From the NCBI GenBank assembly GCA_013519935.1, contig JACDUA010000001.1:27982-91981 (forward strand): 64,000 nucleotides of DNA, in the 5' to 3' direction. Of this stretch, positions 1 to 64,000 are shown piece after piece (the first letter of the stretch is position 1; every line of letters starts with the position of its first letter). Both the position numbers and the translations under genes were made by a program. The stretch is from Ectothiorhodospiraceae bacterium WFHF3C12. GTDB lineage: Bacteria; Pseudomonadota; Gammaproteobacteria; Nitrococcales; Nitrococcaceae. Below the pieces are notes generated by a model. It was given only the letters and a program-made list of their open reading frames with translations. It had not been told where the DNA came from and did no database searches.

Positions 1-1172
1 TGGCGGCGAACATCTCCCGCAACTACGCGGAACTGGAACGGCGGGTGAAAAGCAAAACCGCCGCGCTGGAGGAAAGCAACCAGTCCCTGCAGCTGCTCTA
101 TGACGTGAGCCGGCGGCTGAACGCCACGCATGGCGACACTGGCGACCAGTTCCAGGCCGTCCTCTCGGAGGTGGAGCGGGCCCTCGGCCTCGGGCCCATA
201 ACCCTGTGCCTGAGCAATCCGGACAGCGCCACGGCGTACAACCGTCTCACGACCCTCGCCAATGACGTGCCGAATTTCTGCGATGCCCCCCACTGCGCGG
301 CCTGCCTGGGCGAGAGCCCGCCGGCACGGACCCGCCACGTCTCCAAAACCCTGGTGAGCGTCCCGGTAACCGACGGGGAGCGCCGTTACGGTGCGCTGCT
401 GGTGCCCCACGCACCGGGGCACGCACCCTCGCAGCGCCAGCTGCGCCTGTGCGAGGCGGTGGCCGAACATGTCGCGACCGCAATCACCCTCAGCCGCCAA
501 TCCGAGCAGCAGCGCCGTCTCGCGCTCATGGACGAACGCGCCGTCATTGCACGGGAGCTCCACGACAGCCTGGCCCAGGCGCTGAGCTACCTGAAAATCC
601 AGGTCAGCCGGTTGCAGGCCGAGTACCGCAAAGGCGCGCCTGATGTGGCCGCAATGCAGGGGGTCACGGAAGAGCTGCGGGAAGGCCTGAACGATGCCTA
701 TCGCCAGCTGCGCGAGCTGCTCAACACCTTCCGCCTGACCATGACCGATGCCGGTCTGCACAAGGCACTGCAGCGCACCGCCGGCGAGCTCTCGGAACAG
801 TCCCGGCTCCCCATCCGGCTGGACTTCGGTCTTGACCACGTGCCCTTGACGCCCAACGAGGAGGTCCATCTGCTGCAGACGGTGCGCGAGGCACTGATCA
901 ATGTCGTGCGCCACGCCGATGCCAGCCATGCCCGCGTCAGCCTGCAACAGGACGAGGACGGCCGCGTGATTGCCGAAGTGGTTGATGACGGCGTCGGCAT
1001 CCCGGAGAACTGGGAGCGCGTTAATCATTACGGGATCAAGATCATGGAGGAACGGGTCGCCGGCCTCGGCGGTAATCTGGAGATCGAGCGCCCGGTGTCG
1101 GGCGGCACCTGCATACGATTCACTTTCCGTCCCGCCCAGTCAGGGACCATAATCGCGTCCCAGGCCCACTGA
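1..1172 (+). CDS. narX: Nitrate/nitrite sensor histidine kinase NarX, C-terminal part (5' truncated by window edge)
   Basis: The reading frame is open from base 3 through the GTG given in the ORF track, so the true start lies before the window. What is visible: a short helical linker, a GAF-like region (about residues 20-150 of the listed ORF) with a small Cys-rich patch (CDAPHCAAC), the HisKA_3 dimerisation helix with the phospho-acceptor in ARELHDSLAQAL (His about 173), and a C-terminal HATPase_c domain with DDGVGIP. The periplasmic nitrate-binding P-box, membrane segments and HAMP domain are not in the window. The kinase type (LHDS motif) and the NarL gene 10 bp downstream support NarX, which senses nitrate or nitrite and phosphorylates NarL. 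A NarX-like kinase for another signal cannot be excluded without the sensor domain. Confidence 0.85.
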   Translation, partial: AANISRNYAELERRVKSKTAALEESNQSLQLLYDVSRRLNATHGDTGDQFQAVLSEVERALGLGPITLCLSNPDSATAYNRLTTLANDVPNFCDAPHCAACLGESPPARTRHVSKTLVSVPVTDGERRYGALLVPHAPGHAPSQRQLRLCEAVAEHVATAITLSRQSEQQRRLALMDERAVIARELHDSLAQALSYLKIQVSRLQAEYRKGAPDVAAMQGVTEELREGLNDAYRQLRELLNTFRLTMTDAGLHKALQRTAGELSEQSRLPIRLDFGLDHVPLTPNEEVHLLQTVREALINVVRHADASHARVSLQQDEDGRVIAEVVDDGVGIPENWERVNHYGIKIMEERVAGLGGNLEIERPVSGGTCIRFTFRPAQSGTIIASQAH

Positions 1173-1182
1173 GCGAGGCACC

Positions 1183-1836
1183 ATGAGCGACGACAGTCCC
1201 ACCGAGATCCTCATCGTCGATGATCATCCCCTCTTCCGCCGTGGCGTCCGACAACTGCTGGACATGGACGAGAGCGTGGCCGCCGTCGGGGAAGCGCAGA
1301 GTGGCGAGGAAGCGCTACGGATGGTTTCGGCGTCGGAACCGGACCTGATACTGCTGGACCTCAACATGCGCGGCATGGATGGCATAGCCACCATCCGGGC
1401 CCTGCGCGATGCCGACGTCCAGGCCCGCATCGTCGTGCTCTCGGTCTCGGATAACGACGAAGACGTGGTCAGCGCCCTGCGCGCGGGCGCCGATGGTTAC
1501 CTGCTCAAGGATATGGAGCCGGAAGCGCTGCTGGAACGCATCAAGGAAGCGGCCGCCGGCCAAATGGTGCTGAGCGAGTCGCTCACGCAGGTCCTCGCGG
1601 AGGCCGTCGGCGGGCAGAGAAGCAGTGACGAAAGCGCTCTGCTGCGCAACCTGACCACCCGGGAGCACGAGGTCCTGCGCGGCCTCGCCAAAGGCATGAG
1701 CAACAAGCTCATTGCCCGTAAATTCGACATCGCCGAAGGCACCGTCAAGGTCCACGTGAAGAACGTGCTGCGCAAGCTCAAGCTGCGCTCGCGGGTGGAG
1801 GCGGCCGTGTGGGCCGTCAATCACGGCGTGCGCTGA
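1183..1836 (+). CDS. narL: Nitrate/nitrite response regulator NarL
   Basis: 217 aa, nearly the length of E. coli NarL (216). An N-terminal receiver domain has the acidic pocket DDH and the phospho-acceptor Asp59 in LILLDLNMRG. A switch Thr/Ser and Lys (LLKDM) follow. The C-terminal GerE/LuxR helix-turn-helix starts at LTTREHEVLRGLAKG and has the recognition helix GTVKVHVKNVLRKL, which matches the NarL DNA-contact pattern. It starts 10 bp after narX and is probably co-transcribed with it. Known role: when phosphorylated, it activates nitrate respiration genes and represses alternative anaerobic pathways. Its targets in this organism are not visible here. Confidence 0.92.
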   Translation: MSDDSPTEILIVDDHPLFRRGVRQLLDMDESVAAVGEAQSGEEALRMVSASEPDLILLDLNMRGMDGIATIRALRDADVQARIVVLSVSDNDEDVVSALRAGADGYLLKDMEPEALLERIKEAAAGQMVLSESLTQVLAEAVGGQRSSDESALLRNLTTREHEVLRGLAKGMSNKLIARKFDIAEGTVKVHVKNVLRKLKLRSRVEAAVWAVNHGVR

Positions 1837-1861
1837 CCCCCGGATACCGCTTACGGACACC

Positions 1862-2452
1862 ATGCAGGACAAAGTCACCCCAACCCGCGGCCCGGAGGCG
1901 CCCCCCTATCGAGCCCTCTGGCCGGCCAATGCCCGGCGCCCGATTCTCGGCTTTGCCGCCTACAGCGGCACCGGCAAGACCACGCTGCTTCGCGCGGTGC
2001 TGCCGCGCCTTCGCGCCGCCGGCGTGCGCCTGGCGCTGGTCAAGCATGCCCATCACGGCTTCGACATCGATCACCCCGGCAAGGACAGCTACGAGCTCCG
2101 CCGGGCGGGCGCCGATCAGGTGCTGGTCACTTCGCCCCGCCGCCGCGCACTCATGATGGAGCGGCCCGCCGAGGTGGACCCGAGACTGGCCGATGAGCTG
2201 GCCTACCTGCATCAGGATGAGACGGACCTGATCCTCGTCGAGGGGTTTCGCCACGAGCGGTTTCCGAAAATCGAGCTGCGCCGGGGGGCACGGGACGATG
2301 CGATGCTGGCCGATACCGACCCAACGGTCATTGCCGTCGCCAGCGACCGGCCCGCGACAACGCACCCCCTCCCCTGGCTGGATATCAACGATCCCGACGC
2401 GGTCTCGGCATTCATCCTCGGGCGGGTCCTGAACTGGCAGGAAGAGACATGA
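1862..2452 (+). CDS. mobB: Molybdopterin-guanine dinucleotide biosynthesis adapter MobB
   Basis: 196 aa. A P-loop (AAYSGTGKTTLL) sits at about residues 33-45 and is followed by VKHAHHGFDIDHPGKDSYELRRAGA, the typical MobB nucleotide-binding core. ILVEGFRHERFPKIELRR is the MobB signature near the middle. The first ~25 residues are an extension with no visible domain. MobB is a GTP-binding partner of MobA in conversion of Mo-molybdopterin to the guanine dinucleotide form used by nitrate reductases, which fits its place between narXL and the Dnr-like regulator. Its stop overlaps the next start (ATGA), so translation is probably coupled. Confidence 0.9.
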   Translation: MQDKVTPTRGPEAPPYRALWPANARRPILGFAAYSGTGKTTLLRAVLPRLRAAGVRLALVKHAHHGFDIDHPGKDSYELRRAGADQVLVTSPRRRALMMERPAEVDPRLADELAYLHQDETDLILVEGFRHERFPKIELRRGARDDAMLADTDPTVIAVASDRPATTHPLPWLDINDPDAVSAFILGRVLNWQEET

Positions 2453-3132
2453 ACAGCATCGACGATACTTCGGAAGTACTCGCCGGCCATTATCTGTTCG
2501 CCCCCCTGGACGGACCGCGGCTGCGGCGGCTGGCGGAGACGGCGCGGCGGCTGGAGTTGCGCGCCGGCGAGGCCCTGTTCCAGCGCGGCGACCCGGCGAG
2601 CCGCTTCTTTCTGGTCGAGCAGGGCCAGATCAAGCTCTTCCGCGTCTCGGCGGCGGGTCAGGAGAAGGTCGTCGAGATCATGGGCCCGGGAGATACATTC
2701 GCCGAGGCGGTGATGTTCATGGGCACCAACCGCTATCCCGTGAACGCGGCGGCCGTGGAGCCCACCGTGCTCCACGGCATCGCCAACGCCACCTACCTGG
2801 ACATCCTTCGCGAGGACGCCGAGGCATGCCTGAAGCTGCTCGGCGATCTCAGTCAGCGTCTGCACCGCCGTCTCAACGAGATCGATACCCTGACGCTGCA
2901 GCGCGCCAACGACCGGGTCGTGCGGTTTCTGGTCGAACGCCTGCCCGAGACCGGCCCCCCGGTCATCGAGCTGCCGGCGGCCAAGCACATCGTCGCCTCC
3001 CGGCTGGCGATCCAGCCGGAGACCTTCTCCCGTATACTGCTGCAGCTGAGCCAGGCCGGGGCCATCGAGGTCCAGGGCCGGGAGATACGGGTTCTCGACG
3101 CGGGCACGCTACGCGATCAGATGCCCGATTGA
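2449..3132 (+). CDS. dnr: Crp/Fnr-family regulator, Dnr-like
   Basis: 227 aa. An N-terminal cyclic-nucleotide-binding-type beta-barrel (about 15-125; GEALFQRGDPASRFFLVEQGQIKLF) is followed by a long dimerisation helix and a Crp-type winged HTH (about 160-220; KHIVASRLAIQPETFSRILLQL). No N-terminal Cys cluster for a 4Fe-4S centre is present, which argues against Fnr. The overall form matches Dnr/NnrR-type regulators that respond to NO through haem in denitrifiers. The narXL-mobB context supports this. Fnr/Dnr-type boxes lie just after this gene, before ubiU and between ubiT and fabA, so it may control them. Dnr rather than another Fnr subgroup is an inference. Confidence 0.75.
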   Translation: MNSIDDTSEVLAGHYLFAPLDGPRLRRLAETARRLELRAGEALFQRGDPASRFFLVEQGQIKLFRVSAAGQEKVVEIMGPGDTFAEAVMFMGTNRYPVNAAAVEPTVLHGIANATYLDILREDAEACLKLLGDLSQRLHRRLNEIDTLTLQRANDRVVRFLVERLPETGPPVIELPAAKHIVASRLAIQPETFSRILLQLSQAGAIEVQGREIRVLDAGTLRDQMPD

Positions 3133-3142
3133 TCTGGATCAG
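3129..3142 (+). promoter_or_regulatory. Fnr/Dnr-type box before prpE
   Basis: TTGATCTGGATCAG matches TTGAT-N4-ATCAA at 9 of 10 positions. It overlaps the stop codon of the Dnr-like gene and lies about 113 bp before prpE, so it could act on prpE. An AT-rich tract follows (3163-3210), but no convincing -10/-35 pair was identified. Confidence 0.5.
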
Positions 3143-3254
3143 CGCAGGCCATCTGTTAGGCTTGCGATCATTCATAAGAATAAACAATGAAGATGCAAAG
3201 AAATTACAATAATCCAGCCCGAGCTTACCCGGGCCGCGACAATGGAGGCGCAGT

Positions 3255-5156
3255 ATGGGCTACGAAGTGGAGTACCGTCGCTCGATAACGGACCCGGAGG
3301 GCTTCTGGCGAGAGGCCGCGGAGGACATCGAGTGGTTCGACGCCCCCGCCGAAATCCTCGGCACCGACGAAAACGGTAACCATCGCTGGTATCGGGGCGG
3401 CAAGCTGAACACCGCCTACCTCGCCCTCGATCGCCACTGCAAGCTGGGGCGCGGGGACGATGTCGCGGTCATCTACGACTCCCCGGTCACCGATACCAAG
3501 GAACGCTTCACCTTCGCCGAGATGCGCGACCGGGTCGCCCGCTTCGCCGGCGCGTTGCGCGGCCTGGGCGTCGACAAGGGCGACCGGGTCGTCATCTACA
3601 TGCCCATGGTGCCGGAGACCGTAGTGGCGATGCTGGCCTGCGCCCGGATCGGCGCTGTCCACTCCGTGGTATTCGGCGGCTTCTCACCCCATGAGCTGGC
3701 CGTGCGCATCGACGACGCACAGCCCAAGGCCCTGGTCACCGCCAGCTGTGGCATCGAGCTGGACCGGGTCATCCCGTACAAGCCGATCATCGACAAAGCG
3801 CTGGCCCAGAGCGCCCATCCGCCCGGCAACGTGGTGGTTCTGCAGCGCCCCCAGGCCGAGGCCGAGATGCAATCCGGTCGCGACCACTGGTGGGACGACC
3901 TGATGGCCGGTGCCGAGCCCGTGGACCCGGTGCCCGTCGACGCCACCGATCCCCTCTATATCCTGTACACCTCCGGCACCACCGGAAAACCCAAGGGCGT
4001 GGTCCGGGACAACGGCGGCCATGCCGTGGCAATGAACTACAGCATGCGTACCGTCTACGACGCCCACCCCGGCGAGGTTTTCTGGGCTGCCTCCGATGTC
4101 GGCTGGGTCGTCGGGCATTCCTATATCGTCTACGCGCCGCTGATCCGCGGCTGCACGACGGTGGTGTTCGAAGGCAAACCCGTGAAGACTCCCGATGCGG
4201 GCACGTTCTGGCGCATTATCGCGGAACACGACGTGCGCACCTTCTTCACCGCCCCCACGGCCTTCCGGGCCATCAAGAAGGAGGACCCGGAGGCGAAGCA
4301 CCTGGAACGCTACGATATCAGCGGCCTTCGCAACCTCTTCGTGGCGGGTGAACGGCTGGATCCGCCCACCTACGAATGGCTGCACGAGCACCTGCACTGC
4401 CCGGTAATCGACCACTGGTGGCAGACCGAGACGGGCTGGCCCATCGTCGCCAACCCGGTGGGCCTGGAACGGTTCCCGGTCAAGAGCGGATCCGCCACCT
4501 TTCCCGTGCCTGGCTATCAGATGGAAATCATGGGCGACGACGCCCAGGCGCTGCCGCGCGGCCAGTCCGGCAACATCGCCATCCGGCTGCCCCTGCCGCC
4601 CGGCTGCCTGCCCACCCTGTGGAACGATAACGCGCGCTTCCGCAGCAGCTACATGGAGACCTATCCGGGCTATTATTTCACCGGAGATGGCGGCCATATC
4701 GACGAAGATGGTTACGTTTTCATCATGGGCCGCGTCGACGACGTCATCAACGTGGCCGGCCACCGGCTGTCCACCGGCGGCATGGAGGAAGTGGTCGGCA
4801 GCCATCCGGCGGTCGCCGAGTGCGCCGTGGTGGGCATGCCCGACGAGCTCAAGGGCCAGCTGCCAGTGGGCTTCGTCGTGCTCAAGGACGGGGCGGACAT
4901 CGAACCGGCGCAACTGGAGCGCGAGCTCATCAACAGCGTGCGCGAGGAGGTCGGGGCCGTTGCCGCTTTCAAGCGGGTGCTGGTGGTCGACCGCCTCCCC
5001 AAGACGCGATCCGGCAAGATTCTGCGCAAGACCATCCGCGGCTTGGCGACCCAGCAGGAGGTGCCGGTGCCGGCGACCATCGACGATCCGGCCATCATGG
5101 ACGAGATCCGCGACGCTCTGCGGGAACGCTGGGGCGGGCCGGAGGGCGCTTCCTGA
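3255..5156 (+). CDS. prpE: Propionyl-CoA synthetase (acyl-CoA synthetase, PrpE type)
   Basis: 633 aa, the usual PrpE length. It starts with the acetyl-CoA-synthetase N-terminal cap (YRRSITDPEGFW), then an adenylation domain with the P-loop-like YTSGTTGKPKGVV, the WWQTETGWPI acyl-pocket motif, the hinge region GRVDDVINVAGHRLS, and the catalytic lysine in TRSGKILRKTIRG near the C-terminus. It activates propionate (and often acetate) to the CoA thioester with ATP. The N-terminal motif favours PrpE over Acs, but substrate choice is not provable from sequence. It stands alone without prpBCD. An Fnr/Dnr-like box upstream suggests anaerobic or NO-linked control. Confidence 0.88.
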   Translation: MGYEVEYRRSITDPEGFWREAAEDIEWFDAPAEILGTDENGNHRWYRGGKLNTAYLALDRHCKLGRGDDVAVIYDSPVTDTKERFTFAEMRDRVARFAGALRGLGVDKGDRVVIYMPMVPETVVAMLACARIGAVHSVVFGGFSPHELAVRIDDAQPKALVTASCGIELDRVIPYKPIIDKALAQSAHPPGNVVVLQRPQAEAEMQSGRDHWWDDLMAGAEPVDPVPVDATDPLYILYTSGTTGKPKGVVRDNGGHAVAMNYSMRTVYDAHPGEVFWAASDVGWVVGHSYIVYAPLIRGCTTVVFEGKPVKTPDAGTFWRIIAEHDVRTFFTAPTAFRAIKKEDPEAKHLERYDISGLRNLFVAGERLDPPTYEWLHEHLHCPVIDHWWQTETGWPIVANPVGLERFPVKSGSATFPVPGYQMEIMGDDAQALPRGQSGNIAIRLPLPPGCLPTLWNDNARFRSSYMETYPGYYFTGDGGHIDEDGYVFIMGRVDDVINVAGHRLSTGGMEEVVGSHPAVAECAVVGMPDELKGQLPVGFVVLKDGADIEPAQLERELINSVREEVGAVAAFKRVLVVDRLPKTRSGKILRKTIRGLATQQEVPVPATIDDPAIMDEIRDALRERWGGPEGAS

Positions 5157-5246
5157 GGGCACGGCCCTTGTCACGCCGGCGGCTCGGCGCCATCTAGGGC
5201 GATAAGGATACGGAATGCGCCAGGTCATGGCGCGGGAGGCGGCACT

Positions 5247-5933
5247 ATGAGCAGCAACACGGTTCGTTTCGACCCAGCACGTGCCGCGCTGCTGGTGGTC
5301 GACGTCCAGCCGGATTTCATGGAGGGCGGCGCGCTGGCCGCTCAGGAAGGCAGCGCGGTGGTCGAGCCCATTCGCCGTTTCATGGAGGCCGGCCATTTCG
5401 GGCTGTACGTGGCCACCCAGGACTGGCACCCGGCCGGTCACATCTCCTTCGCCAGCGAACATGCCGGGCGGGAGCCGTTCGAGGTCATCGACCTCTACGG
5501 CCACGACCAGGTCCTGTGGCCGGACCACTGCGTACAGGGCAGCGACAACGCCGCGTTGCACACCGGGCTACCCTTGAAGCTGTTCTCGGCGATCATCCGC
5601 AAGGGCGAGGACCCGAAGGTCGATTCCTACAGCGGCTTCAAGAACAACTGGAACGCCGAAGGCGAGCGGCCGCCCACCGGGCTCGCGGGCTACCTGCGCG
5701 AGCGCGGCATAACGGATGTCTTCACCTGCGGCCTGGCGCGGGATTTCTGCGTCAAGTGGACCGCGGAGGACGCCGCGGACGAGGGCTTTCGCACCTGGTA
5801 CCTGTGGGACCTGACCCGGCCCGTGGACGAGAACGCCGACGATGACGTGCGCAAGGCCCTGACGGACAAGGGCGTGAGCATCATCGACAGCACGGACGTG
5901 GAAGCCGCGCCGGCGGCGCGCAGCGCCGGATAA
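5247..5933 (+). CDS. pncA: Nicotinamidase/pyrazinamidase PncA
   Basis: 228 aa isochorismatase-fold amidohydrolase. The catalytic triad is visible: Asp in VVDVQPDFMEGGAL, Lys in IRKGEDPKVDSYSGF, and the nucleophilic Cys in FTCGLARDFCVKWTA. The metal site is in TQDWHPAGHISF. It deamidates nicotinamide to nicotinate for NAD salvage in the cytoplasm. It is monocistronic, with a strong intrinsic terminator about 30 bp after the stop. Confidence 0.93.
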   Translation: MSSNTVRFDPARAALLVVDVQPDFMEGGALAAQEGSAVVEPIRRFMEAGHFGLYVATQDWHPAGHISFASEHAGREPFEVIDLYGHDQVLWPDHCVQGSDNAALHTGLPLKLFSAIIRKGEDPKVDSYSGFKNNWNAEGERPPTGLAGYLRERGITDVFTCGLARDFCVKWTAEDAADEGFRTWYLWDLTRPVDENADDDVRKALTDKGVSIIDSTDVEAAPAARSAG

Positions 5934-5961
5934 ACCGGCGAGGCGCCAGTCGATACCCCAC

Positions 5962-5990
5962 AGGCCCCGTTATCGGGGCCTTTCTTTTCT
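5962..5990 (+). terminator. Rho-independent terminator after pncA
   Basis: Stem AGGCCCCG / CGGGGCCT with a TTAT loop (5962-5981), followed by a T-rich tail (TTTCTTTTCT). It lies 28 bp after the pncA stop. Confidence 0.85.
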
Positions 5991-6002
5991 TAAAAGCGCG
6001 AG

Positions 6003-6165
6003 TTTAGCCACAGATGAACACGGATGGACACAGATCCTTTGGGGTAGTACGCCGCACTTCTTACTTTCAGGCGTAGGAAAAACCTCTACGTCCCGACATC
6101 AGGTACACCGCCACAGCGACTGATGAGCAATTATCTGCGTCCATCCGTGTTCATCTGTGGCTAAA
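6003..6165. repeat. 163-bp element with 33-bp near-perfect terminal inverted repeats
   Basis: The left arm 6003-6035 (begins TTTAGCCACAGATGAACAC) is the reverse complement of the right arm 6133-6165 at 32 of 33 positions, with 97 bp between them. No ORF of note lies inside. No clear target duplication is visible at the edges. The right arm ends 12 bp before the prfC stop codon, so the structure could also end prfC transcription. The arm sequence resembles short intergenic repeats I have seen in other bacteria, but this is recollection, not a search. Confidence 0.8.
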
Positions 6166-6177
6166 AAGAGCAGTACG

Positions 6178-7758
<1,581 letters not shown>

Positions 7759-7794
7759 GTAGCCTCAGGAATCCTCGCGAGTTCAGGGCCGGGG

Positions 7795-7825
7795 ATTATA
7801 CTAGCGCTTCCGGGGGTTTTGTCAG
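7795..7825 (-). promoter_or_regulatory. Putative sigma-70 promoter of prfC
   Basis: On the minus strand, CTGACA (-35, 5 of 6) and TATAAT (-10, 6 of 6) are separated by 19 bp, which is longer than ideal. The -10 lies 37 bp before the prfC ATG. Confidence 0.4.
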
Positions 7826-7960
7826 CTCTCGGCCGCCTTGCCGTCCGCGGTTACGCGGCCGACCCATTCAGGCGACCATAAATCCCGCGCCGCGTTCCCG
7901 GACCAGGCCGGGAACAGTGGCCATCGCTGCGAGCTGAGCTATCCACGGCAGAGACGCCCC

Positions 7961-8410
7961 ATGACCACCGGACCGCGATTCTGGGAAGAGAAAAGCCTCG
8001 AAGAGATGAGCCTCGAGGAATGGGAGTCGCTGTGCGACGGCTGCGGCAAGTGCTGCCTGCACAAGCTCGAGGATGTGGACACCGGTCGCTTCCACTACAC
8101 CAACGTCGCCTGCCGGCTGCTGGACACCGAAACCTGCCGCTGCACCGATTATCCGAATCGCCACGAACACGTCCCGGACTGCATCCAGCTCACGCCCAGC
8201 GGCGTCCGCGACTACGGCTGGCTTCCCGGGAGCTGCGCCTATCGCCGGATCGCCGAGGGCCGCGGGCTCGCCTGGTGGCATCCCCTCGTCTCCGGCGATC
8301 CGGAGAGCGTGCACCGGGCCGGTGTCTCGGCCAGCCGGCGCATATTCTCGGAGCTGGAAGTGGATCCGGATTTCCTCGAGGACTACGTGGTAGACGATCT
8401 GGGCGGGTGA
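7961..8410 (+). CDS. YcgN-family (UPF0260) cysteine-cluster protein
   Basis: 149 aa from the ATG at 7961; the ORF-track start at 7838 adds unconserved residues. Two Cys-rich patches, LCDGCGKCC near residue 25 and [17 protein letters not shown] with a later Cys, give the CxxCxxxCC-type pattern of the family, which suggests metal or Fe-S binding. The C-terminal LEDYVVDDL is typical. The family has no established function. It is divergent from prfC and about 50 bp before dxs. Confidence 0.85.
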
Positions 8411-8462
8411 CCGCCAGGAGCGCTATCATGAGCGGCCAAGCCGTCAACCCCGAGCTCGCCTC

Positions 8463-10361
8463 ATGCCGATCCCCGGAAGTTATCCACTGCTGGAGTCCAT
8501 CGACGAGCCGGCCCATCTGCGCGAGCTACCCCGCTCGCAGTTGACGCGGCTCAGCGAGCAGCTGCGCGGGTACCTCCTGGAGAGCGTAGCGCGCAGTGGC
8601 GGTCATCTGGCCGCGGGTTTGGGCGTGGTGGAGCTCACGGTGGCCCTGCACTACGTTTTCAACACCCCCGAGGATCGACTGGTCTGGGACGTCGGCCACC
8701 AGTGCTATCCCCACAAGATCCTCACGGGCCGGCGCCGGGAGATCGGCACGGTACGCCGGCGCGGCGGCCTTGCCGGCTTTCCCAAGCGCGACGAGAGCCC
8801 CTACGACACTTTCGGCGTCGGCCATTCCAGCACGTCGGTGAGCGCGGCGCTGGGCATGGCGCTGGCCGCGCGACTCTCCGGCAGCCGCCGCAAGACCGTT
8901 GCCGTCATCGGCGATGGCGGCATGACGGCGGGCGAGGCCTTCGAGGCCCTCAATCACGGCGGCGACGTGGACCCGGACCTGTTGGTCATTCTCAACGACA
9001 ACGAGATGTCCATTTCGGAGAACGTCGGCGCGCTGTCGCGCACCTTCAATCGCATGCTGAGCGGCAGGTTGTACTCCACCCTGCGCGAGGGCGGCAAGCG
9101 CGTGCTGGCCCAGATGCCGCGAGAGATGCAGGACCTGGCCCGCCGGGCGGAAGAGCACGTCAAGGGCATGATGGTGCCCGGAACCTTCTTCGAGGAGCTG
9201 GGCTTTCGCTACTTCGGCCCCATCGACGGCCACGATCTGGAGGAACTGCTTCCCGTCCTGGAACGGCTGCGGGAGCTCGACGGCCCCCGCCTCCTCCATG
9301 TGGTGACCCGCAAGGGCAAGGGCTACCGGCGCGCCGAAGACGACCCCATCGCCTATCACGGCGTCAAGGCCTTCGATCCGGACAAGGGCCTGCCGGGCGG
9401 CAGCGCCGGTAGCCGCCGGCCCACCTACACGCAGGTCTTCGGCGAATGGCTCTGCGACATGGCGGCCCGGGACGCGGCCCTGGTGGGCATTACGCCGGCC
9501 ATGCGCGAGGGCTCGGGGCTGGTGGATTTCGCCAAGCGCTTTCCGGAACGCTACTTCGACGTGGGCATCGCCGAACAGCACGCCGTCACGCTGGCCGCCG
9601 GACTCGCCTGCGAAGGCATGCACCCGGTGCTCGCCATCTACTCCACCTTCCTCCAGCGCGGCTACGACCAGCTCATCCACGACGTGGCGATCCAGAACCT
9701 GCCCGTGGTCTTGGCCATCGACCGGGCCGGCGTGGTGGGCGCCGACGGGCCCACCCATCATGGCGCCTTCGACCTGTCCTACCTGCGGTGTATCCCCAAC
9801 ATGACCGTGATGGCTCCCGCGGACGAGAACGAATGCCGCCAGATGCTTTTCACGGCCACCCGCTGCGGCGGACCGGCCGCCGTGCGCTATCCCCGCGGCA
9901 CGGGTCCCGGCGTCGACGTGGAAAAGGAAATGCGCGCGTTACGGGTCGGACGCGGCGAGGTGCGCCGCAGTGGCGGCAACGTGGCCATACTGGCCTTCGG
10001 GAGCATGGTCGCCCCGGCACTTGGCGCCGGCGAGAGCCTGGATGCCACGGTCGTGAACATGCGCTTCGTCAAACCGCTGGATACGGAACTGATAGAGCGG
10101 TTGGCGCAGACCCACCAGCTGTTGGTGACCGTGGAGGAAAACGTCGTGGCCGGGGGCGGCGGGTCCGCCGTCGCCGAGGCGCTGGCCAACGCCGATATTG
10201 AAGTGGGGCTCATGCAGATCGGCCTGCCGGACCACTTCGTCACCCATGGCGAGCCCCAGGCGCTGTTGGCGGAGCTGGGCCTGGACGCCGAGGGACTGGA
10301 GGGGCGGATACGAACCCGCCTGCCGCGGGCCTCGCGGGACCAGTCCGGCACGGCGGGCTGA
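8463..10361 (+). CDS. dxs: 1-deoxy-D-xylulose-5-phosphate synthase
   Basis: 632 aa, standard DXS length. Motifs: [13 protein letters not shown] (thiamine site His), [18 protein letters not shown] (Mg-diphosphate binding), the transketolase pyrimidine domain with [17 protein letters not shown], and a C-terminal transketolase domain ending near [14 protein letters not shown]. It condenses pyruvate with glyceraldehyde 3-phosphate, the first step of the MEP isoprenoid pathway, and also feeds thiamine and pyridoxal synthesis. The last ~15 residues are variable. It converges on trxA, 47 bp away. No ispA or xseB is beside it. Confidence 0.97.
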
Positions 10362-10408
10362 GCGACCGCCGGGACCCTTCACCGGGCCCCGGTGTCAGCC
10401 TGGGGGTA

Positions 10409-10741
10409 TCAGCTTACGGTGCCTTCCACGAACTGGATGAGCTGCGACTTCGACAGCGCGCCCACCTTCGTCGCCTCCACTTCCCCGTTCTTGAAGATCA
10501 TCAGGGTCGGGATGCCGCGGACGCCATACTGCGGGGCGGTGCCCGGGTTCTCGTCAATGTTGATCTTGCAGACCCTGAGCTTGTCCTTGTACTGATCGGC
10601 GACCTCGTCCAGCACGGGGGCGATCATCTTGCACGGGCCGCACCACTCCGCCCAGAAATCCACGAGAACAGGCATATCCGAGCCCAGAACGTCGTCCTTA
10701 AACTTGTCGTCAGTCGTATGGACGATGCTGTCACTGCTCAT
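10409..10741 (-). CDS. trxA: Thioredoxin 1
   Basis: 110 aa from the ATG at 10741 ([12 protein letters not shown]), one residue longer than E. coli TrxA. The ORF-track start 45 bp upstream is less likely because an AGGAG ribosome-binding site sits 9 bp before the chosen ATG. The redox motif WCGPC is in [15 protein letters not shown], with the buried Asp and the cis-Pro in GIPTLMIF. It is a general cytoplasmic disulfide reductant reduced by thioredoxin reductase, which is not in the window. Confidence 0.96.
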
Positions 10742-11105
10742 AAGTTGATTACTCCTGCGTTTGAGCTCCCAGTGGCGATCGATCACGAGCCCCGAAAGGC
10801 GGCCCGACGAGCAACGCGTACGCTACCCCGGTGAACAGGCGCTTGTATAATCGATCATCTCTACCGTGCGCATAGGATAGAGCTATGGACCGCGTTCGGC
10901 CAGATCAACGGCCGGACGGATATCCCGGCGCATTCCCCCGGACCGCCGTCGCAGCTGCGCTTCGACGGTGAGACCGCCCCGCGGCCCGGCTCGCTCATGG
11001 CGCGATGCGCCCATGCCCGGAGCGCCTTGACCGTTATCAAATACCCTTCAAGGCAAGCCCGCCTAAACTCCGTGCCCAATCGCGAGTCCCGGAGCAGCAT
11101 GGCAT
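10742..11105. other. 364-bp intergenic region between trxA and ubiU
   Basis: This divergent region carries the trxA ribosome-binding site at the left, an AT-rich patch with TATAAT on the plus strand near 10845-10850 but without a good -35, and the Fnr/Dnr-type box at 11027. Short ORFs here have no recognisable product. Nothing else was seen. Confidence 0.6.
11027..11040 (+). promoter_or_regulatory. Fnr/Dnr-type box before ubiU
   Basis: TTGACCGTTATCAA matches TTGAT-N4-ATCAA at 9 of 10 positions. It is 65 bp before the ubiU start, so the position fits activation of ubiUV. In E. coli and Pseudomonas aeruginosa these genes are under Fnr or Anr/Dnr control (established knowledge). Confidence 0.7.
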
Positions 11106-12101
11106 ATGACGATGGAACTGGTCTGCCCCGCCGGCGGCATGCCCGCCCTGCGCGCGGCCCTGGAAAATGGCGCCGACGCCGTCTACCTCGGCCTGCGCGA
11201 CGAGACCAACGCGCGCTCATTCCCCGGGCTGAACTTTGCGCCCCGCCAGCTCGGCGACGCCGTTGCCCTCGCGCGGCGCCACGGCGCCCGTGTCCTGCTC
11301 GCCCTCAACACCTACGCCCAGCACGATCGCTACGCGTTGTGGACGGACGCCGTGGATATTGCCGCCGATGCCGGCGTGGATGCCGTTATCGCGGCGGACC
11401 CCGGGGTGATGGCTTATGCGGCCGCGAACCATCCCCGGCTGCGGCTGCATCTCTCGGTTCAGGCCTCCGCCACCACGCCCGAGGCACTGGCCTTCTATCG
11501 CGAACGCTTCGGCATAAGCCGCGCGGTACTGCCGCGGGTGCTGTCGCTGGCCCAGGTCGAGCAGGTAGCCGCCGACTCACCGGTCGAGCTGGAAGTCTTC
11601 GCCTTCGGCTCGCTCTGCGTCATGGTGGAGGGCCGCTGCCTGCTGTCCTCCTATGTCACGGGGCAGTCCCCCAATACCCACGGCGTGTGCTCGCCCGCCG
11701 CGTTCGTTCGCTGGGAGGAAGGTCCGGAGACCCTGGACGCCCGGCTCGGCGGCGTGCTGATCGACCGCTTCTCGCCGGATGAGAACGCCGGCTACCCCAC
11801 GCTTTGCAAGGGCCGGTTTCAGGTCGCCGGGCAGACGTACCACGCGCTGGAGGAGCCCACCAGTCTCAATACGCTGGAGCTGCTCCCACGGCTGCGCGGG
11901 ATGGGCATCACCGCGGTCAAGATCGAGGGACGCCAGCGATCGCCGGCTTATGTCGCGGCGGTAACCCGGGTCTGGCGGGCGGCGCTGGATCAGCTGGAGC
12001 GTGGCGATGCCGGGGACGAGGCCGACTGGCGCAAGACCCTGGCCCGCCTCTCCGAAGGCAGCCAGACCACCCTGGGTGCCTATCACCGCAGCTGGCAGTG
12101 A
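11106..12101 (+). CDS. ubiU: Oxygen-independent ubiquinone hydroxylation protein UbiU (U32 peptidase family)
   Basis: 331 aa. The U32-family N-terminus ELVCPAGGMPALRAALENGADAVYLG is clear. Cys171, Cys178, Cys195 and Cys234 have the same spacing as the four 4Fe-4S ligands of E. coli UbiU. UbiU pairs with UbiV to hydroxylate the ubiquinone ring using prephenate when O2 is absent. It precedes ubiV by 10 bp, and ubiT lies opposite. A Dnr/Fnr-type site upstream supports anaerobic expression. Confidence 0.95.
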   Translation: MTMELVCPAGGMPALRAALENGADAVYLGLRDETNARSFPGLNFAPRQLGDAVALARRHGARVLLALNTYAQHDRYALWTDAVDIAADAGVDAVIAADPGVMAYAAANHPRLRLHLSVQASATTPEALAFYRERFGISRAVLPRVLSLAQVEQVAADSPVELEVFAFGSLCVMVEGRCLLSSYVTGQSPNTHGVCSPAAFVRWEEGPETLDARLGGVLIDRFSPDENAGYPTLCKGRFQVAGQTYHALEEPTSLNTLELLPRLRGMGITAVKIEGRQRSPAYVAAVTRVWRAALDQLERGDAGDEADWRKTLARLSEGSQTTLGAYHRSWQ

Positions 12102-12111
12102 GGATTCGCCA

Positions 12112-12999
12112 ATGAAGATCGCTCTTGGCCCCCTGCTCTATTTCTGGCCACGCCAGGAGATCCTCGCGTTCTATGAACGCATCGCGGCGGCACCGCCGGA
12201 TGTGGTCTATCTCGGCGAGGTGGTGTGTTCCAAACGCCGGGAGCTCACCCTCGCCGACTGGCTGAGCCTGGCCGAAGGTTTCAGGGCACAGGGCGTGGAG
12301 CCGGTCCTCTCCGCCCTCACACTGCTGGAGTCCGCCGCGGAGCGACAACAGTTGAAACGCCTGTGCGAGGCGGGCGACTACCTGGTGGAGGCGAACGACT
12401 ACAGCGCCGTGGGGCTGCTCCAGGGCCTGGGCCGACCGTTCGTCGGGGGCACCACACTGAACGTATACAACCATGCAACCCTGCAGACCCTGCGGGAGGC
12501 CGGCATGGTGCGCTGGGTGCCGCCCCTGGAGCTCTCCGGCGAGGCGCTCTCCGGTATCCTCTCGGCGTGTGCGTCGACAGCGCCCGAGACCGAGGTCTTC
12601 GCCCACGGACGCATGCCGCTGGCCCATGCGGCACGCTGTTACACGGCCCGCGCCTACGATTTGCCCAAGGACAACTGCGGTTTTCGCTGTATCGAACACC
12701 CCGAAGGCATGCCGCTATACAGTCAGGATGGCCGCCATTTCCTCACCATCAACGGCATCCAGACGCAGTCGGCGGAGCCGGTGAACCTGCTCGGCGAGCT
12801 GCCCGCCCTGGCCCGCTCGGGCGCGGACATCGTACGCATCAGCCCCGGCCCGAACGGTACCGAGGCGCGGCTGCGCGACCTGCGCCGAGCCCTCGCCGGG
12901 GATGCCGACGCGGCCGTCGCGCTCACGCGCGAGGGCGGACACCGTGGCTACTGGGACGGCGGACCGGGCATGAACGGACCCGCGGCCCCGGGTCAGTGA
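12112..12999 (+). CDS. ubiV: Oxygen-independent ubiquinone hydroxylation protein UbiV (U32 family)
   Basis: 295 aa from ATG 12112; the ORF-track start lies inside ubiU. MKIALGPLLYFW and YLGEVVCSKRREL are typical of UbiV. Cys39, Cys176, Cys189 and Cys193 reproduce the C39/C180/C193/C197 spacing of the E. coli cluster ligands. It forms a heterodimer with UbiU for anaerobic ring hydroxylation. Its last 7 bp overlap the end of convergent ubiT, so the two transcripts are antisense at their 3' ends. Confidence 0.95.
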   Translation: MKIALGPLLYFWPRQEILAFYERIAAAPPDVVYLGEVVCSKRRELTLADWLSLAEGFRAQGVEPVLSALTLLESAAERQQLKRLCEAGDYLVEANDYSAVGLLQGLGRPFVGGTTLNVYNHATLQTLREAGMVRWVPPLELSGEALSGILSACASTAPETEVFAHGRMPLAHAARCYTARAYDLPKDNCGFRCIEHPEGMPLYSQDGRHFLTINGIQTQSAEPVNLLGELPALARSGADIVRISPGPNGTEARLRDLRRALAGDADAAVALTREGGHRGYWDGGPGMNGPAAPGQ

Positions 13000-13484
13000 T
13001 CGCCGATGAGTGTCGATCGCGCCAGGCCGATCAGCCGGGCTGCCCAGCCCGGCAGCATCGCCTCGTCCACCGCATCGAGCGCGTTCTTCACGTACAGCCC
13101 CAGCTCCACGTCACCCTCAATGCGCAGACGGCGCTGGAAAAACAGCGTATCCGGATCCTCCGTGCGGCAGATCAGGCGCAGTGCGTCGGCTGGCCCGACG
13201 GTCAGCTCGGTCTCGGCTGGCCGGCTCGTGACCCGTTCCAGCCGTCCGGCCTGCAAGCCGAGGTCGAGGGACCAGGGGGTGCCGAGCAGACTGACCCGAA
13301 TCACGCGGCCCTCCAGACCATCGAGTCCGCCGTCAGCGAGGTAGGTCCCGAGCGCGGCGTTGAGCGCGCCCATGGCGGCCGGCTCGACGAGTTTCCGGTC
13401 GATATGGTGCAACGCCCCGGCAAATACGCTCCACGGCCCGGGCAAAAGGGGCCTTTCACTGCTTGTCATCGGTGCCCTCTGCAA
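12993..13484 (-). CDS. ubiT: Ubiquinone biosynthesis accessory factor UbiT (SCP2 domain)
   Basis: 163 aa with one SCP2 lipid-binding domain (about 30-145; LRLICRTEDPDTLFFQRRLRIEGDVELGLYVKNALD), matching UbiT. It is the lipid-binding partner that replaces UbiJ in the anaerobic ubiquinone pathway. A second ATG at 13469 (MTSSER) is an alternative start. Unlike a ubiUV-ubiT operon, the gene is on the opposite strand and meets ubiV tail to tail. A Fnr/Dnr-type box lies about 122 bp before its start. Confidence 0.92.
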   Translation of the reverse strand: MQRAPMTSSERPLLPGPWSVFAGALHHIDRKLVEPAAMGALNAALGTYLADGGLDGLEGRVIRVSLLGTPWSLDLGLQAGRLERVTSRPAETELTVGPADALRLICRTEDPDTLFFQRRLRIEGDVELGLYVKNALDAVDEAMLPGWAARLIGLARSTLIGDH

Positions 13485-13605
13485 GTAGTGTTTCCGCCGG
13501 TCAGGGGCGTGGCGACCCCCGGAGCATGTCGGCGGCGTCCCGGATCCGGAGCGACGCGCCGACGACCGGATGGGCCGAGACTATGGAAGACCCCGCCCGG
13601 GGACC

Positions 13606-13619
13606 TTAATCTTGATCAA
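13606..13619 (-). promoter_or_regulatory. Fnr/Dnr-type box between ubiT and fabA
   Basis: On the minus strand, TTGATCAAGATTAA matches TTGAT-N4-ATCAA at 9 of 10 positions. It is 122 bp before ubiT and 110 bp before fabA. Since ubiT is the anaerobic partner of ubiUV, control of ubiT is the simpler reading. Confidence 0.6.
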
Positions 13620-13729
13620 GAGGGGACGGTGACGGCCGGCGGCATCGCTCACGCGGTGGGGCACATCAGGTCACGAGCGGCCCCCGAATCGCCGAGGACG
13701 GCGACCACCATCACATCACTGGCGGTTTT

Positions 13730-14248
13730 ATGGAACGCAAGCACAGCTTCAACTACGACGAGCTCCTCGCCTGCGGTTACGGCGAGCTCTTCGGTCCGAC
13801 CGGCCCGCAGTTGCCGGTGCCGAACATGCTCATGTTCGACCGCATCACCCAGATCCACGACGACAATGGCCCCTACGAGAACGGCCAGGTCGAAGCGGAG
13901 CTCGACGTACACCCGGACCTCTGGTTCTTTGCCTGCCATTTCCCGGGGGATCCGGTCATGCCGGGCTGCCTGGGCCTGGACGCGCTCTGGCAGCTGGTGG
14001 GTTTCTATCTCGGCTGGCTGGGCCTGGAAGGCAAGGGCCGGGCACTGGGCTGCGGCGAGGTCAAATTCTCCGGCCAGATACTGCCGGACACCAAGCTCGT
14101 CCGCTATCAGCTCGATATTAAAAGGGTGATCAAGCGCCGTCTGGTAATGGGCATTGGCGATGCCCACGTCTTTGCGGACAATACCCCCATCTATCAGGCA
14201 AAGGACCTGAAGGTTGGGCTGTTCAAGGACCCCCAGAAGGCACTCTAG
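13730..14248 (+). CDS. fabA: 3-hydroxydecanoyl-ACP dehydratase/isomerase FabA
   Basis: 172 aa, the exact usual length. Active-site His70 ([14 protein letters not shown]) and Asp84 ([10 protein letters not shown]) fall at the E. coli positions. It dehydrates 3-hydroxydecanoyl-ACP and isomerises the trans-2 product to cis-3, starting unsaturated fatty acid synthesis. fabB follows 53 bp later, and the pair is likely one operon. The upstream region holds the Dnr-type box shared with ubiT. Confidence 0.97.
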
Positions 14249-14301
14249 CGATGCCGCGGCCAGTGAACGCCGCTGCGGCAAGTGAATGAGGAGTTAAGGC
14301 A

Positions 14302-15519
14302 TTGCGTCGTGTAGTGGTAACCGGAATCGGCATTGTCTCCTGTCTCGGCAATACCGTCGATGCGGTGCGCGAGTCTCTCCGCGAGGGACGGTCCGGTATC
14401 CGGTACAAGGAGGAATACGAGGAGATGGGCCTGCGCAGCCGTGTGGCCGGCGTGGTGGACATCGACCTCGACGAGCGCGTTCCGCGCAAACCCCGGCGTT
14501 TCATGGGCGCCGCCGCTGAATACACCTACGTGGCCATGGAGGATGCCATCGCCGACGCCGGCCTCGCGGAGGACCAGGTGTCGAACCCCCGCACCGGGCT
14601 CATCGTCGGCTCGGGCGGGGGCTCCACCTCCAGCCTCGTCCAGGCCGCGGACATCCTGCGGGAGCGCGGCGTGCGCAAAATCGGCGCCTTTGCCGTGCCC
14701 AAGGCCATGAGCAGCACGGTATCCGCGTGCCTCGCCACCCCCTACCGTATCCAGGGCGTGAACTACTCCATCACATCCGCCTGCGCCACCAGCGCGCATT
14801 GCATCGGCAACGCGATGGAGCAGATTCAGCTCGGCAGGCAGGATGTGGTATTCGCCGGCGGCGGCGAGGAAGAGCACTGGAGCATGACCATGCTCTTCGA
14901 CGCCATGGGCGCCCTGTCCACCAAGTACAACGACACGCCGGAGCGTGCCTCGCGGCCCTACGACGTGGACCGGGACGGCTTCGTCATCGCCGGCGGCGGC
15001 GGAATCCTGGTACTCGAAGAGCTGGAGCACGCCCTCGCCCGGGGGGCGCGCATCCACGGTGAGGTGGTCGGTTACGGGGCGACCTCGGACGGCTACGACA
15101 TGGTGGCGCCGTCCGGCGAGGGTGCCCTGCGGTGCATGCGCCAGGCGCTATCCACGCATGAAGGTCCCGTGGACTACATCAACGCCCACGGCACCAGCAC
15201 GCCGGCCGGCGACATCACGGAGCTCAACGCCATTCGCGAAGTCTTCGGCGAGTCCATGCCACCGGTCAGCTCCACCAAGTCCCTGACCGGCCACTCCCTG
15301 GGCGCAACCGGCGTCCACGAGGCCATTTACAGCCTGATCATGCTCAATGACGGCTTTATTTCCGCCACGGCCAACGTGGAGAACATGGACCCCGACGCCC
15401 AGGGCATGCCGGTGGTCACGCAGCGCCAGGACGGCGTTTCGCTGAACGCCGTGATGAGCAACAGCTTCGGCTTCGGCGGGACCAACGCCACCCTCGTCTT
15501 CGGCCGCTACCAGGGCTGA
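14302..15519 (+). CDS. fabB: 3-oxoacyl-ACP synthase I FabB
   Basis: 405 aa. Starts at TTG with GAGGAG 8 bp upstream; the first residues then align with the FabB start ([15 protein letters not shown]). The nucleophile Cys161 lies in [11 protein letters not shown], and the two catalytic His are in [11 protein letters not shown] and [13 protein letters not shown]. The C-terminal [12 protein letters not shown] is conserved. It elongates cis-3-decenoyl-ACP and saturated chains and works with FabA from the same operon. Confidence 0.96.
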
Positions 15520-15834
15520 CGGCCGCCTTCGCGGCCGCCAGGGACGGCGGCCCCGATACGCTCGCCGGCTGTAAACCACCGTACGGGGTTTACCCTACGG
15601 CCGTAAGTCGGATTGGCTTGACATCCGACATTTTGGCGGGGATGTCGGCGCCGGCTTCGCCGGTGCCGACCTACGTCTCCAGGGCGCAGCAACGGCTTGA
15701 AATAGCGGGACGGTATGTGCCGGACTCCTCAGCATGCCGTCCCCGGCCACGTTCAGGGTGAACGCGGCCCCGCCTCTCACGGCCAGGGCCGCGCGATCGG
15801 TCTGTTGTCCGCCCGCGCCGGCGGGATTGCCCGA
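15520..15834. repeat. Intergenic region with three consecutive REP-like hairpins
   Basis: Between convergent fabB and the symporter gene, three stem-loops follow each other: 15571-15593 (GTAAACC/GGTTTAC), 15607-15629 (GTCGGAT/ATCCGAC) and 15644-15670 (12-bp stem with one G-U pair, TTC loop). On the minus strand the first and third are preceded by GTAG (15598-15595 and 15674-15671), the head tetranucleotide of REP elements. The middle one, on the plus strand, has GTAA. No REP-associated transposase (RAYT) was seen in the window. The rest (15675-15834) shows no feature. Confidence 0.65.
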
Positions 15835-17238
15835 TCAGAACACCCCGACGCTGTTCAGCAGAATCAGCACCACCGCCGCCGGTGTCAGCGTACGCACCAG
15901 CCACCACCACGTCCGGAAGATTCCGGAATCGCCCAGGCCGATCTCCTCGATCACCGACTGGCGCTTCATCATCCAGCCCACGAAGACGGCGATACCGAGA
16001 CCGCCCAGCGGCAGCATCACGTTGGCCGTGAGCCCGTCGAGAATGTCGAACACCGTCATGCCGGCGAACGGCCCGGGCCCATCCGCCGTGGCGCCCAGGA
16101 AGGCGAGCGGCGCGAAGCCGGACCAGGCGTTGAATGACAGCACACTGCCGAGTCCCAGCAGCCAGATGATCGCACCCGTGATGCCCACGGCCTTGGGCCG
16201 CGCCCAGCCCCGGTTCTCGACGAAATACGCGGTGATCGGCTCCAGCAGCGATATGCCGGAGGTCAAGGCGGCGAACGAGACCAGCAGGAAAAACAGGAAT
16301 CCGAACAGGCTGCCCATGGGGATGCCGCCGAAGGCCACGGGCAGTGAGTGGAAAATGAGACCGACCTTCTGACTGACCTCGCCGAGCTCACCGAACACCA
16401 CCGGGAACACGGCCAGACCCGCGGTAATCGCGATCAGGGTGTCCGCCACGGCAATGGCGATGGTGGTACGGGGAATCGAGGCGCCGCTCGGCAGGTACGA
16501 GCCGTAGACCATGATCGCGCCCATGCCAAGACTCAGGGTGAAGAACGCCTGCCCCATCGCCTCGAGCACGCCGGTCGCGCTGAGACGGCTCCAGTCCGGC
16601 GAGAACATGAAGGTCAGGGTCCGGGCGAAGTCACCGTAGATCATGCCGTAGACCACCAGCGCCAGCATCATCAGGAACAGCAGGGGCATAAGCCAGCGCA
16701 CGGCCCGCTCCAGGCCCGCCTCCACCCCACGGGCGACGATGGCGTAGCACAGCAGCAGAAACAGGGTATGCCACAACGCCAGCACCCAGGGGCTGCCCAG
16801 CAGGTGGCCGAAGGTCGCCTCGGCCTGGGGAACGGTCAGTCCTTCAAAGGCACCCAGCAGGGCCTTGACCGTGTAGTCGAGTATCCAGCCGGCCACCACG
16901 CTGTAGAAGGAGAGGATGAAGAAACCCGCGAGTACGCCCAGCCAGCCCAGGAGCCGCCAGTTGCGCGTCCGCCCTTCTTCCTGGGCCAGGCTGTCCAGCG
17001 CGTTGATGGGGCTCTGGCGGGCCCGCCGGCCGATGCTGATCTCCGCCATCATCACCGGGATACCGATCAGCAGCACGCAGGCGAGGTACACCAGCAGGAA
17101 CGCACCGCCACCGTTCTCGCCAAGCATATAGGGGAAGCGCCAGATGTTCCCCAGCCCAACGGCCGAACCGGTGGCCGCAAGGATGAACGCCAGCGAGCTC
17201 GACCACTGCCCGTGAATGCTCCGCTTTTCGTTCGCCAT
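15835..17238 (-). CDS. Sodium-dependent neurotransmitter-symporter family (NSS/SNF) transporter
   Basis: 467 aa with about 11-12 hydrophobic segments. The TM1 signature GSAVGLGNIWRFPY with the unwound substrate/Na+ site is clear, and GENGGGAFLLVYLACVLLIGIP follows. It belongs to the LeuT-fold NSS family, which imports amino acids or related compounds with Na+. The substrate cannot be told from sequence. It runs towards fabB and starts about 165 bp beyond the 3' end of tRNA-Leu. Confidence 0.9.
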   Translation of the reverse strand: MANEKRSIHGQWSSSLAFILAATGSAVGLGNIWRFPYMLGENGGGAFLLVYLACVLLIGIPVMMAEISIGRRARQSPINALDSLAQEEGRTRNWRLLGWLGVLAGFFILSFYSVVAGWILDYTVKALLGAFEGLTVPQAEATFGHLLGSPWVLALWHTLFLLLCYAIVARGVEAGLERAVRWLMPLLFLMMLALVVYGMIYGDFARTLTFMFSPDWSRLSATGVLEAMGQAFFTLSLGMGAIMVYGSYLPSGASIPRTTIAIAVADTLIAITAGLAVFPVVFGELGEVSQKVGLIFHSLPVAFGGIPMGSLFGFLFFLLVSFAALTSGISLLEPITAYFVENRGWARPKAVGITGAIIWLLGLGSVLSFNAWSGFAPLAFLGATADGPGPFAGMTVFDILDGLTANVMLPLGGLGIAVFVGWMMKRQSVIEEIGLGDSGIFRTWWWLVRTLTPAAVVLILLNSVGVF

Positions 17239-17401
17239 GTTCTTGTTGTCTCCCCGCGCCGTTGCGTTCTTGGCAGACGTGGCTTCGCCGCCGCGGCGTC
17301 GGCCGCGGACACGGATCGGTTCCGATTCTGGGCAATATCGGGTGTGCTGGCAACCGGCCGCCCTGGAGTGGGCACGCCGGCGCGCGGCGCGGGAATCAGC
17401 G

Positions 17402-17488
17402 TGGTGCCCGGACCCGGACTCGAACCGGGACGGCCCTGAGGCCGAGGGATTTTAAGTCCCTTGCGTCTACCAATTCCGCCATCCGGGC
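17402..17488 (-). tRNA. tRNA-Leu (anticodon UAA)
   Basis: 87 nt including the encoded CCA. Acceptor stem GCCCGGA/TCCGGGC, D-arm with AATTGGTAGACGC, anticodon loop ACTTAAAAT (anticodon TAA), a class II variable arm, and T-loop GTTCGAGTC are all visible on the minus strand. In E. coli the equivalent gene (leuZ) directly follows glyW-cysT. Here it is 18 kb from them but on the same strand. No strong promoter was recognised directly upstream. Confidence 0.95.
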
Positions 17489-17723
17489 TTGTGCTCTGGG
17501 CGGGGCTGTGTGGGTGGCCTCGTATCGTGACTATTCGCGACGAATTTCGGGGACCGCCTCTCGACAAGCTTTTCTTGGCCGTTTGGCCCGCCGCGTCCGG
17601 GGCGGTCTTCCCGCGCGGCCAAGGCCACTGAGTGTAACGAACGCGCCACATCGGGTGCAGCCCCTGTCGTCGCGCTGGCGCGCAGCTAGCTCAAACGCCC
17701 ACCACTTGATAGTTTAACCCGAC

Positions 17724-20522
17724 GTGGCAACGCCCTTTTCCATGAACATGCCGATCCCGAACCGAAAAAGCGACAGTATCGGGCGCACCGAGGGCACGCT
17801 CACCGCGCCCTCGGCGTCGACACGCAAGGCGCTGCTGTCGAGCAAGCTCAACCCGCCGACGTTCCGCGCCTCCCAGGTCCCGCGGCGGCACCTGAACGAG
17901 CAGGTCGTGGACGCCCCGACGGGCAAGTTGGTGCTCGTTCGCGCTCCCGCGGGCTTCGGCAAGACCACCACCATGGCGCAGATCGCCGCCCACCTCCAGG
18001 AGAACGAGGTCGCCACGGCATGGCTCACCCTGGACGAGGCCGACAATGACGTCTCCCGCTTCCTCTGGTGCCTGCAATCCGCGGTTTCCCGGCTACTGCA
18101 GGACGATCCCCCCGCCGACACCGCCGAAGAGCAGCGCAACGGCACGGCGGGCGACGTGGCACTCGACATCGTCGCCCGCCTGGCCCGGGAGCGCGGCGCA
18201 TTCACCCTGTTTCTGGACGATTTCGAGCGGATCAGGGAGCAGGCGGTGCTGGGACTGGTCCGCCAGATCATCGAACATCTTCCGCGACGCGGTCAGCTCG
18301 TTATCGGCTCGCGCACCCTCCCCGACCTGACGCTTGGACGGCTGCGGGCGCACGGGCACCTGCTGGAGATCGATGCCGCCCAGCTTCGCTTCACCCCGGA
18401 GGAGACCGCCGATTTCCTGCTCTGTAAACGCGGCCTGGCCTTGGCCCAGCACGAGCTGGAACGCATCCAGGACCGGACCGAGGGCTGGGTCACCGCCCTG
18501 TGGCTCGCCTCCCTCGCGCTGGAAGGCCATGACGCGCCCAGCGAGTTCATCGAGCGCTTCTCCGGCGCGGACCGCGCCATTGCCGAGTATCTCGCCGAGG
18601 AGGTCCTGGCACGGCAGAACGCCCAGACCCGGGACTTCCTGCTCCAGACCAGTGTGCTGCGCCATCTCAACGTGCCACTCTGCCAGGCGCTCGTGCCCGG
18701 CGTGGACTGTGAGGCCATGCTGGAGCGGCTGGATGCCGCGAATGTCTTCCTCACGCCCATCGAGGGCGAACAACGAAGCTATCGGTATCACAGTCTCTTC
18801 GCGGATTTTCTGCGGGCCACCCTGGAGCGCGAGAGACCCGGCGCCGCCCGCGATCTGCACCGGGCCGCATCCGAGTGGTACGAGACCCAGGACAGGCCGG
18901 TCCCCGCCATCGATCACGCCCTGGAGGGCGGCGACCACGCCCGTGCCATCTCGTTGCTCAACGAGCATGCCGACAGCCTGCTGGCCAAGGGCAGAATGCG
19001 GCTACTGGCACGCTGGTTCGACGCCCTGCCCGCGCAGATGCTGCGAGACAACCCCCATCTCCAGGTGGTTCACATCTGGGCGGTCTGCTTCACGCGGGGG
19101 CCGCACGAGACCCTGGCACTGCTGGACAGCACCGGCCTCATGGAGACCCGGGATCCGGCCATCCGCGCCCACATTCAGTCGATCGAGCCCCTCGTTCTGG
19201 CCATGATGGACCGGCACGACCACGCCTACATCCGCGGGCAGACCGGTCTGGAGCGGCTGCCCACTGACTCGCCCTTCGCCGACATGGCCCTGATAAACGC
19301 CATGGCCAACGTCTACTCCGTTCTGGGACGCCACGACGAGGCCCATGCCCTGCTGGACAAGGGGCGCGACATCGAGGGCGGCCACAGCAGCGAGTTCAAC
19401 GTCATGTACTCGGAGTCGGTGGAGGGCATCATCGACCTCCAGGAAGGCCGGCAACGTCAGGCCGCCGCCCGCTTCCGCCTGGCGGTCAACGCCAGCCGGC
19501 GGGGCTTGTCGTTCAGCCACAGCAGCGGCAACGCCTGGGCGGGCGTGCTCCATGCCAGCACCCTCTACGAGGCCGACCAGCTGGCCGAGGCCGCGCGGTT
19601 GCTCCACGTGTACGTGCCCCTGGCCCGGGACGTCGGTCTGGCGGACCACATGATCCTCGGCGACACCATGCTCTCGCGGATCGCCTTCCACAACGGCGAC
19701 GTGGACGGCGCATTCCAGATACTCACCGGCCTGGAACACATTGGCCGGGTCCGTCAGCTCGACCGGGTGGTGGCCGGAGCACGCCTTGAACGCAGCCGCC
19801 TGCTGCTGCTCCAGGGGCATGGCCGGGCCGCCCTCCAGGAGCTGGAACGGGCCGAGGATCCGGATCTCTGGTGCTGGATCGCACGCATGCGGCTGACCGC
19901 CAATGACCTCGAGTACCTGGAGCTGGCGCGGCTGCGCTGGGAGATCAACGCCGGCGACGCGGATAGGGCTAGCGCCGACCTCGCGGCCGCCCATGACCAG
20001 GCCCGGCTGGCCACCCGTCATCGCCGCGCCCTTAAGCTGGCGTTACTGCGTGCCATGGCGTTGTACCGCGCCGGCGCACCGGCCGAAGCCTTTGAACAGT
20101 TCACGGGGGTCCTGCGGGAGGCCTGCGGCGAAGGCTTCCTCCGGCTCATCGTCGACGAAGGCCCACTCGCCGGCCGGCTGCTGCGCGACTTCAATGCCGA
20201 TCGCAAGGGCCGGCAAAGCTCCAGCGACGATCCGATACTCCAGGAATACAGAGAGCGGCTGCTGGAGGCATTCGGCCACCTGCCGGCCGATACCCCGGAA
20301 ACGGATGACCCGCGGCAGGGATTGATCGAGCCGTTGACGCGCAAGGAGATCCGCGTCCTGCAGCTACTGGCGGAAGGCTATTCCAATAGCGCCATGGCCG
20401 AGAAACTGTTCGTCTCGGACAGCACGGTGCGCACCCATCTGCGCAACATCAACGCCAAACTCGGCGCCCGCAGCCGCACCCAGGCCGTGGCCATCGCACG
20501 GCGTCTCGGCCTGATCGGCTGA
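17724..20522 (+). CDS. MalT-like LuxR-family (LAL) transcriptional regulator
   Basis: 932 aa. Walker A APAGFGKTT (about residue 75), Walker B FTLFLDDFERI, a long TPR-like alpha-helical middle, and a C-terminal LuxR HTH (PLTRKEIRVLQLLAEGYSNSAMAEKLFVSD...) give the STAND-type ATPase architecture of MalT and AlkS. Such proteins bind an inducer and ATP, oligomerise and activate transcription. The GTG at 17724 is the track start; ATG 17742 is an alternative. It is the only DNA-binding regulator in the acyl-CoA block, so it is the leading candidate for control of that block, by position only. The inducer is unknown. Confidence 0.88.
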   Translation: MATPFSMNMPIPNRKSDSIGRTEGTLTAPSASTRKALLSSKLNPPTFRASQVPRRHLNEQVVDAPTGKLVLVRAPAGFGKTTTMAQIAAHLQENEVATAWLTLDEADNDVSRFLWCLQSAVSRLLQDDPPADTAEEQRNGTAGDVALDIVARLARERGAFTLFLDDFERIREQAVLGLVRQIIEHLPRRGQLVIGSRTLPDLTLGRLRAHGHLLEIDAAQLRFTPEETADFLLCKRGLALAQHELERIQDRTEGWVTALWLASLALEGHDAPSEFIERFSGADRAIAEYLAEEVLARQNAQTRDFLLQTSVLRHLNVPLCQALVPGVDCEAMLERLDAANVFLTPIEGEQRSYRYHSLFADFLRATLERERPGAARDLHRAASEWYETQDRPVPAIDHALEGGDHARAISLLNEHADSLLAKGRMRLLARWFDALPAQMLRDNPHLQVVHIWAVCFTRGPHETLALLDSTGLMETRDPAIRAHIQSIEPLVLAMMDRHDHAYIRGQTGLERLPTDSPFADMALINAMANVYSVLGRHDEAHALLDKGRDIEGGHSSEFNVMYSESVEGIIDLQEGRQRQAAARFRLAVNASRRGLSFSHSSGNAWAGVLHASTLYEADQLAEAARLLHVYVPLARDVGLADHMILGDTMLSRIAFHNGDVDGAFQILTGLEHIGRVRQLDRVVAGARLERSRLLLLQGHGRAALQELERAEDPDLWCWIARMRLTANDLEYLELARLRWEINAGDADRASADLAAAHDQARLATRHRRALKLALLRAMALYRAGAPAEAFEQFTGVLREACGEGFLRLIVDEGPLAGRLLRDFNADRKGRQSSSDDPILQEYRERLLEAFGHLPADTPETDDPRQGLIEPLTRKEIRVLQLLAEGYSNSAMAEKLFVSDSTVRTHLRNINAKLGARSRTQAVAIARRLGLIG

Positions 20523-20548
20523 CACCCGGCCCCGGTGTCTGGCCGGCC

Positions 20549-21697
20549 TCACATGGCCCGGGCGATGACTTCCTTCATGATCTCGTTGGTGCCCCCGTAA
20601 ATGCGCTGGATCCGGGCATCGGTGTACATCCGGCCGATCAGGTACTCGTTCATGTAGCCGTAGCCGCCGAACAGCTGCAGGCACTGGTCCACCACCCGCC
20701 CCTGGACCTCGGAACCATGGAGCTTGGCCATGGATGCCGTGGCCGTATCCAGCCGGCCGGCGACGATGTCCTCCACGCAGCGGTCCACGAACGCCCGCAG
20801 GACCTTGGTCTCGGTGGCCACGTTCGCCAGGCTGAAACGGGTGTTCTGGAATTCCGCAATGGGCTGGCCGAAAGCCGTTCGCTCCCGGACATAGTCCAGA
20901 GTCGCCTGGTAAGCCCCCTCGCACGCCGCGGCGGCGATCACGCCGATCAGCAGTCGCTCGTAGGGCAGATCCGACATGAGCTGTGCGAATCCGCGCCCCT
21001 CCTCTTCGCCGAGCAGGTTCCCGGCCGGTATCCGGACGTCGTCGAAGAACAGCTCCGAGGTGTCCTGGGCCTTGAGGCCGATTTTGTCCAGCACCCGGCC
21101 CACCCGGTACCCGGGCTGGTCCTCGGTGTCCACGAGCATTATCGAGATGCCGCGGGCGCCCTGGCTGGTATCGGTCTTCGCGACCACCAGCACCAGGCCG
21201 GCCAGGTACCCATTGGAAATGAACGTCTTGGAGCCGTTGATCACATACTCGTCGCCGTCTCTCGCCGCGCGCGTCCGAATGGCCTGGAGATCTGATCCGG
21301 TGCCGGGCTCCGTCATGGCGATGGCTCCGACGAGCTCGCCGCGGGCCATCCGCGGCAGATAGCGCTGGCGCTGTTCCTCCGTGCCGTGGTTGAGCAGGTA
21401 GTGAGCCACGATGCTGTGCACCGAGGCATTCATGCCGGTCAGCCCGCGCCGTCCCATCTCGCCGTGGAAGACGGCTTCGTGGCGGAAATCGCCGCCGGCG
21501 CCGCCGTACGCCTCCGGGATATCCGAGCACAGCAGCCCCATTTCACCGGCCTTGCGCCAGATCTCGTGTCCCACATGGCCGCGCTCGCGGGCCGCCTCGT
21601 CGTCGGGGAGCATCTCGGAGTCGAGAAACCGCGCCGCGGCATCCCGATACATGCGCAGCTCCTCGTTCATCCAGCTCGGCTCGAAATCGATTGCCAT
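20549..21697 (-). CDS. Acyl-CoA dehydrogenase, long-chain (LCAD/ACADL) type
   Basis: 382 aa with N-terminal alpha, middle beta (AIAMTEPGTGSDLQAI) and C-terminal alpha domains of the family. The C-terminal IYGGTNEIMKEVIARAM has Gly where medium-chain enzymes have the catalytic Glu. As in LCAD, the base is probably the Glu in AACEGAYQATLDYVRERTAFG. It oxidises acyl-CoA to 2-enoyl-CoA with FAD and passes electrons to ETF. It is the last gene of a minus-strand run after the racemase (62 bp gap). The racemase neighbour suggests methyl-branched substrates. Confidence 0.9.
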   Translation of the reverse strand: MAIDFEPSWMNEELRMYRDAAARFLDSEMLPDDEAARERGHVGHEIWRKAGEMGLLCSDIPEAYGGAGGDFRHEAVFHGEMGRRGLTGMNASVHSIVAHYLLNHGTEEQRQRYLPRMARGELVGAIAMTEPGTGSDLQAIRTRAARDGDEYVINGSKTFISNGYLAGLVLVVAKTDTSQGARGISIMLVDTEDQPGYRVGRVLDKIGLKAQDTSELFFDDVRIPAGNLLGEEEGRGFAQLMSDLPYERLLIGVIAAAACEGAYQATLDYVRERTAFGQPIAEFQNTRFSLANVATETKVLRAFVDRCVEDIVAGRLDTATASMAKLHGSEVQGRVVDQCLQLFGGYGYMNEYLIGRMYTDARIQRIYGGTNEIMKEVIARAM

Positions 21698-21759
21698 GAT
21701 CCGTTCCTTCGTCCAGGAAAACCGTTGGGTTCAATACGCGGCACACCGCGGTCACGGGC

Positions 21760-22902
21760 TCAGATTGCACCGTCGCCCTGCAGCCGGGCCACCAGGTCCG
21801 CGGATACGCCCCAATCCTCGAGAATCCCCTCGCCATTGGCCGGGCCGGCAGCGGGCGAGGTCGGCGTATCGGCGGGGGTGCGACTGAACCGCGGCGCGGG
21901 CGCCGGCTGCGTCACGCCGTCCACGTCGACAAAAGTGCCGCGAGCCTGGTTGTGCGGATGCGCCGGCGCCTCGTCCCAGTCCAGGACCGGCGCAAAGCAG
22001 GCGTCGCTGCCTTCCAGGATGTCGCACCACTCGTCGCGGGTTCGGGTCCGGAATACGTCGGCCAGGCGATTCTTGAGCATCGGCCAGTGGCGCGGATCCA
22101 TCTGCGGCTCGAACGCCGGATCATCAATGCCGCAAAGCCGCAGCAGCTCGGCGTAGAACTGGGGCTCGATGGCGCCCACCGCGATGTACCTGCCGTCCGC
22201 GCACGCGTAGGCGTCGTAGAAGTGGGCGCCGCCGTCCAGCAGATTCTCGCCGCGCTGGTTGCTCCACTGCCCCGCCGCCTTGAAGCCGTACATCATCGCC
22301 GACAGCAGGGCCGAACCGTCGGTCATGGCGGCGTCCACCACCTGACCCTGACCCGACTGCCGCGCCTCAATGATCCCTGCCAGGATGCCGAAAGCCAGCA
22401 TCATCGCGCCGCCGCCAAAATCACCGATGTAGTTCAACGGTACCGTCGGCCCCTCGCCGGAGCGGCCGATGGCGTGCAGCGCACCGCTGAGCGATATGTA
22501 ATTGATGTCGTGGCCGGCGGCCTGGGCCAGCGGCCCGTGCTGGCCCCAGCCGGTCATGCGTCCGTACACCAGTTGCGGCCGGCGGGCCAGGCAAGGCTCC
22601 GGGCCCAGCCCCAGCTGCTCCATGACGCCGGGCCGGTAGCCCTCGATCAGAGCGTCGGCACGGCCCACCAGCTCCAGGACCAGCTCCGCCGAGCCGGGTT
22701 TCTTCAGGTCAACCACGAGCGAGCGACGGCCGCGGGCGGTCACGTCGAACCGGGGGTCGTCGCCGCCGCCGATCGCCTTGCGGCCGGGGCGGTCGATGCG
22801 CACGACTTCCGCCCCCATGTCGGCGAGCATCATCCCGCAGAACGGCGCCGGGCCAATGCCCACCATCTCGACCACTTTCATTCCATGCAGCGGACCTGCC
22901 AT
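21760..22902 (-). CDS. Alpha-methylacyl-CoA racemase (CaiB/BaiF CoA-transferase family III fold)
   Basis: 380 aa. The N-terminus [34 protein letters not shown] is typical. The racemase pair His ([13 protein letters not shown]) and Asp ([13 protein letters not shown]) correspond to His126 and Asp156 of the M. tuberculosis enzyme, favouring a racemase over a CoA-transferase. It epimerises 2-methylacyl-CoAs so that acyl-CoA dehydrogenase can act, as in breakdown of isoprenoid or sterol side chains. A copy of the block-wide dyad motif lies about 93 bp before its start. Confidence 0.88.
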
Positions 22903-22994
22903 GAATCAACGACTCCTCTGCTGAAACCGGCCGCCGGGGCGGACCGTGAGCATGACATAACCTGGAATGTACGGCCCGCCCGGGACCCGGGTAT

Positions 22995-23012
22995 ATCGTC
23001 GAAAGCGACGAA
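22995..23012. promoter_or_regulatory. Dyad operator-like site 1 (before the racemase gene)
   Basis: ATCGTCGAAAGCGACGAA: TCGTCG-N4-CGACGA palindrome. One of five related sites in the acyl-CoA block. It lies between the end of the enoyl-CoA hydratase gene and the racemase start. Confidence 0.55.
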
Positions 23013-23050
23013 GTGCCGGACCCGGCGGTGCCGCTGCGTCGGCGGCCGCG

Positions 23051-23851
23051 CTAGCGGAACCGGGGGGCGCGCTTCTCGCGAAATGCCCTGACTCCCTCGC
23101 TGAACGTCTCCCGGTCCAGGAGCTCTTCCTGACGGGAGGTTTCGTACTCCAGCTGATCGGCGAGGCTGTTGAACTCCGCCGCGCGGTAGGCCTGCCGGAC
23201 CTCCGTGGCGCCGTGGGCCGGGAGCTGCGCCAGCCGCGCGCCCAGCTCCAGGGCCGTGTCCATCAACTGCTCGTCCTCCACGCATCGCCAGATCAGCCCC
23301 CACTCGGCCGCCCGCTCGGCCGGCAACCGCTCACCAAGTAACGTCAGCGCTGTGGCGCGGGCGCGGCCAATCAGCCGGGGCAGATGCCAGGTCGCGCCCA
23401 GGTCGGGCACGATGCCCAGGTTCGGCATGAACGGCAGAAGGAAATACGCCGAGCGGCCCGCCACGACGACGTCGGCCGCCAGTGCCAGGCTGGCGCCGGC
23501 GCCGGCCGCCGGGCCGTTGACCGCCGCCACGACCGGCATCTCCAGGCGGGTGATATCCAGGATCACCTGGTTCATCAGCTCCCGCATGGTCCGCGCCACG
23601 CTCTGCCCCAGGGACTCGCCCTCCACGGCCCCCTCGGCGTTCATGCTGGTGAGGTCGGCGCCGGAACTGAATGCCTTACCGCCTCCGGTTATCACCAGGG
23701 CGGCGACCGTTGGATCCTGGCGCAGCGAACGCAGCGCGTCGCGCAACTCGTGCTGTAGCGACAGTGTCAACGGATTCAGCTTGTCCGGCAGGTTCAGGGT
23801 GAGCCTCGCCACGCCGTCGGCGCTTTGCAGCTGTATGGTCTCGTAGCTCAT
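23051..23851 (-). CDS. Enoyl-CoA hydratase/isomerase family protein, PaaG-like
   Basis: 266 aa from the ATG at 23851, which has AGGAG 11 bp upstream; the longer ORF-track start adds unrelated residues. Crotonase fold with oxyanion-hole segments FSSGADLTSM and GPAAGAGASLALAAD. The segment NLGIVPDLGATWHLPRLIG has the Asp typical of PaaG-type isomerases and lacks the two-Glu arrangement of classical hydratases. Isomerisation of 3- to 2-enoyl-CoA is therefore as likely as hydration. It heads a minus-strand series with the racemase and dehydrogenase and is divergent from the nitroreductase gene. Confidence 0.87.
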   Translation of the reverse strand: MSYETIQLQSADGVARLTLNLPDKLNPLTLSLQHELRDALRSLRQDPTVAALVITGGGKAFSSGADLTSMNAEGAVEGESLGQSVARTMRELMNQVILDITRLEMPVVAAVNGPAAGAGASLALAADVVVAGRSAYFLLPFMPNLGIVPDLGATWHLPRLIGRARATALTLLGERLPAERAAEWGLIWRCVEDEQLMDTALELGARLAQLPAHGATEVRQAYRAAEFNSLADQLEYETSRQEELLDRETFSEGVRAFREKRAPRFR

Positions 23852-23917
23852 GGCCCGTGCACTCTCCTGGAAAAGCATTCCTCCGACCGCAGCATAGGGA
23901 ACCGCCCCACGGGCCGC

Positions 23918-23935
23918 GTCGTCCGAATCGACGAT
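23918..23935. promoter_or_regulatory. Dyad operator-like site 2 (between enoyl-CoA hydratase and nitroreductase genes)
   Basis: GTCGTCCGAATCGACGAT: core TCGTC-N6-GACGA. It lies in the divergent promoter region, 67 bp before the hydratase and 88 bp before the nitroreductase start. Confidence 0.5.
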
Positions 23936-24023
23936 TGCGAGGGTCGCATCGCCGTGTGAGGCTTGTAGCCCCCGCGAGGCCGCGATCCCTCGCGCCGAGA
24001 CATTCCCGCCAAGGAGACGAGCA

Positions 24024-24713
24024 TTGAAGAGCGAGCCCGCGAACTCCGTCACTGAAGCCGTCGAATCGCGGCTGTCCGTGCGCGCCTTTCTGGACGAGCC
24101 CGTGGACGGCCAGCTGATCAGGCGCATTCTCGAGACCGCCGCGCGGGCGCCGTCCGGCGGCAACCTCCAGCCCTGGCATATCCACGTGGTGGCCAACGAT
24201 ACCCTTGACGAGCTCAAGACGATCATGCGCCGGCGGCTCGAGGAGGCACCGAAGGGAGAGCCCACCGAATACGATGTCTATCCGCCCAACCTGGTCTCCC
24301 CGTATCGGGACCGGCGTTTCCAGGTCGGCGAGGATATGTACGGCCTGATCGGTATCCCGCGTGAGGACAAGGATGCCCGGCGCCGGTGGTTCGCCCGCAA
24401 CTTCCAGTTCTTCGGGGCGCCGATGGCCCTGTTCTGCTACGTCGATCGCCGCATGGGTCCACCACAATGGTCAGACCTGGGCATGTACCTGCAGACGGTC
24501 ATGCTGCTCCTACGCGAGGCCGGTCTGCACAGCTGCGCCCAGGAATGCTGGTCGCTTTACCCGCAGACTATCGCCCGCTTCGTCGACGCTCCGGAGGCGC
24601 AGATGCTGTTCACCGGCATGTCCATTGGTTATCCCGACCCGGACGACCCGGTCAACGGCCTGCGCGCCCGGCGTGCCCCCCTGGAGGAGTTCGCCACCTT
24701 CCACGGCCTGTAG
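24024..24713 (+). CDS. Nitroreductase-family flavoprotein
   Basis: 229 aa. SRLSVRAFLDEPVDGQLIRRIL and ARAPSGGNLQPWHIHVV are the FMN-binding start of the nitroreductase fold, and the C-terminal half (LGMYLQTVMLLLREAGLHSC) completes the domain. The start is TTG with AAGGAG 7 bp upstream. Such enzymes reduce nitro groups, quinones or enones with NAD(P)H. The substrate is unknown; in this context an enone or quinone-like intermediate is possible. Confidence 0.88.
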   Translation: MKSEPANSVTEAVESRLSVRAFLDEPVDGQLIRRILETAARAPSGGNLQPWHIHVVANDTLDELKTIMRRRLEEAPKGEPTEYDVYPPNLVSPYRDRRFQVGEDMYGLIGIPREDKDARRRWFARNFQFFGAPMALFCYVDRRMGPPQWSDLGMYLQTVMLLLREAGLHSCAQECWSLYPQTIARFVDAPEAQMLFTGMSIGYPDPDDPVNGLRARRAPLEEFATFHGL

Positions 24714-24835
24714 CCCTGTCGGCTTCTCCGACCCGGGCGGTGTCCGACCTGCCGGCGTCCTGGCAGCGCGGCACGCAGGCCGCCCTTCGATGGCACCCCG
24801 TTGTTGACCGGGCTCGTCAGGGACCGATCCCTTGA

Positions 24836-24853
24836 ATCGTCCGATCGGACGAT
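24836..24853. promoter_or_regulatory. Dyad operator-like site 3 (before the first acyl-CoA ligase gene)
   Basis: ATCGTCCGATCGGACGAT is a perfect 18-bp palindrome, 68 bp before the ligase start. It is the most symmetric of the five related sites. Confidence 0.6.
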
Positions 24854-24921
24854 GCCCGTGCCGTGACGGGTGACGATACTGCTTCAACAACGCACAAAGC
24901 CGGAAAACCGGAGGAGGCCCC

Positions 24922-26472
24922 ATGCATCTTACACAGCCGCTGCACAAGGGCCGGCGGGAACGCCCCGATGCGCTGGCTTGCGTTTACGCCGAGCGCGGCC
25001 GCAGCTACGCCGAGCTGGTCTCACGCGTGGCGCGCCTGGCCGGGGCCCTGCAACGGCTGGGCCTGGAGACCGGTGACCGGGCCGGCCTGCTGGGTCTGAA
25101 CTCGGACCGCTACATCGAGGGCCTCTACGCCATTCTCTGGGCCGGGGGCGTGGTCAATCCGGTCAACACCCGGTGGGCGTCCGCCGAGATGGCGTATTCC
25201 CTCAACGACTGCGAAACCCGGTTGCTGCTGGTGGACGACAATTTCCTCGACTTTCTCGAGCCACTGCGCGCGAAGTGCCCGGCACTGGAAACCATCGTCT
25301 ACATGGGCGAAGGCGAGGCGCCGACGGGTACGGTCGACTACGAAACCCTGGTGGCCGAATCAGCACCGGCGGAGGATGCCCTGCGGTCCGGCGACGACCT
25401 CGCCGCGATCTTCTATACCGGGGGCACCACCGGAGCGCCGAAAGGCGTCATGCTCTCCCACGCCAATCTGTACGCGGACGCCCTCGGAACCGTTGCCGCC
25501 ACGCCCCGGCCGGCCAGGGCCGTGTGCCTGCACGCCGCGCCCCTGTTCCATATCGGCGGCCTGGGCCTGGTGTTCCAGCTGATGCCTCGCCTGGGCACTC
25601 ACGTCATCATGCCCGGTTTCGAGCCGGCCGCGATGCTGGAGCTCATCGAGCGCGAGCGGGTTCAGGAGACCTTCCTGGTTCCCACCATGCTGCGGTTGCT
25701 GCTGGATCACGAGGACTTCGGTAAGCGGGACCTGTCCAGTCTCCGGTACATGATCTACGGCGCCTCGCCCATGGACGCCGCGCTCATGGACCGGGCGCTG
25801 GAACGCCTGCCGGGGGTGGATTTCATGCAGGCTTACGGGATGACGGAGCTCTCCCCCGTGGTGGTCGTCCTGCCCCCCGAGAACCATGCGGCCGAGGGCC
25901 GCGCGAAGCTGGCCGCCGCCGGGCTCCCTATCAATATCGCCGAGATCCGGATCGTCGACGACGAAGACAACGATGTTCCCACGGGCACCGTGGGCGAGAT
26001 CGCCGCTCGCGGCCCCATGGTCATGCGCGGCTACTGGAACAAGCCCGAGCAGAGCGCCGAGGCCCTGCGCGGCGGCTGGATGCACACCGGGGACGCCGGC
26101 TACGTGGACGAAGACGGCTACGTCTACGTGGTCGACCGAATCAAGGACATGATCGTCACCGGCGGCGAGAACGTCTATTCGGCCGAAGTCGAGGACGTCA
26201 TCCTGCGCCTGCCCCAGGTGGCCCAGTGCGCGGTCATCGGGGTGCCCGACGAGCAGTGGGGCGAGCGGGTCCATGCCGTGCTGGTCCTCCACGAGGGCGA
26301 ATCCCTCTCCCACGAAGACCTGGTCGCGCACTGCCGCGGGCTCATCGGCGCGTACAAAAGCCCGCGCAGCAGCGAGGTGCGCCACGAGATGCCCATGTCC
26401 GGCGCCGGGAAACTGCTCAAGTACAAACTCAGGGACGCTTTCTGGGAAGGCCGGTCGCGACGCATCGGCTAG
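24922..26472 (+). CDS. AMP-dependent acyl-CoA ligase (FadD-like, class I adenylating)
   Basis: 516 aa. The ATP loop is FYTGGTTGAPKGVMLSH (Gly in place of the usual Ser), followed by AYGMTELSPVVVVLPPE and the hinge DRIKDMIVTGGENVYSAEVE. The catalytic Lys lies in GAGKLLKYKLRDAFW. The start has a GGAGG site. It activates a carboxylic acid as acyl-AMP and then acyl-CoA. Chain length cannot be told. It follows the nitroreductase after 208 bp that contain operator-like site 3. Confidence 0.9.
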   Translation: MHLTQPLHKGRRERPDALACVYAERGRSYAELVSRVARLAGALQRLGLETGDRAGLLGLNSDRYIEGLYAILWAGGVVNPVNTRWASAEMAYSLNDCETRLLLVDDNFLDFLEPLRAKCPALETIVYMGEGEAPTGTVDYETLVAESAPAEDALRSGDDLAAIFYTGGTTGAPKGVMLSHANLYADALGTVAATPRPARAVCLHAAPLFHIGGLGLVFQLMPRLGTHVIMPGFEPAAMLELIERERVQETFLVPTMLRLLLDHEDFGKRDLSSLRYMIYGASPMDAALMDRALERLPGVDFMQAYGMTELSPVVVVLPPENHAAEGRAKLAAAGLPINIAEIRIVDDEDNDVPTGTVGEIAARGPMVMRGYWNKPEQSAEALRGGWMHTGDAGYVDEDGYVYVVDRIKDMIVTGGENVYSAEVEDVILRLPQVAQCAVIGVPDEQWGERVHAVLVLHEGESLSHEDLVAHCRGLIGAYKSPRSSEVRHEMPMSGAGKLLKYKLRDAFWEGRSRRIG

Positions 26473-26541
26473 CAGCTCGGCTCAGTGGAGAGCCCTGCGG
26501 GAGAAGGCTCGCCGCGTGCATGCTCAACGCACGGCGGCCTT

Positions 26542-26559
26542 CTCGTCCATTCCGACGAT
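26542..26559. promoter_or_regulatory. Dyad operator-like site 4 (before the TRAP solute-binding gene)
   Basis: CTCGTCCATTCCGACGAT: core TCGTC-N6-GACGA, 148 bp before the TRAP gene. An imperfect hairpin (about 26501-26545) that may terminate the ligase transcript overlaps its left half. Confidence 0.5.
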
Positions 26560-26707
26560 TTTTGACCAATTGCTTGCTCAGCACCATGGCCTTGGCTAGC
26601 TTCAGGCTTGCGGGCCTCAACGTGCCGGCGCCCCGAGGAGATTACGAAAACGATTTCAGGCTTGACGCGCTGGACGCGTCCGGGCCACGACCGGAGGAGA
26701 CGGAACC

Positions 26708-27871
26708 ATGCACTACAAACGCTATCTGTCCATCGCGCTCACCCTGCTGCTGGGCGCGGCCGCCACGATCGGCGGCACGGCTTCGGCCGAGACCCTGCGC
26801 TATGCCCTCGGGTACCCGCCGGGCTCGGACTCCACCAAGGCGGCGGAACGCTACGCCAAACTGGTGGAGCAATACTCGGATGGCGAGCTCGAGGTCAAGG
26901 TCTACCCGCTGTCTCTGCTCAACTTCGCCGAGACGTCCGCCGGCCTGCGCGACGGCATCGCCGATATCGGCTACCTGCTCAGTCCCTATTTCCCGTCCGA
27001 GTACCCGCACACCAACCTGCTGGCCGAGGCGGCGATGCAGACACAGCTGCTCGGCGAGGCGGTCGAGGGCCGTGAGGGGCCCGCCTACATCGGCGCGCTG
27101 GCCGAATACGTCTTTTTCCATTGCCCCGAGTGCCATGGAGACTTCCGGGACCAGAATCAGGTGTTCACCGGGATCGCTTCCAGTTCCACCTACATGCTGA
27201 ACTGCAATGAGCCGGTCACCAACGCCGAGCAGCTCGAGGGCAAGCGGCTGCGCGCGGCTGGTTCCCAGTGGTCCCGCTGGGCGGAGGAATTCGGCGCGAC
27301 GCCCGTCACGCTCTCCGGCAACGAGGCCTTCGAGGCCCTGGACCAGGGCGTGGTGGACTGCGTGATCATCTCCGCGCCGGACCTGGAGAATCTGGGCATT
27401 ATTGACGCGACCACCGACATCACCACCAACGTCCCCGGCGGTGTGTTCGCCGGCGCCGAAATCACCAACGTCAACAAGGACGTCTGGCAGGGCCTGACCG
27501 ACAACGAGCGCAGAGCCATGCTGCATGCCGGTGCCCATATCTCCGCGGAGATCCCCTGGGTCTATCACCAGCGCGAGGCGGCAGTCCTGGAGCGGGCGAA
27601 GAACGAGCTGGACATCGCGATACACGAGGCCTCTCCAGACCTGGTCGAGGCCACACGCGAGTTCGTGCGCGGCGACATGGAGGCCATCGCCCAGTACTAC
27701 GAGAAACAGTATGGCGTCGAGGACGGCGCCCGGATGCTCGAGGAGTTCCGGCCGATCCTGGAGAAGTGGGTTGGCCTGGTGGAGGATGTCGGCAGCAAGG
27801 AAGAGCTGGCTGAAGTCTACTGGGACGAGGTCTTCTCGAAGGTGGACCCGAGCACTCACGGCATGCAGTAG
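26708..27871 (+). CDS. TRAP transporter solute-binding protein (DctP family)
   Basis: 387 aa. A Sec signal peptide (KRYLSIALTLLLGAAATIGGTASA) is followed by a DctP-type periplasmic binding domain (LRYALGYPPGSDSTKAAERYAKLVEQYSDGELEV). The insertion HCPECHGDF carries a CxxC pair unusual for the family. No DctQ or DctM membrane subunit is encoded nearby, so it is an orphan binder and must work with a distant permease or in sensing. Context suggests a carboxylic acid, such as a fatty or isoprenoid acid. A strong hairpin terminator follows the gene. Confidence 0.87.
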   Translation: MHYKRYLSIALTLLLGAAATIGGTASAETLRYALGYPPGSDSTKAAERYAKLVEQYSDGELEVKVYPLSLLNFAETSAGLRDGIADIGYLLSPYFPSEYPHTNLLAEAAMQTQLLGEAVEGREGPAYIGALAEYVFFHCPECHGDFRDQNQVFTGIASSSTYMLNCNEPVTNAEQLEGKRLRAAGSQWSRWAEEFGATPVTLSGNEAFEALDQGVVDCVIISAPDLENLGIIDATTDITTNVPGGVFAGAEITNVNKDVWQGLTDNERRAMLHAGAHISAEIPWVYHQREAAVLERAKNELDIAIHEASPDLVEATREFVRGDMEAIAQYYEKQYGVEDGARMLEEFRPILEKWVGLVEDVGSKEELAEVYWDEVFSKVDPSTHGMQ

Positions 27872-27903
27872 TCAGCGGCGGACAACCGCCCGCCCCGCTA
27901 CGC

Positions 27904-27936
27904 CCGGTGCCGCCTGCGGCGGCACCGGTTCTTCTC
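27904..27936 (+). terminator. Hairpin terminator after the TRAP gene
   Basis: A perfect 11-bp stem CCGGTGCCGCC/GGCGGCACCGG with a TGC loop is followed by TTCTTCTC. The tail is only partly T-rich. Confidence 0.65.
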
Positions 27937-28097
27937 GTCCAGCGGGTGGCCGCTGATCACCCGCCCTTGTCGGCGTGATCGCCCGTGTCGGCTCATCGCT
28001 TCTCTCCCGGATGAACGCCACGGGACACGCACGGACTGTCTGTTTCTCCAGATATTCATTAGTTACCGGCCACATTCGAGAGAGCACTGGAGGTTAC

Positions 28098-29294
28098 TTG
28101 GCTACCCATGGCGCCGGGAACCGATGGCAGACCGCGCCACACCTGCAGGCGGTATTGCTGATTGCCAGCACCATGACGGCCATGTCCGGGGCCATGGTGG
28201 CGCCGGCCCTGCCCGGCATCGGCGCGCATTTCGCTGAATCCTCGGAGGTACTGGTCAAGCTGGTCCTGACCATGCCGGCACTCGTCATTGCCGTGTGCAG
28301 TCCGGCGGTCGGCTACGTGGCCGACCGGATCGGACGCAAACGGGTGCTTCTCGCTTCTCTGGTGCTCTACGGTCTCGCCGGTTGCAGCGGCGCGCTGATT
28401 GACCATATCGCCGTGCTGCTCGCCAGTCGCGCCCTCCTCGGCGTGGCGGTGGCCGGCCTGCTCAGCGTTACCCTGGCGCTCATAGGCGATTATTTCGAAC
28501 ACAACCGACGCGCGCGGCTGCTGGGCCTTCAGGGAAGCTTCATGTCCCTGGGCGGGGTCATCTTTCTGAACCTGGGCGGCGCCCTGGCGGCCTGGAGCTG
28601 GCGCGGCCCGTTTCTGGGTTACGTTGCCGCCCTGGCATTACTGCCATATGCCTGGCGCGTTCTGTATGAACCCGCCCCGCGCGGGCACGATCCGGACGCC
28701 GCGGTGCCCCACGCGCCCACGCCGCTGGGTCGTGTGCTCATGGCCTATGCGATGGGACTGCTATGCATGCTGCTGTTCTACATGGTGCCGGCGCAGCTGC
28801 CGTTCCTGCTGGACCGGGCCTATCAGTCATCGCCGGTGGCCATCGGCGTGGCGGTATCCGGAGCCACGGTGACCGCCGCGGGCGCGTCTTTCGCCTATCC
28901 GCGGATCGCGGCGCGCCTGACGGTGGCGTCGAGCTACGCCCTCGCCATGTTCCTGGTCGGCGCGGGATTCGCCCTGGTTAGCGTGGCCGGCAGCTACGCC
29001 GCCACGGCCGTTGGCGTCGCCGCAAGCGGTCTGGGATTCGGCCTGCTGGTGCCGAACACGACGAGCTGGCTGATGCGCATCGCGCCGGAAGCGGTCCGTG
29101 GGCGCGTTTTCGGGGGCTTCTCGTCCACGTTTTTCCTGGGGCAGTTCCTGTCCCCGCTGGCGATCGCGCCGCTGACCCTTTGGCTGGCTTCCCTTCGCGC
29201 GGTGTACATGGCCGCCGCGCTCCTGTGCTGCCTGCTGGCCGCCGCGATCCTGATAGCGGCGGCGATCCCGGCCAGCCGGCCAACAAGGCACTGA
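28098..29294 (+). CDS. MFS transporter
   Basis: 398 aa from a TTG at 28098, with GGAGG only 4 bp upstream; the start is uncertain and the frame stays open to a GTG at 27975. About 12 TM segments. The motif A loop GYVADRIGRKRVLLAS between TM2 and TM3 is clear. Drug:H+ or small-molecule exporter type, substrate unknown. It lies between the TRAP gene and the MaoC pair and may export or import a pathway intermediate. No regulator is adjacent. Confidence 0.82.
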   Translation: MATHGAGNRWQTAPHLQAVLLIASTMTAMSGAMVAPALPGIGAHFAESSEVLVKLVLTMPALVIAVCSPAVGYVADRIGRKRVLLASLVLYGLAGCSGALIDHIAVLLASRALLGVAVAGLLSVTLALIGDYFEHNRRARLLGLQGSFMSLGGVIFLNLGGALAAWSWRGPFLGYVAALALLPYAWRVLYEPAPRGHDPDAAVPHAPTPLGRVLMAYAMGLLCMLLFYMVPAQLPFLLDRAYQSSPVAIGVAVSGATVTAAGASFAYPRIAARLTVASSYALAMFLVGAGFALVSVAGSYAATAVGVAASGLGFGLLVPNTTSWLMRIAPEAVRGRVFGGFSSTFFLGQFLSPLAIAPLTLWLASLRAVYMAAALLCCLLAAAILIAAAIPASRPTRH

Positions 29295-29341
29295 GCCGCC
29301 TGTGCAGCCGGCACAGCAGGCGCAAGGCGTCTGGTCGGGCC

Positions 29342-29755
29342 TCAGACCGGGCCGATCCAGGCCTCGCCCGTGACGCGCACGATCCCCGCCTCGTTCGTTG
29401 CACTCAACGCAACCGTGGCGAAGGTCTCGTCTCGATCTTCAACGTGGCCGGTCACGACACCTGTCACCGTCAAACGATCATGGACCGGTATCGGGGATAC
29501 GAAGCGCGCCTTGAGCGCCCGGATCGACTGCCGGGGTACGCTGGATGTCAGGGCGCGACCTATGTAGGCCATGGCCAGCATGCCGTGGGCGAGCACATCA
29601 TCGAGCCCGCTCTGGCGCGCGAAGTCGAGATCCACGTGGATGGGGTTGTGATCCCCCGAAGCGCCGGCGTAGAGCGCCAGGGTCAGCCGGGAAATGGGCG
29701 GCGCGCCCAGCTCGGGCAGCTCGTCGCCCACGGACAACGCTCCCGGGTCGATCAT
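29342..29755 (-). CDS. MaoC-family (R)-specific enoyl-CoA hydratase
   Basis: 137 aa single hot-dog domain. The hydratase-2 motif YAGASGDHNPIHVD carries the catalytic Asp and His, so this subunit should be active. It hydrates 2-enoyl-CoA to (R)-3-hydroxyacyl-CoA. Its ATG overlaps the stop of the upstream gene (ATGA), so the two were translated together. In known two-subunit systems (ChsH1/ChsH2-like), a partner without these residues shapes the acyl pocket. That partner is frameshifted here. Confidence 0.88.
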   Translation of the reverse strand: MIDPGALSVGDELPELGAPPISRLTLALYAGASGDHNPIHVDLDFARQSGLDDVLAHGMLAMAYIGRALTSSVPRQSIRALKARFVSPIPVHDRLTVTGVVTGHVEDRDETFATVALSATNEAGIVRVTGEAWIGPV

Positions 29756-30191
29756 GTCTTCACGCCCGCCGCGTTGCGCACCGCTATCACGGAGCGCAGG
29801 TCCGCCACGGGCGAGCCCTCGGGCCGCGAGACGGCCGTATCACGCACGACAAACTCCAACGCCCCGCCCTTGCGGGCGTAGATATCGCTGATGACCGATT
29901 CGAAGCGCAGCCAGTCCCCGGCATGGACCGGGTGGTGATACGTGAAGTGCTGCTCGCCGTGCAGTATCCGTCCCAGATCGATGCCCATGGTCCCCAGGTA
30001 CGCATAAGGCTCGGGCACGTCCATGTCCAGGCAGAACAGGAAGGTCGGCGGCACCGGGAGGGCGGGATACCCGGCCGCCCGTGCCGCCGCCTCGTCTCGC
30101 CGATGACCCGAGCGAAGAACCGCAGCCGCCCCGCCTCCACCTGCACGGTGTGAGGCGGCAGCCGCAAGCCGATGAATCCGCGGTCAATCAA
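29752..30191 (-). pseudogene. Frameshifted FAS1-like dehydratase (MaoC N-terminal-domain protein)
   Basis: The beginning reads IDRGFIGLRLPPHTVQVEAGRLRFFARVIGET in one frame (from TTG 30191). After about 35 codons the match jumps to another frame: EAAARAAGYPALPVPPTFLFCLDMD and on to the stop at 29752. Compared with the family pattern (usually ...IGETDPVYTDEAAARAAGYP...), about 19 bases are missing at the junction near 30090, not a multiple of three. The product would be split, so the gene is probably broken unless this is an assembly error. It would encode the non-catalytic partner of the adjacent MaoC hydratase. Confidence 0.75.
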
Positions 30192-30239
30192 GACCGATCC
30201 GGCGGTAACATACAGCCCGAGCCATCGGCCGCCTCGGGG

Positions 30240-31883
<1,644 letters not shown>

Positions 31884-32005
31884 GAACTTCCTCCTCCAAG
31901 GTCCTGTTCCGGCGCCCTCGGCACCGGAACCGAATCGGCAGTGGTCCGCAAAGCGGCCACCGCTTCTGTTGTATCCCGACGGTCCTTCGCGAACGCCCGG
32001 AAGCT

Positions 32006-33187
32006 TCAGAGGCGCTCGATTATAGTGACGTTCGCCATACCGCCGCCCTCGCACATGGTCTGCAGACCATAGCGCCCGCCGCGCTGGCGCAGCGCATGTA
32101 CCAGTGTAGTCATCAGCTTGGTGCCGGACCCGCCCAGCGGGTGGCCGAGGGCGATGGCACCGCCGTTGACGTTCAACCGCTCCGGGTCGGCACCAGTCAC
32201 CTCCAGCCACGCCAACGGCACGGGCGCGAAGGCCTCGTTGACCTCGAACAGGTCGATGTCGTCGATGCGCATGCCGGCCTTCTGGAGCGCCTTCTTGGTC
32301 GCCGGAATGGGCGCTTCCAGCATCACCACCGGATCGTGGCCCAGCACCGACATGTGGTGAATGCGCGCCAGCGGCTCCACGCCAAGCGCCTTGAGCCCCT
32401 TCTCGTTGACCACCATGACACCGGTGGCGCCGTCGCAGATCTGGCTGGCGTTCGCGGCGCTGATGTAGCCGCCCTCCTTCAGCGGCTCCACGCCCTGGAT
32501 GCCCTCCAGGGAGGCGTCGAAGCGGATGCCCTCGTCCACCGTATGCATCTCGCCGCTGCTGCCGCCGTCGTAGGCCCGCGCCTCGACGGGCAGGATCTCG
32601 GCATCGAAGCGGCCCGCGTTGGTGGCCTCGATGGCCCGCTGGTGGCTGAGCAGCGAGAATTCATTGAGCTGATCCCGGGTCTGCCCGTATTTCTCGGCGA
32701 TCATCTCGGCGCCCATGAACTGGCTGAACTCCGGGACATCCGGGTAGCGCTCGCGGATCTCCGGGCTCATGTAGTGGCCCATGTCCGCCTTCTCGGGCAG
32801 GCGGATGGTGGAGAGCATGGGCACGCGGCTCATGCTCTCCACGCCGGCGGCGATGGTGACGTCCATGGCGCCGGACATGACGGCCTGGGCGGCGAAGTGC
32901 AGCGCCTGCTGGGAACTGCCGCACTGGCGGTCCACCGAGGTGCCGGGGACGGACTCCGGCAGGCAGGAGGCGAGCACCGCGTTGCGCCCGACATTGATCC
33001 CCTGCTCGCCCATCTGGCTGACGCAGCCCATGATCACGTCCTCGACCAGCGCGGGATCGGCGCCGGTGCGCTCGACAAGGCCATCGATTACCTTGGCGGC
33101 CAGATCCACCGGGTGCCACCCGGACAGCCGCCCGCCCTTCTTGCCGCCCGCGGTTCGCGTTGCGGCGACGATATACGCTTCAGCCAT
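32006..33187 (-). CDS. Acetyl-CoA acyltransferase (thiolase)
   Basis: 393 aa from ATG 33187 (AGGAG 8 bp upstream); the track start GTG is one codon earlier. The nucleophile Cys is in TSVDRQCGSSQQALHFAAQ, the acid/base His in GGAIALGHPLGGSGTK and the second Cys in TMCEGGGMANV. It cleaves 3-oxoacyl-CoA with CoA to acetyl- or propionyl-CoA, closing a beta-oxidation cycle. Sits between the SDR and acyl-CoA ligase genes, all on the minus strand. Biosynthetic versus degradative use is not distinguishable, but context favours degradation. Confidence 0.93.
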   Translation of the reverse strand: MAEAYIVAATRTAGGKKGGRLSGWHPVDLAAKVIDGLVERTGADPALVEDVIMGCVSQMGEQGINVGRNAVLASCLPESVPGTSVDRQCGSSQQALHFAAQAVMSGAMDVTIAAGVESMSRVPMLSTIRLPEKADMGHYMSPEIRERYPDVPEFSQFMGAEMIAEKYGQTRDQLNEFSLLSHQRAIEATNAGRFDAEILPVEARAYDGGSSGEMHTVDEGIRFDASLEGIQGVEPLKEGGYISAANASQICDGATGVMVVNEKGLKALGVEPLARIHHMSVLGHDPVVMLEAPIPATKKALQKAGMRIDDIDLFEVNEAFAPVPLAWLEVTGADPERLNVNGGAIALGHPLGGSGTKLMTTLVHALRQRGGRYGLQTMCEGGGMANVTIIERL

Positions 33188-33256
33188 CACTTATGCTCCT
33201 CATGCGCTGCCGCGGGGTTATCGCCCACGGCGGAATTTGATACGCCGGCCACGCCG

Positions 33257-34039
33257 CTACCGCGGCGCCATGCGGATGGCACCGTCCAGGCGCACGCTCT
33301 CGCCGTTGAGATAACCATTGGTCACCATGGTCTCGGCGAGCTGCGCGAATTCCGCCGGCAGCCCCAGACGTTTGGGGAACGGCACCGACGCCGAGAGCGC
33401 CTCCTTGACGTTGTCGGGTAGTCCCTGCATCAGCGGCGTGTCGAAGATGCCCGGCATGATGGTGTTCACCCGGATGCCCTCGTTCATCAGGTCGCGGGCC
33501 ATGGGCAGGGTCATGCCGACGATACCGGCCTTCGACGCCGAGTAAGCGGTCTGGCCGATCTGGCCGTCCTGGGCGGCGACGGAGGCCGTATGGAGGATGA
33601 CGCCGCGCTCGCCGTCGGTCAGGGGCTCCAGGGTCAGCATACCGGCGGCGGACTTGGCGGCACAGCGGAAACTGCCGATCAGGTTGATCTGCAGGATCTT
33701 CTCGAACTCCGGCAGGGGGTGATGGGATATTTCGCCGCTGTCCTTGGCGCGGCTGGCGGTCTTGTTGGCGCTGCCGATGCCGGCGCAGTTGAACAGAATG
33801 CGCTCCTGGCCGATGGCCTCCCGGGACCTGGCGAAGGCGGCATCGACGCCGTCCTCGGAGGTCACGTCGGTGCGGCAGAAAACGCCGCCCAGCTCCCGAG
33901 CCAGCGCCTCGCCGCACTCCTCGTTCAGATCGAAGATGGCTACCCGCACACCCGAGGCGGCCAGCCGACGGGCAGCCGCCTCCCCCAGACCGGATGCGCC
34001 GCCGGTTACCACTGCAGAGATCGAATCGTCCAGCTTCAT
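33257..34039 (-). CDS. Short-chain dehydrogenase, 3-hydroxyacyl-CoA dehydrogenase type II (HSD10)-like
   Basis: 260 aa from ATG 34039. NAD-binding TGGASGLGEAAAR, the structural NCAG motif, and the active-site Ser/Tyr/Lys in SVAAQDGQIGQTAYSASKAG. The insertion after NKT and the overall pattern resemble HSD10-like 3-hydroxy-2-methylacyl-CoA dehydrogenases. It oxidises 3-hydroxyacyl-CoA with NAD+. First gene of the minus-strand run SDR-thiolase-ligase (69-bp and 122-bp gaps). The dyad motif at 34175 lies in its promoter region. Confidence 0.87.
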   Translation of the reverse strand: MKLDDSISAVVTGGASGLGEAAARRLAASGVRVAIFDLNEECGEALARELGGVFCRTDVTSEDGVDAAFARSREAIGQERILFNCAGIGSANKTASRAKDSGEISHHPLPEFEKILQINLIGSFRCAAKSAAGMLTLEPLTDGERGVILHTASVAAQDGQIGQTAYSASKAGIVGMTLPMARDLMNEGIRVNTIMPGIFDTPLMQGLPDNVKEALSASVPFPKRLGLPAEFAQLAETMVTNGYLNGESVRLDGAIRMAPR

Positions 34040-34341
34040 TGGAATGTGTCCTCGCTCCGGATGAATAGCTCGCGGCGCGCCACGCGACAACGCCGTGGGG
34101 CCTTCGTCACGACGAAAACCCGCCGATGGGCCGCCTGCCGACCCGCACTCTAGTCTCGACGCCCGGCATGGGGCATCGTCGGAAGCGACGAAATGCGTTC
34201 AACCCTCACTGTCACCGGCGCCCGGAGCGCCGTCGGCGTCCCGGCCCCCGCTTCGCGGGGCGTTCGGCGTGCTATCGAGACTGGCGTGAGGGATCGAATG
34301 AACAATAATGGCCAAAGGCACAACGCACGGGAGGGACCCTG
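34040..34341. other. 302-bp divergent intergenic region between the SDR and patatin genes
   Basis: Contains dyad site 5 (34175-34192). Near the right end are the AT-rich GAACAATAATGG and a GGGAGGGA ribosome-binding site 4 bp before the patatin ATG. No gene was recognised. Confidence 0.6.
34175..34192. promoter_or_regulatory. Dyad operator-like site 5 (between SDR and patatin genes)
   Basis: ATCGTCGGAAGCGACGAA: TCGTCG-N4-CGACGA palindrome, 136 bp before the SDR and 150 bp before the patatin start. It differs from site 1 by one base in the spacer. Confidence 0.55.
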
Positions 34342-35643
34342 ATGGACTATGAGACGCTGCTCCAGGATCCGCAGATTCAGGCCCTGCGCGACGAGCTGCA
34401 TGCCCTGCGCGGGAGTGGGCGGGTCTTCAGCGACGTCGTCGACGGCGAGGGCAACCAGTACGTCGATCTGGTCATGGAGGGCGGCGGCACCCTGGGGCTG
34501 GCCCTGGTGGGCTACATCTGGGCCCTGGAAGAGGCCGGGATACGCTTCCTGGGCATTGGCGGCACCTCCGCCGGATCCATCGGTGCGATGCTGCTGGCCG
34601 GACTGGATGTGCCCCAGGCGAGAAAGTCGCCGGCTCTGATGGAAGCCCTGTCGTCCGTCGACTTCATCGAGTTCGTCGACGGCGGCTACAGCGCGCGCAA
34701 GCTCGCCGACGCCATCAGCGATGGGCGCCGCCTGCCCGCCCTTTTCTGGGGGTCCCTGCAGGCCGTGCGCGTGATTTTCGGGAAGTGGCGGCGCTGGGGC
34801 CTCAACCCCGGGGACAGCTTCGAGCAGTGGCTGGAGGGCACGCTGCGGCAAAGCGGTATTGACGACCTTGGCGCCCTGGAGCAACGACATGCGACACGCC
34901 CGGACGGGCTTGGCCTGCGCGGGGAGGCCGACAATGCGGCTGGCGGCCCGAGAACCTGGAAGCTCGCCGTCATCGCCGCCGATGTCGCAACCCAGAGCAA
35001 GGTGGTCTTTCCGGCGATGGGCCCCCTTTACTTCGACGTCGACCGCATTCACCCGGCGCGGTTCGTCCGCGCATCCATGGCCATCCCGATCTTCTTCCGC
35101 GCCCTGCGGCCCGACATCCCCCGCGAGGCCGGCTACCGCGAGCGGTGGAAGGCGCTCATGGGCCTGGATATCGGGGAACGGGACGAGCTCCCGGAATACG
35201 CCGTGTTCGTCGACGGCGGAGTGCTGTCGAACTTCCCCATCGCCGAGTTCCACGTGCGCCAGGGTATCCCCCAGCGGCCCACGTTCGGCGTGAAACTCGG
35301 CAGCTCGCACCAGTTCGAACGCATCGAGGGTGTCTTCGAACTGCTCACGGGCATCTTCAATAGCGCACGGCGGATCCTCGACAAGGACTTCCTGCGCCGC
35401 AACCCGGACTACGACATGCTGGTCGCCGAGGTGGACACGAAGGGCTACAACTGGCTCCGGTTCAGCATGGACGAGGAAGAGCAGCTGGGACTGATCAAGC
35501 TTGGGGCGAGTGCCGCAAGGGACTTCCTCAAGAGCTTCGACTGGGCGGCCTACAAGCGTGTGCGCCAGAGCATGGCCGAAGCGGACCGTATCCACGCGGC
35601 ATCGAGACCCGCGGATACGCAGGGCGATGAAACCGGGCATTGA
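34342..35643 (+). CDS. Patatin-like phospholipase
   Basis: 433 aa. The oxyanion loop VMEGGGTLGLALVGYIWAL, nucleophile elbow GIGGTSAGSIGAM (GxSxG) and the catalytic Asp in VFVDGGVLSNFPIAEF make the Ser-Asp dyad complete. No signal peptide was seen, so it probably acts in the cytoplasm or at the inner membrane. It would release fatty acids from phospholipid or acylglycerol, which fits the acyl-CoA ligases in the block. It is the last gene before tRNA-Cys, converging on it. Confidence 0.9.
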   Translation: MDYETLLQDPQIQALRDELHALRGSGRVFSDVVDGEGNQYVDLVMEGGGTLGLALVGYIWALEEAGIRFLGIGGTSAGSIGAMLLAGLDVPQARKSPALMEALSSVDFIEFVDGGYSARKLADAISDGRRLPALFWGSLQAVRVIFGKWRRWGLNPGDSFEQWLEGTLRQSGIDDLGALEQRHATRPDGLGLRGEADNAAGGPRTWKLAVIAADVATQSKVVFPAMGPLYFDVDRIHPARFVRASMAIPIFFRALRPDIPREAGYRERWKALMGLDIGERDELPEYAVFVDGGVLSNFPIAEFHVRQGIPQRPTFGVKLGSSHQFERIEGVFELLTGIFNSARRILDKDFLRRNPDYDMLVAEVDTKGYNWLRFSMDEEEQLGLIKLGASAARDFLKSFDWAAYKRVRQSMAEADRIHAASRPADTQGDETGH

Positions 35644-35676
35644 CGGCGGCGCGGGCCGGCGCCGGGGAATCGGGAA

Positions 35677-35750
35677 TGGAGGCTAGGGCCGGAATCGAAC
35701 CGACGTACACGGCTTTGCAGGCCGCTGCATCACCACTCTGCCACCTAGCC
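35677..35750 (-). tRNA. tRNA-Cys (anticodon GCA)
   Basis: 74 nt with encoded CCA. Acceptor GGCTAGG/CCTAGCC with discriminator U as expected for Cys, anticodon loop CCTGCAAAG (GCA) and T-loop GTTCGATTC. Equivalent to E. coli cysT. It has its own putative promoter (35763-35791) because a terminator separates it from tRNA-Gly. Confidence 0.96.
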
Positions 35751-35762
35751 TGAGTCGCGGGA

Positions 35763-35791
35763 ATCATAACAAGCCGGCCGGACTATGACGA
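35763..35791 (-). promoter_or_regulatory. Putative promoter of tRNA-Cys
   Basis: Minus strand TCGTCA (-35, 4 of 6), 17-bp spacer, TATGAT (-10, 5 of 6). The -10 ends 13 bp before the tRNA 5' end. Confidence 0.55.
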
Positions 35792-35820
35792 GTGCATGGC
35801 CGGCGTCACGGCCATGCACT
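35791..35820. repeat. Perfect 11-bp inverted repeat upstream of the tRNA-Cys promoter
   Basis: AGTGCATGGCC (35791-35801) and GGCCATGCACT (35810-35820) flank an 8-base spacer. The arm touches the -35 element. There is no T-run, so it is not a typical terminator. A further dyad (AAACACG/CGTGTTT) lies at 35844-35865. Confidence 0.7.
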
Positions 35821-35884
35821 GACGCATGGGGGCGCCGCTTTCCAAACACGCTCGAAACCGTGTTTCGGCCGCCCCGGCCGGTGG

Positions 35885-35915
35885 AATCAAAAAACCCCGG
35901 CCGGGACCGGGGTTT
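35885..35915 (-). terminator. Rho-independent terminator after tRNA-Gly
   Basis: Minus strand: 9-bp stem AAACCCCGG/CCGGGGTTT, 6-base loop, then TTTTTTGATT. It begins 9 bp beyond the tRNA-Gly CCA end and so separates tRNA-Gly from tRNA-Cys. Confidence 0.85.
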
Positions 35916-35923
35916 CTGAAATC

Positions 35924-35999
<76 letters not shown>

Positions 36000-36015
36000 T
36001 GCGTTGTTGGCGCAC

Positions 36016-36043
36016 ATTTTATGCCGTGAAGATTCGGTGTCAA
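36016..36043 (-). promoter_or_regulatory. Strong sigma-70 promoter of tRNA-Gly
   Basis: Minus strand TTGACA (-35, consensus) and TAAAAT (-10, 5 of 6) with a 16-bp spacer. The -35 overlaps the stop codon of pgsA. The predicted start is about 10 bp before the tRNA 5' end. Confidence 0.8.
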
Positions 36044-36618
36044 GCCCCGCTGCGCCGGCCGGCCTCCTCCCCCAGGGCCCGCCATGCCGCGCGCAGATAG
36101 ATGATCATCGAATACAGCGTCAACACCGCGGCGAGATAGAGAAGCACCATGCCGATTTCCTGCACCGGGATACCGAGCACATCGTACCTCAGCAACAGCA
36201 GCAGGATGGCCAGCATCTGCGCGGTGGTCTTCACCTTGCCCAGCATGCCTACGGCCACGCTCGCGCGCTTGCCAAGCTCCGCCATCCACTCCCGCAGCGC
36301 CGAAACGGCGATCTCCCGCCCGATGATCACCGCCGCCGGGACGGCAAAGGCGGCCGAGGGGTTCACGGTGACCAGTGCCACCAGGGCCACCGCCACCATG
36401 AGCTTGTCCGCCACCGGGTCGAGAAAGGCACCGAACGGCGAAGTCTGCTCCCATCGACGGGCCAGATAGCCGTCCAGCCAGTCGGTGATGGCCGCGACGC
36501 CGAAAACCGTCGCCGCCACGACGTTGGACCACGGATACGGGAGCAGGAACATCAGCCCAAGCACCGGAATGAGCACGATCCGCAGAAGCGTCAGAATGTT
36601 GGGTATGTTCAGGTCCAT
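36040..36618 (-). CDS. pgsA: CDP-diacylglycerol-glycerol-3-phosphate 3-phosphatidyltransferase
   Basis: 192 aa from ATG 36618 (the track adds one TTG codon). About four TM segments and the full CDP-alcohol phosphotransferase motif DWLDGYLARRWEQTSPFGAFLDPVADK. It makes phosphatidylglycerol phosphate at the inner membrane, the committed step to PG and cardiolipin. It follows uvrC by 75 bp, in the same order as E. coli uvrY-uvrC-pgsA-glyW. Confidence 0.96.
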   Translation of the reverse strand: MDLNIPNILTLLRIVLIPVLGLMFLLPYPWSNVVAATVFGVAAITDWLDGYLARRWEQTSPFGAFLDPVADKLMVAVALVALVTVNPSAAFAVPAAVIIGREIAVSALREWMAELGKRASVAVGMLGKVKTTAQMLAILLLLLRYDVLGIPVQEIGMVLLYLAAVLTLYSMIIYLRAAWRALGEEAGRRSGA

Positions 36619-36693
36619 CAAGGCTCCGCTGTAGTGGCGCGAGGCCGCCCATGTTAACCGTCCGCCGCCCCGCGCGGCACGCCCCCGGGGCTT

Positions 36694-38523
36694 TCAGCCG
36701 TGGAAGGTCTCATAGATCCGTCTCGCCAGGGCCTCGCTGATGCCATGCACCTGGGCCAGATCCTCGACACCCGCCCGGGACACACCCTGCAGCCCGCCGA
36801 ATTGCCGCAGAAGCGCCTGCCGGCGTTTCGGCCCCAGCCCCGGAATGTCCTCCAGAGACGAGCGCGTGCGGCTCTTGCCGCGGCGCTGGCGATGCCCCGT
36901 GATGGCGAATCGGTGCGCCTCGTCGCGGACCTGCTGCAACAGGTGCAGCGCCGGCGAGTGCGGCTCCAGCTCCGCCGACTCATCGCTGTCCATCAGGAAC
37001 AGCGTCTCCTCGCCGGGTCGGCGCTCCGGGCCCTTGGCGATGCCCAGCACCGTCACGTCATCCACCTGCAGCTCGTCGAGTACCGACCGGGCCTGGGCGA
37101 CCTGACCCTTGCCGCCGTCGATGAGCAGCAGGTCCGGCATGACGCCCTCGCCGTCCTTGAGGCGGCGAAAGCGCCGCTCCAGGGCCTGGCGCATGGCGGC
37201 GTAGTCATCGCCGGCGTCCACGTCGCGGATGTTGAAGCGCCGGTAGTCCGATTTCACCGCACCCTGGCGGTTGAATACCACGCAGGAGGCCACCGTCGCC
37301 TCACCGCGGGTGTGACTGATGTCGAAGCACTCGATGCGCTCGGGAATCTCGTTAAGTCCCAGTTCGTCCTGCAGCGCCTCGTAGCGTCGCTCCATGGTGG
37401 CATGGTCCGCGGCCCGCGCCCGCAGCGCGTGCCGGGCATTGTCCAGCGCCATGTCCACCCAGCGCCGGCGCTCGCCACGCACGCTGTCACTGATGCGCAC
37501 CCGGTGACCGGCCGCCTCTCCGAGCGCCTCGGCGATAACCGCGCGGCCCTCGACGGCCTCGCTGAGCAGGATCTCCCCGGGTATCTGCCGGCCCAGATAG
37601 TAGCGCGGGAGGAACTCCGCCAGCAGCTCCTGCGCCGACATACCCTCCGGCAGGCGGGGAAAGAAGGTCTTGTTTCCCAGGTTCTGACCATTGCGGAAGA
37701 CGAACAGCTGAACACAGGCGAGGTCCTCTTCCTGCACCGCGGCCACCACGTCCAGGTCGCCCCTGGCCCCGGCGACGTACTGTCGCTCCTGGACCCGCCT
37801 CAGAGTCGCGATCCGGTCGCGCAGGCGCGCCGCTTCCTCGAACTGCAGGTTCTCCGAGGCCCGCTCCATGCGTTCGACCAGTTCGTCGATGACGCGGTTG
37901 CTCTCTCCTTCCAGAAACAGCACCGCGTGGCGAACGTCACGCTGATAGGCCTCGCGGTCCACGTAGCCGACGCAGGGCGCGGTACAGCGCTTGATCTGGT
38001 ACTGCAGGCACGGACGCGAGCGATTCTGAAAGAAGCTGTCCTCGCACTGGCGTACCGGAAAGATCTTCTGAAGATGATTCAGGGTGTCCCGTACGGCGGA
38101 GGCGCTGGGAAACGGGCCGAAATAGCGCCCGGGCCCGGTACGGGCACCACGGTAGAAGCCCAGCCGGGGGAAATCCTGGTGGGTTGAGACATAGATGTAC
38201 GGATAGCTCTTGTCGTCACGGAGCAGCACGTTGTAGCGCGGCCGCAGGTCCTTGATCAGATTGTTCTCAAGGATCAGCGCCTCGGCCTCGGTGTGGGTCA
38301 GCGTGACCTGCACGTCCGCCACCTGGGCCACCATCGCCCGGGTCTTGGGACCCTGGTCGGAGCGTGTGAAATAGCTGCCGACCCGGCGCCTGAGGCTGCG
38401 TGCCTTGCCCACGTAGATGACCGTGCCGCCCTGGTCCACCATGCGGTAGACACCCGGGCTCTCCGGCAGGGACCGCGCGGTCTCCTGCAGCCGCAGCCAG
38501 CGCTGTTGCTCCGTTTCGGCCAT
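36694..38523 (-). CDS. uvrC: Excinuclease ABC subunit C
   Basis: 609 aa from ATG 38523 (GGAG 3-4 bp before); the longer track start runs into the glycosylase gene. The N-terminal GIY-YIG nuclease (SPGVYRMVDQGGTVIYVGKARSLRRRV) makes the 3' cut. A Cys-containing region (CLQYQIKRCTAPCVGYV), the UVR domain, the RNase-H-like 5' nuclease and C-terminal helix-hairpin-helix repeats (LEDIPGLGPKRRQALL) follow. Works with UvrAB in nucleotide excision repair. It begins 8 bp after the glycosylase stop, so the two repair genes are probably co-expressed. Confidence 0.97.
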   Translation of the reverse strand: MAETEQQRWLRLQETARSLPESPGVYRMVDQGGTVIYVGKARSLRRRVGSYFTRSDQGPKTRAMVAQVADVQVTLTHTEAEALILENNLIKDLRPRYNVLLRDDKSYPYIYVSTHQDFPRLGFYRGARTGPGRYFGPFPSASAVRDTLNHLQKIFPVRQCEDSFFQNRSRPCLQYQIKRCTAPCVGYVDREAYQRDVRHAVLFLEGESNRVIDELVERMERASENLQFEEAARLRDRIATLRRVQERQYVAGARGDLDVVAAVQEEDLACVQLFVFRNGQNLGNKTFFPRLPEGMSAQELLAEFLPRYYLGRQIPGEILLSEAVEGRAVIAEALGEAAGHRVRISDSVRGERRRWVDMALDNARHALRARAADHATMERRYEALQDELGLNEIPERIECFDISHTRGEATVASCVVFNRQGAVKSDYRRFNIRDVDAGDDYAAMRQALERRFRRLKDGEGVMPDLLLIDGGKGQVAQARSVLDELQVDDVTVLGIAKGPERRPGEETLFLMDSDESAELEPHSPALHLLQQVRDEAHRFAITGHRQRRGKSRTRSSLEDIPGLGPKRRQALLRQFGGLQGVSRAGVEDLAQVHGISEALARRIYETFHG

Positions 38524-38531
38524 GGACTCCG

Positions 38532-39197
38532 TCAAGCCGGCCCCATCCGACTGTCGCGCAGCAGGCTCACCGCCGTCTCGAATACCGCCTGGAACATCGC
38601 CTCCGTCAAGCGCCCTGTCTGGGTGTTGTAGCGGCTGCAGTGATAGGTATCCAGCAGCAGCCGGCCGCTGGGTAGCGGCCAATGGACCCCGTGTCGGAAC
38701 GGATAGTCTTTCTGCCGCGCGCGCTCGGCCTTCACGACGGCCGTGTGGGCCACACGGCCCAGCGCCAGCACCACGTCACCCGGCCCGAGCCGCTCGATGT
38801 CATGGGCCAGATAGCCGTTGCAGTTATTGACCTCCGCCCCCGTCGGTTTGTTCTCCGGGGGCACGCACCGCACCGCGTTGGTGATGCGGCACCCCTTCAG
38901 CAGCAGACCGTCGTCGGGGGACAGCGATTGCGATCGCGAACCGAAGCCGTATGCATGCAGGGTGCGGTAGAGAAGCTCCCCGGCGTAGTCACCGGTGAAC
39001 GGCCGACCGGTGGCATTGGCGCCGTGGAAGCCGGGCGCCAGCCCGACGATCAGCAGCCGGGCATCCGCATCGCCGAAGTCCGGCACGGGAGCGGCGTGAT
39101 AACCGGGATAGCGGACCCGGGCCTCGTCCAGATAGGCGGCTAGCCGCGGGCACCGCCGACAGCTCGGGTCGAACGGTTCAGGGGTGTGAAACGACAT
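38532..39197 (-). CDS. Uracil-DNA glycosylase, family 5 (UdgB) type
   Basis: 221 aa. CRRC near residue 13 and two later Cys (GCRITNAVRC and VNNC) can bind a 4Fe-4S cluster. Motif 1 GLAPGFHGANATGRPFTGDYAG matches the family-5 pattern GLAPxxHGxNxTGR, lacking the polar catalytic residue of families 1 and 4. Motif 2 is HCSRYNTQTGRL. Family-5 enzymes remove uracil and other deaminated or damaged bases. It lies between gacA and uvrC, which are adjacent in E. coli, linking base and nucleotide excision repair here. Confidence 0.87.
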   Translation of the reverse strand: MSFHTPEPFDPSCRRCPRLAAYLDEARVRYPGYHAAPVPDFGDADARLLIVGLAPGFHGANATGRPFTGDYAGELLYRTLHAYGFGSRSQSLSPDDGLLLKGCRITNAVRCVPPENKPTGAEVNNCNGYLAHDIERLGPGDVVLALGRVAHTAVVKAERARQKDYPFRHGVHWPLPSGRLLLDTYHCSRYNTQTGRLTEAMFQAVFETAVSLLRDSRMGPA

Positions 39198-39229
39198 GGG
39201 CAGATCCCGTCCAGGAACACCGGGTGTCC

Positions 39230-39871
39230 TTATTGCAGGCGGTCGATCATACCGTGTCTGATGGCGAGATGCGTCAGCTCGACGTCATTCTCCACCCCGA
39301 GTTTCTCGTAGAGACGGTAACGATAGGTGCTTACCGTCTTGGGGCTGAGGCAGAGCGTGTCGGATATGTCCTGGAGCTTGTACCCCTCGGTCACCATCAT
39401 CATGACCTGGACTTCCCGCTGGGAGAGCTTGTCGAAGGGGTTCTTCTTGCCGCCGTCGAGGCCGGACAGGGCCATCTGCTGAGCGATATCGGCGCCAATG
39501 TAGCGCTCGCCCCGGGAGACGGTGCGAATGGCCTTGACGATCTCGGCCTCGTCGCAGCCTTTGGTCAGATATCCGGACGCCCCGGCCTCCAGAAGCCGGC
39601 TCGGATAGGGCTCGTCCACGTGAACGGTGAGCGCGATGATCTTGAGGTTCTCATCCACCCGCAGCAGCTTGCGGGTGGCCTCCAGCCCGCCGATGCCGGG
39701 CATGTGCACGTCCATGAGGACCACGTCCGGCCGCCCCTGCTTGGCCAGGCGCAGCGCCTCTTCGCCGGACTCCGCCTCGCCCACGACCTCGATGCCGTCC
39801 GCGTCGTCCAGAATGCGACGTATGCCGGTACGCACCAATTGGTGATCGTCCACCAACAGGACCTTGATCAT
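39230..39871 (-). CDS. gacA: Response regulator GacA/UvrY
   Basis: 213 aa from ATG 39871 (MIKVLLVDDHQLVRTG); the track start adds unlikely residues. Receiver domain with Asp54 (VVLMDVHMPG), a LuxR/GerE HTH (LSQREVQVMMMVTEGYKLQDISDTLCLSPKTVSTYRYRLYEKLG). Length and sequence match GacA/UvrY. When phosphorylated by GacS/BarA it activates small RNAs that titrate CsrA/RsmA. The cognate kinase gene is at 50816. No csrA and no recognisable sRNA gene was found. Confidence 0.95.
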   Translation of the reverse strand: MIKVLLVDDHQLVRTGIRRILDDADGIEVVGEAESGEEALRLAKQGRPDVVLMDVHMPGIGGLEATRKLLRVDENLKIIALTVHVDEPYPSRLLEAGASGYLTKGCDEAEIVKAIRTVSRGERYIGADIAQQMALSGLDGGKKNPFDKLSQREVQVMMMVTEGYKLQDISDTLCLSPKTVSTYRYRLYEKLGVENDVELTHLAIRHGMIDRLQ

Positions 39872-40158
39872 TGACCGAGCGAACCTCCTGTGGAAGCCGT
39901 CCACCGCCGCCAATGGGCCAGCGGGGCGGCAAGAGAAAGCGATCGACGCACGCTTGCCGGAAGCTGGCGCTGATCAACCGCCCTTCGGAATTCTAACGCG
40001 AAAACCGCCCGTAAAAAGGTGGCTGCGTCGCAGGATGGCCGACCGGAGGCGCCATGACCCACCATCAATCACCCCGGGGCGCGGTAGGCTGATGCATTGG
40101 CGTGGGCCCGCGCAAGGTGGGTTCTTGACCAGGGGCCAGGGCGTGATGCAGCTGCACG
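39872..40158. other. 287-bp region between gacA and an MFS gene
   Basis: No gene was recognised. It holds the upstream region of gacA on the minus strand and the 3' end of the MFS gene. Many short ORFs cross it, but none has a domain. Confidence 0.5.
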
Positions 40159-41520
40159 CTAGGCGCCGGAGTCGCCAACCATGCGCTCGGCCGGCGGCGT
40201 GGCGGCAACGACCGCCAGTCCCAGGACGCCAAGCAGCCCCAGCACGGCCACGAGCGTGGCTGGCGAGAACGCATCGGCCAGCACCCCGAGAAAGCCGAGC
40301 CCCAGGGCGAACACCCCCACCGCGGTATTGGCGAAGGCCACGAACAGCGGCCGTTCCTCCGACGGCGCGGCATCGACCAGGTAGGTCTTGCGGCCGAGCC
40401 GAACACCCTGTTCCGCGAACCCCAGCAGTATGAACACCAGCGCATAGAGGTAGGGCGACGCCCCATCGGCGCCCAGCGAGCCGATCGCCAGGGCGCAAAC
40501 GGCCGTGATGACGGCAAGCCCCGAGGCCAGGGCCATCACGCCCCGGCTGTTGCGATCGGCCAGACGTCCCAGGAAGCGGCTGCTGAGCACGTTTGCGAGG
40601 CCCACGGTGAGAACGAACACCCCTAACGCCGGCAGATCCCCGCCGAAAAGGCTCTGCGCATGCAGCGCGTAGAAGGGCATGGAGATTTCCACCACCAGCA
40701 ACACGATACGGGCCAGCAGAAACCGCCTGTAGCCACCATAGCGCGCGAGCAGCCCAACGCCGCCGCGCAGCTCCGAGATCAGGTTGCGCCCGCCTTCGGT
40801 GGCCCCCGGATCCTCCCTCACCGCCGCGAACGCGGCCGCCGCCAGCAGCCACAGCACCCCGCCCGCGGCCAGCAGCGAAGCGGAGATGCCGACACTGTCC
40901 GCGCCGGCAACGCCAAGCTGGAGATAGGCGCCGGCCGCCACCGCCAGGGCCCCGCCGATGGTGGCGCGGTTGCCAAGCAGTCCGCCCCGCTGACCCTTGG
41001 GCACCGTCTTGCCCATCACGTCCTGAAAGGCGACGGATGCCGTGCCGCTGGCGATGCTGAATGCCAGTATCAGGACCAGGGTAACCGCCCCGGCGGCGAG
41101 TGGTGGCAGCAGGAGCGCGGCCACGGCCACCAGCACCAGGGCGAGCGCCTGGACCGTGCCGGCTCCCACCCAGACCCACTTGCGCCGGGGCAACCGCCGG
41201 ATGGCCCCCGAAACCAGCATCTGCGGGATCAGGGAGCCGGCCTGCTTGAGCGGCATCAGGAAGCCGATGAACACCGCCGGCGTGCCAATGGCGGCCAACA
41301 GCCAGGGAATCACCAGGTTGGGCCCGGCCACCTGTTCGGACAGCTTGCTCGCCGCGCCGTTGAGCACGTTAAGCACGTAATTGCGGGGCAGCTCCGTGCA
41401 GGCCGATTCCGGAATGGCGCTGCAGGCCCGCTCGTCGCTGTCATCGCCGCTGAGAATGCGGTAGGCGCGATCCAGGCGGTCGCCCTGCGGACTTCCAGTC
41501 ACGCCTGAAAGATCAGGCAT
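40159..41520 (-). CDS. MFS transporter
   Basis: 453 aa with a ~65-residue hydrophilic N-terminus and then about 12 TM segments. The cytoplasmic linker RFLGRLADRNSRGVMALAS is the clearest MFS trait. The ATG at 41520 is preceded by AAGGAACAATAAGGT. No substrate can be assigned. It is divergent from the RibD-like reductase gene and separate from the gacA group. Confidence 0.82.
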   Translation of the reverse strand: MPDLSGVTGSPQGDRLDRAYRILSGDDSDERACSAIPESACTELPRNYVLNVLNGAASKLSEQVAGPNLVIPWLLAAIGTPAVFIGFLMPLKQAGSLIPQMLVSGAIRRLPRRKWVWVGAGTVQALALVLVAVAALLLPPLAAGAVTLVLILAFSIASGTASVAFQDVMGKTVPKGQRGGLLGNRATIGGALAVAAGAYLQLGVAGADSVGISASLLAAGGVLWLLAAAAFAAVREDPGATEGGRNLISELRGGVGLLARYGGYRRFLLARIVLLVVEISMPFYALHAQSLFGGDLPALGVFVLTVGLANVLSSRFLGRLADRNSRGVMALASGLAVITAVCALAIGSLGADGASPYLYALVFILLGFAEQGVRLGRKTYLVDAAPSEERPLFVAFANTAVGVFALGLGFLGVLADAFSPATLVAVLGLLGVLGLAVVAATPPAERMVGDSGA

Positions 41521-41636
41521 ACCTTATTGTTCCTTATGCACTTTAAGACAGCATCAGGATGGCACGTTGCGCGATCACCGAGCATAGCATAGGGTCTTTC
41601 GGGCCATGCGCTGCCACCGACCGGAGATGCCGCCTC

Positions 41637-42473
41637 GTGAAACTCGATGACCCGGTAACCACTCTCTATCCGCCAACGGGCCGGACGCGCCCCCTGCGCA
41701 ATCTCTACCTGGAGCAACCGCTGGAACCCGAAAACTGGGACGGCTCACTCTTCCTGTACAGCAATTTCGTCACCAGCCTGGACGGTCGTATCGCCCTCGA
41801 CGCGCCCACCGCCGGAGCCTCGGGGGTGCCGCCCCACACCGCCAACCCGCGGGATTGGCGCCTGTTCCAGGAACTGGCCGCACAGGCCGGGGTACTGATC
41901 ACCAGTGGCCGCTATCTTCGGCAGTTCGCCGCCGGCACCGCCCAGGACGTCCTGCCGGTCGGCAGCGACGAGGCGTTTGCGGATCTCCTGGCATGGCGCC
42001 GGGCGCAGAACCTGCCCCCCCAACCCGACGTCGCGGTCGTCAGCGCCAGCCTGGACTTCGACGTGCCCGAAGCGCTCGTGGAAAGCCGCCAACGCATCCT
42101 GGTCCTCACCAGTGCCCACGCCCCCCGGGACCGCCGGCAGGCCCACGAAGCCCGCGGCTGTCAGGTGGTGGTATGTGACCAGGGGGCGACCGTCACGGGC
42201 GCCGGGATCTACCGTGCCCTGGAGGCCGCCGGATACCGGCGCGCCTACTCGGTGACCGGGCCCCAGATTCTGCGGCTGCTACTGGCGGACGGGGTGCTGC
42301 ATGCGCTCTTTCTCACGCAGGCGTTGAGGATGCTGGGCGGTGAAGCCTACGACACCCTCGTCGAGGGCGACGTGCTGGCGGACGCGCCGGCCTTCGAACT
42401 GCGCACGCTGTTCCACGACCCGTACGCACCCGAGGCGGCATCCCAGCTACTGGCCTGCTACGACCGGCGCTGA
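41637..42473 (+). CDS. RibD C-terminal/dihydrofolate-reductase-like pyrimidine reductase family protein
   Basis: 278 aa from GTG 41637 (GGAG 10 bp upstream). The core YSNFVTSLDGRIALD...NPRDWRLFQELAAQAGVLITSGRYLRQ matches the NADPH-binding RibD_C fold. The C-terminal third (VTGPQILRLLLADGVLHALFLTQALRMLGGEAY) completes it. It lacks the deaminase half of RibD, so it is a stand-alone reductase of unknown substrate, possibly a diaminouracil- or pteridine-type compound. Confidence 0.8.
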   Translation: MKLDDPVTTLYPPTGRTRPLRNLYLEQPLEPENWDGSLFLYSNFVTSLDGRIALDAPTAGASGVPPHTANPRDWRLFQELAAQAGVLITSGRYLRQFAAGTAQDVLPVGSDEAFADLLAWRRAQNLPPQPDVAVVSASLDFDVPEALVESRQRILVLTSAHAPRDRRQAHEARGCQVVVCDQGATVTGAGIYRALEAAGYRRAYSVTGPQILRLLLADGVLHALFLTQALRMLGGEAYDTLVEGDVLADAPAFELRTLFHDPYAPEAASQLLACYDRR

Positions 42474-42481
42474 TCGGGCAG

Positions 42482-43867
42482 TCACGGCTTCCCGACCGTG
42501 GTCAGCGCCCTCGGGTCGAGCAGCCGCTGCAGGGTCTGCTCGTCCAGGTCGGTCATCTCCCTGGCCACCTCCATGACCGGGCGGCCTTCCTTGTACGCCC
42601 GCTTCGCGATCTCCGCGCCCTTCTCGTAGCCGATCTCGTTATTCAACGCCGTCACCAGGATCGGATTCCGGGACAGTGCCGCCTGCAGGCGCTCGTCGTT
42701 CACCGTGAAGCCCTCGATGGACTTCTCCGCCAGCACCGTGGCCGCATTGGCCAACAGCTCGATGCTCTGCAACAGGTTGTAGCCGATCACCGGTAGCATG
42801 ACGTTGAGCTGGAAGTTGCCGGACTGTCCGGCCACCGTGATGGTCGTGTCGTTGCCCATCACCTGGGCACTGACCATGGCCACGGCCTCGGGAATCACTG
42901 GATTGACCTTGCCCGGCATGATGCTGCTGCCCGGCTGCAGCGCCGGCAGCGCGATCTCGCCGAGCCCCGCCAGGGGCCCGCTGTTCATCCAGCGCAGGTC
43001 GTTGCTGATCTTCATCAGCGAGACGGCGACGGTCTTGAGCTGGCCGGACAGCTCCACGGCGGCATCCTGGCTGCTGAGGCTCTCGAAACGGTTGGGGCTG
43101 ACACCGAAATCGACCCCGGTCTCCCGCGTCAGCCAATCCGCCACCCGCTCTCCAAGCTCCGGGTGCGCGTTGATGCCCGTGCCCACGGCGGTGCCGCCCT
43201 GGGCCAATAGCCGCAGCCTGGCGAGCGCCCCGGCCACCCGCTCGTGGCCATGGCGTGCCTGGCTCGCCCAGCCCGAAACCTCCTGCCCGAGGGTCACCGG
43301 CATGGCGTCCATGAGGTGCGTACGGCCCGTAGTCACGACTTCGGCCAGGTCGGCGGCTCTGGCGTCCAGCGCCTCGGCCAGTCGCTGGAGCGCCGGCAGC
43401 AGCTGGCGCTCAGCGCGCAGGACGGCACTGACGTGAATGGCCGTGGGTATGACGTCGTTGCTGCTCTGACCCTGGTTGACGTGATCGTTGGGGTGGACCG
43501 TGCGGCCGAGACGCTCGGAGGCGAGGCGGGCAATGACCTCGTTGGCGTTCATGTTGGTGCTGGTCCCGGAGCCGGTCTGGAAGACGTCCACCGGGAAGTG
43601 GTCGTCGTAGGTGCCGGCGGCAACTTCCCGCGCTGCCGACTCGATGGCGTCCGCGACATCGCCCTCCAGGGCGGCCAGCTCGGCATTGGACCGTGCCGCC
43701 GCGGCCTTGATCAGGCCCACTGCCTCGATGAAAGCCCGCGGCATGGGCAGCCCGCTGATAGGGAAATTCTCCACGGCGCGCTGGGTCTGGGCACCGTAGA
43801 GGGCGTCCCTGGGCACCTGGAGCTCCCCCATGCTGTCGCGCTCGGTCCGGAATTGGTTCTGACTCAT
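42482..43867 (-). CDS. fumC: Fumarate hydratase class II
   Basis: 461 aa from ATG 43867. The superfamily signature GSSIMPGKVNPVIPE contains the mobile catalytic Ser loop. TGSGTSTNMNANEV and the His in GRTHLMDAMPVTLGQE are conserved. Iron-sulfur-free fumarase converting fumarate and malate. It converges on the RibD-like gene 8 bp away and is divergent from purB, another member of the same superfamily. Confidence 0.96.
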   Translation of the reverse strand: MSQNQFRTERDSMGELQVPRDALYGAQTQRAVENFPISGLPMPRAFIEAVGLIKAAAARSNAELAALEGDVADAIESAAREVAAGTYDDHFPVDVFQTGSGTSTNMNANEVIARLASERLGRTVHPNDHVNQGQSSNDVIPTAIHVSAVLRAERQLLPALQRLAEALDARAADLAEVVTTGRTHLMDAMPVTLGQEVSGWASQARHGHERVAGALARLRLLAQGGTAVGTGINAHPELGERVADWLTRETGVDFGVSPNRFESLSSQDAAVELSGQLKTVAVSLMKISNDLRWMNSGPLAGLGEIALPALQPGSSIMPGKVNPVIPEAVAMVSAQVMGNDTTITVAGQSGNFQLNVMLPVIGYNLLQSIELLANAATVLAEKSIEGFTVNDERLQAALSRNPILVTALNNEIGYEKGAEIAKRAYKEGRPVMEVAREMTDLDEQTLQRLLDPRALTTVGKP

Positions 43868-43949
43868 GTCGCTGTCTCTCCGTTTTCCCTTGCCACCACG
43901 GGGCGCCGGATGCGCCTTGACGTGCTTGGCGATACAATGCGCGCCTTGA

Positions 43950-45374
<1,425 letters not shown>

Positions 45375-45478
45375 GGTTCCCGACCCCGTCCCGGGGGCGG
45401 CCGGCTTGCCTGCGCACAGCGCGCCGTCGCATAGTTGAGGGCAGTCCATGGATCCCTGAACGCCAACGAGGACCGTCC

Positions 45479-45994
45479 ATGAGCGAGCCGTGGAGCGAGG
45501 CCGAGATCGGCGGCGACAGCAACGTCTACCGGGTGGACAGCCTGGAGGGCGCTCAGCAGGCTCACTGGCGTCTCGCCCGGCAGGCCCGGCGCAACATCCA
45601 TCTGTTGAGCCGCGACCTGGACGCCCGGCTGTTCGATCAGCGCCCTTTCCTCGACGCGGTCCGGACACTGGCCACCTCGTCCCGCTACGCCCGTTGTCAG
45701 ATTCTGGTCCAGGACCCGGCGCCCGCTGTGCAGCACGATCACCGGCTGCTGGAGACGGCCCGGATGCTGTCGAGCTTCGTCGAGATCCGCCGCATGCACT
45801 CCGACTACAAGGATTTCAACGAGGCCTTTCTCACGGTTGACGAACGCGGCTATTACTATCGCAGCCGGGCCGACCACCACGAGGGAGAGGTCTGCTTCAA
45901 CGGCCCGCTGCGGGCCCGGGAGCTCAACCGGCTCTTCGACGAGATCTGGCAGGTGAGCGAAGTGGACCCGCAGTTCCGGCGGCTGCACATCTAG
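45479..45994 (+). CDS. Conserved hypothetical protein (DUF7931-like)
   Basis: 171 aa, soluble, no signal peptide. AHWRLARQARRNIHLLSRDLDARLFDQRPFLDAVRTLA followed by CQILVQDPAPAVQHDHRLLETARML resembles the DUF7931 region, whose fold is phospholipase-D-like but without an HKD motif here. In other bacteria this region can be attached to GNAT acetyltransferase domains; this copy stands alone. Function unknown. It ends 12 bp before the next gene, probably the same transcript. Confidence 0.65.
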   Translation: MSEPWSEAEIGGDSNVYRVDSLEGAQQAHWRLARQARRNIHLLSRDLDARLFDQRPFLDAVRTLATSSRYARCQILVQDPAPAVQHDHRLLETARMLSSFVEIRRMHSDYKDFNEAFLTVDERGYYYRSRADHHEGEVCFNGPLRARELNRLFDEIWQVSEVDPQFRRLHI

Positions 45995-46006
45995 CCGTCT
46001 CCCGCC

Positions 46007-46840
46007 ATGACAGGACGCGACAGACATTCTCGCCTCCCGCCCCGCTCCAGCGCCGCGCGGCTCGTCCTTTTGACCCTGCTGTGCCTTGGCCTGGCGGCAC
46101 CACCCGCCCTCGCCCAACAGCGCCTGCGCGTGTTCGAGCTGCAGCACCGCACGGCCGCGGAGGTCAAGGCCCTGGTCGAGCCCGTCATGCCGGACGGCGT
46201 CGCCCTCAGCGCCACCGGCTACAAGCTCATCGCCCGCGGCAGCGAGGCGGATCTCTCCGAGCTGTCCGGACTCATTCGCGATCTGGACGCGGCGACGCCC
46301 GACGTCGTCATCGAGACGCGCCGCAGCCGCGAAAGCAATCTGGACCGACGCGGGGCCGGCATTGAAGGCTCGGTGGACGACGGGGAGAAACGTTTCCGGG
46401 CGCGGGTCTACACGGAGCGCGACGATGACGAGCTGGAGCGCGTGCAACGGGCGCGGGGCCAGGCCGGCCGCCCCGTATACATCAACCGCGGCCTCGAGGT
46501 ACCCGTGCGCGACCGGAGCGTATGGTCCGGCGAAGAAAGCACCGGCGTGCAGGAACGCACCCACTACCGCGCCTACCGGCGCGGCTTCTATGCCACCGCC
46601 ACCGTCTCGGGCGAGCGCGTCCGCGTCGAGATCAGTGTCGCCGGCGACGAGCCGGGCCGCGGCGGCGCCGCCGAGCGGCGCCGCCTGGTCACGACCGTCA
46701 ACGGGCGGCTGGGTGAATGGCTTTTGCTCGGTGCCACGCAGAGGCAGAGCCGGGAGAACGACAGCGGCCTGACTTACAGCACCCGGGAGGCGGAGTCCAC
46801 CGGCGAGCAGCTCTGGTTGCGGGTTCGCCTGGCGGAGTGA
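46007..46840 (+). CDS. Exported secretin N-domain (NolW-like) protein
   Basis: 277 aa. Signal peptide with a cleavage after ALA (LVLLTLLCLGLAAPPALAQ). Residues about 38-100 (LRVFELQHRTAAEVKALVEPVM...GSEADLSELSGLIRDLD) form a secretin N1/NolW-type domain. The rest resembles the periplasmic side of a secretin but has no beta-barrel pore domain. It may be a periplasmic accessory of an envelope complex; function unknown. It converges on nudF (4-bp gap). Confidence 0.7.
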   Translation: MTGRDRHSRLPPRSSAARLVLLTLLCLGLAAPPALAQQRLRVFELQHRTAAEVKALVEPVMPDGVALSATGYKLIARGSEADLSELSGLIRDLDAATPDVVIETRRSRESNLDRRGAGIEGSVDDGEKRFRARVYTERDDDELERVQRARGQAGRPVYINRGLEVPVRDRSVWSGEESTGVQERTHYRAYRRGFYATATVSGERVRVEISVAGDEPGRGGAAERRRLVTTVNGRLGEWLLLGATQRQSRENDSGLTYSTREAESTGEQLWLRVRLAE

Positions 46841-46844
46841 GGCC

Positions 46845-47441
46845 TCAGAGCCAGGCGTCGCGAACCTGCTCCCGGTTCAGTGCCAGCCACTGGAGGGCGA
46901 TGATCGGCATGGCGGCGTGGATGACGCCCGTTCGCACCATCTCCAGGGCCTCGTCGGTGGACACCACATGCACGCGGATGTCCTCCCCCTCCTCCGGCTT
47001 GCCGTGGATGCCGCCGAGCCCGCCGCTATCGGCGCGGGCGCAGTAGAGCTTGACGGTCTCCGAGCTCACACCGGGGGTCACCACGTATTCGCAGATCGGC
47101 CACAGTGCATCGAGCCGGCAATCGGCCTCTTCGGCGGACTCGCGATGCGCCACGGACTCCGCGGTCTCGCCTGGCTCCACCATGCCGGCGATCACTTCCA
47201 TGAGCCACGGGCCGGAGGCCATTTCCATGGCACCCACGCGAAACTGTTCCACCAGGACCACCGTGTCGCGTTCGGGGTCGTAGGGCAGAACGCCGACACA
47301 GCGGCGGTGGGCGTAGACCTCGCGCACGAGGACGTCGCTCAGGCCACCCTCGAACAGCGCATGGCGCAAGCGAAGCCGCTCCACCGGAATGAAACCGTCG
47401 TGAACCCGCTGGCGCTCCAGGACTTCCACGCGCCCGGGCAT
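46845..47441 (-). CDS. nudF: ADP-ribose pyrophosphatase (Nudix, NudF type)
   Basis: 198 aa. The N-terminal beta region and the Nudix box GMVEPGETAESVAHRESAEEAD are those of NudF. The box ends EEAD rather than EExG, so the usual Gly is Asp; the metal-binding Glu residues are intact. It hydrolyses ADP-ribose to AMP and ribose 5-phosphate. In an operon after rlmD with a 3-bp gap. Activity may differ slightly because of the changed Gly. Confidence 0.88.
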   Translation of the reverse strand: MPGRVEVLERQRVHDGFIPVERLRLRHALFEGGLSDVLVREVYAHRRCVGVLPYDPERDTVVLVEQFRVGAMEMASGPWLMEVIAGMVEPGETAESVAHRESAEEADCRLDALWPICEYVVTPGVSSETVKLYCARADSGGLGGIHGKPEEGEDIRVHVVSTDEALEMVRTGVIHAAMPIIALQWLALNREQVRDAWL

Positions 47442-47444
47442 GCC

Positions 47445-48776
47445 TCAGTCTCCTTTCTCGAAAACCGCCATGCTCTCCACATGGGCGGTGTGGGGGAACA
47501 TGTCCATGACGCCCGCCGCCTTGAGGCGGTAGCCATGATTGTGCACCAGCAGGCCGGCGTCGCGGGCCAGTGTCGCCGGACCGCAGGAAACGTAGACGAT
47601 GCGCCGGGCGCCGGTGGCGGCAACCGACGGTAGCACCTCGGCCGCACCGGTCCTTGGCGGGTCCAGGAGCACCTGATCGAAGCCGTTGCCCCACCAGGAC
47701 GCGCCGGTGTGATCACGGGTCAGGTCGGCACCGTGGAAGGCGACGTTCTCGATACCGTTGGCGCCGGCGTTCTGCCGCCCTCTTTCCACGAGGGAATCGG
47801 CGCCTTCGACGCCCACGACCTCGCGGCAGCGACGGGCCATGGGCAGCGTGAAATTGCCCAGGCCGCAGAACAGATCCAGCACCCGGTCAGCGGGCTGCAG
47901 ATCCATCAGCTCCAGCACCCGGTCCACCATTTTCCGGTTGATCTCGGCATTGACCTGGGTGAAATCCGCCGGCAGGAACCCGATTTCCACCTCATGCGCG
48001 GGTAACCGGTAGCTCAGCCGGGGCGCGGCCGGATGGACCGGCGTGATCGTCGATTCGTTGCCGGGCTGCTGGTAGACGCAGAACCCGTGCTCCTCGGCGA
48101 AATCCCGCAAGAGGCGCAGATCCCCCTCACTGAGCTCGCGCAGGGTCCGGAAAACCAGGCCCACTTGGTCGTCCCCCGCGGCCACCTCGATCTGCGGCAC
48201 GCTGTCATGGATCGACAGCGAAGCGATCAGATCCGATAGCGCCTGCAGGCGCGTCCCCACCCGCGGGTCCAGTACCGGGCATTCGGCGAGATCGGCCACG
48301 AACGGCGAATGCTTCTCACGAAAGCCCACCAGGACCCGCTCGCCCTTGGCGGGCACGTACTTGGCCGCCAGGCGCGCCTTGCGCCGGTATCCCCACACCG
48401 GACCGGTCATGGGCGCCAGCCACTGCTCGGGCGTGACGCCGCCCATGTGTCTGAACTGCTCGGCGAGGACCTGCGCCTTGTGGCGGATCTGCGCTTCCGG
48501 AGGCAGGTGCTGCAGGCTGCAGCCACCGCAGATCCCGAAATGCGGGCAGCCGGGCTCGATGCGTTCCGGCGCTGCCTCCAGCACCTCCACCGTCCGGCCT
48601 TCCGCCTTCTTCCGGTTGCGCTTCGTGTACTGAAACAGCACCCGTTCGCCGGGCAGGGCGTTGGTGATGAAGACGGCGCGTTCACCGACCTGGGCAATAC
48701 CGCGGCCTTCGTGGCTGAGCCGGTCCACGGCGGCTTCCACCGGTTCCCTGGGGAGTCTGTTGCGCCGGCGGCTCAT
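47445..48776 (-). CDS. rlmD: 23S rRNA (uracil-1939 C5)-methyltransferase
   Basis: 443 aa. N-terminal TRAM domain (VDRLSHEGRGIAQVGERAVFITNALPGERV), the Fe-S ligands in CPHFGICGGC plus a distal Cys (AECPVLDP), SAM motif LDLFCGLGNFTLPMAR, DPPRTGAAEVL and the catalytic Cys in YVSCGPATLARD. It methylates U1939 with SAM. Its ATG overlaps the exonuclease stop (ATGA). RlmD lies near barA in E. coli; here it is close to cysM and gacS. Confidence 0.95.
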   Translation of the reverse strand: MSRRRNRLPREPVEAAVDRLSHEGRGIAQVGERAVFITNALPGERVLFQYTKRNRKKAEGRTVEVLEAAPERIEPGCPHFGICGGCSLQHLPPEAQIRHKAQVLAEQFRHMGGVTPEQWLAPMTGPVWGYRRKARLAAKYVPAKGERVLVGFREKHSPFVADLAECPVLDPRVGTRLQALSDLIASLSIHDSVPQIEVAAGDDQVGLVFRTLRELSEGDLRLLRDFAEEHGFCVYQQPGNESTITPVHPAAPRLSYRLPAHEVEIGFLPADFTQVNAEINRKMVDRVLELMDLQPADRVLDLFCGLGNFTLPMARRCREVVGVEGADSLVERGRQNAGANGIENVAFHGADLTRDHTGASWWGNGFDQVLLDPPRTGAAEVLPSVAATGARRIVYVSCGPATLARDAGLLVHNHGYRLKAAGVMDMFPHTAHVESMAVFEKGD

Positions 48777-49555
48777 GCCGTCACTCCGTTCTCCCAGGCC
48801 TGCAGAAACGCCGTCAGGTGAGGCCGTTGCGACTCACGCAGGGCGGTCTTCACCTGCTCGCAGGCCGCCTGATAGCCCGCCTCGTCCAGCCGCCCGCGCA
48901 TCCGGTCGAAGCGCAGGTAGAGCAGGCAGGTGTTGAGCACGTCGGTCTCGCAATAATCCCGGACCGGCGCCAGCTCGCCGCGCCGGACATGGTCCAGCAC
49001 CTGCCCGCCGCTCATCCCCATCTTTCCGGGGAAGCCGCAGAGCGCGGCCATTTCGTCCAGCGGCGCGGCGCCCCGGCCCTGGTAGCCGGCCAGCACGTCC
49101 ATCAGGTCCGTATGCCGCTCATGGAAGCGGTTTAGATAGTTGTTCCAGCGGAAGTCGGCGTCGCGGCCACCGCTCTCCCAGTACCGCGGGGCGCTGACGC
49201 CATGGATGAGGGCGCGGTAATGGAGCACCGGCAGGTCGAACCCGCTGCCGTTCCAGGAGACCAGGGTGGGCACGTAGCGGTCGACGCCCTCGAAGAATCG
49301 CTCGATGAGCTCGCGCTCGCCGCTGTCCTCCTCGCCCAGGGACCAGACCCGGAAGCGCTCGCCCACCCACCCGGCCACCGAGATCACCACGATGCGGTGC
49401 AGATGCAGCCGCTGGAACTCGCCGCCCGTGGCCTGCCGCCGAAGCGCCGCCATGGCGTCCCAGACCTGGTCGTCGTCGAGCCCATCCAGGCCGAATAGCC
49501 GCCGGCCGCCGTCGGTGTCGGGTACGGTCTCGATGTCGAATGCCAGAACGTTCAC
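48773..49555 (-). CDS. Predicted PolB-type 3'-5' exonuclease (COG3298 group)
   Basis: 260 aa from GTG 49555, giving the expected start (M)NVLAFDIETVPD; the track start at 49639 would overlap cysM by 47 bp. Exonuclease motifs: Exo I DIETVPD, Exo II LVSWNGSGFDLPVL, Exo III YCETDVLNTCLLY. The DEDD-type metal ligands are all present. It is the exonuclease domain without a polymerase. Role in DNA repair or RNA trimming is unknown. It is linked to rlmD by a 4-bp overlap. Confidence 0.83.
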   Translation of the reverse strand: MNVLAFDIETVPDTDGGRRLFGLDGLDDDQVWDAMAALRRQATGGEFQRLHLHRIVVISVAGWVGERFRVWSLGEEDSGERELIERFFEGVDRYVPTLVSWNGSGFDLPVLHYRALIHGVSAPRYWESGGRDADFRWNNYLNRFHERHTDLMDVLAGYQGRGAAPLDEMAALCGFPGKMGMSGGQVLDHVRRGELAPVRDYCETDVLNTCLLYLRFDRMRGRLDEAGYQAACEQVKTALRESQRPHLTAFLQAWENGVTA

Positions 49556-49592
49556 GTTGCTGCCGTCGAGGTGAAAAACGCGCCGCGGGCTG

Positions 49593-50486
49593 TCATTCCG
49601 GGAATACGCCGCTGGAGAGGTAGCGGTCGCCTCGGTCACAGACGATGCTGACGATGGTGGCCCCGTTGACCTCCCGGGAGAGCTCCAGGGCCGCGGCCAG
49701 GGCCCCGCCGGAGGAGATTCCGGCGAACACGCCCTCTTCCCGGGCGAGCGCGCGGGTCATTTCCTCGGAATCGGGCTGGCCGACACGGATGATCCGGTCC
49801 ACCCGCGCGGCATCGTAGATCCTCGGCAGGTAGGCCTCGGGCCAGGCGCGGATACCCGGAATGCTCGCGCCCTCCGCTGGCTGGACGCCGACGATCTGGA
49901 TGTCCGCGCGCTTTTCCTTGAGATACGCCGAGACCCCCATGATGGTCCCCGTGGTGCCCATGGAGCTGACGAAGTGGCTCACCTCGCCGCCGGTATCCCG
50001 CCAGATCTCCGGCCCCGTGCCCTCGTAGTGGGCCAGGGGATTGTCGGGATTGGCGAACTGATCCAGCACCTTGCCCTCGCCCTCGGCCTGCATGCGCTCG
50101 GCCAGGTCCCGGGCCTCCTCCATGCCGCCGTCCTGGGAGACCAGGATCAGCTCGGCTCCGTAGGCCTTCATGGACGCGCGGCGCTCGGCGGTCATGTTCT
50201 CCGGCATGATCAACCGCATGCGGTAGCCACGCATGGCCGCCGCCATAGCGAGGGCGATGCCCGTATTGCCGCTGGTAGCCTCGATGAGGGTATCGCCGGG
50301 GCGGATCTCGCCGCGCTCTTCCGCCTTCCGGATCATGTTGACCGCCGGGCGGTCCTTTACCGAACCCGCCGGATTGTTACCCTCGAGCTTGAGGAGCACC
50401 GTGTTGCGCGGGTTCGGATTAAGGCGCTGCAGGCGCACCAGGGGCGTATTGCCGACGAACGCTTCCAGGGTGGGATAGTCTTTCAT
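49593..50486 (-). CDS. cysM: Cysteine synthase B
   Basis: 297 aa from ATG 50486; the longer track start is unsupported. PLP-binding Lys in KLEGNNPAGSVKDRPA, the substrate loop TSGNTGIALAMAAA, and CysM-type C-terminal CDRGDRYLSSGVF. It makes cysteine from O-acetylserine with sulfide (or S-sulfocysteine with thiosulfate). Its stop precedes the chosen exonuclease start by 37 bp. Divergent from gacS. Confidence 0.93.
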   Translation of the reverse strand: MKDYPTLEAFVGNTPLVRLQRLNPNPRNTVLLKLEGNNPAGSVKDRPAVNMIRKAEERGEIRPGDTLIEATSGNTGIALAMAAAMRGYRMRLIMPENMTAERRASMKAYGAELILVSQDGGMEEARDLAERMQAEGEGKVLDQFANPDNPLAHYEGTGPEIWRDTGGEVSHFVSSMGTTGTIMGVSAYLKEKRADIQIVGVQPAEGASIPGIRAWPEAYLPRIYDAARVDRIIRVGQPDSEEMTRALAREEGVFAGISSGGALAAALELSREVNGATIVSIVCDRGDRYLSSGVFPE

Positions 50487-50815
50487 GGCCCCGCATTCTA
50501 ATCGAACTGCCCCGCCTACAGAACCTGGCAGGCCCTGAACGGTCCGCGCGGTATCACGCCGCAGTTTCGGTGTTGAGCCGTTCCCACGGGCCCCGGCGCT
50601 CAAGCAAACGCTGAACGATTCCCGCGAGCCTGCGCGGGTCAGGACACGGCCCTGGCTGCATCCGCGCCGTGCGGCCAGAGGCACGCGCGAATTGTTCGGC
50701 GTTTGCTTAATGTACAATCGGCGCAGGGGCACACACCGGCACGAGCACTCGACGGGTGCCGGGCGACAGGGACATTCGCTATCCACCAGGGCCGGGCGAT
50801 CGGGATTTACATTCC
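50487..50815. other. 329-bp divergent region between cysM and gacS
   Basis: Holds a 25-bp inverted repeat pair (50602-50626 and 50684-50708) and a possible gacS promoter: TTGTTC (50692-50697) and TACAAT (50713-50718), with a short 15-bp spacer. No gene was recognised. Confidence 0.55.
50602..50708. repeat. 25-bp inverted repeat with a 57-base spacer upstream of gacS
   Basis: Arms 50602-50626 (AAGCAAACGCTGAACGATTC...) and 50684-50708 match as inverted copies at 22 of 25 positions. The right arm overlaps the putative -35 of gacS. The two arms are about 82 bp apart centre to centre, a spacing that would suit two operator sites. Confidence 0.75.
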
Positions 50816-53614
50816 ATGCAAAGGACGATTCGCAAACGGCTGATCCCGTTAACCTTGCTGCCCGCGCTCGCGGTGGCCGGCGCCGGCGCGCTGGTATTCC
50901 TCCACTTCGCCACGCAGGACGCGGCGCGAGCGCTCCAGCAGACGGCGGATCTCGTCGCCGCCCGCACGGCCCGCAAACTGGAACATGGCGGCGGCGACTA
51001 CCAGGGCAACCGCGTCGAACGGACGCTCTCCGAGGCGCTCAGCACGCCTCACGTCGCCGCCATAGCAGTGACACAGGACGACGGCAGGGTGGTCATCGCC
51101 CGGGAGCTGCCGGGTCTGGAGGACGGTTGGACGGTCGGGGCGAACCGGCTGCTGCGCTATATCGGCGGCGGCATTCCGGCTCGGTTCGAGGCCGAAACCA
51201 CCCTGTCGCGCATCACCAGCCCCTTTGACGTGCCTTTCCGCGCCGCGCCGCAGGGGCCGCCGGAACACCGGCTGTCCGTGGCCACGCGCCTGTCACCGGG
51301 CGCCGTGCTCTCGCCCCGGGCGAGCACCGCCTTCGCGCTGGTCGTCCTGGGCATATTGCTGCTCTCCAGCCTCGCCGCCGGCCATACCGCCCGGCAGTTG
51401 CGCCTGCCGCTGCATTCCCTGGCACGTACCATCAAGCGGCTGCAGCTCGGCCGTCTGGACACCCAGATCCGGGCCCGTTCCCCGGGCGAGATCGGCGAGC
51501 TCGAGCACGCCGTCAATGCCATGGCTGCCTCCCTGCACCGCGGCCAGCAGGAGTTGCAGCGTCAGGTGGAGCAGACCACCTCCGAGCTGCGCCAGACGCT
51601 CCAGGCGGTCGAGGTCCAGAACGTGGAACTGGACGTGGCCCGCAAACGCGCCCTGGAGGCCAGCAAGGTCAAGTCCGAGTTCCTGGCCAACGTCAGTCAC
51701 GAGATCCGCACGCCCATCAACGGCATCCTCGGCTTCGCCGACCTGCTCATCCACAGCCCGCTGGACGCCGAGCAGCGCGACTACGTCAACACCATCAAGG
51801 AGTCGTGCACGAACCTGCTCACCATCGTCAACGACATCCTCGACTTCTCCAAGATCGAGGCCGGCAAGCTGGTGATCGACAACGTGGCGTTCGACCTGCG
51901 CGACAGTGTCGAGGAAGTCCTGTCCCTGCTCGCGCCGGCCGCCTACGGCAAGAGCCTGGAGCTGGTTCACCTGATCTACTCCGATGTGCCCCTGAAGCTA
52001 TACGGCGACCCCATCCGGATCCGCCAGGTGCTGACCAACCTGGTGCACAACGCCATCAAGTTCACGCCCCAGGGCCGCATCGTCGTCCGCGTGATGCTGG
52101 AGGACGAGACCGACAAGGAGGCGGTGCTGCGCGTGACCGTCACCGACACGGGCATCGGCCTGAGCCCCGCGGATCAGTCCAAGCTGTTCAAGGCCTTCAG
52201 CCAGGCGGACACCTCCCTGACCCGGCGCTTCGGTGGTGCCGGGCTGGGTCTGATCATCTCCCGGAAGCTGCTGGAGCAGATGGGCGGCACCATCGGCCTG
52301 GAGAGCGAGCCGGAACAGGGCTCGACGTTCTGGTTCACGCTGCGCTGCCTGAAACAGCCGGCATCCACCGCCAGCGAGCCGGCCCAGCGCCAGACCGCGC
52401 TGCTGGAACGCCACATCCTTCTCTACGACGAGGAGCCGCTGTCGCGACTCGCCACCAAACACGTGCTGGAGTCCTGGGGCGTGCGGGTGAGCGAGGTGGA
52501 CGACCGTCAGAGCTTCCAGTCGATGATATCGGCGGGCAAACGCTGGGACGCCGCTGTGGTGGGTCTGACCCGCGGCGAGCTCAACGACCGCAGCTATCAG
52601 AGCGTGCTCCCGAAGGCCGAGCAGCTCGGCGTACCGTTGCTGGTCATGGCGAGTACTGTGGACCGCAACGAGCTTCGCAGCCTCTACCAGCAGGGCGCCC
52701 GTGTCTGCCTGCCCAAGGCCGTTCGCCGCCAGACGCTATACCGGGAGCTCTGCCGCCTGCTCTCCGGCGGGCGCAACGAGCCCGCGCCGCTGCCGGGCAG
52801 CGAGCTGCCAGAGTTCTCCCTGCCGAGGCCCGCCACTCAGCAACCGGCCGCCTCCGGGCTTCGCGTGCTGGTGGTGGACGACAACGACATCAATCGCAAG
52901 CTGGTCTGCACCATTCTGCGCCGCCACCAGGTGGACGTCCGTGAGGCCGAGGACGGCCGCCGGGCCGTGGATATCGCCACGGCGGAGCACTTCCACCTCA
53001 TCTTCATGGATATCCAGATGCCGACCATGAGCGGCGAGGAGGCGGCTCGCCTCATCCGCGAGCATTACGCTGAGGCGCGGGCACCACGCATCGTGGCGCT
53101 CACCGCCAATGCCATGCACGGCGAGCGCGAACGCCTGCTCACGGCCGGAATGGACGATTGCCTGATCAAGCCGATCACCGAGGACCAGGTGACGGCCATA
53201 CTCGGGGAGATCGCCGGCTCGGAAGCCGTCCGGGGCGAAACCCCGGCGTCCGGCGACGAAGCGATAACGGTCGGGAGCGAGGAGAAAGGAGACGACGAGC
53301 TGCCTTCCCGCGACGGCCTGCGCGCCGAGATGCGCGAGATGCTGGTCGCCGAGTTGCCCCAGCACAAGCGGGCCATTCAACGTGCCTACCGGCGCAACGA
53401 CGTGGCAGAGCTCAAGGAAAAGGTGCACAAGCTCCACGGCGCGGTCAGCGTCTGCCACATGCCGGACCTGAAGGCCGCTTGCGCGGACCTGGAGAACAGC
53501 GTCATATCGGAAGACCGGGTTAGCATCCCCTCCGGCGTGCAGCGGCTGATGGCGGCCATCAACGAAACGGTGCGGGCGGAGGATCGGCAGCGGGCGGCCA
53601 GCCAGGGCGGCTGA
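50816..53614 (+). CDS. gacS: Hybrid sensor histidine kinase GacS/BarA
   Basis: 932 aa from ATG 50816; the track start adds 20 residues. TM1 (about 10-32), a periplasmic loop, TM2 (about 170-190), HAMP, HisKA with His296 (FLANVSHEIRTPINGILGF), HATPase (FGGAGLGLIISRKLLEQMGG), a degenerate receiver-like part, a full receiver (IFMDIQMPTMSGEEA) and a C-terminal Hpt domain (KVHKLHGAVSVCHMPDL). This tripartite layout is that of GacS/BarA, which signals to GacA and controls the Csr/Rsm system. It is transcribed away from cysM. Confidence 0.94.
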   Translation: MQRTIRKRLIPLTLLPALAVAGAGALVFLHFATQDAARALQQTADLVAARTARKLEHGGGDYQGNRVERTLSEALSTPHVAAIAVTQDDGRVVIARELPGLEDGWTVGANRLLRYIGGGIPARFEAETTLSRITSPFDVPFRAAPQGPPEHRLSVATRLSPGAVLSPRASTAFALVVLGILLLSSLAAGHTARQLRLPLHSLARTIKRLQLGRLDTQIRARSPGEIGELEHAVNAMAASLHRGQQELQRQVEQTTSELRQTLQAVEVQNVELDVARKRALEASKVKSEFLANVSHEIRTPINGILGFADLLIHSPLDAEQRDYVNTIKESCTNLLTIVNDILDFSKIEAGKLVIDNVAFDLRDSVEEVLSLLAPAAYGKSLELVHLIYSDVPLKLYGDPIRIRQVLTNLVHNAIKFTPQGRIVVRVMLEDETDKEAVLRVTVTDTGIGLSPADQSKLFKAFSQADTSLTRRFGGAGLGLIISRKLLEQMGGTIGLESEPEQGSTFWFTLRCLKQPASTASEPAQRQTALLERHILLYDEEPLSRLATKHVLESWGVRVSEVDDRQSFQSMISAGKRWDAAVVGLTRGELNDRSYQSVLPKAEQLGVPLLVMASTVDRNELRSLYQQGARVCLPKAVRRQTLYRELCRLLSGGRNEPAPLPGSELPEFSLPRPATQQPAASGLRVLVVDDNDINRKLVCTILRRHQVDVREAEDGRRAVDIATAEHFHLIFMDIQMPTMSGEEAARLIREHYAEARAPRIVALTANAMHGERERLLTAGMDDCLIKPITEDQVTAILGEIAGSEAVRGETPASGDEAITVGSEEKGDDELPSRDGLRAEMREMLVAELPQHKRAIQRAYRRNDVAELKEKVHKLHGAVSVCHMPDLKAACADLENSVISEDRVSIPSGVQRLMAAINETVRAEDRQRAASQGG

Positions 53615-53623
53615 CGGGGCCGA

Positions 53624-54007
53624 TTAGCGCCCTTCCAGCACCACGAACGCCACCGCGAACTCCCGCTCGTCACTCAGGCTCAGATGCGTGTCGACCACGC
53701 CCAGCGCCCGGGCCCGCTCCACTGCCCCCGCCGCCAGCGCGAGGCGGGGCTTGCCGAGCGAATCATGGGCGACGGTGATGGATTTCAGCGTCACGCCTTC
53801 GGCGATACCGGTACCGAGGGCCTTGGCGGCGGCTTCCTTGGCGGCGAAGCGCTTGGCGAGCAGACCCGGTGTTTCGCCGCGCCGGCGCCACTCTTCCAGC
53901 TCCTCGGGAGCGAGTATGCGGCGGGCGAAGCGTTCGCCGTGGCGATCCAGGGCCGAACGCATCCGCGCGATGGCGACGATATCCGTGCCGATGCCGACGA
54001 CGCTCAC
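53624..54007 (-). CDS. acpS: Holo-[acyl-carrier-protein] synthase
   Basis: 127 aa. [20 protein letters not shown] and the [16 protein letters not shown] motif (metal-binding Glu) identify AcpS. It transfers 4'-phosphopantetheine from CoA to ACP. It ends the run that starts at lepB or earlier; its ATG overlaps the stop of pdxJ by 4 bp. Convergent with gacS (9-bp gap). Confidence 0.95.
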
Positions 54008-54741
54008 CCGCCGGCCTCCCGAATCAGCCGTTTCATTTCCCGCACCGCCTCGTCCAGCCCGGTGATCACCGCCCGGGCGACGATGCCGTGACCGATATTG
54101 AGTTCACTGATGCCTTCGAGCGCGGCCACCGGCTGCACGTTGTGGTAGTGAAGGCCGTGGCCGGCGTTCACCTGCAGGCCGGACTCGAGCCCCAGAGCGA
54201 GGCCCTCCCGCAGCCGCCCCAGACAGGCCGCACGGCTTTCGTCGTCCACGGCGTCGGCATAAGCCCCGGTATGCAGCTCGATAGCCGGCGCGCCAACCGC
54301 GGCGGCAGCCTCGATCTGGGTCGGCTCCGGATCGATGAACAGCGACACCCGCACACCGGCCGCCGACAGACGCTGACACGCCTCCCGCAACCGCGGCATC
54401 TGCCCCTTGACGTCCAGTCCGCCTTCCGTCGTCAGCTCCTGGCGCCGCTCCGGAACCAGACAGCAATCGGCCGGGCGGTAGCGCTCGGCGATCCCGAGCA
54501 TTTCTTCGGTCACCGCCATTTCCAGGTTCAGCTTCGTCTGCACCAGTCCTCCGGCGAGCTCGATGTCCCGGTCCTGGACGTGGCGGCGATCCTCCCGCAG
54601 GTGCAGCGTGATGCCGTCCGCTCCGGCCTGCTCGGCCACGAACACGGCATGCATGGGATCCGGGTAGCGAGTCCCCCGGGCCTGGCGCAGCGTGGCTACG
54701 TGATCCAGGTTGACCCCCAGCGTCGGTCTTGCGCTCGTCAT
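54004..54741 (-). CDS. pdxJ: Pyridoxine 5'-phosphate synthase
   Basis: 245 aa TIM barrel. [22 protein letters not shown] at the N-terminus with the catalytic His region, [15 protein letters not shown] and [15 protein letters not shown] are typical. It condenses 1-deoxyxylulose 5-phosphate (made by Dxs, encoded here) with aminoacetone phosphate to form PNP. Four-base overlaps with recO upstream and acpS downstream. Confidence 0.97.
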
Positions 54742-55520
54742 GGCTCCGAACCTCCCGTCTGTGTGTTCCCGGGCGCGCGCCCGTCCCGCTCCCGCTCCCT
54801 GGTGCCACTGAGCTGGCGATAGAGCTCACGGCTCTTCAGCGGCCTCGGTCCGAGGTGAGCCTGCAGCGCCATGCGCAGCAGGCGTTTCGCGTCCGCCGCG
54901 GCATCGGGGCCCAGCGAGCGTTCGGAGCACAGCGCCAGAAGCGAGCTGCCACGGAATACGTGGGTGGCTGCCTCCTGTGTTTCCACCCGCACGGGCAGCC
55001 CCTCGGCATGCACGCTGTACCAGCCCTCGGGTTCGATGGGTTCGCCCGCGGCATCGTGGTCCAGGGTCAGACCGTAGCCGATCTCTTCCAGCAGGCGCTT
55101 CTCGAATACCCGCAGCGGGGGCTCGGCGTCGCCGCTCGCGGCAAGCGCCGAAATGGCCTCACGATAGGCTGCGTACAATGCCGGGTGGGGGTCGTCCCTG
55201 CGGACCAGGCGCATCAGGAGCTCATTGAGGTAGAAGCCCGCGGCGACCCGCGCCCCGCCGATGCGCAGCGCCCCACCCTGCGGCTCCGCGCCGGTCAGCG
55301 TGGCGAGCTCGCCGCGACCGCTCCAGCTCAACAGCAGAGGGCCGAAGGGTTGCAGCACGCCCCGCAACCGCGAGCGCTGACCGCGCACACCCCGGCCGAC
55401 CAGACCCACCCGCCCGTGGTTCTCGGTAAACGCCTCTATGATGGCGCTGGTATCACGGTAAGGGCGGACATGGAGCACGAAAGCCGGCTCCAGGTTGACC
55501 ACCCTGCGCTCCGCGGTCAT
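54738..55520 (-). CDS. recO: DNA repair protein RecO
   Basis: 260 aa. N-terminal OB fold ([36 protein letters not shown]) and a helical C-terminal domain. RecO loads RecA on SSB-coated DNA in the RecFOR pathway. Position between era and pdxJ is as in E. coli. The ATG overlaps the era stop (4 bp). The last ~20 residues are variable. Confidence 0.95.
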
Positions 55521-56431
55521 GGCCCTTCGTCGTAGCCCAGCGAGCGCAGGGCGCGCTCGTCATCGGACCAGCCTTCGCGGACCTTGACCCATAGCTTGAG
55601 GTAGACCCGGCAGTGAAAGAGCCGCTCCATTTCCCGGCGCGCCGCGCTGCCAACCCGTTTGAGCAACTCGCCGTTCTCGCCGATGACGATGGCCTTCTGA
55701 CCCTTGCGCTCCACCCAGACAACGGCACTGATGCGGCGCAGATTGCCGGTCTGTTCGAAGGCCTCCACTTCCACCGTGGTGGCGTACGGGACTTCCTTTC
55801 CGAGTAGCCGCATCAGCTGCTCACGAACCAGCTCGGCAGCCAGGAAGCGCTCGCTGCGATCCGTGATCTGGTCATCCGGGAACATCTGCGGGCCCGCCGG
55901 CATCCGTTCCTCCACGAGCCGGGCAAGGGTGTCCGTGTTCTCGCCCGAGCGCGCCGACAGGGGTACGACATCGGAGAAATCCCGCCCCTTGACCACCGAT
56001 TCCATGAACGGGAGCAGCTCGTTCTTGTTTTTCGCCCGGTCCACTTTGTTGATCACCAGGACCACCGGCGCCTGGATGCCCTTCAGCAGTTGCAATACCG
56101 CCTCGTCCTCGTCCGTCCACTTGAGGGCGTCGATGACGAAGAGCACGCAATCCACGTCCGCCAGGCTGTTCCTCGCCGCCTGATTGAGATACCGGTTGAT
56201 GGCCCGGTGCTCACGCTGATGCAGACCCGGGGTGTCGACGTAGACCACCTGGACGCCCGGCGTCGTATGCACGCCCATGATGCGGTGACGCGTGGTCTGA
56301 GGCTTGCTGGAGACGATACTGATCTTCTCGCCCAGCAGGCGGTTCATCAGCGTGGACTTGCCCACATTCGGGCGGCCCACGACGGCTACGAAGCCGCAGC
56401 GATACTCGGCGGAATCTCGGGCTTCAGTCAC
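55517..56431 (-). CDS. era: GTPase Era
   Basis: 304 aa. G1 GRPNVGKSTLMNRLLG, effector KPQTTRHRIMG, G3 DTPGL, G4 NKVDRAKNK and a C-terminal KH domain (QKAIVIGENGELLKRVGSAARREME). It binds 16S rRNA near the anti-Shine-Dalgarno end and checks 30S maturation. Overlaps rnc by 8 bp. Confidence 0.98.
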   Translation of the reverse strand: MTEARDSAEYRCGFVAVVGRPNVGKSTLMNRLLGEKISIVSSKPQTTRHRIMGVHTTPGVQVVYVDTPGLHQREHRAINRYLNQAARNSLADVDCVLFVIDALKWTDEDEAVLQLLKGIQAPVVLVINKVDRAKNKNELLPFMESVVKGRDFSDVVPLSARSGENTDTLARLVEERMPAGPQMFPDDQITDRSERFLAAELVREQLMRLLGKEVPYATTVEVEAFEQTGNLRRISAVVWVERKGQKAIVIGENGELLKRVGSAARREMERLFHCRVYLKLWVKVREGWSDDERALRSLGYDEGP

Positions 56432-57128
56432 CGGCGGTCTCCGCTTCCGTGGCGCCCCGGCGCAGCCGCGTCAACATGGCATCCGCGGCTCGCTGCTCGG
56501 CCTGGCGGCGACTCCTGGCCTCGCCAATGGTGGCGCCGCTGACCCCCTCGATGGTGCACTCCACCGAGAAGGTCTGGTTGTGGGCCTTGCCGGTGACATC
56601 CAGTACCTGATAGCTCGGTAGGGGCAGGCGGCCGGATTGCAGGTATTCCTGCAGCCGGGTCTTGGGATCCTTCAGCTCGTCCACGTCGGGCAGGTCGTCC
56701 AGCCGTTCCCCGTAGCACGCGACGATGATCCGCCGCGTCGTCTCGAAATCGCTGTCGAGGTAGACGGCGCCGAATACCGCCTCCAGGCCATCTGACAGTA
56801 TGGACTCGCGCCGGTGACCGCCGGACTTGAGCTCGCCGGTTCCCAGCTTGAGAAAAGCGCCCAGCTCCAGCTGCCTCGCCAGGCGGGCGAGGCTGGACTG
56901 GTTCACCATGCTTGCGCGGAGACGGCTGAGGTCGCCCTCCGGAAGGTCCGGCTTGCGCCGGTAGAGCTCGGCGGCGACCACGAAATTGAGAATGCCGTCG
57001 CCCAGGAACTCGAGACGCTCGTTGTTGGCCGGCGCGGCGCTGCGGTGGGTGAGCGCCTGCGCGAGCAACGCCCGATCCCTGAAACGGTAACCGAGCCCCT
57101 GCTCGAGCTTGTCCAGTTCCTCGGTCAA
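56424..57128 (-). CDS. rnc: Ribonuclease III
   Basis: 234 aa. The nuclease signature NERLEFLGDGILNFVVAAELY carries the metal-binding Glu and Asp, and a C-terminal dsRNA-binding domain (PKTRLQEYLQSGRLPLPSYQVL) follows. It cuts double-stranded RNA, including rRNA precursors. Same operon as era, lepB and recO; its start overlaps the DUF4845 gene stop by 4 bp. Confidence 0.97.
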   Translation of the reverse strand: MTEELDKLEQGLGYRFRDRALLAQALTHRSAAPANNERLEFLGDGILNFVVAAELYRRKPDLPEGDLSRLRASMVNQSSLARLARQLELGAFLKLGTGELKSGGHRRESILSDGLEAVFGAVYLDSDFETTRRIIVACYGERLDDLPDVDELKDPKTRLQEYLQSGRLPLPSYQVLDVTGKAHNQTFSVECTIEGVSGATIGEARSRRQAEQRAADAMLTRLRRGATEAETAGD

Positions 57129-57496
57129 TTGCGCAGCACGGCCTCCTTCCGGAATGTCGCCACCGCGTCCAGGTTGCCCATCAAGTCCACCCGGTGATCG
57201 TACTCCACCACCAGGCGCACGCCGCCCGCCACATCCTCGAACTGGAGCATGGACGCGCCGACGACACTGACGTCGTTGATGTTCAGCCGCTTCTCGAACG
57301 CGCGCCGGACCTCGCCGCGGTCCCGGCTGTTGAGCGAAGCGTCGGTGGCCAGGCCGTCGACGATGGAGCCGACGGTGAAGGAATTCATGTAAACCGGCAC
57401 CAGGCGCAACGCAATCAGTGCCACGAGACCGATGATGACCAGCGTGATCACCCAGCCGATCAACGTCATTCCCTGCTGCTTGTGCGGCATACGCAT
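57125..57496 (-). CDS. DUF4845 membrane protein
   Basis: 123 aa. One N-terminal TM segment (MTLIGWVITLVIIGLVALIALRLVPVY), with a pilin-like start KQQGMTLIGWV but lacking Glu5, so not a true pilin. The rest is periplasmic. AGGAG sits 7 bp before ATG 57496. It is commonly placed between lepB and rnc in gammaproteobacteria; function unknown. Confidence 0.88.
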   Translation of the reverse strand: MRMPHKQQGMTLIGWVITLVIIGLVALIALRLVPVYMNSFTVGSIVDGLATDASLNSRDRGEVRRAFEKRLNINDVSVVGASMLQFEDVAGGVRLVVEYDHRVDLMGNLDAVATFRKEAVLRN

Positions 57497-57516
57497 TCTT
57501 CTACTCCTTCTACCGC

Positions 57517-58296
57517 CTATTCTATGGCGTTGCCGATGCGGCTCCAGTGGACGGAGGTGTCTTCGGCGTCCCAGCTCATCCAGATGAAGAAGGCCTGCCC
57601 GACCAGATTGTGGGCCGGCACCGCGCCCCAGAAACGGCTGTCACTGCTGCGATCGCGATTGTCACCCATGACGAAATAGCTCCGCGCCGGCACCTCGTAC
57701 TCGAAATCCTGCCCCCGGTGATCCCGATGCACGAGTATCTGGTGCCGGACTTCGCCGAGCACCTCCTCGCGGACCTGCGCGGCCTCCGGACCGGGCCAGG
57801 CACCCACCGGCTGCTGTTCCGCAAGCTTACCATTGATGTAGAGACGCTTGTCCCGGTAGCTCACCATGTCGCCGGGCAGGCCAACGATGCGCTTGATGTA
57901 ATCCTGGGATTCGTCCAGCGGGTAGCGGAACACGGCCACGTCTCCCCGGTCCGGTTCGCCTATGGGCACGATCCTGTGATGGGTTACCGGCAGACGCAGG
58001 CCGTAGGCGAACTTGTTCACCAGTATGAAGTCCCCCGTGAGCAGCGTCGGGACCATGGAGCCGGAAGGGATGCGGAACGGCTCGACCGCGAAGGAACGGA
58101 TCACCAGCACGATGAGGATGACGGGGAACAAGGAGCGGGAAAGGTCCACCCACCAGGAGACGTCCGTCTCCGCAGACTGCCCCTTGCCTTTGTCCTCCTG
58201 CGCCTCGTCGTCCTTGCGGCGAAAGCGGTCCCAGGCCCAGATGACGCCGGTAACCAGCGTCAGGAGGACCAGCAGGGCCTCGAAATCGAAATGCAT
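57517..58296 (-). CDS. lepB: Signal peptidase I
   Basis: 259 aa. Two N-terminal TM segments, then the catalytic Ser in FRIPSGSMVPTLLTGDFILVNKF and the general-base Lys in YIKRIVGLPGD; GDNRDRSSDSRFWG is box E. It cleaves signal peptides of exported proteins, such as the TRAP binding protein and MucD encoded here. Operon with lepA (62-bp gap) and DUF4845 (20 bp). Confidence 0.97.
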   Translation of the reverse strand: MHFDFEALLVLLTLVTGVIWAWDRFRRKDDEAQEDKGKGQSAETDVSWWVDLSRSLFPVILIVLVIRSFAVEPFRIPSGSMVPTLLTGDFILVNKFAYGLRLPVTHHRIVPIGEPDRGDVAVFRYPLDESQDYIKRIVGLPGDMVSYRDKRLYINGKLAEQQPVGAWPGPEAAQVREEVLGEVRHQILVHRDHRGQDFEYEVPARSYFVMGDNRDRSSDSRFWGAVPAHNLVGQAFFIWMSWDAEDTSVHWSRIGNAIE

Positions 58297-58358
58297 AGTC
58301 TGTTTTTCCCCGAAACGACCCGCCGGCCCCGCGGACCGGACCGGGCCAGGACATCCTG

Positions 58359-60155
58359 TTACTTGTTATCCACCTGGAGCACGGCCAGGAAAGCCTCCTG
58401 GGGCACCTCGACCTTGCCCACCTGTTTCATGCGCTTCTTGCCGGCCTTCTGTTTCTCCAGCAGCTTGCGCTTGCGCGTAATATCGCCACCGTAGCACTTG
58501 GCGGTGACGTTCTTGCGCATGGCCTTGACCGTCGAGCGCGCGATGATCTTGCTGCCCACGGCGGCCTGTATGGCCACCTCGAACATCTGCCGCGGGATGA
58601 TCTCCTTGAGTCGCTCGGTGACGTCGCGGCCCCGGCTCTCGGCATGGTCCCGATGCACGATTATGGACAGCGCGTCCACCCGGTCGCCATTGATGAGTAT
58701 GTCGAGCTTCACCAGGCGCTCCGCCTGAAACCGCCGGAACTCGTAATCGAACGAGGCGAAGCCGCGGCTCGCGGACTTCAGACGGTCGAAAAAATCCAGC
58801 ACCACCTCGCTGAGCGGCAGCTCGTATTCCAGGGACACCTGGTTGCCCACGAACTGCATGTTCTTCTGGGTGCCACGCTTCTCTTCGCACAGGCCGATCA
58901 CCGGCCCCACGTGTTCCTGGGGCACCAGAATGCTGGCATGGATGATGGGTTCGCGGATTTCCTCGATCTGCCCGTTCGGCGGCAGCTCCGCCGGGTTGTC
59001 CACCATGATGGTCTCACCCGAGGTCGTGGTGACCTCGTGGACGACCGTGGGCGCCGTGGTGATCAGGTTGAGGTTGTACTCGCGTTCCAGGCGCTCCTGG
59101 ACGATCTCCATGTGGAGCATGCCCAGGAAGCCGCAGCGGAAACCGAAGCCGAGGGCCTGGGAGACCTCCGGCTCGTAATGCAGGGCCGCATCATTCAGCC
59201 GCAGCTTGCCGAGGGCGTCGCGGAACGCCTCGTAGTCGTCGGCATCCACTGGAAACACGCCGGCGAAGACCCGCGGCTGGACCTTCTTGAAGCCCGGTAC
59301 CGGCTGCTCGGTGGGTTTGGCTGCATGGGTCAAGGTATCGCCAACCGGTGCCCCGTCGATATCCTTGATCCCGGCCACCACGAATCCCACACGGCCCGCC
59401 GACAGCCCCTTGTCCCAAGGCGTGCGCTTGGGACTGAAAAAGCCGACTTCATCCACCTGGAATTCCCGGGCCGTGGACATGACGCGGATCTTGTCCCCCT
59501 TGCGGATCAGGCCGTCGAAGACACGCACCAGGCAGACCACGCCCAGGTAATTGTCGAACCAGGAATCAATGATCAGCGCCTTCAGCGGCGCCTCGGGATC
59601 GCCCTGCGGCGCGGGGATGCGCTCGACGATGGCCTCCAGCAGGTCGTCGATGCCATAGCCGGTCTTTGCGCTGACATGCAGCGCGTCGCTGCCGTCCAGG
59701 CCGATGATCTCCTCGATCTGGTTAATGACCCGGTCGGGCTCCGCGGAAGGCAGGTCCACCTTGTTGAGCACCGGCACGATTTCCAGGCCCTGGTCCACTG
59801 CCGTGTAACAGTTCGCCACGCTCTGTGCCTCGACGCCCTGGGAGGCGTCCACCACCAGCAGAGCGCCCTCGCAGGCATACAGCGAACGGCTCACCTCATA
59901 GGAGAAGTCCACGTGGCCGGGCGTGTCGATGAAGTTGAGCAGGTAGGTCTCGCCGTCCCGGGCCTTGTACTCCAGGGACACGCTCTGGGCCTTGATGGTG
60001 ATCCCGCGCTCGCGTTCCAGGTCCATCGAATCGAGGACCTGCTCAGCCATTTCCCGGCTGCTCAGCGTGCCGCAGTGCTCGATGAAGCGATCCGCCAGCG
60101 TCGACTTGCCGTGGTCGATATGGGCGATGATCGAGAAATTTCGAATGTGTTTCAT
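58359..60155 (-). CDS. lepA: Elongation factor 4 (LepA)
   Basis: 598 aa. Translational GTPase with [30 protein letters not shown] and [13 protein letters not shown]. The C-terminal domain [23 protein letters not shown] is specific to LepA. It acts on ribosomes in initiation or back-translocation. Adjacent to lepB as in E. coli. The 190 bp before its start, towards mucD, has a TGACGACG/CGTCGTCA inverted repeat at 60298-60331. Confidence 0.98.
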
Positions 60156-60345
60156 GGATTCCGTAGACGATCAGGTCGGCGGACGGGCCGTGGACGACGC
60201 CAGGTACCGGCGCGCCCGGCAAGCAGCTGACGCGGTGATTCTACCGTCCGCGTCCGGAGGCGAAGAAGATACGCACTCAGGCGGAAAGTCTCAAATGTGA
60301 CGACGACCGCAACGCCGGGCCACCGTCGTCATGATCGCCCTGCGC

Positions 60346-61815
60346 CTAGTCGGGAAGGCGCAGGGCGAGGAACCGCGGACCGTTGGGGCGCTGAACGAGC
60401 ACCGGAACCGACGTGCCGGGCTCCAGCGCATCGACCCGCTCCATGAAGTCGTCCACCGAAGTGACCCGCTCACCGTCGAGCATCGTGATGATGTCCCCGC
60501 GCTGAATGCCCGCCCGGCTTGCCGGGCCCTGCTCAATGCTCTCGACCACGACGCCCAGGTTGTCACCGAGCTCCAGGCGTTCGCGTTCCGTGTCGTTCGG
60601 GCTGCGCACCGTCAATCCCAGCCGCTCGCTCTGTCCCGGCGCCATTTCCGGTTCCGGTTCCGGCGCGGTCCGCTCGCCCCGCCGCGGGGTCTCCTCCGGC
60701 AGCTCGCCGATCGTAACGGTCAGGGTCTCACGCTCGCCGTTGCGAATGACGGTGATCCCCACGTCCTCGCCGATCTCCGTGCGCCCGACCATTGGCGGCA
60801 GCGCCCCCGAGCGCGGCACGGCCTTGCCCTCGTATTCGACGATCACGTCACCCGCCTGGAGGCCACCCGCGGCGGCCGGACTGTCCGGCATCACCTCCGC
60901 CACCAGTGCCCCCTGGGGCCGGCTCATGCCGAAGGACTCGGCCAGGTCGCGCGTCACGTCCTGAATCAGCACTCCGAGCCAGCCCCGCGTGACCCGTCCC
61001 TTGGTGCGCAGCTGCTCGCTGACGCTCATGGCGAGCTCGATGGGGATGGCGAACGACAGCCCCATGAAGCCACCCGTGCGGCTGTAGATGTGAGAGTTGA
61101 TCCCTACGACCTCGCCGTCCAGGTTGAACAGCGGACCGCCGGAATTGCCGGGATTGATGGCGACGTCCGTCTGAATGAACGGTACGTAGTTCTCGGTGGG
61201 CAGGCTGCGGCCTTTGGCGCTGACGATACCCGCCGTGACCGAATGCTCGAACCCGAAGGGCGAGCCGATGGCCAGCACCCACTCGCCGACCTGCAGCTCC
61301 GAGGACTCCCCGATCGTCACCACCGGCAGGTCCTCGGCGTCGATCTTCAGCAGCGCCAGATCACTTCGCGGGTCGCCGCCGATCATCTCGGCCACGAACT
61401 CGCGACGATCGCTCAGGCGCACGATGATCTCGTCGGCGTCCTCCACCACATGATGATTGGTGAGCACGTAACCGTCTTCCGAGATGATGAACCCCGAGCC
61501 CAGGGAACGGGCGTCGTAGCTCTCCGGCGGTTCGCCATCATTGAAGAAACGGTCGAAGAAGTCGCGGAACGGATGGTTCTCGGGCAGGTCCGGCATCGGC
61601 CCCAGCCCGCCCGGTCCCCGCCGTTCCACCGTCTGCGTGGTGCTGATGTTGACCACCGCCGGGCTGTTGCGCTCCACCAGTTCGGTAAAATCAGGCAGCT
61701 GTGCCCGCGCGCCGAACGACACGAGCAGCATCGCGGCTAGCAATGCCAGCCACGCCGGTGCCTGCGCCACTCGCGCGCCCGCCATCCGGACGCCGTGAAG
61801 ACCCATACTCCTCAT
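60346..61815 (-). CDS. mucD: DegP/DegQ-family periplasmic serine protease MucD
   Basis: 489 aa. Signal peptide (MAGARVAQAPAWLALLAAMLLVSFGARA), trypsin-like domain with the triad His (TNHHVVEDAD), Asp (RSDLALLKID) and Ser (NPGNSGGPLF), and two PDZ domains. Start ATG 61815 or 61806. Degrades misfolded periplasmic proteins and dampens the sigma-E response. It follows rseA-rseB-rseC as in pseudomonads. A weak sigma-E-like pair (GGAAC, 16 bp, TCCAGA; 61830-61856, minus) lies just before the start, with low confidence. Confidence 0.95.
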   Translation of the reverse strand: MRSMGLHGVRMAGARVAQAPAWLALLAAMLLVSFGARAQLPDFTELVERNSPAVVNISTTQTVERRGPGGLGPMPDLPENHPFRDFFDRFFNDGEPPESYDARSLGSGFIISEDGYVLTNHHVVEDADEIIVRLSDRREFVAEMIGGDPRSDLALLKIDAEDLPVVTIGESSELQVGEWVLAIGSPFGFEHSVTAGIVSAKGRSLPTENYVPFIQTDVAINPGNSGGPLFNLDGEVVGINSHIYSRTGGFMGLSFAIPIELAMSVSEQLRTKGRVTRGWLGVLIQDVTRDLAESFGMSRPQGALVAEVMPDSPAAAGGLQAGDVIVEYEGKAVPRSGALPPMVGRTEIGEDVGITVIRNGERETLTVTIGELPEETPRRGERTAPEPEPEMAPGQSERLGLTVRSPNDTERERLELGDNLGVVVESIEQGPASRAGIQRGDIITMLDGERVTSVDDFMERVDALEPGTSVPVLVQRPNGPRFLALRLPD

Positions 61816-61971
61816 GCCCTATCGCCCCTTCTGGATGCAGTAGTCGGGTGGGTTCCCAAAGCGAATCCGCGGACCACGTGACAGAGCCTCACCGGCGGTG
61901 AGCCCCATGACCGAACCGACGAACCGCGTATGTCATTCGAGCCTACGGGGCAGTCCGGATACGCGCAAGCA

Positions 61972-62427
61972 TCACCACGTCGTGGTGGCGCCCCCGTCGC
62001 GGCGCAGCATCGTCGGTGCCAGTGCAACGTGCTGACGTCGCAACCGGCGCCTGGCCCAGATCAGGCCGGCTGTCAGTCCGCACACCCCTCCTGCGGCGAC
62101 CCACAGCTCGACGCCGCCGCTCAGGGCACTGCCCGCGGCGGCGCCCAGGAGCAGCCCGAGCACCGGAACGAGATAGGTGTAGATCGCACCAAGGACCAGC
62201 GCCCGTGGCGCCAGGCCTAGCGTCACCCGCGTACCGACATCGAACCGCCCCGGGTTGTCCACGCGCAGCCGGCGCGGTGCACGCCGAAGGGCCTGACCCA
62301 ACAGCGCCGTCCCGCAGTGGCCGGACGCGCTGCAGCCACCGCAGCCGGCGTCGTTGGCGGACTCCACCCAGGCTGCACCATCGTCGTCCACGGCCACGAT
62401 GACCGCCGGTTCTTCCAGCAGCTTCAT
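61972..62427 (-). CDS. rseC: SoxR-reducing/sigma-E factor regulator RseC (MucC)
   Basis: 151 aa. N-terminal cytoplasmic Cys cluster CGGCSASGHCG, then two TM segments (LGAIYTYLVPVLGLLLGAAAGSAL and LWVAAGGVCGLTAGLIWA). Typical RseC/MucC. It is an inner-membrane modulator of sigma-E signalling, with links to Rnf/SoxR reduction in E. coli. Overlaps rseB by 4 bp. Confidence 0.92.
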   Translation of the reverse strand: MKLLEEPAVIVAVDDDGAAWVESANDAGCGGCSASGHCGTALLGQALRRAPRRLRVDNPGRFDVGTRVTLGLAPRALVLGAIYTYLVPVLGLLLGAAAGSALSGGVELWVAAGGVCGLTAGLIWARRRLRRQHVALAPTMLRRDGGATTTW

Positions 62428-63404
62428 TGCGCCCCGCGCCGTTCGATGCCGCGGCCAATCATGCGCACGGTCTGCACCGGCACCTCGCCGACCACCACCG
62501 TCTGATGACCCTCGACGACCCGTCCGAAGGCACTGACCGCGCCCATGGACGAGGTCCCGGCGAAGCCGTTGGTGCCATTCGACGGCTCTACGTAGACGGA
62601 AACCGTGGCCAGCCCGTCCGTGTAGAGGTGGTGCTCGGCGGCCGGCGCATCACCGCCCCCGCGCCACTCCCGCGCACCGAGCGAAAACCCGGGTGGTAGC
62701 TGCGTGATGGCCCACACCGATTCACCGGAGGCCGGTCGCGCCTCCTCGTCGTGGTGGTACCAGGTGAAGCCATCCCCTCCCACGGTCTGGTCGAATGCCT
62801 CGGTCGGGAGGCTGTCGCGGATCTGGATGTCCGTGAACATCAACTGCTCGACTGCTTCGCCATCGCTGCCCACCAGGTCGGCCCGGAGGAGCAGCCGCGA
62901 TTCCCGGTCCACCCACAACCGGTAGCCATAGCGGTACTCGTCTGCCGGCTCAATGGCGATACGAACTGCGTCGCGGCCCGCCACGCGGCCGTCGCCCAGG
63001 ACGCTGAACCGATAGGATTGCTTCAGGGTCTCCACGTCCATGGGAACCACGTCCGCGAGCGGATTACGCGAGCGGCGACGGTCCACGACCACGGAGCGAA
63101 CCTCCGGCAGCACGCACGTAACCTTCGCGCCCTTGCGGATCACCTCCCGCGGGCTGCCGCTGAGGGCATAGAGCCGTTCCTGCTCGGCGCCGTCGTGAAC
63201 CCGGTGGAGGATTCGCATGGACTCGAGCTTTCCGCGGTAGCGGTAGACGAAGACGCCTTCGTAGGTCTCGCTGCGCACGGCCTCCACCATACGCTCCAGC
63301 CAGCGCTGTGCGTCGACCTCCCGGCCGGCGTCATCCGCTATTGCCACGGTCGTCACGAGCAGGAGCGCGGCCGCGAGCAGGCGGCACGGGGAAAGCGTCA
63401 TCAC
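62424..63404 (-). CDS. rseB: Sigma-E factor regulatory protein RseB (MucB)
   Basis: 326 aa. Signal peptide (SPCRLLAAALLLVTTVAIA), then the LolA-like N-terminal domain (AQRWLERMVEAVRSETYEGVFVYRYRGKLESMRILH) and the C-terminal MucB/RseB domain. It binds periplasmic RseA and protects it from DegS, sensing lipoprotein/LPS stress. Between rseA and rseC with 4-bp overlaps on each side. Confidence 0.95.
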   Translation of the reverse strand: MMTLSPCRLLAAALLLVTTVAIADDAGREVDAQRWLERMVEAVRSETYEGVFVYRYRGKLESMRILHRVHDGAEQERLYALSGSPREVIRKGAKVTCVLPEVRSVVVDRRRSRNPLADVVPMDVETLKQSYRFSVLGDGRVAGRDAVRIAIEPADEYRYGYRLWVDRESRLLLRADLVGSDGEAVEQLMFTDIQIRDSLPTEAFDQTVGGDGFTWYHHDEEARPASGESVWAITQLPPGFSLGAREWRGGGDAPAAEHHLYTDGLATVSVYVEPSNGTNGFAGTSSMGAVSAFGRVVEGHQTVVVGEVPVQTVRMIGRGIERRGAQ

Positions 63405-64000
63405 TGGTTCTCGGGCTCCTGACCGGCAATGCGCGCGTAGTTGATCATGCCGCCGAGCTGTGCGCTGCCGGCGTGCTCACTGTGGTCCACGATGTAGCCG
63501 TTGAGCCAGCTCTGGACGCGGGGATCCAAGCGATCCCACTCCTGGGGCTCGGTCGCTGGCGCGCTCTGTCCGGCGCTGATCGCCAGGCCCCCGCCGGAGC
63601 CCGTGGAGACCCGCATGGTGCCGCTCTGGGAGGTAATTCCGGTGATGGCGTTACTGGTGAAAGACTGGGGCTGAGGGGTGGAGGTGGGACCGGTGGGCCA
63701 CAAGCTGACGGCCAGTACCGCGACACTCGCGGCGATGGCCAGTCCCGCCGCCGGTTTCAGCGCATGGCTGCGCGGCCTCGTGCGGCGGGGGCGGCCCTGA
63801 TGGGCGGGTTCCGCCTCCAGGGATGCCGATACGCGATCGGCGAGCCCGAGCGTGTCCACGCCGGGCAGCTCCCGGCGTATGGCATCGCGCATGAGATAGT
63901 ACCGCTCCAGGCGACCGGTGAGCTGGTCGGAGCCCTCCAGTTGCCGCAGCAGCAGCGGCAGCTCCTGACTGTCCAACTCGTCGTCCACGAGGGCGGATAA
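63401..64000 (-). CDS. rseA: Anti-sigma-E factor RseA (MucA), 5' truncated by window edge
   Basis: The track starts at a GTG (63988), but the frame stays open to the edge, and the upstream codons give LSALVDDELDSQELPLLLRQL, the usual RseA/MucA N-terminus (LSALxDGELD). The real start is therefore just outside. N-terminal RseA domain that holds sigma-E, one TM segment (GLAIAASVAVLAVSLWP), and a periplasmic RseB-binding tail. The sigma-E gene itself should lie right beyond the window. Confidence 0.92.
   Translation of the reverse strand, partial: LSALVDDELDSQELPLLLRQLEGSDQLTGRLERYYLMRDAIRRELPGVDTLGLADRVSASLEAEPAHQGRPRRTRPRSHALKPAAGLAIAASVAVLAVSLWPTGPTSTPQPQSFTSNAITGITSQSGTMRVSTGSGGGLAISAGQSAPATEPQEWDRLDPRVQSWLNGYIVDHSEHAGSAQLGGMINYARIAGQEPENQ

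Follow-up and report, generated by a model that had tools for sequence, protein, structure and literature searches.

In the window, i.e., the whole stretch of 64,000 nucleotides that was analysed, an element of 163 bp (6003–6165) is located between the convergent genes pncA (stop codon at 5931–5933) and prfC (stop codon at 6178–6180). It consists of a left arm of 33 nt on the forward strand (6003–6035), a core of 97 nt (6036–6132), and a right arm on the reverse strand (6133–6165), which is an inverted copy of the left arm with 32 of 33 positions complementary (97%). The left arm reads TTTAGCCACAGATGAACACGGATGGACACAGAT, i.e., TTTA followed by the three units GCCACAGAT, GAACACGGAT, and GGACACAGAT, spaced one helical turn apart. 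The core is gene-less, does not include the GTAG-REP motif present in many other cores, and has no other match in the genome, where only the arms are found elsewhere. The arms form the longest inverted pair of the whole window. The second-longest pair, at 50602–50708 (30 nt, 87%; spacer of 47 nt), is unrelated to the element in sequence. The element strand is predicted to fold into one long stem, both as RNA (-78.6 kcal/mol; z -9.2) and as DNA (-47.5; z -9.9), and the Rfam search revealed no significant family. The 33-bp inverted ends and the capacity to form a long hairpin, as described in the original prediction, are thus both confirmed. A terminator-like hairpin with a T-run, read from the sequence as that of pncA, directly precedes the element at 5962–5991 (forward strand). 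The element itself does not qualify as an intrinsic terminator, which has a short GC-rich stem and a T-run, since it has instead a 33-bp stem with a 97-nt loop, and the hairpin at 5962–5991 is separate from it.

When the window was searched with a 25-nt arm core, allowing up to 3 mismatches, the two matches were the element's own arms (0.00 expected from shuffles). The statement that there is no second copy therefore holds for the window. It does not hold for the 4.6-Mb genome, in which a 19-nt arm core, with up to 2 mismatches, was found 61 times in forward and 62 times in reverse orientation (123 matches; 0 with the reversed-pattern control). These matches almost always occur as inward-facing pairs. 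By rule, 58 inverted pairs were cut out, all of 117–731 bp except one of 1488 bp, and the family comprises about 60–70 inverted pairs genome-wide. Several arms are unpaired, and for these either a weaker partner is present or a contig end is nearby; the genome is a 168-contig draft, and many assemblies of the relatives are drafts as well.

The arm consensus, built from 116 arms of 58 pairs, includes three helically phased units of ~10 nt per arm with the sequence ACRCnGATnR. In each unit, ACRC-GAT is fixed, while the position just ahead of GAT and the two positions separating the units are free, and an arm is not itself a palindrome. As judged from the sequences, this pattern suggests that it is the phased units that are recognised, and not pairing alone. 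The arms of one pair differ at 4.95 positions per 29 nt, and those of different pairs at 4.87, with 1379 of 2000 permutations giving a value as low (p about 0.7). No homogenisation of arms within pairs was thus seen. Arms that share a pair resemble each other no more closely than arms taken from different pairs do, so the arms are held to one shared consensus.

The G+C content of the cores is equal to that of the flanks. Descent of the cores from one ancestral core was considered and is unsupported in this genome, as the segments that cores have in common belong mostly to a second, REP-like repeat. This GTAG-REP-like motif (GTAGGAGCG/GTGGGAGCG), a member of a previously known family (PMC3733652), occurs at 5.2 per kb inside the elements (cores of L064–L111) and at 0.29 per kb outside, an 18-fold difference. 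With simple ORF calling, one of about 57 elements is located within an ORF, while the rest are intergenic, and the median distance from element to gene end is 16–21 nt; among 47 classified elements, 22 have convergent genes on either side. The target duplication that had been expected at the insertion was not found, in that no k or offset exceeded shuffled pairings among the 58 elements, a test which is weak for old copies. No autonomous IS with the ends of the element was seen among the arm pairs of this draft assembly, and the arm sequence was not found in E. coli genomes. In one element the core contains an IS110-family transposase gene (L065, 45–1562), and the left arm has five units, not three. 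IS110 was considered as the parent of the family and rejected, as it is an insertion in one core.

In four relatives of the same family, the pncA-prfC locus is without the element. The stop-to-stop spacing is 244 bp here, 23 bp in G003, G015, and G017, and 0 in G010. The earlier reading of a small, non-autonomous mobile or dispersed repeat is supported by this empty locus and by the genome-wide copies of the arm. An arm unique in the genome, at a locus conserved in relatives, had been proposed as the sign of a gene-specific structure; both halves were examined and neither held. Evidence of occupied and empty sites was also obtained in the genus of G303. At the guaB-guaA and hisC-pheA junctions, G303 has an element with AGAT-type arms, G193 a different element with CGAAT-type arms, and G595 none. 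Two other element sites are common to G303 and G193 (86–88% identity), so that some copies are older than the split of these species. In the same two genomes (L383–L415), AGAT-armed hairpins are nested in a larger repeat of ~330 nt with CGAAT-type arms.

A gene-bearing partner of the element, an addition beyond the original prediction, was found in this genome. The only gene of the GxxExxY family (PF13366/TIGR04256; 128 aa) is located at C167:6665–7006, between arms at 6612 and 7057. This element (L116, 1113–1557) has the same arms as the gene-less copies of the genome, and an in-frame ATG of the gene forms part of the left arm (ATGAACACGGAT = MNTD). In a collection of 80 GxxExxY loci, found with a single protein as query and representing many bacterial and archaeal phyla, inverted arms are present within 300 nt in 68. 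The 68 arm-bracketed elements are 407–712 bp long (median 470), and the stop codon is a median of 10 bp from the right arm. An in-frame ATG is located in the left arm in 43 of 68 elements, a biased count, since the N-terminus encoded by the arm was included in one search peptide. In independent searches for the family, using an inverted-repeat score of at least 14, arms were detected in 26/29 loci of the class (shifted windows, 1/112) and in 23/29 of the phylum (shifted windows, 0/108). DUF559 was first picked as the control and PF05635 as an alternative cargo; as both proved to have arms of their own, UPF0102, another small PD-(D/E)XK family, then served as the true control, and inverted arms were present in 2/29 of its loci. 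In general, GxxExxY arms include about three units of 8–10 nt with the sequence CRCnRA[T/G/A]. The full-length form of the family is one gene, encoding GxxExxY, a minimal RecB/Cas4-like nuclease, tightly packed between the arms. The element from Betaproteobacterium GR16-43 (L255), with nearly identical arms of 64 nt (score 55), is, judging by its sequence, a good candidate for a recent copy.

Among 49 GxxExxY sequences, the residues D75, E85, K87, and Q99 are invariant and Y103 is conserved in at least 90%. This D / ExK / QxxxY set, recognised by alignment, corresponds to that of the RecB- and Cas4-like PD-(D/E)XK nucleases. The best PDB matches of the structure model (pLDDT 93) in Foldseek were LHK-Exo and Cas4 SSO0001 (TM 0.5–0.57 to the query), with lower matches to AddAB, MGME1, and a Holliday-junction resolvase; for a predicted model, TM-scores of 0.4–0.57 point to a shared fold class, not a shared family. 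A search by sequence found no relatives with a solved structure. GxxExxY shares both fold and motif with the RecB/Cas4/lambda-exonuclease group, but it is half the size, has no known partner, and is encoded within repeat arms. Assignment to a phage or defence family was rejected, as there was no match in PHROGs or PADLOC. Between G193 and G303, dN/dS is 0.18 for the GAT-armed copy, with dS near saturation, and 0.09 for the other copy, values which indicate that the protein is kept by selection.

Outside the subfamily of this element, the arm units include CACAGAG, CGCCAAG, CGCAAAG, CACGAAG, and CACGGAA. With the unit type scored as AT, AG, or AA, only 3 changes are needed on a protein tree of about 120 labelled loci, a tree which rests on few alignment columns. 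As arms and gene are physically linked, this agreement shows that they are inherited as one unit. By itself, it is no proof of recognition, as it could reflect simple linkage. Given the match between unit type and protein type, the arms present a simple DNA-binding code for testing. The exact arm is present in six genomes of the class, four of which have a GAT-armed GxxExxY gene (G000, G193, G303, and G064). The remaining two have orphan arms, G120 with no GxxExxY gene and G270 with a GxxExxY gene of another arm type. All three many-copy genomes carry the gene with matching arms. Any PF13366 gene accompanies the arm in 5/6 genomes, vs. 42/274 (hypergeometric p about 4e-4, computed by hand and ignoring relatedness).

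On balance, we consider it probable that the sequence at 6003–6165 represents a non-autonomous foldback (hairpin) element belonging to a GxxExxY-linked family, with the GxxExxY nuclease as its putative mobiliser. The gene-bearing form, which occurs in many phyla and has the nuclease gene between ends of this kind, suggests that GxxExxY drives an undescribed kind of mobile DNA. The protein would read the phased units of the arms, act on the extruded hairpin or foldback, and cut DNA. Host repair would then place a copy of the hairpin, bounded by its arms, at another intergenic position, with a preference for the 3' end of a gene. Gene-less copies would be served in trans, and their cores would be dispensable, free to decay or to take in other elements. 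Such a mechanism explains why arms are shared while cores have decayed, why arms pair inwards, and why gene and arms form a unit; the joining step is left unaccounted for, and a nuclease of 128 aa with no joining or polymerase activity cannot alone explain insertion. Two observations count against this reading, i.e., the lack of a target-site duplication and cores that, unlike those of a standard MITE, differ between copies. The orphan arms of G120 and G270, without a matching gene, count against the role of GxxExxY.

The same orphan arms speak for an alternative in which GxxExxY is only cargo, or a selfish homing nuclease within the element, and another enzyme (e.g., a DDE transposase) moves the arms as MITE ends. 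GxxExxY itself explains neither the missing duplication nor the joining, and a draft assembly with some arms at contig ends may miss IS copies. MITEs of DDE-type IS are likewise short, gene-less, intergenic, and present in many copies with terminal inverted repeats, but they differ from the present family, in which no target-site duplication was detected, the cores are unrelated, and no parent IS with these ends was found among the arm pairs of the draft assembly. Moreover, in most loci the gene enclosed by the arms is GxxExxY itself, in elements of a size that leaves no space for another gene, and arm type follows GxxExxY type. The sole transposase within arms is the inserted IS110, and none of the six Y1 transposase genes of the genome is bracketed by these arms. 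We therefore regard a cargo role as rather unlikely, though of the alternatives it is the one to be taken most seriously. It is improbable that the hairpins are host elements with a task at gene ends (termination, protection of mRNA 3' ends, or DNA topology) that were spread by gene conversion. While a stable predicted stem, the many copies next to the 3' end of a gene or flanked by convergent genes, and the two orthologous sites kept between two species would fit such a task, pncA already has its terminator-like hairpin ahead of the element, the pncA-prfC locus is empty in relatives, the arm consensus exceeds what pairing needs, and such arms bracket a nuclease gene across phyla.

Some known systems come close in layout. 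In the REPIN/REPtron system, a chromosomal enzyme gene is flanked by inverted repeats and accompanied by many short, gene-less, intergenic hairpins (PMC3116915, PMC3733652). The GxxExxY family likewise has one enzyme gene and many gene-less intergenic hairpins, and both RAYT-like genes and GTAG-type REP motifs are present in the genome. However, GxxExxY is a PD-(D/E)XK nuclease, whereas the REPIN enzyme (RAYT) is an IS200/IS605-like transposase of the HUH/Y1 type, and the three phased units of ~10 nt with cores that vary from copy to copy differ from the GTAG/CGTC-tagged palindrome of 20–40 nt that defines a REP. The GTAG REPs of this genome are a separate family, located inside many cores, and RAYT was rejected as the partner enzyme because no Y1 gene has the arms around it. 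The element thus resembles REPIN/REPtron in its working, but membership fails on both enzyme and repeat, and mobilisation as a REPIN by a RAYT (Y1 tyrosine) transposase is very improbable. In TIRtrons, Y1 genes (TIRYT) are bracketed by long TIRs which also form small dispersed families; these are only moderately abundant and occur in few genomes (PMC3733652). The likeness lies in a gene bracketed by repeats that also form dispersed families, and the enzyme class and arm design differ. We give equally little credence to an excisable element similar to an IVS, in which RNase III would remove the transcribed hairpin and thereby permit insertion into transcripts. In the 23S rRNA IVS with S23p (PF05635), too, a small gene is enclosed by inverted arms built of short tandem units, and heptamer units have been reported for the Coxiella IVS (PMC4990558). 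The S23p fold, however, is unrelated, and the IVS is located in rRNA, whereas the GxxExxY elements are intergenic with the single exception noted above, and none has been shown in rRNA. Identity of the present element with a 23S rRNA IVS was rejected, as it lies between pncA and prfC.

Two other gene families are bracketed by arms of their own. Among PF05635 genes (four-helix '23S_rRNA_IVP'; L257–L286, class sample), inverted arms are present in 20/29 loci and have a strict period of 7 nt (self-match 0.80 at lag 7 and 0.84 at lag 14; 20 loci), which fits the Coxiella heptamers (PMC4990558). DUF559 (PF04480) genes (L287–L316; own copy L310) are bracketed by inverted arms of the CCCTCTCCC...GGGAGAGGG type; 23/30 loci score for arms, and 13/17 scored arms are palindromic. 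Arms of this type also occur alone in the genome, within the cores of L080 and L091. We tentatively propose, as a possibility that falls somewhat short of being probable, that the GxxExxY, four-helix 'IVP', and DUF559 genes are engines of very small mobile elements in prokaryotes, which fall into three unrelated and convergent classes. Each class would have its own arm grammar (phased units of 8–10 nt, units of 7 nt, and CCCTCTCCC-type palindromes, respectively), occur in distant lineages, and seed gene-less hairpins. Gene-less dispersed copies are established for the GxxExxY type at least.

GxxExxY, four-helix S23/IVP, and DUF559 are widespread small families lacking a known job, and the location of their genes between arms gives each a testable role. 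This location also accounts for a large group of intergenic 'mystery' repeats (CCACAGATGAACACAGAT, CACAGAGGCACAGAG, CGCCAAG, and others). If the proposal is correct, a stand-alone PD-(D/E)XK nuclease would move DNA by reading the foldback arms of its own element, a so far undescribed mode of mobility, and a small nuclease would join the enzymes that shape bacterial intergenic DNA. Within the literature covered, with most subscription papers and preprints outside its scope, we found no function for PF13366/TIGR04256, no report of the arm sequence, nothing pairing such elements with PD-(D/E)XK nucleases, and nothing linking DUF559 to inverted repeats; an earlier description of GxxExxY-arm elements may exist.

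Arm-bracketed elements were also observed in plasmid records. The AGAT and CGAAT types are present side by side on a Thiodictyon plasmid (L425). Two 'plasmids' of Bacteroides finegoldii (L424 and L426; PLSDB NZ_OY725952.1 and NZ_OY725930.1) have the look of chromosomal contigs entered as plasmids, with radA, carA, and carB among their genes. In these, a GxxExxY element is located behind radA, and arm-like units are present between carB and carA.
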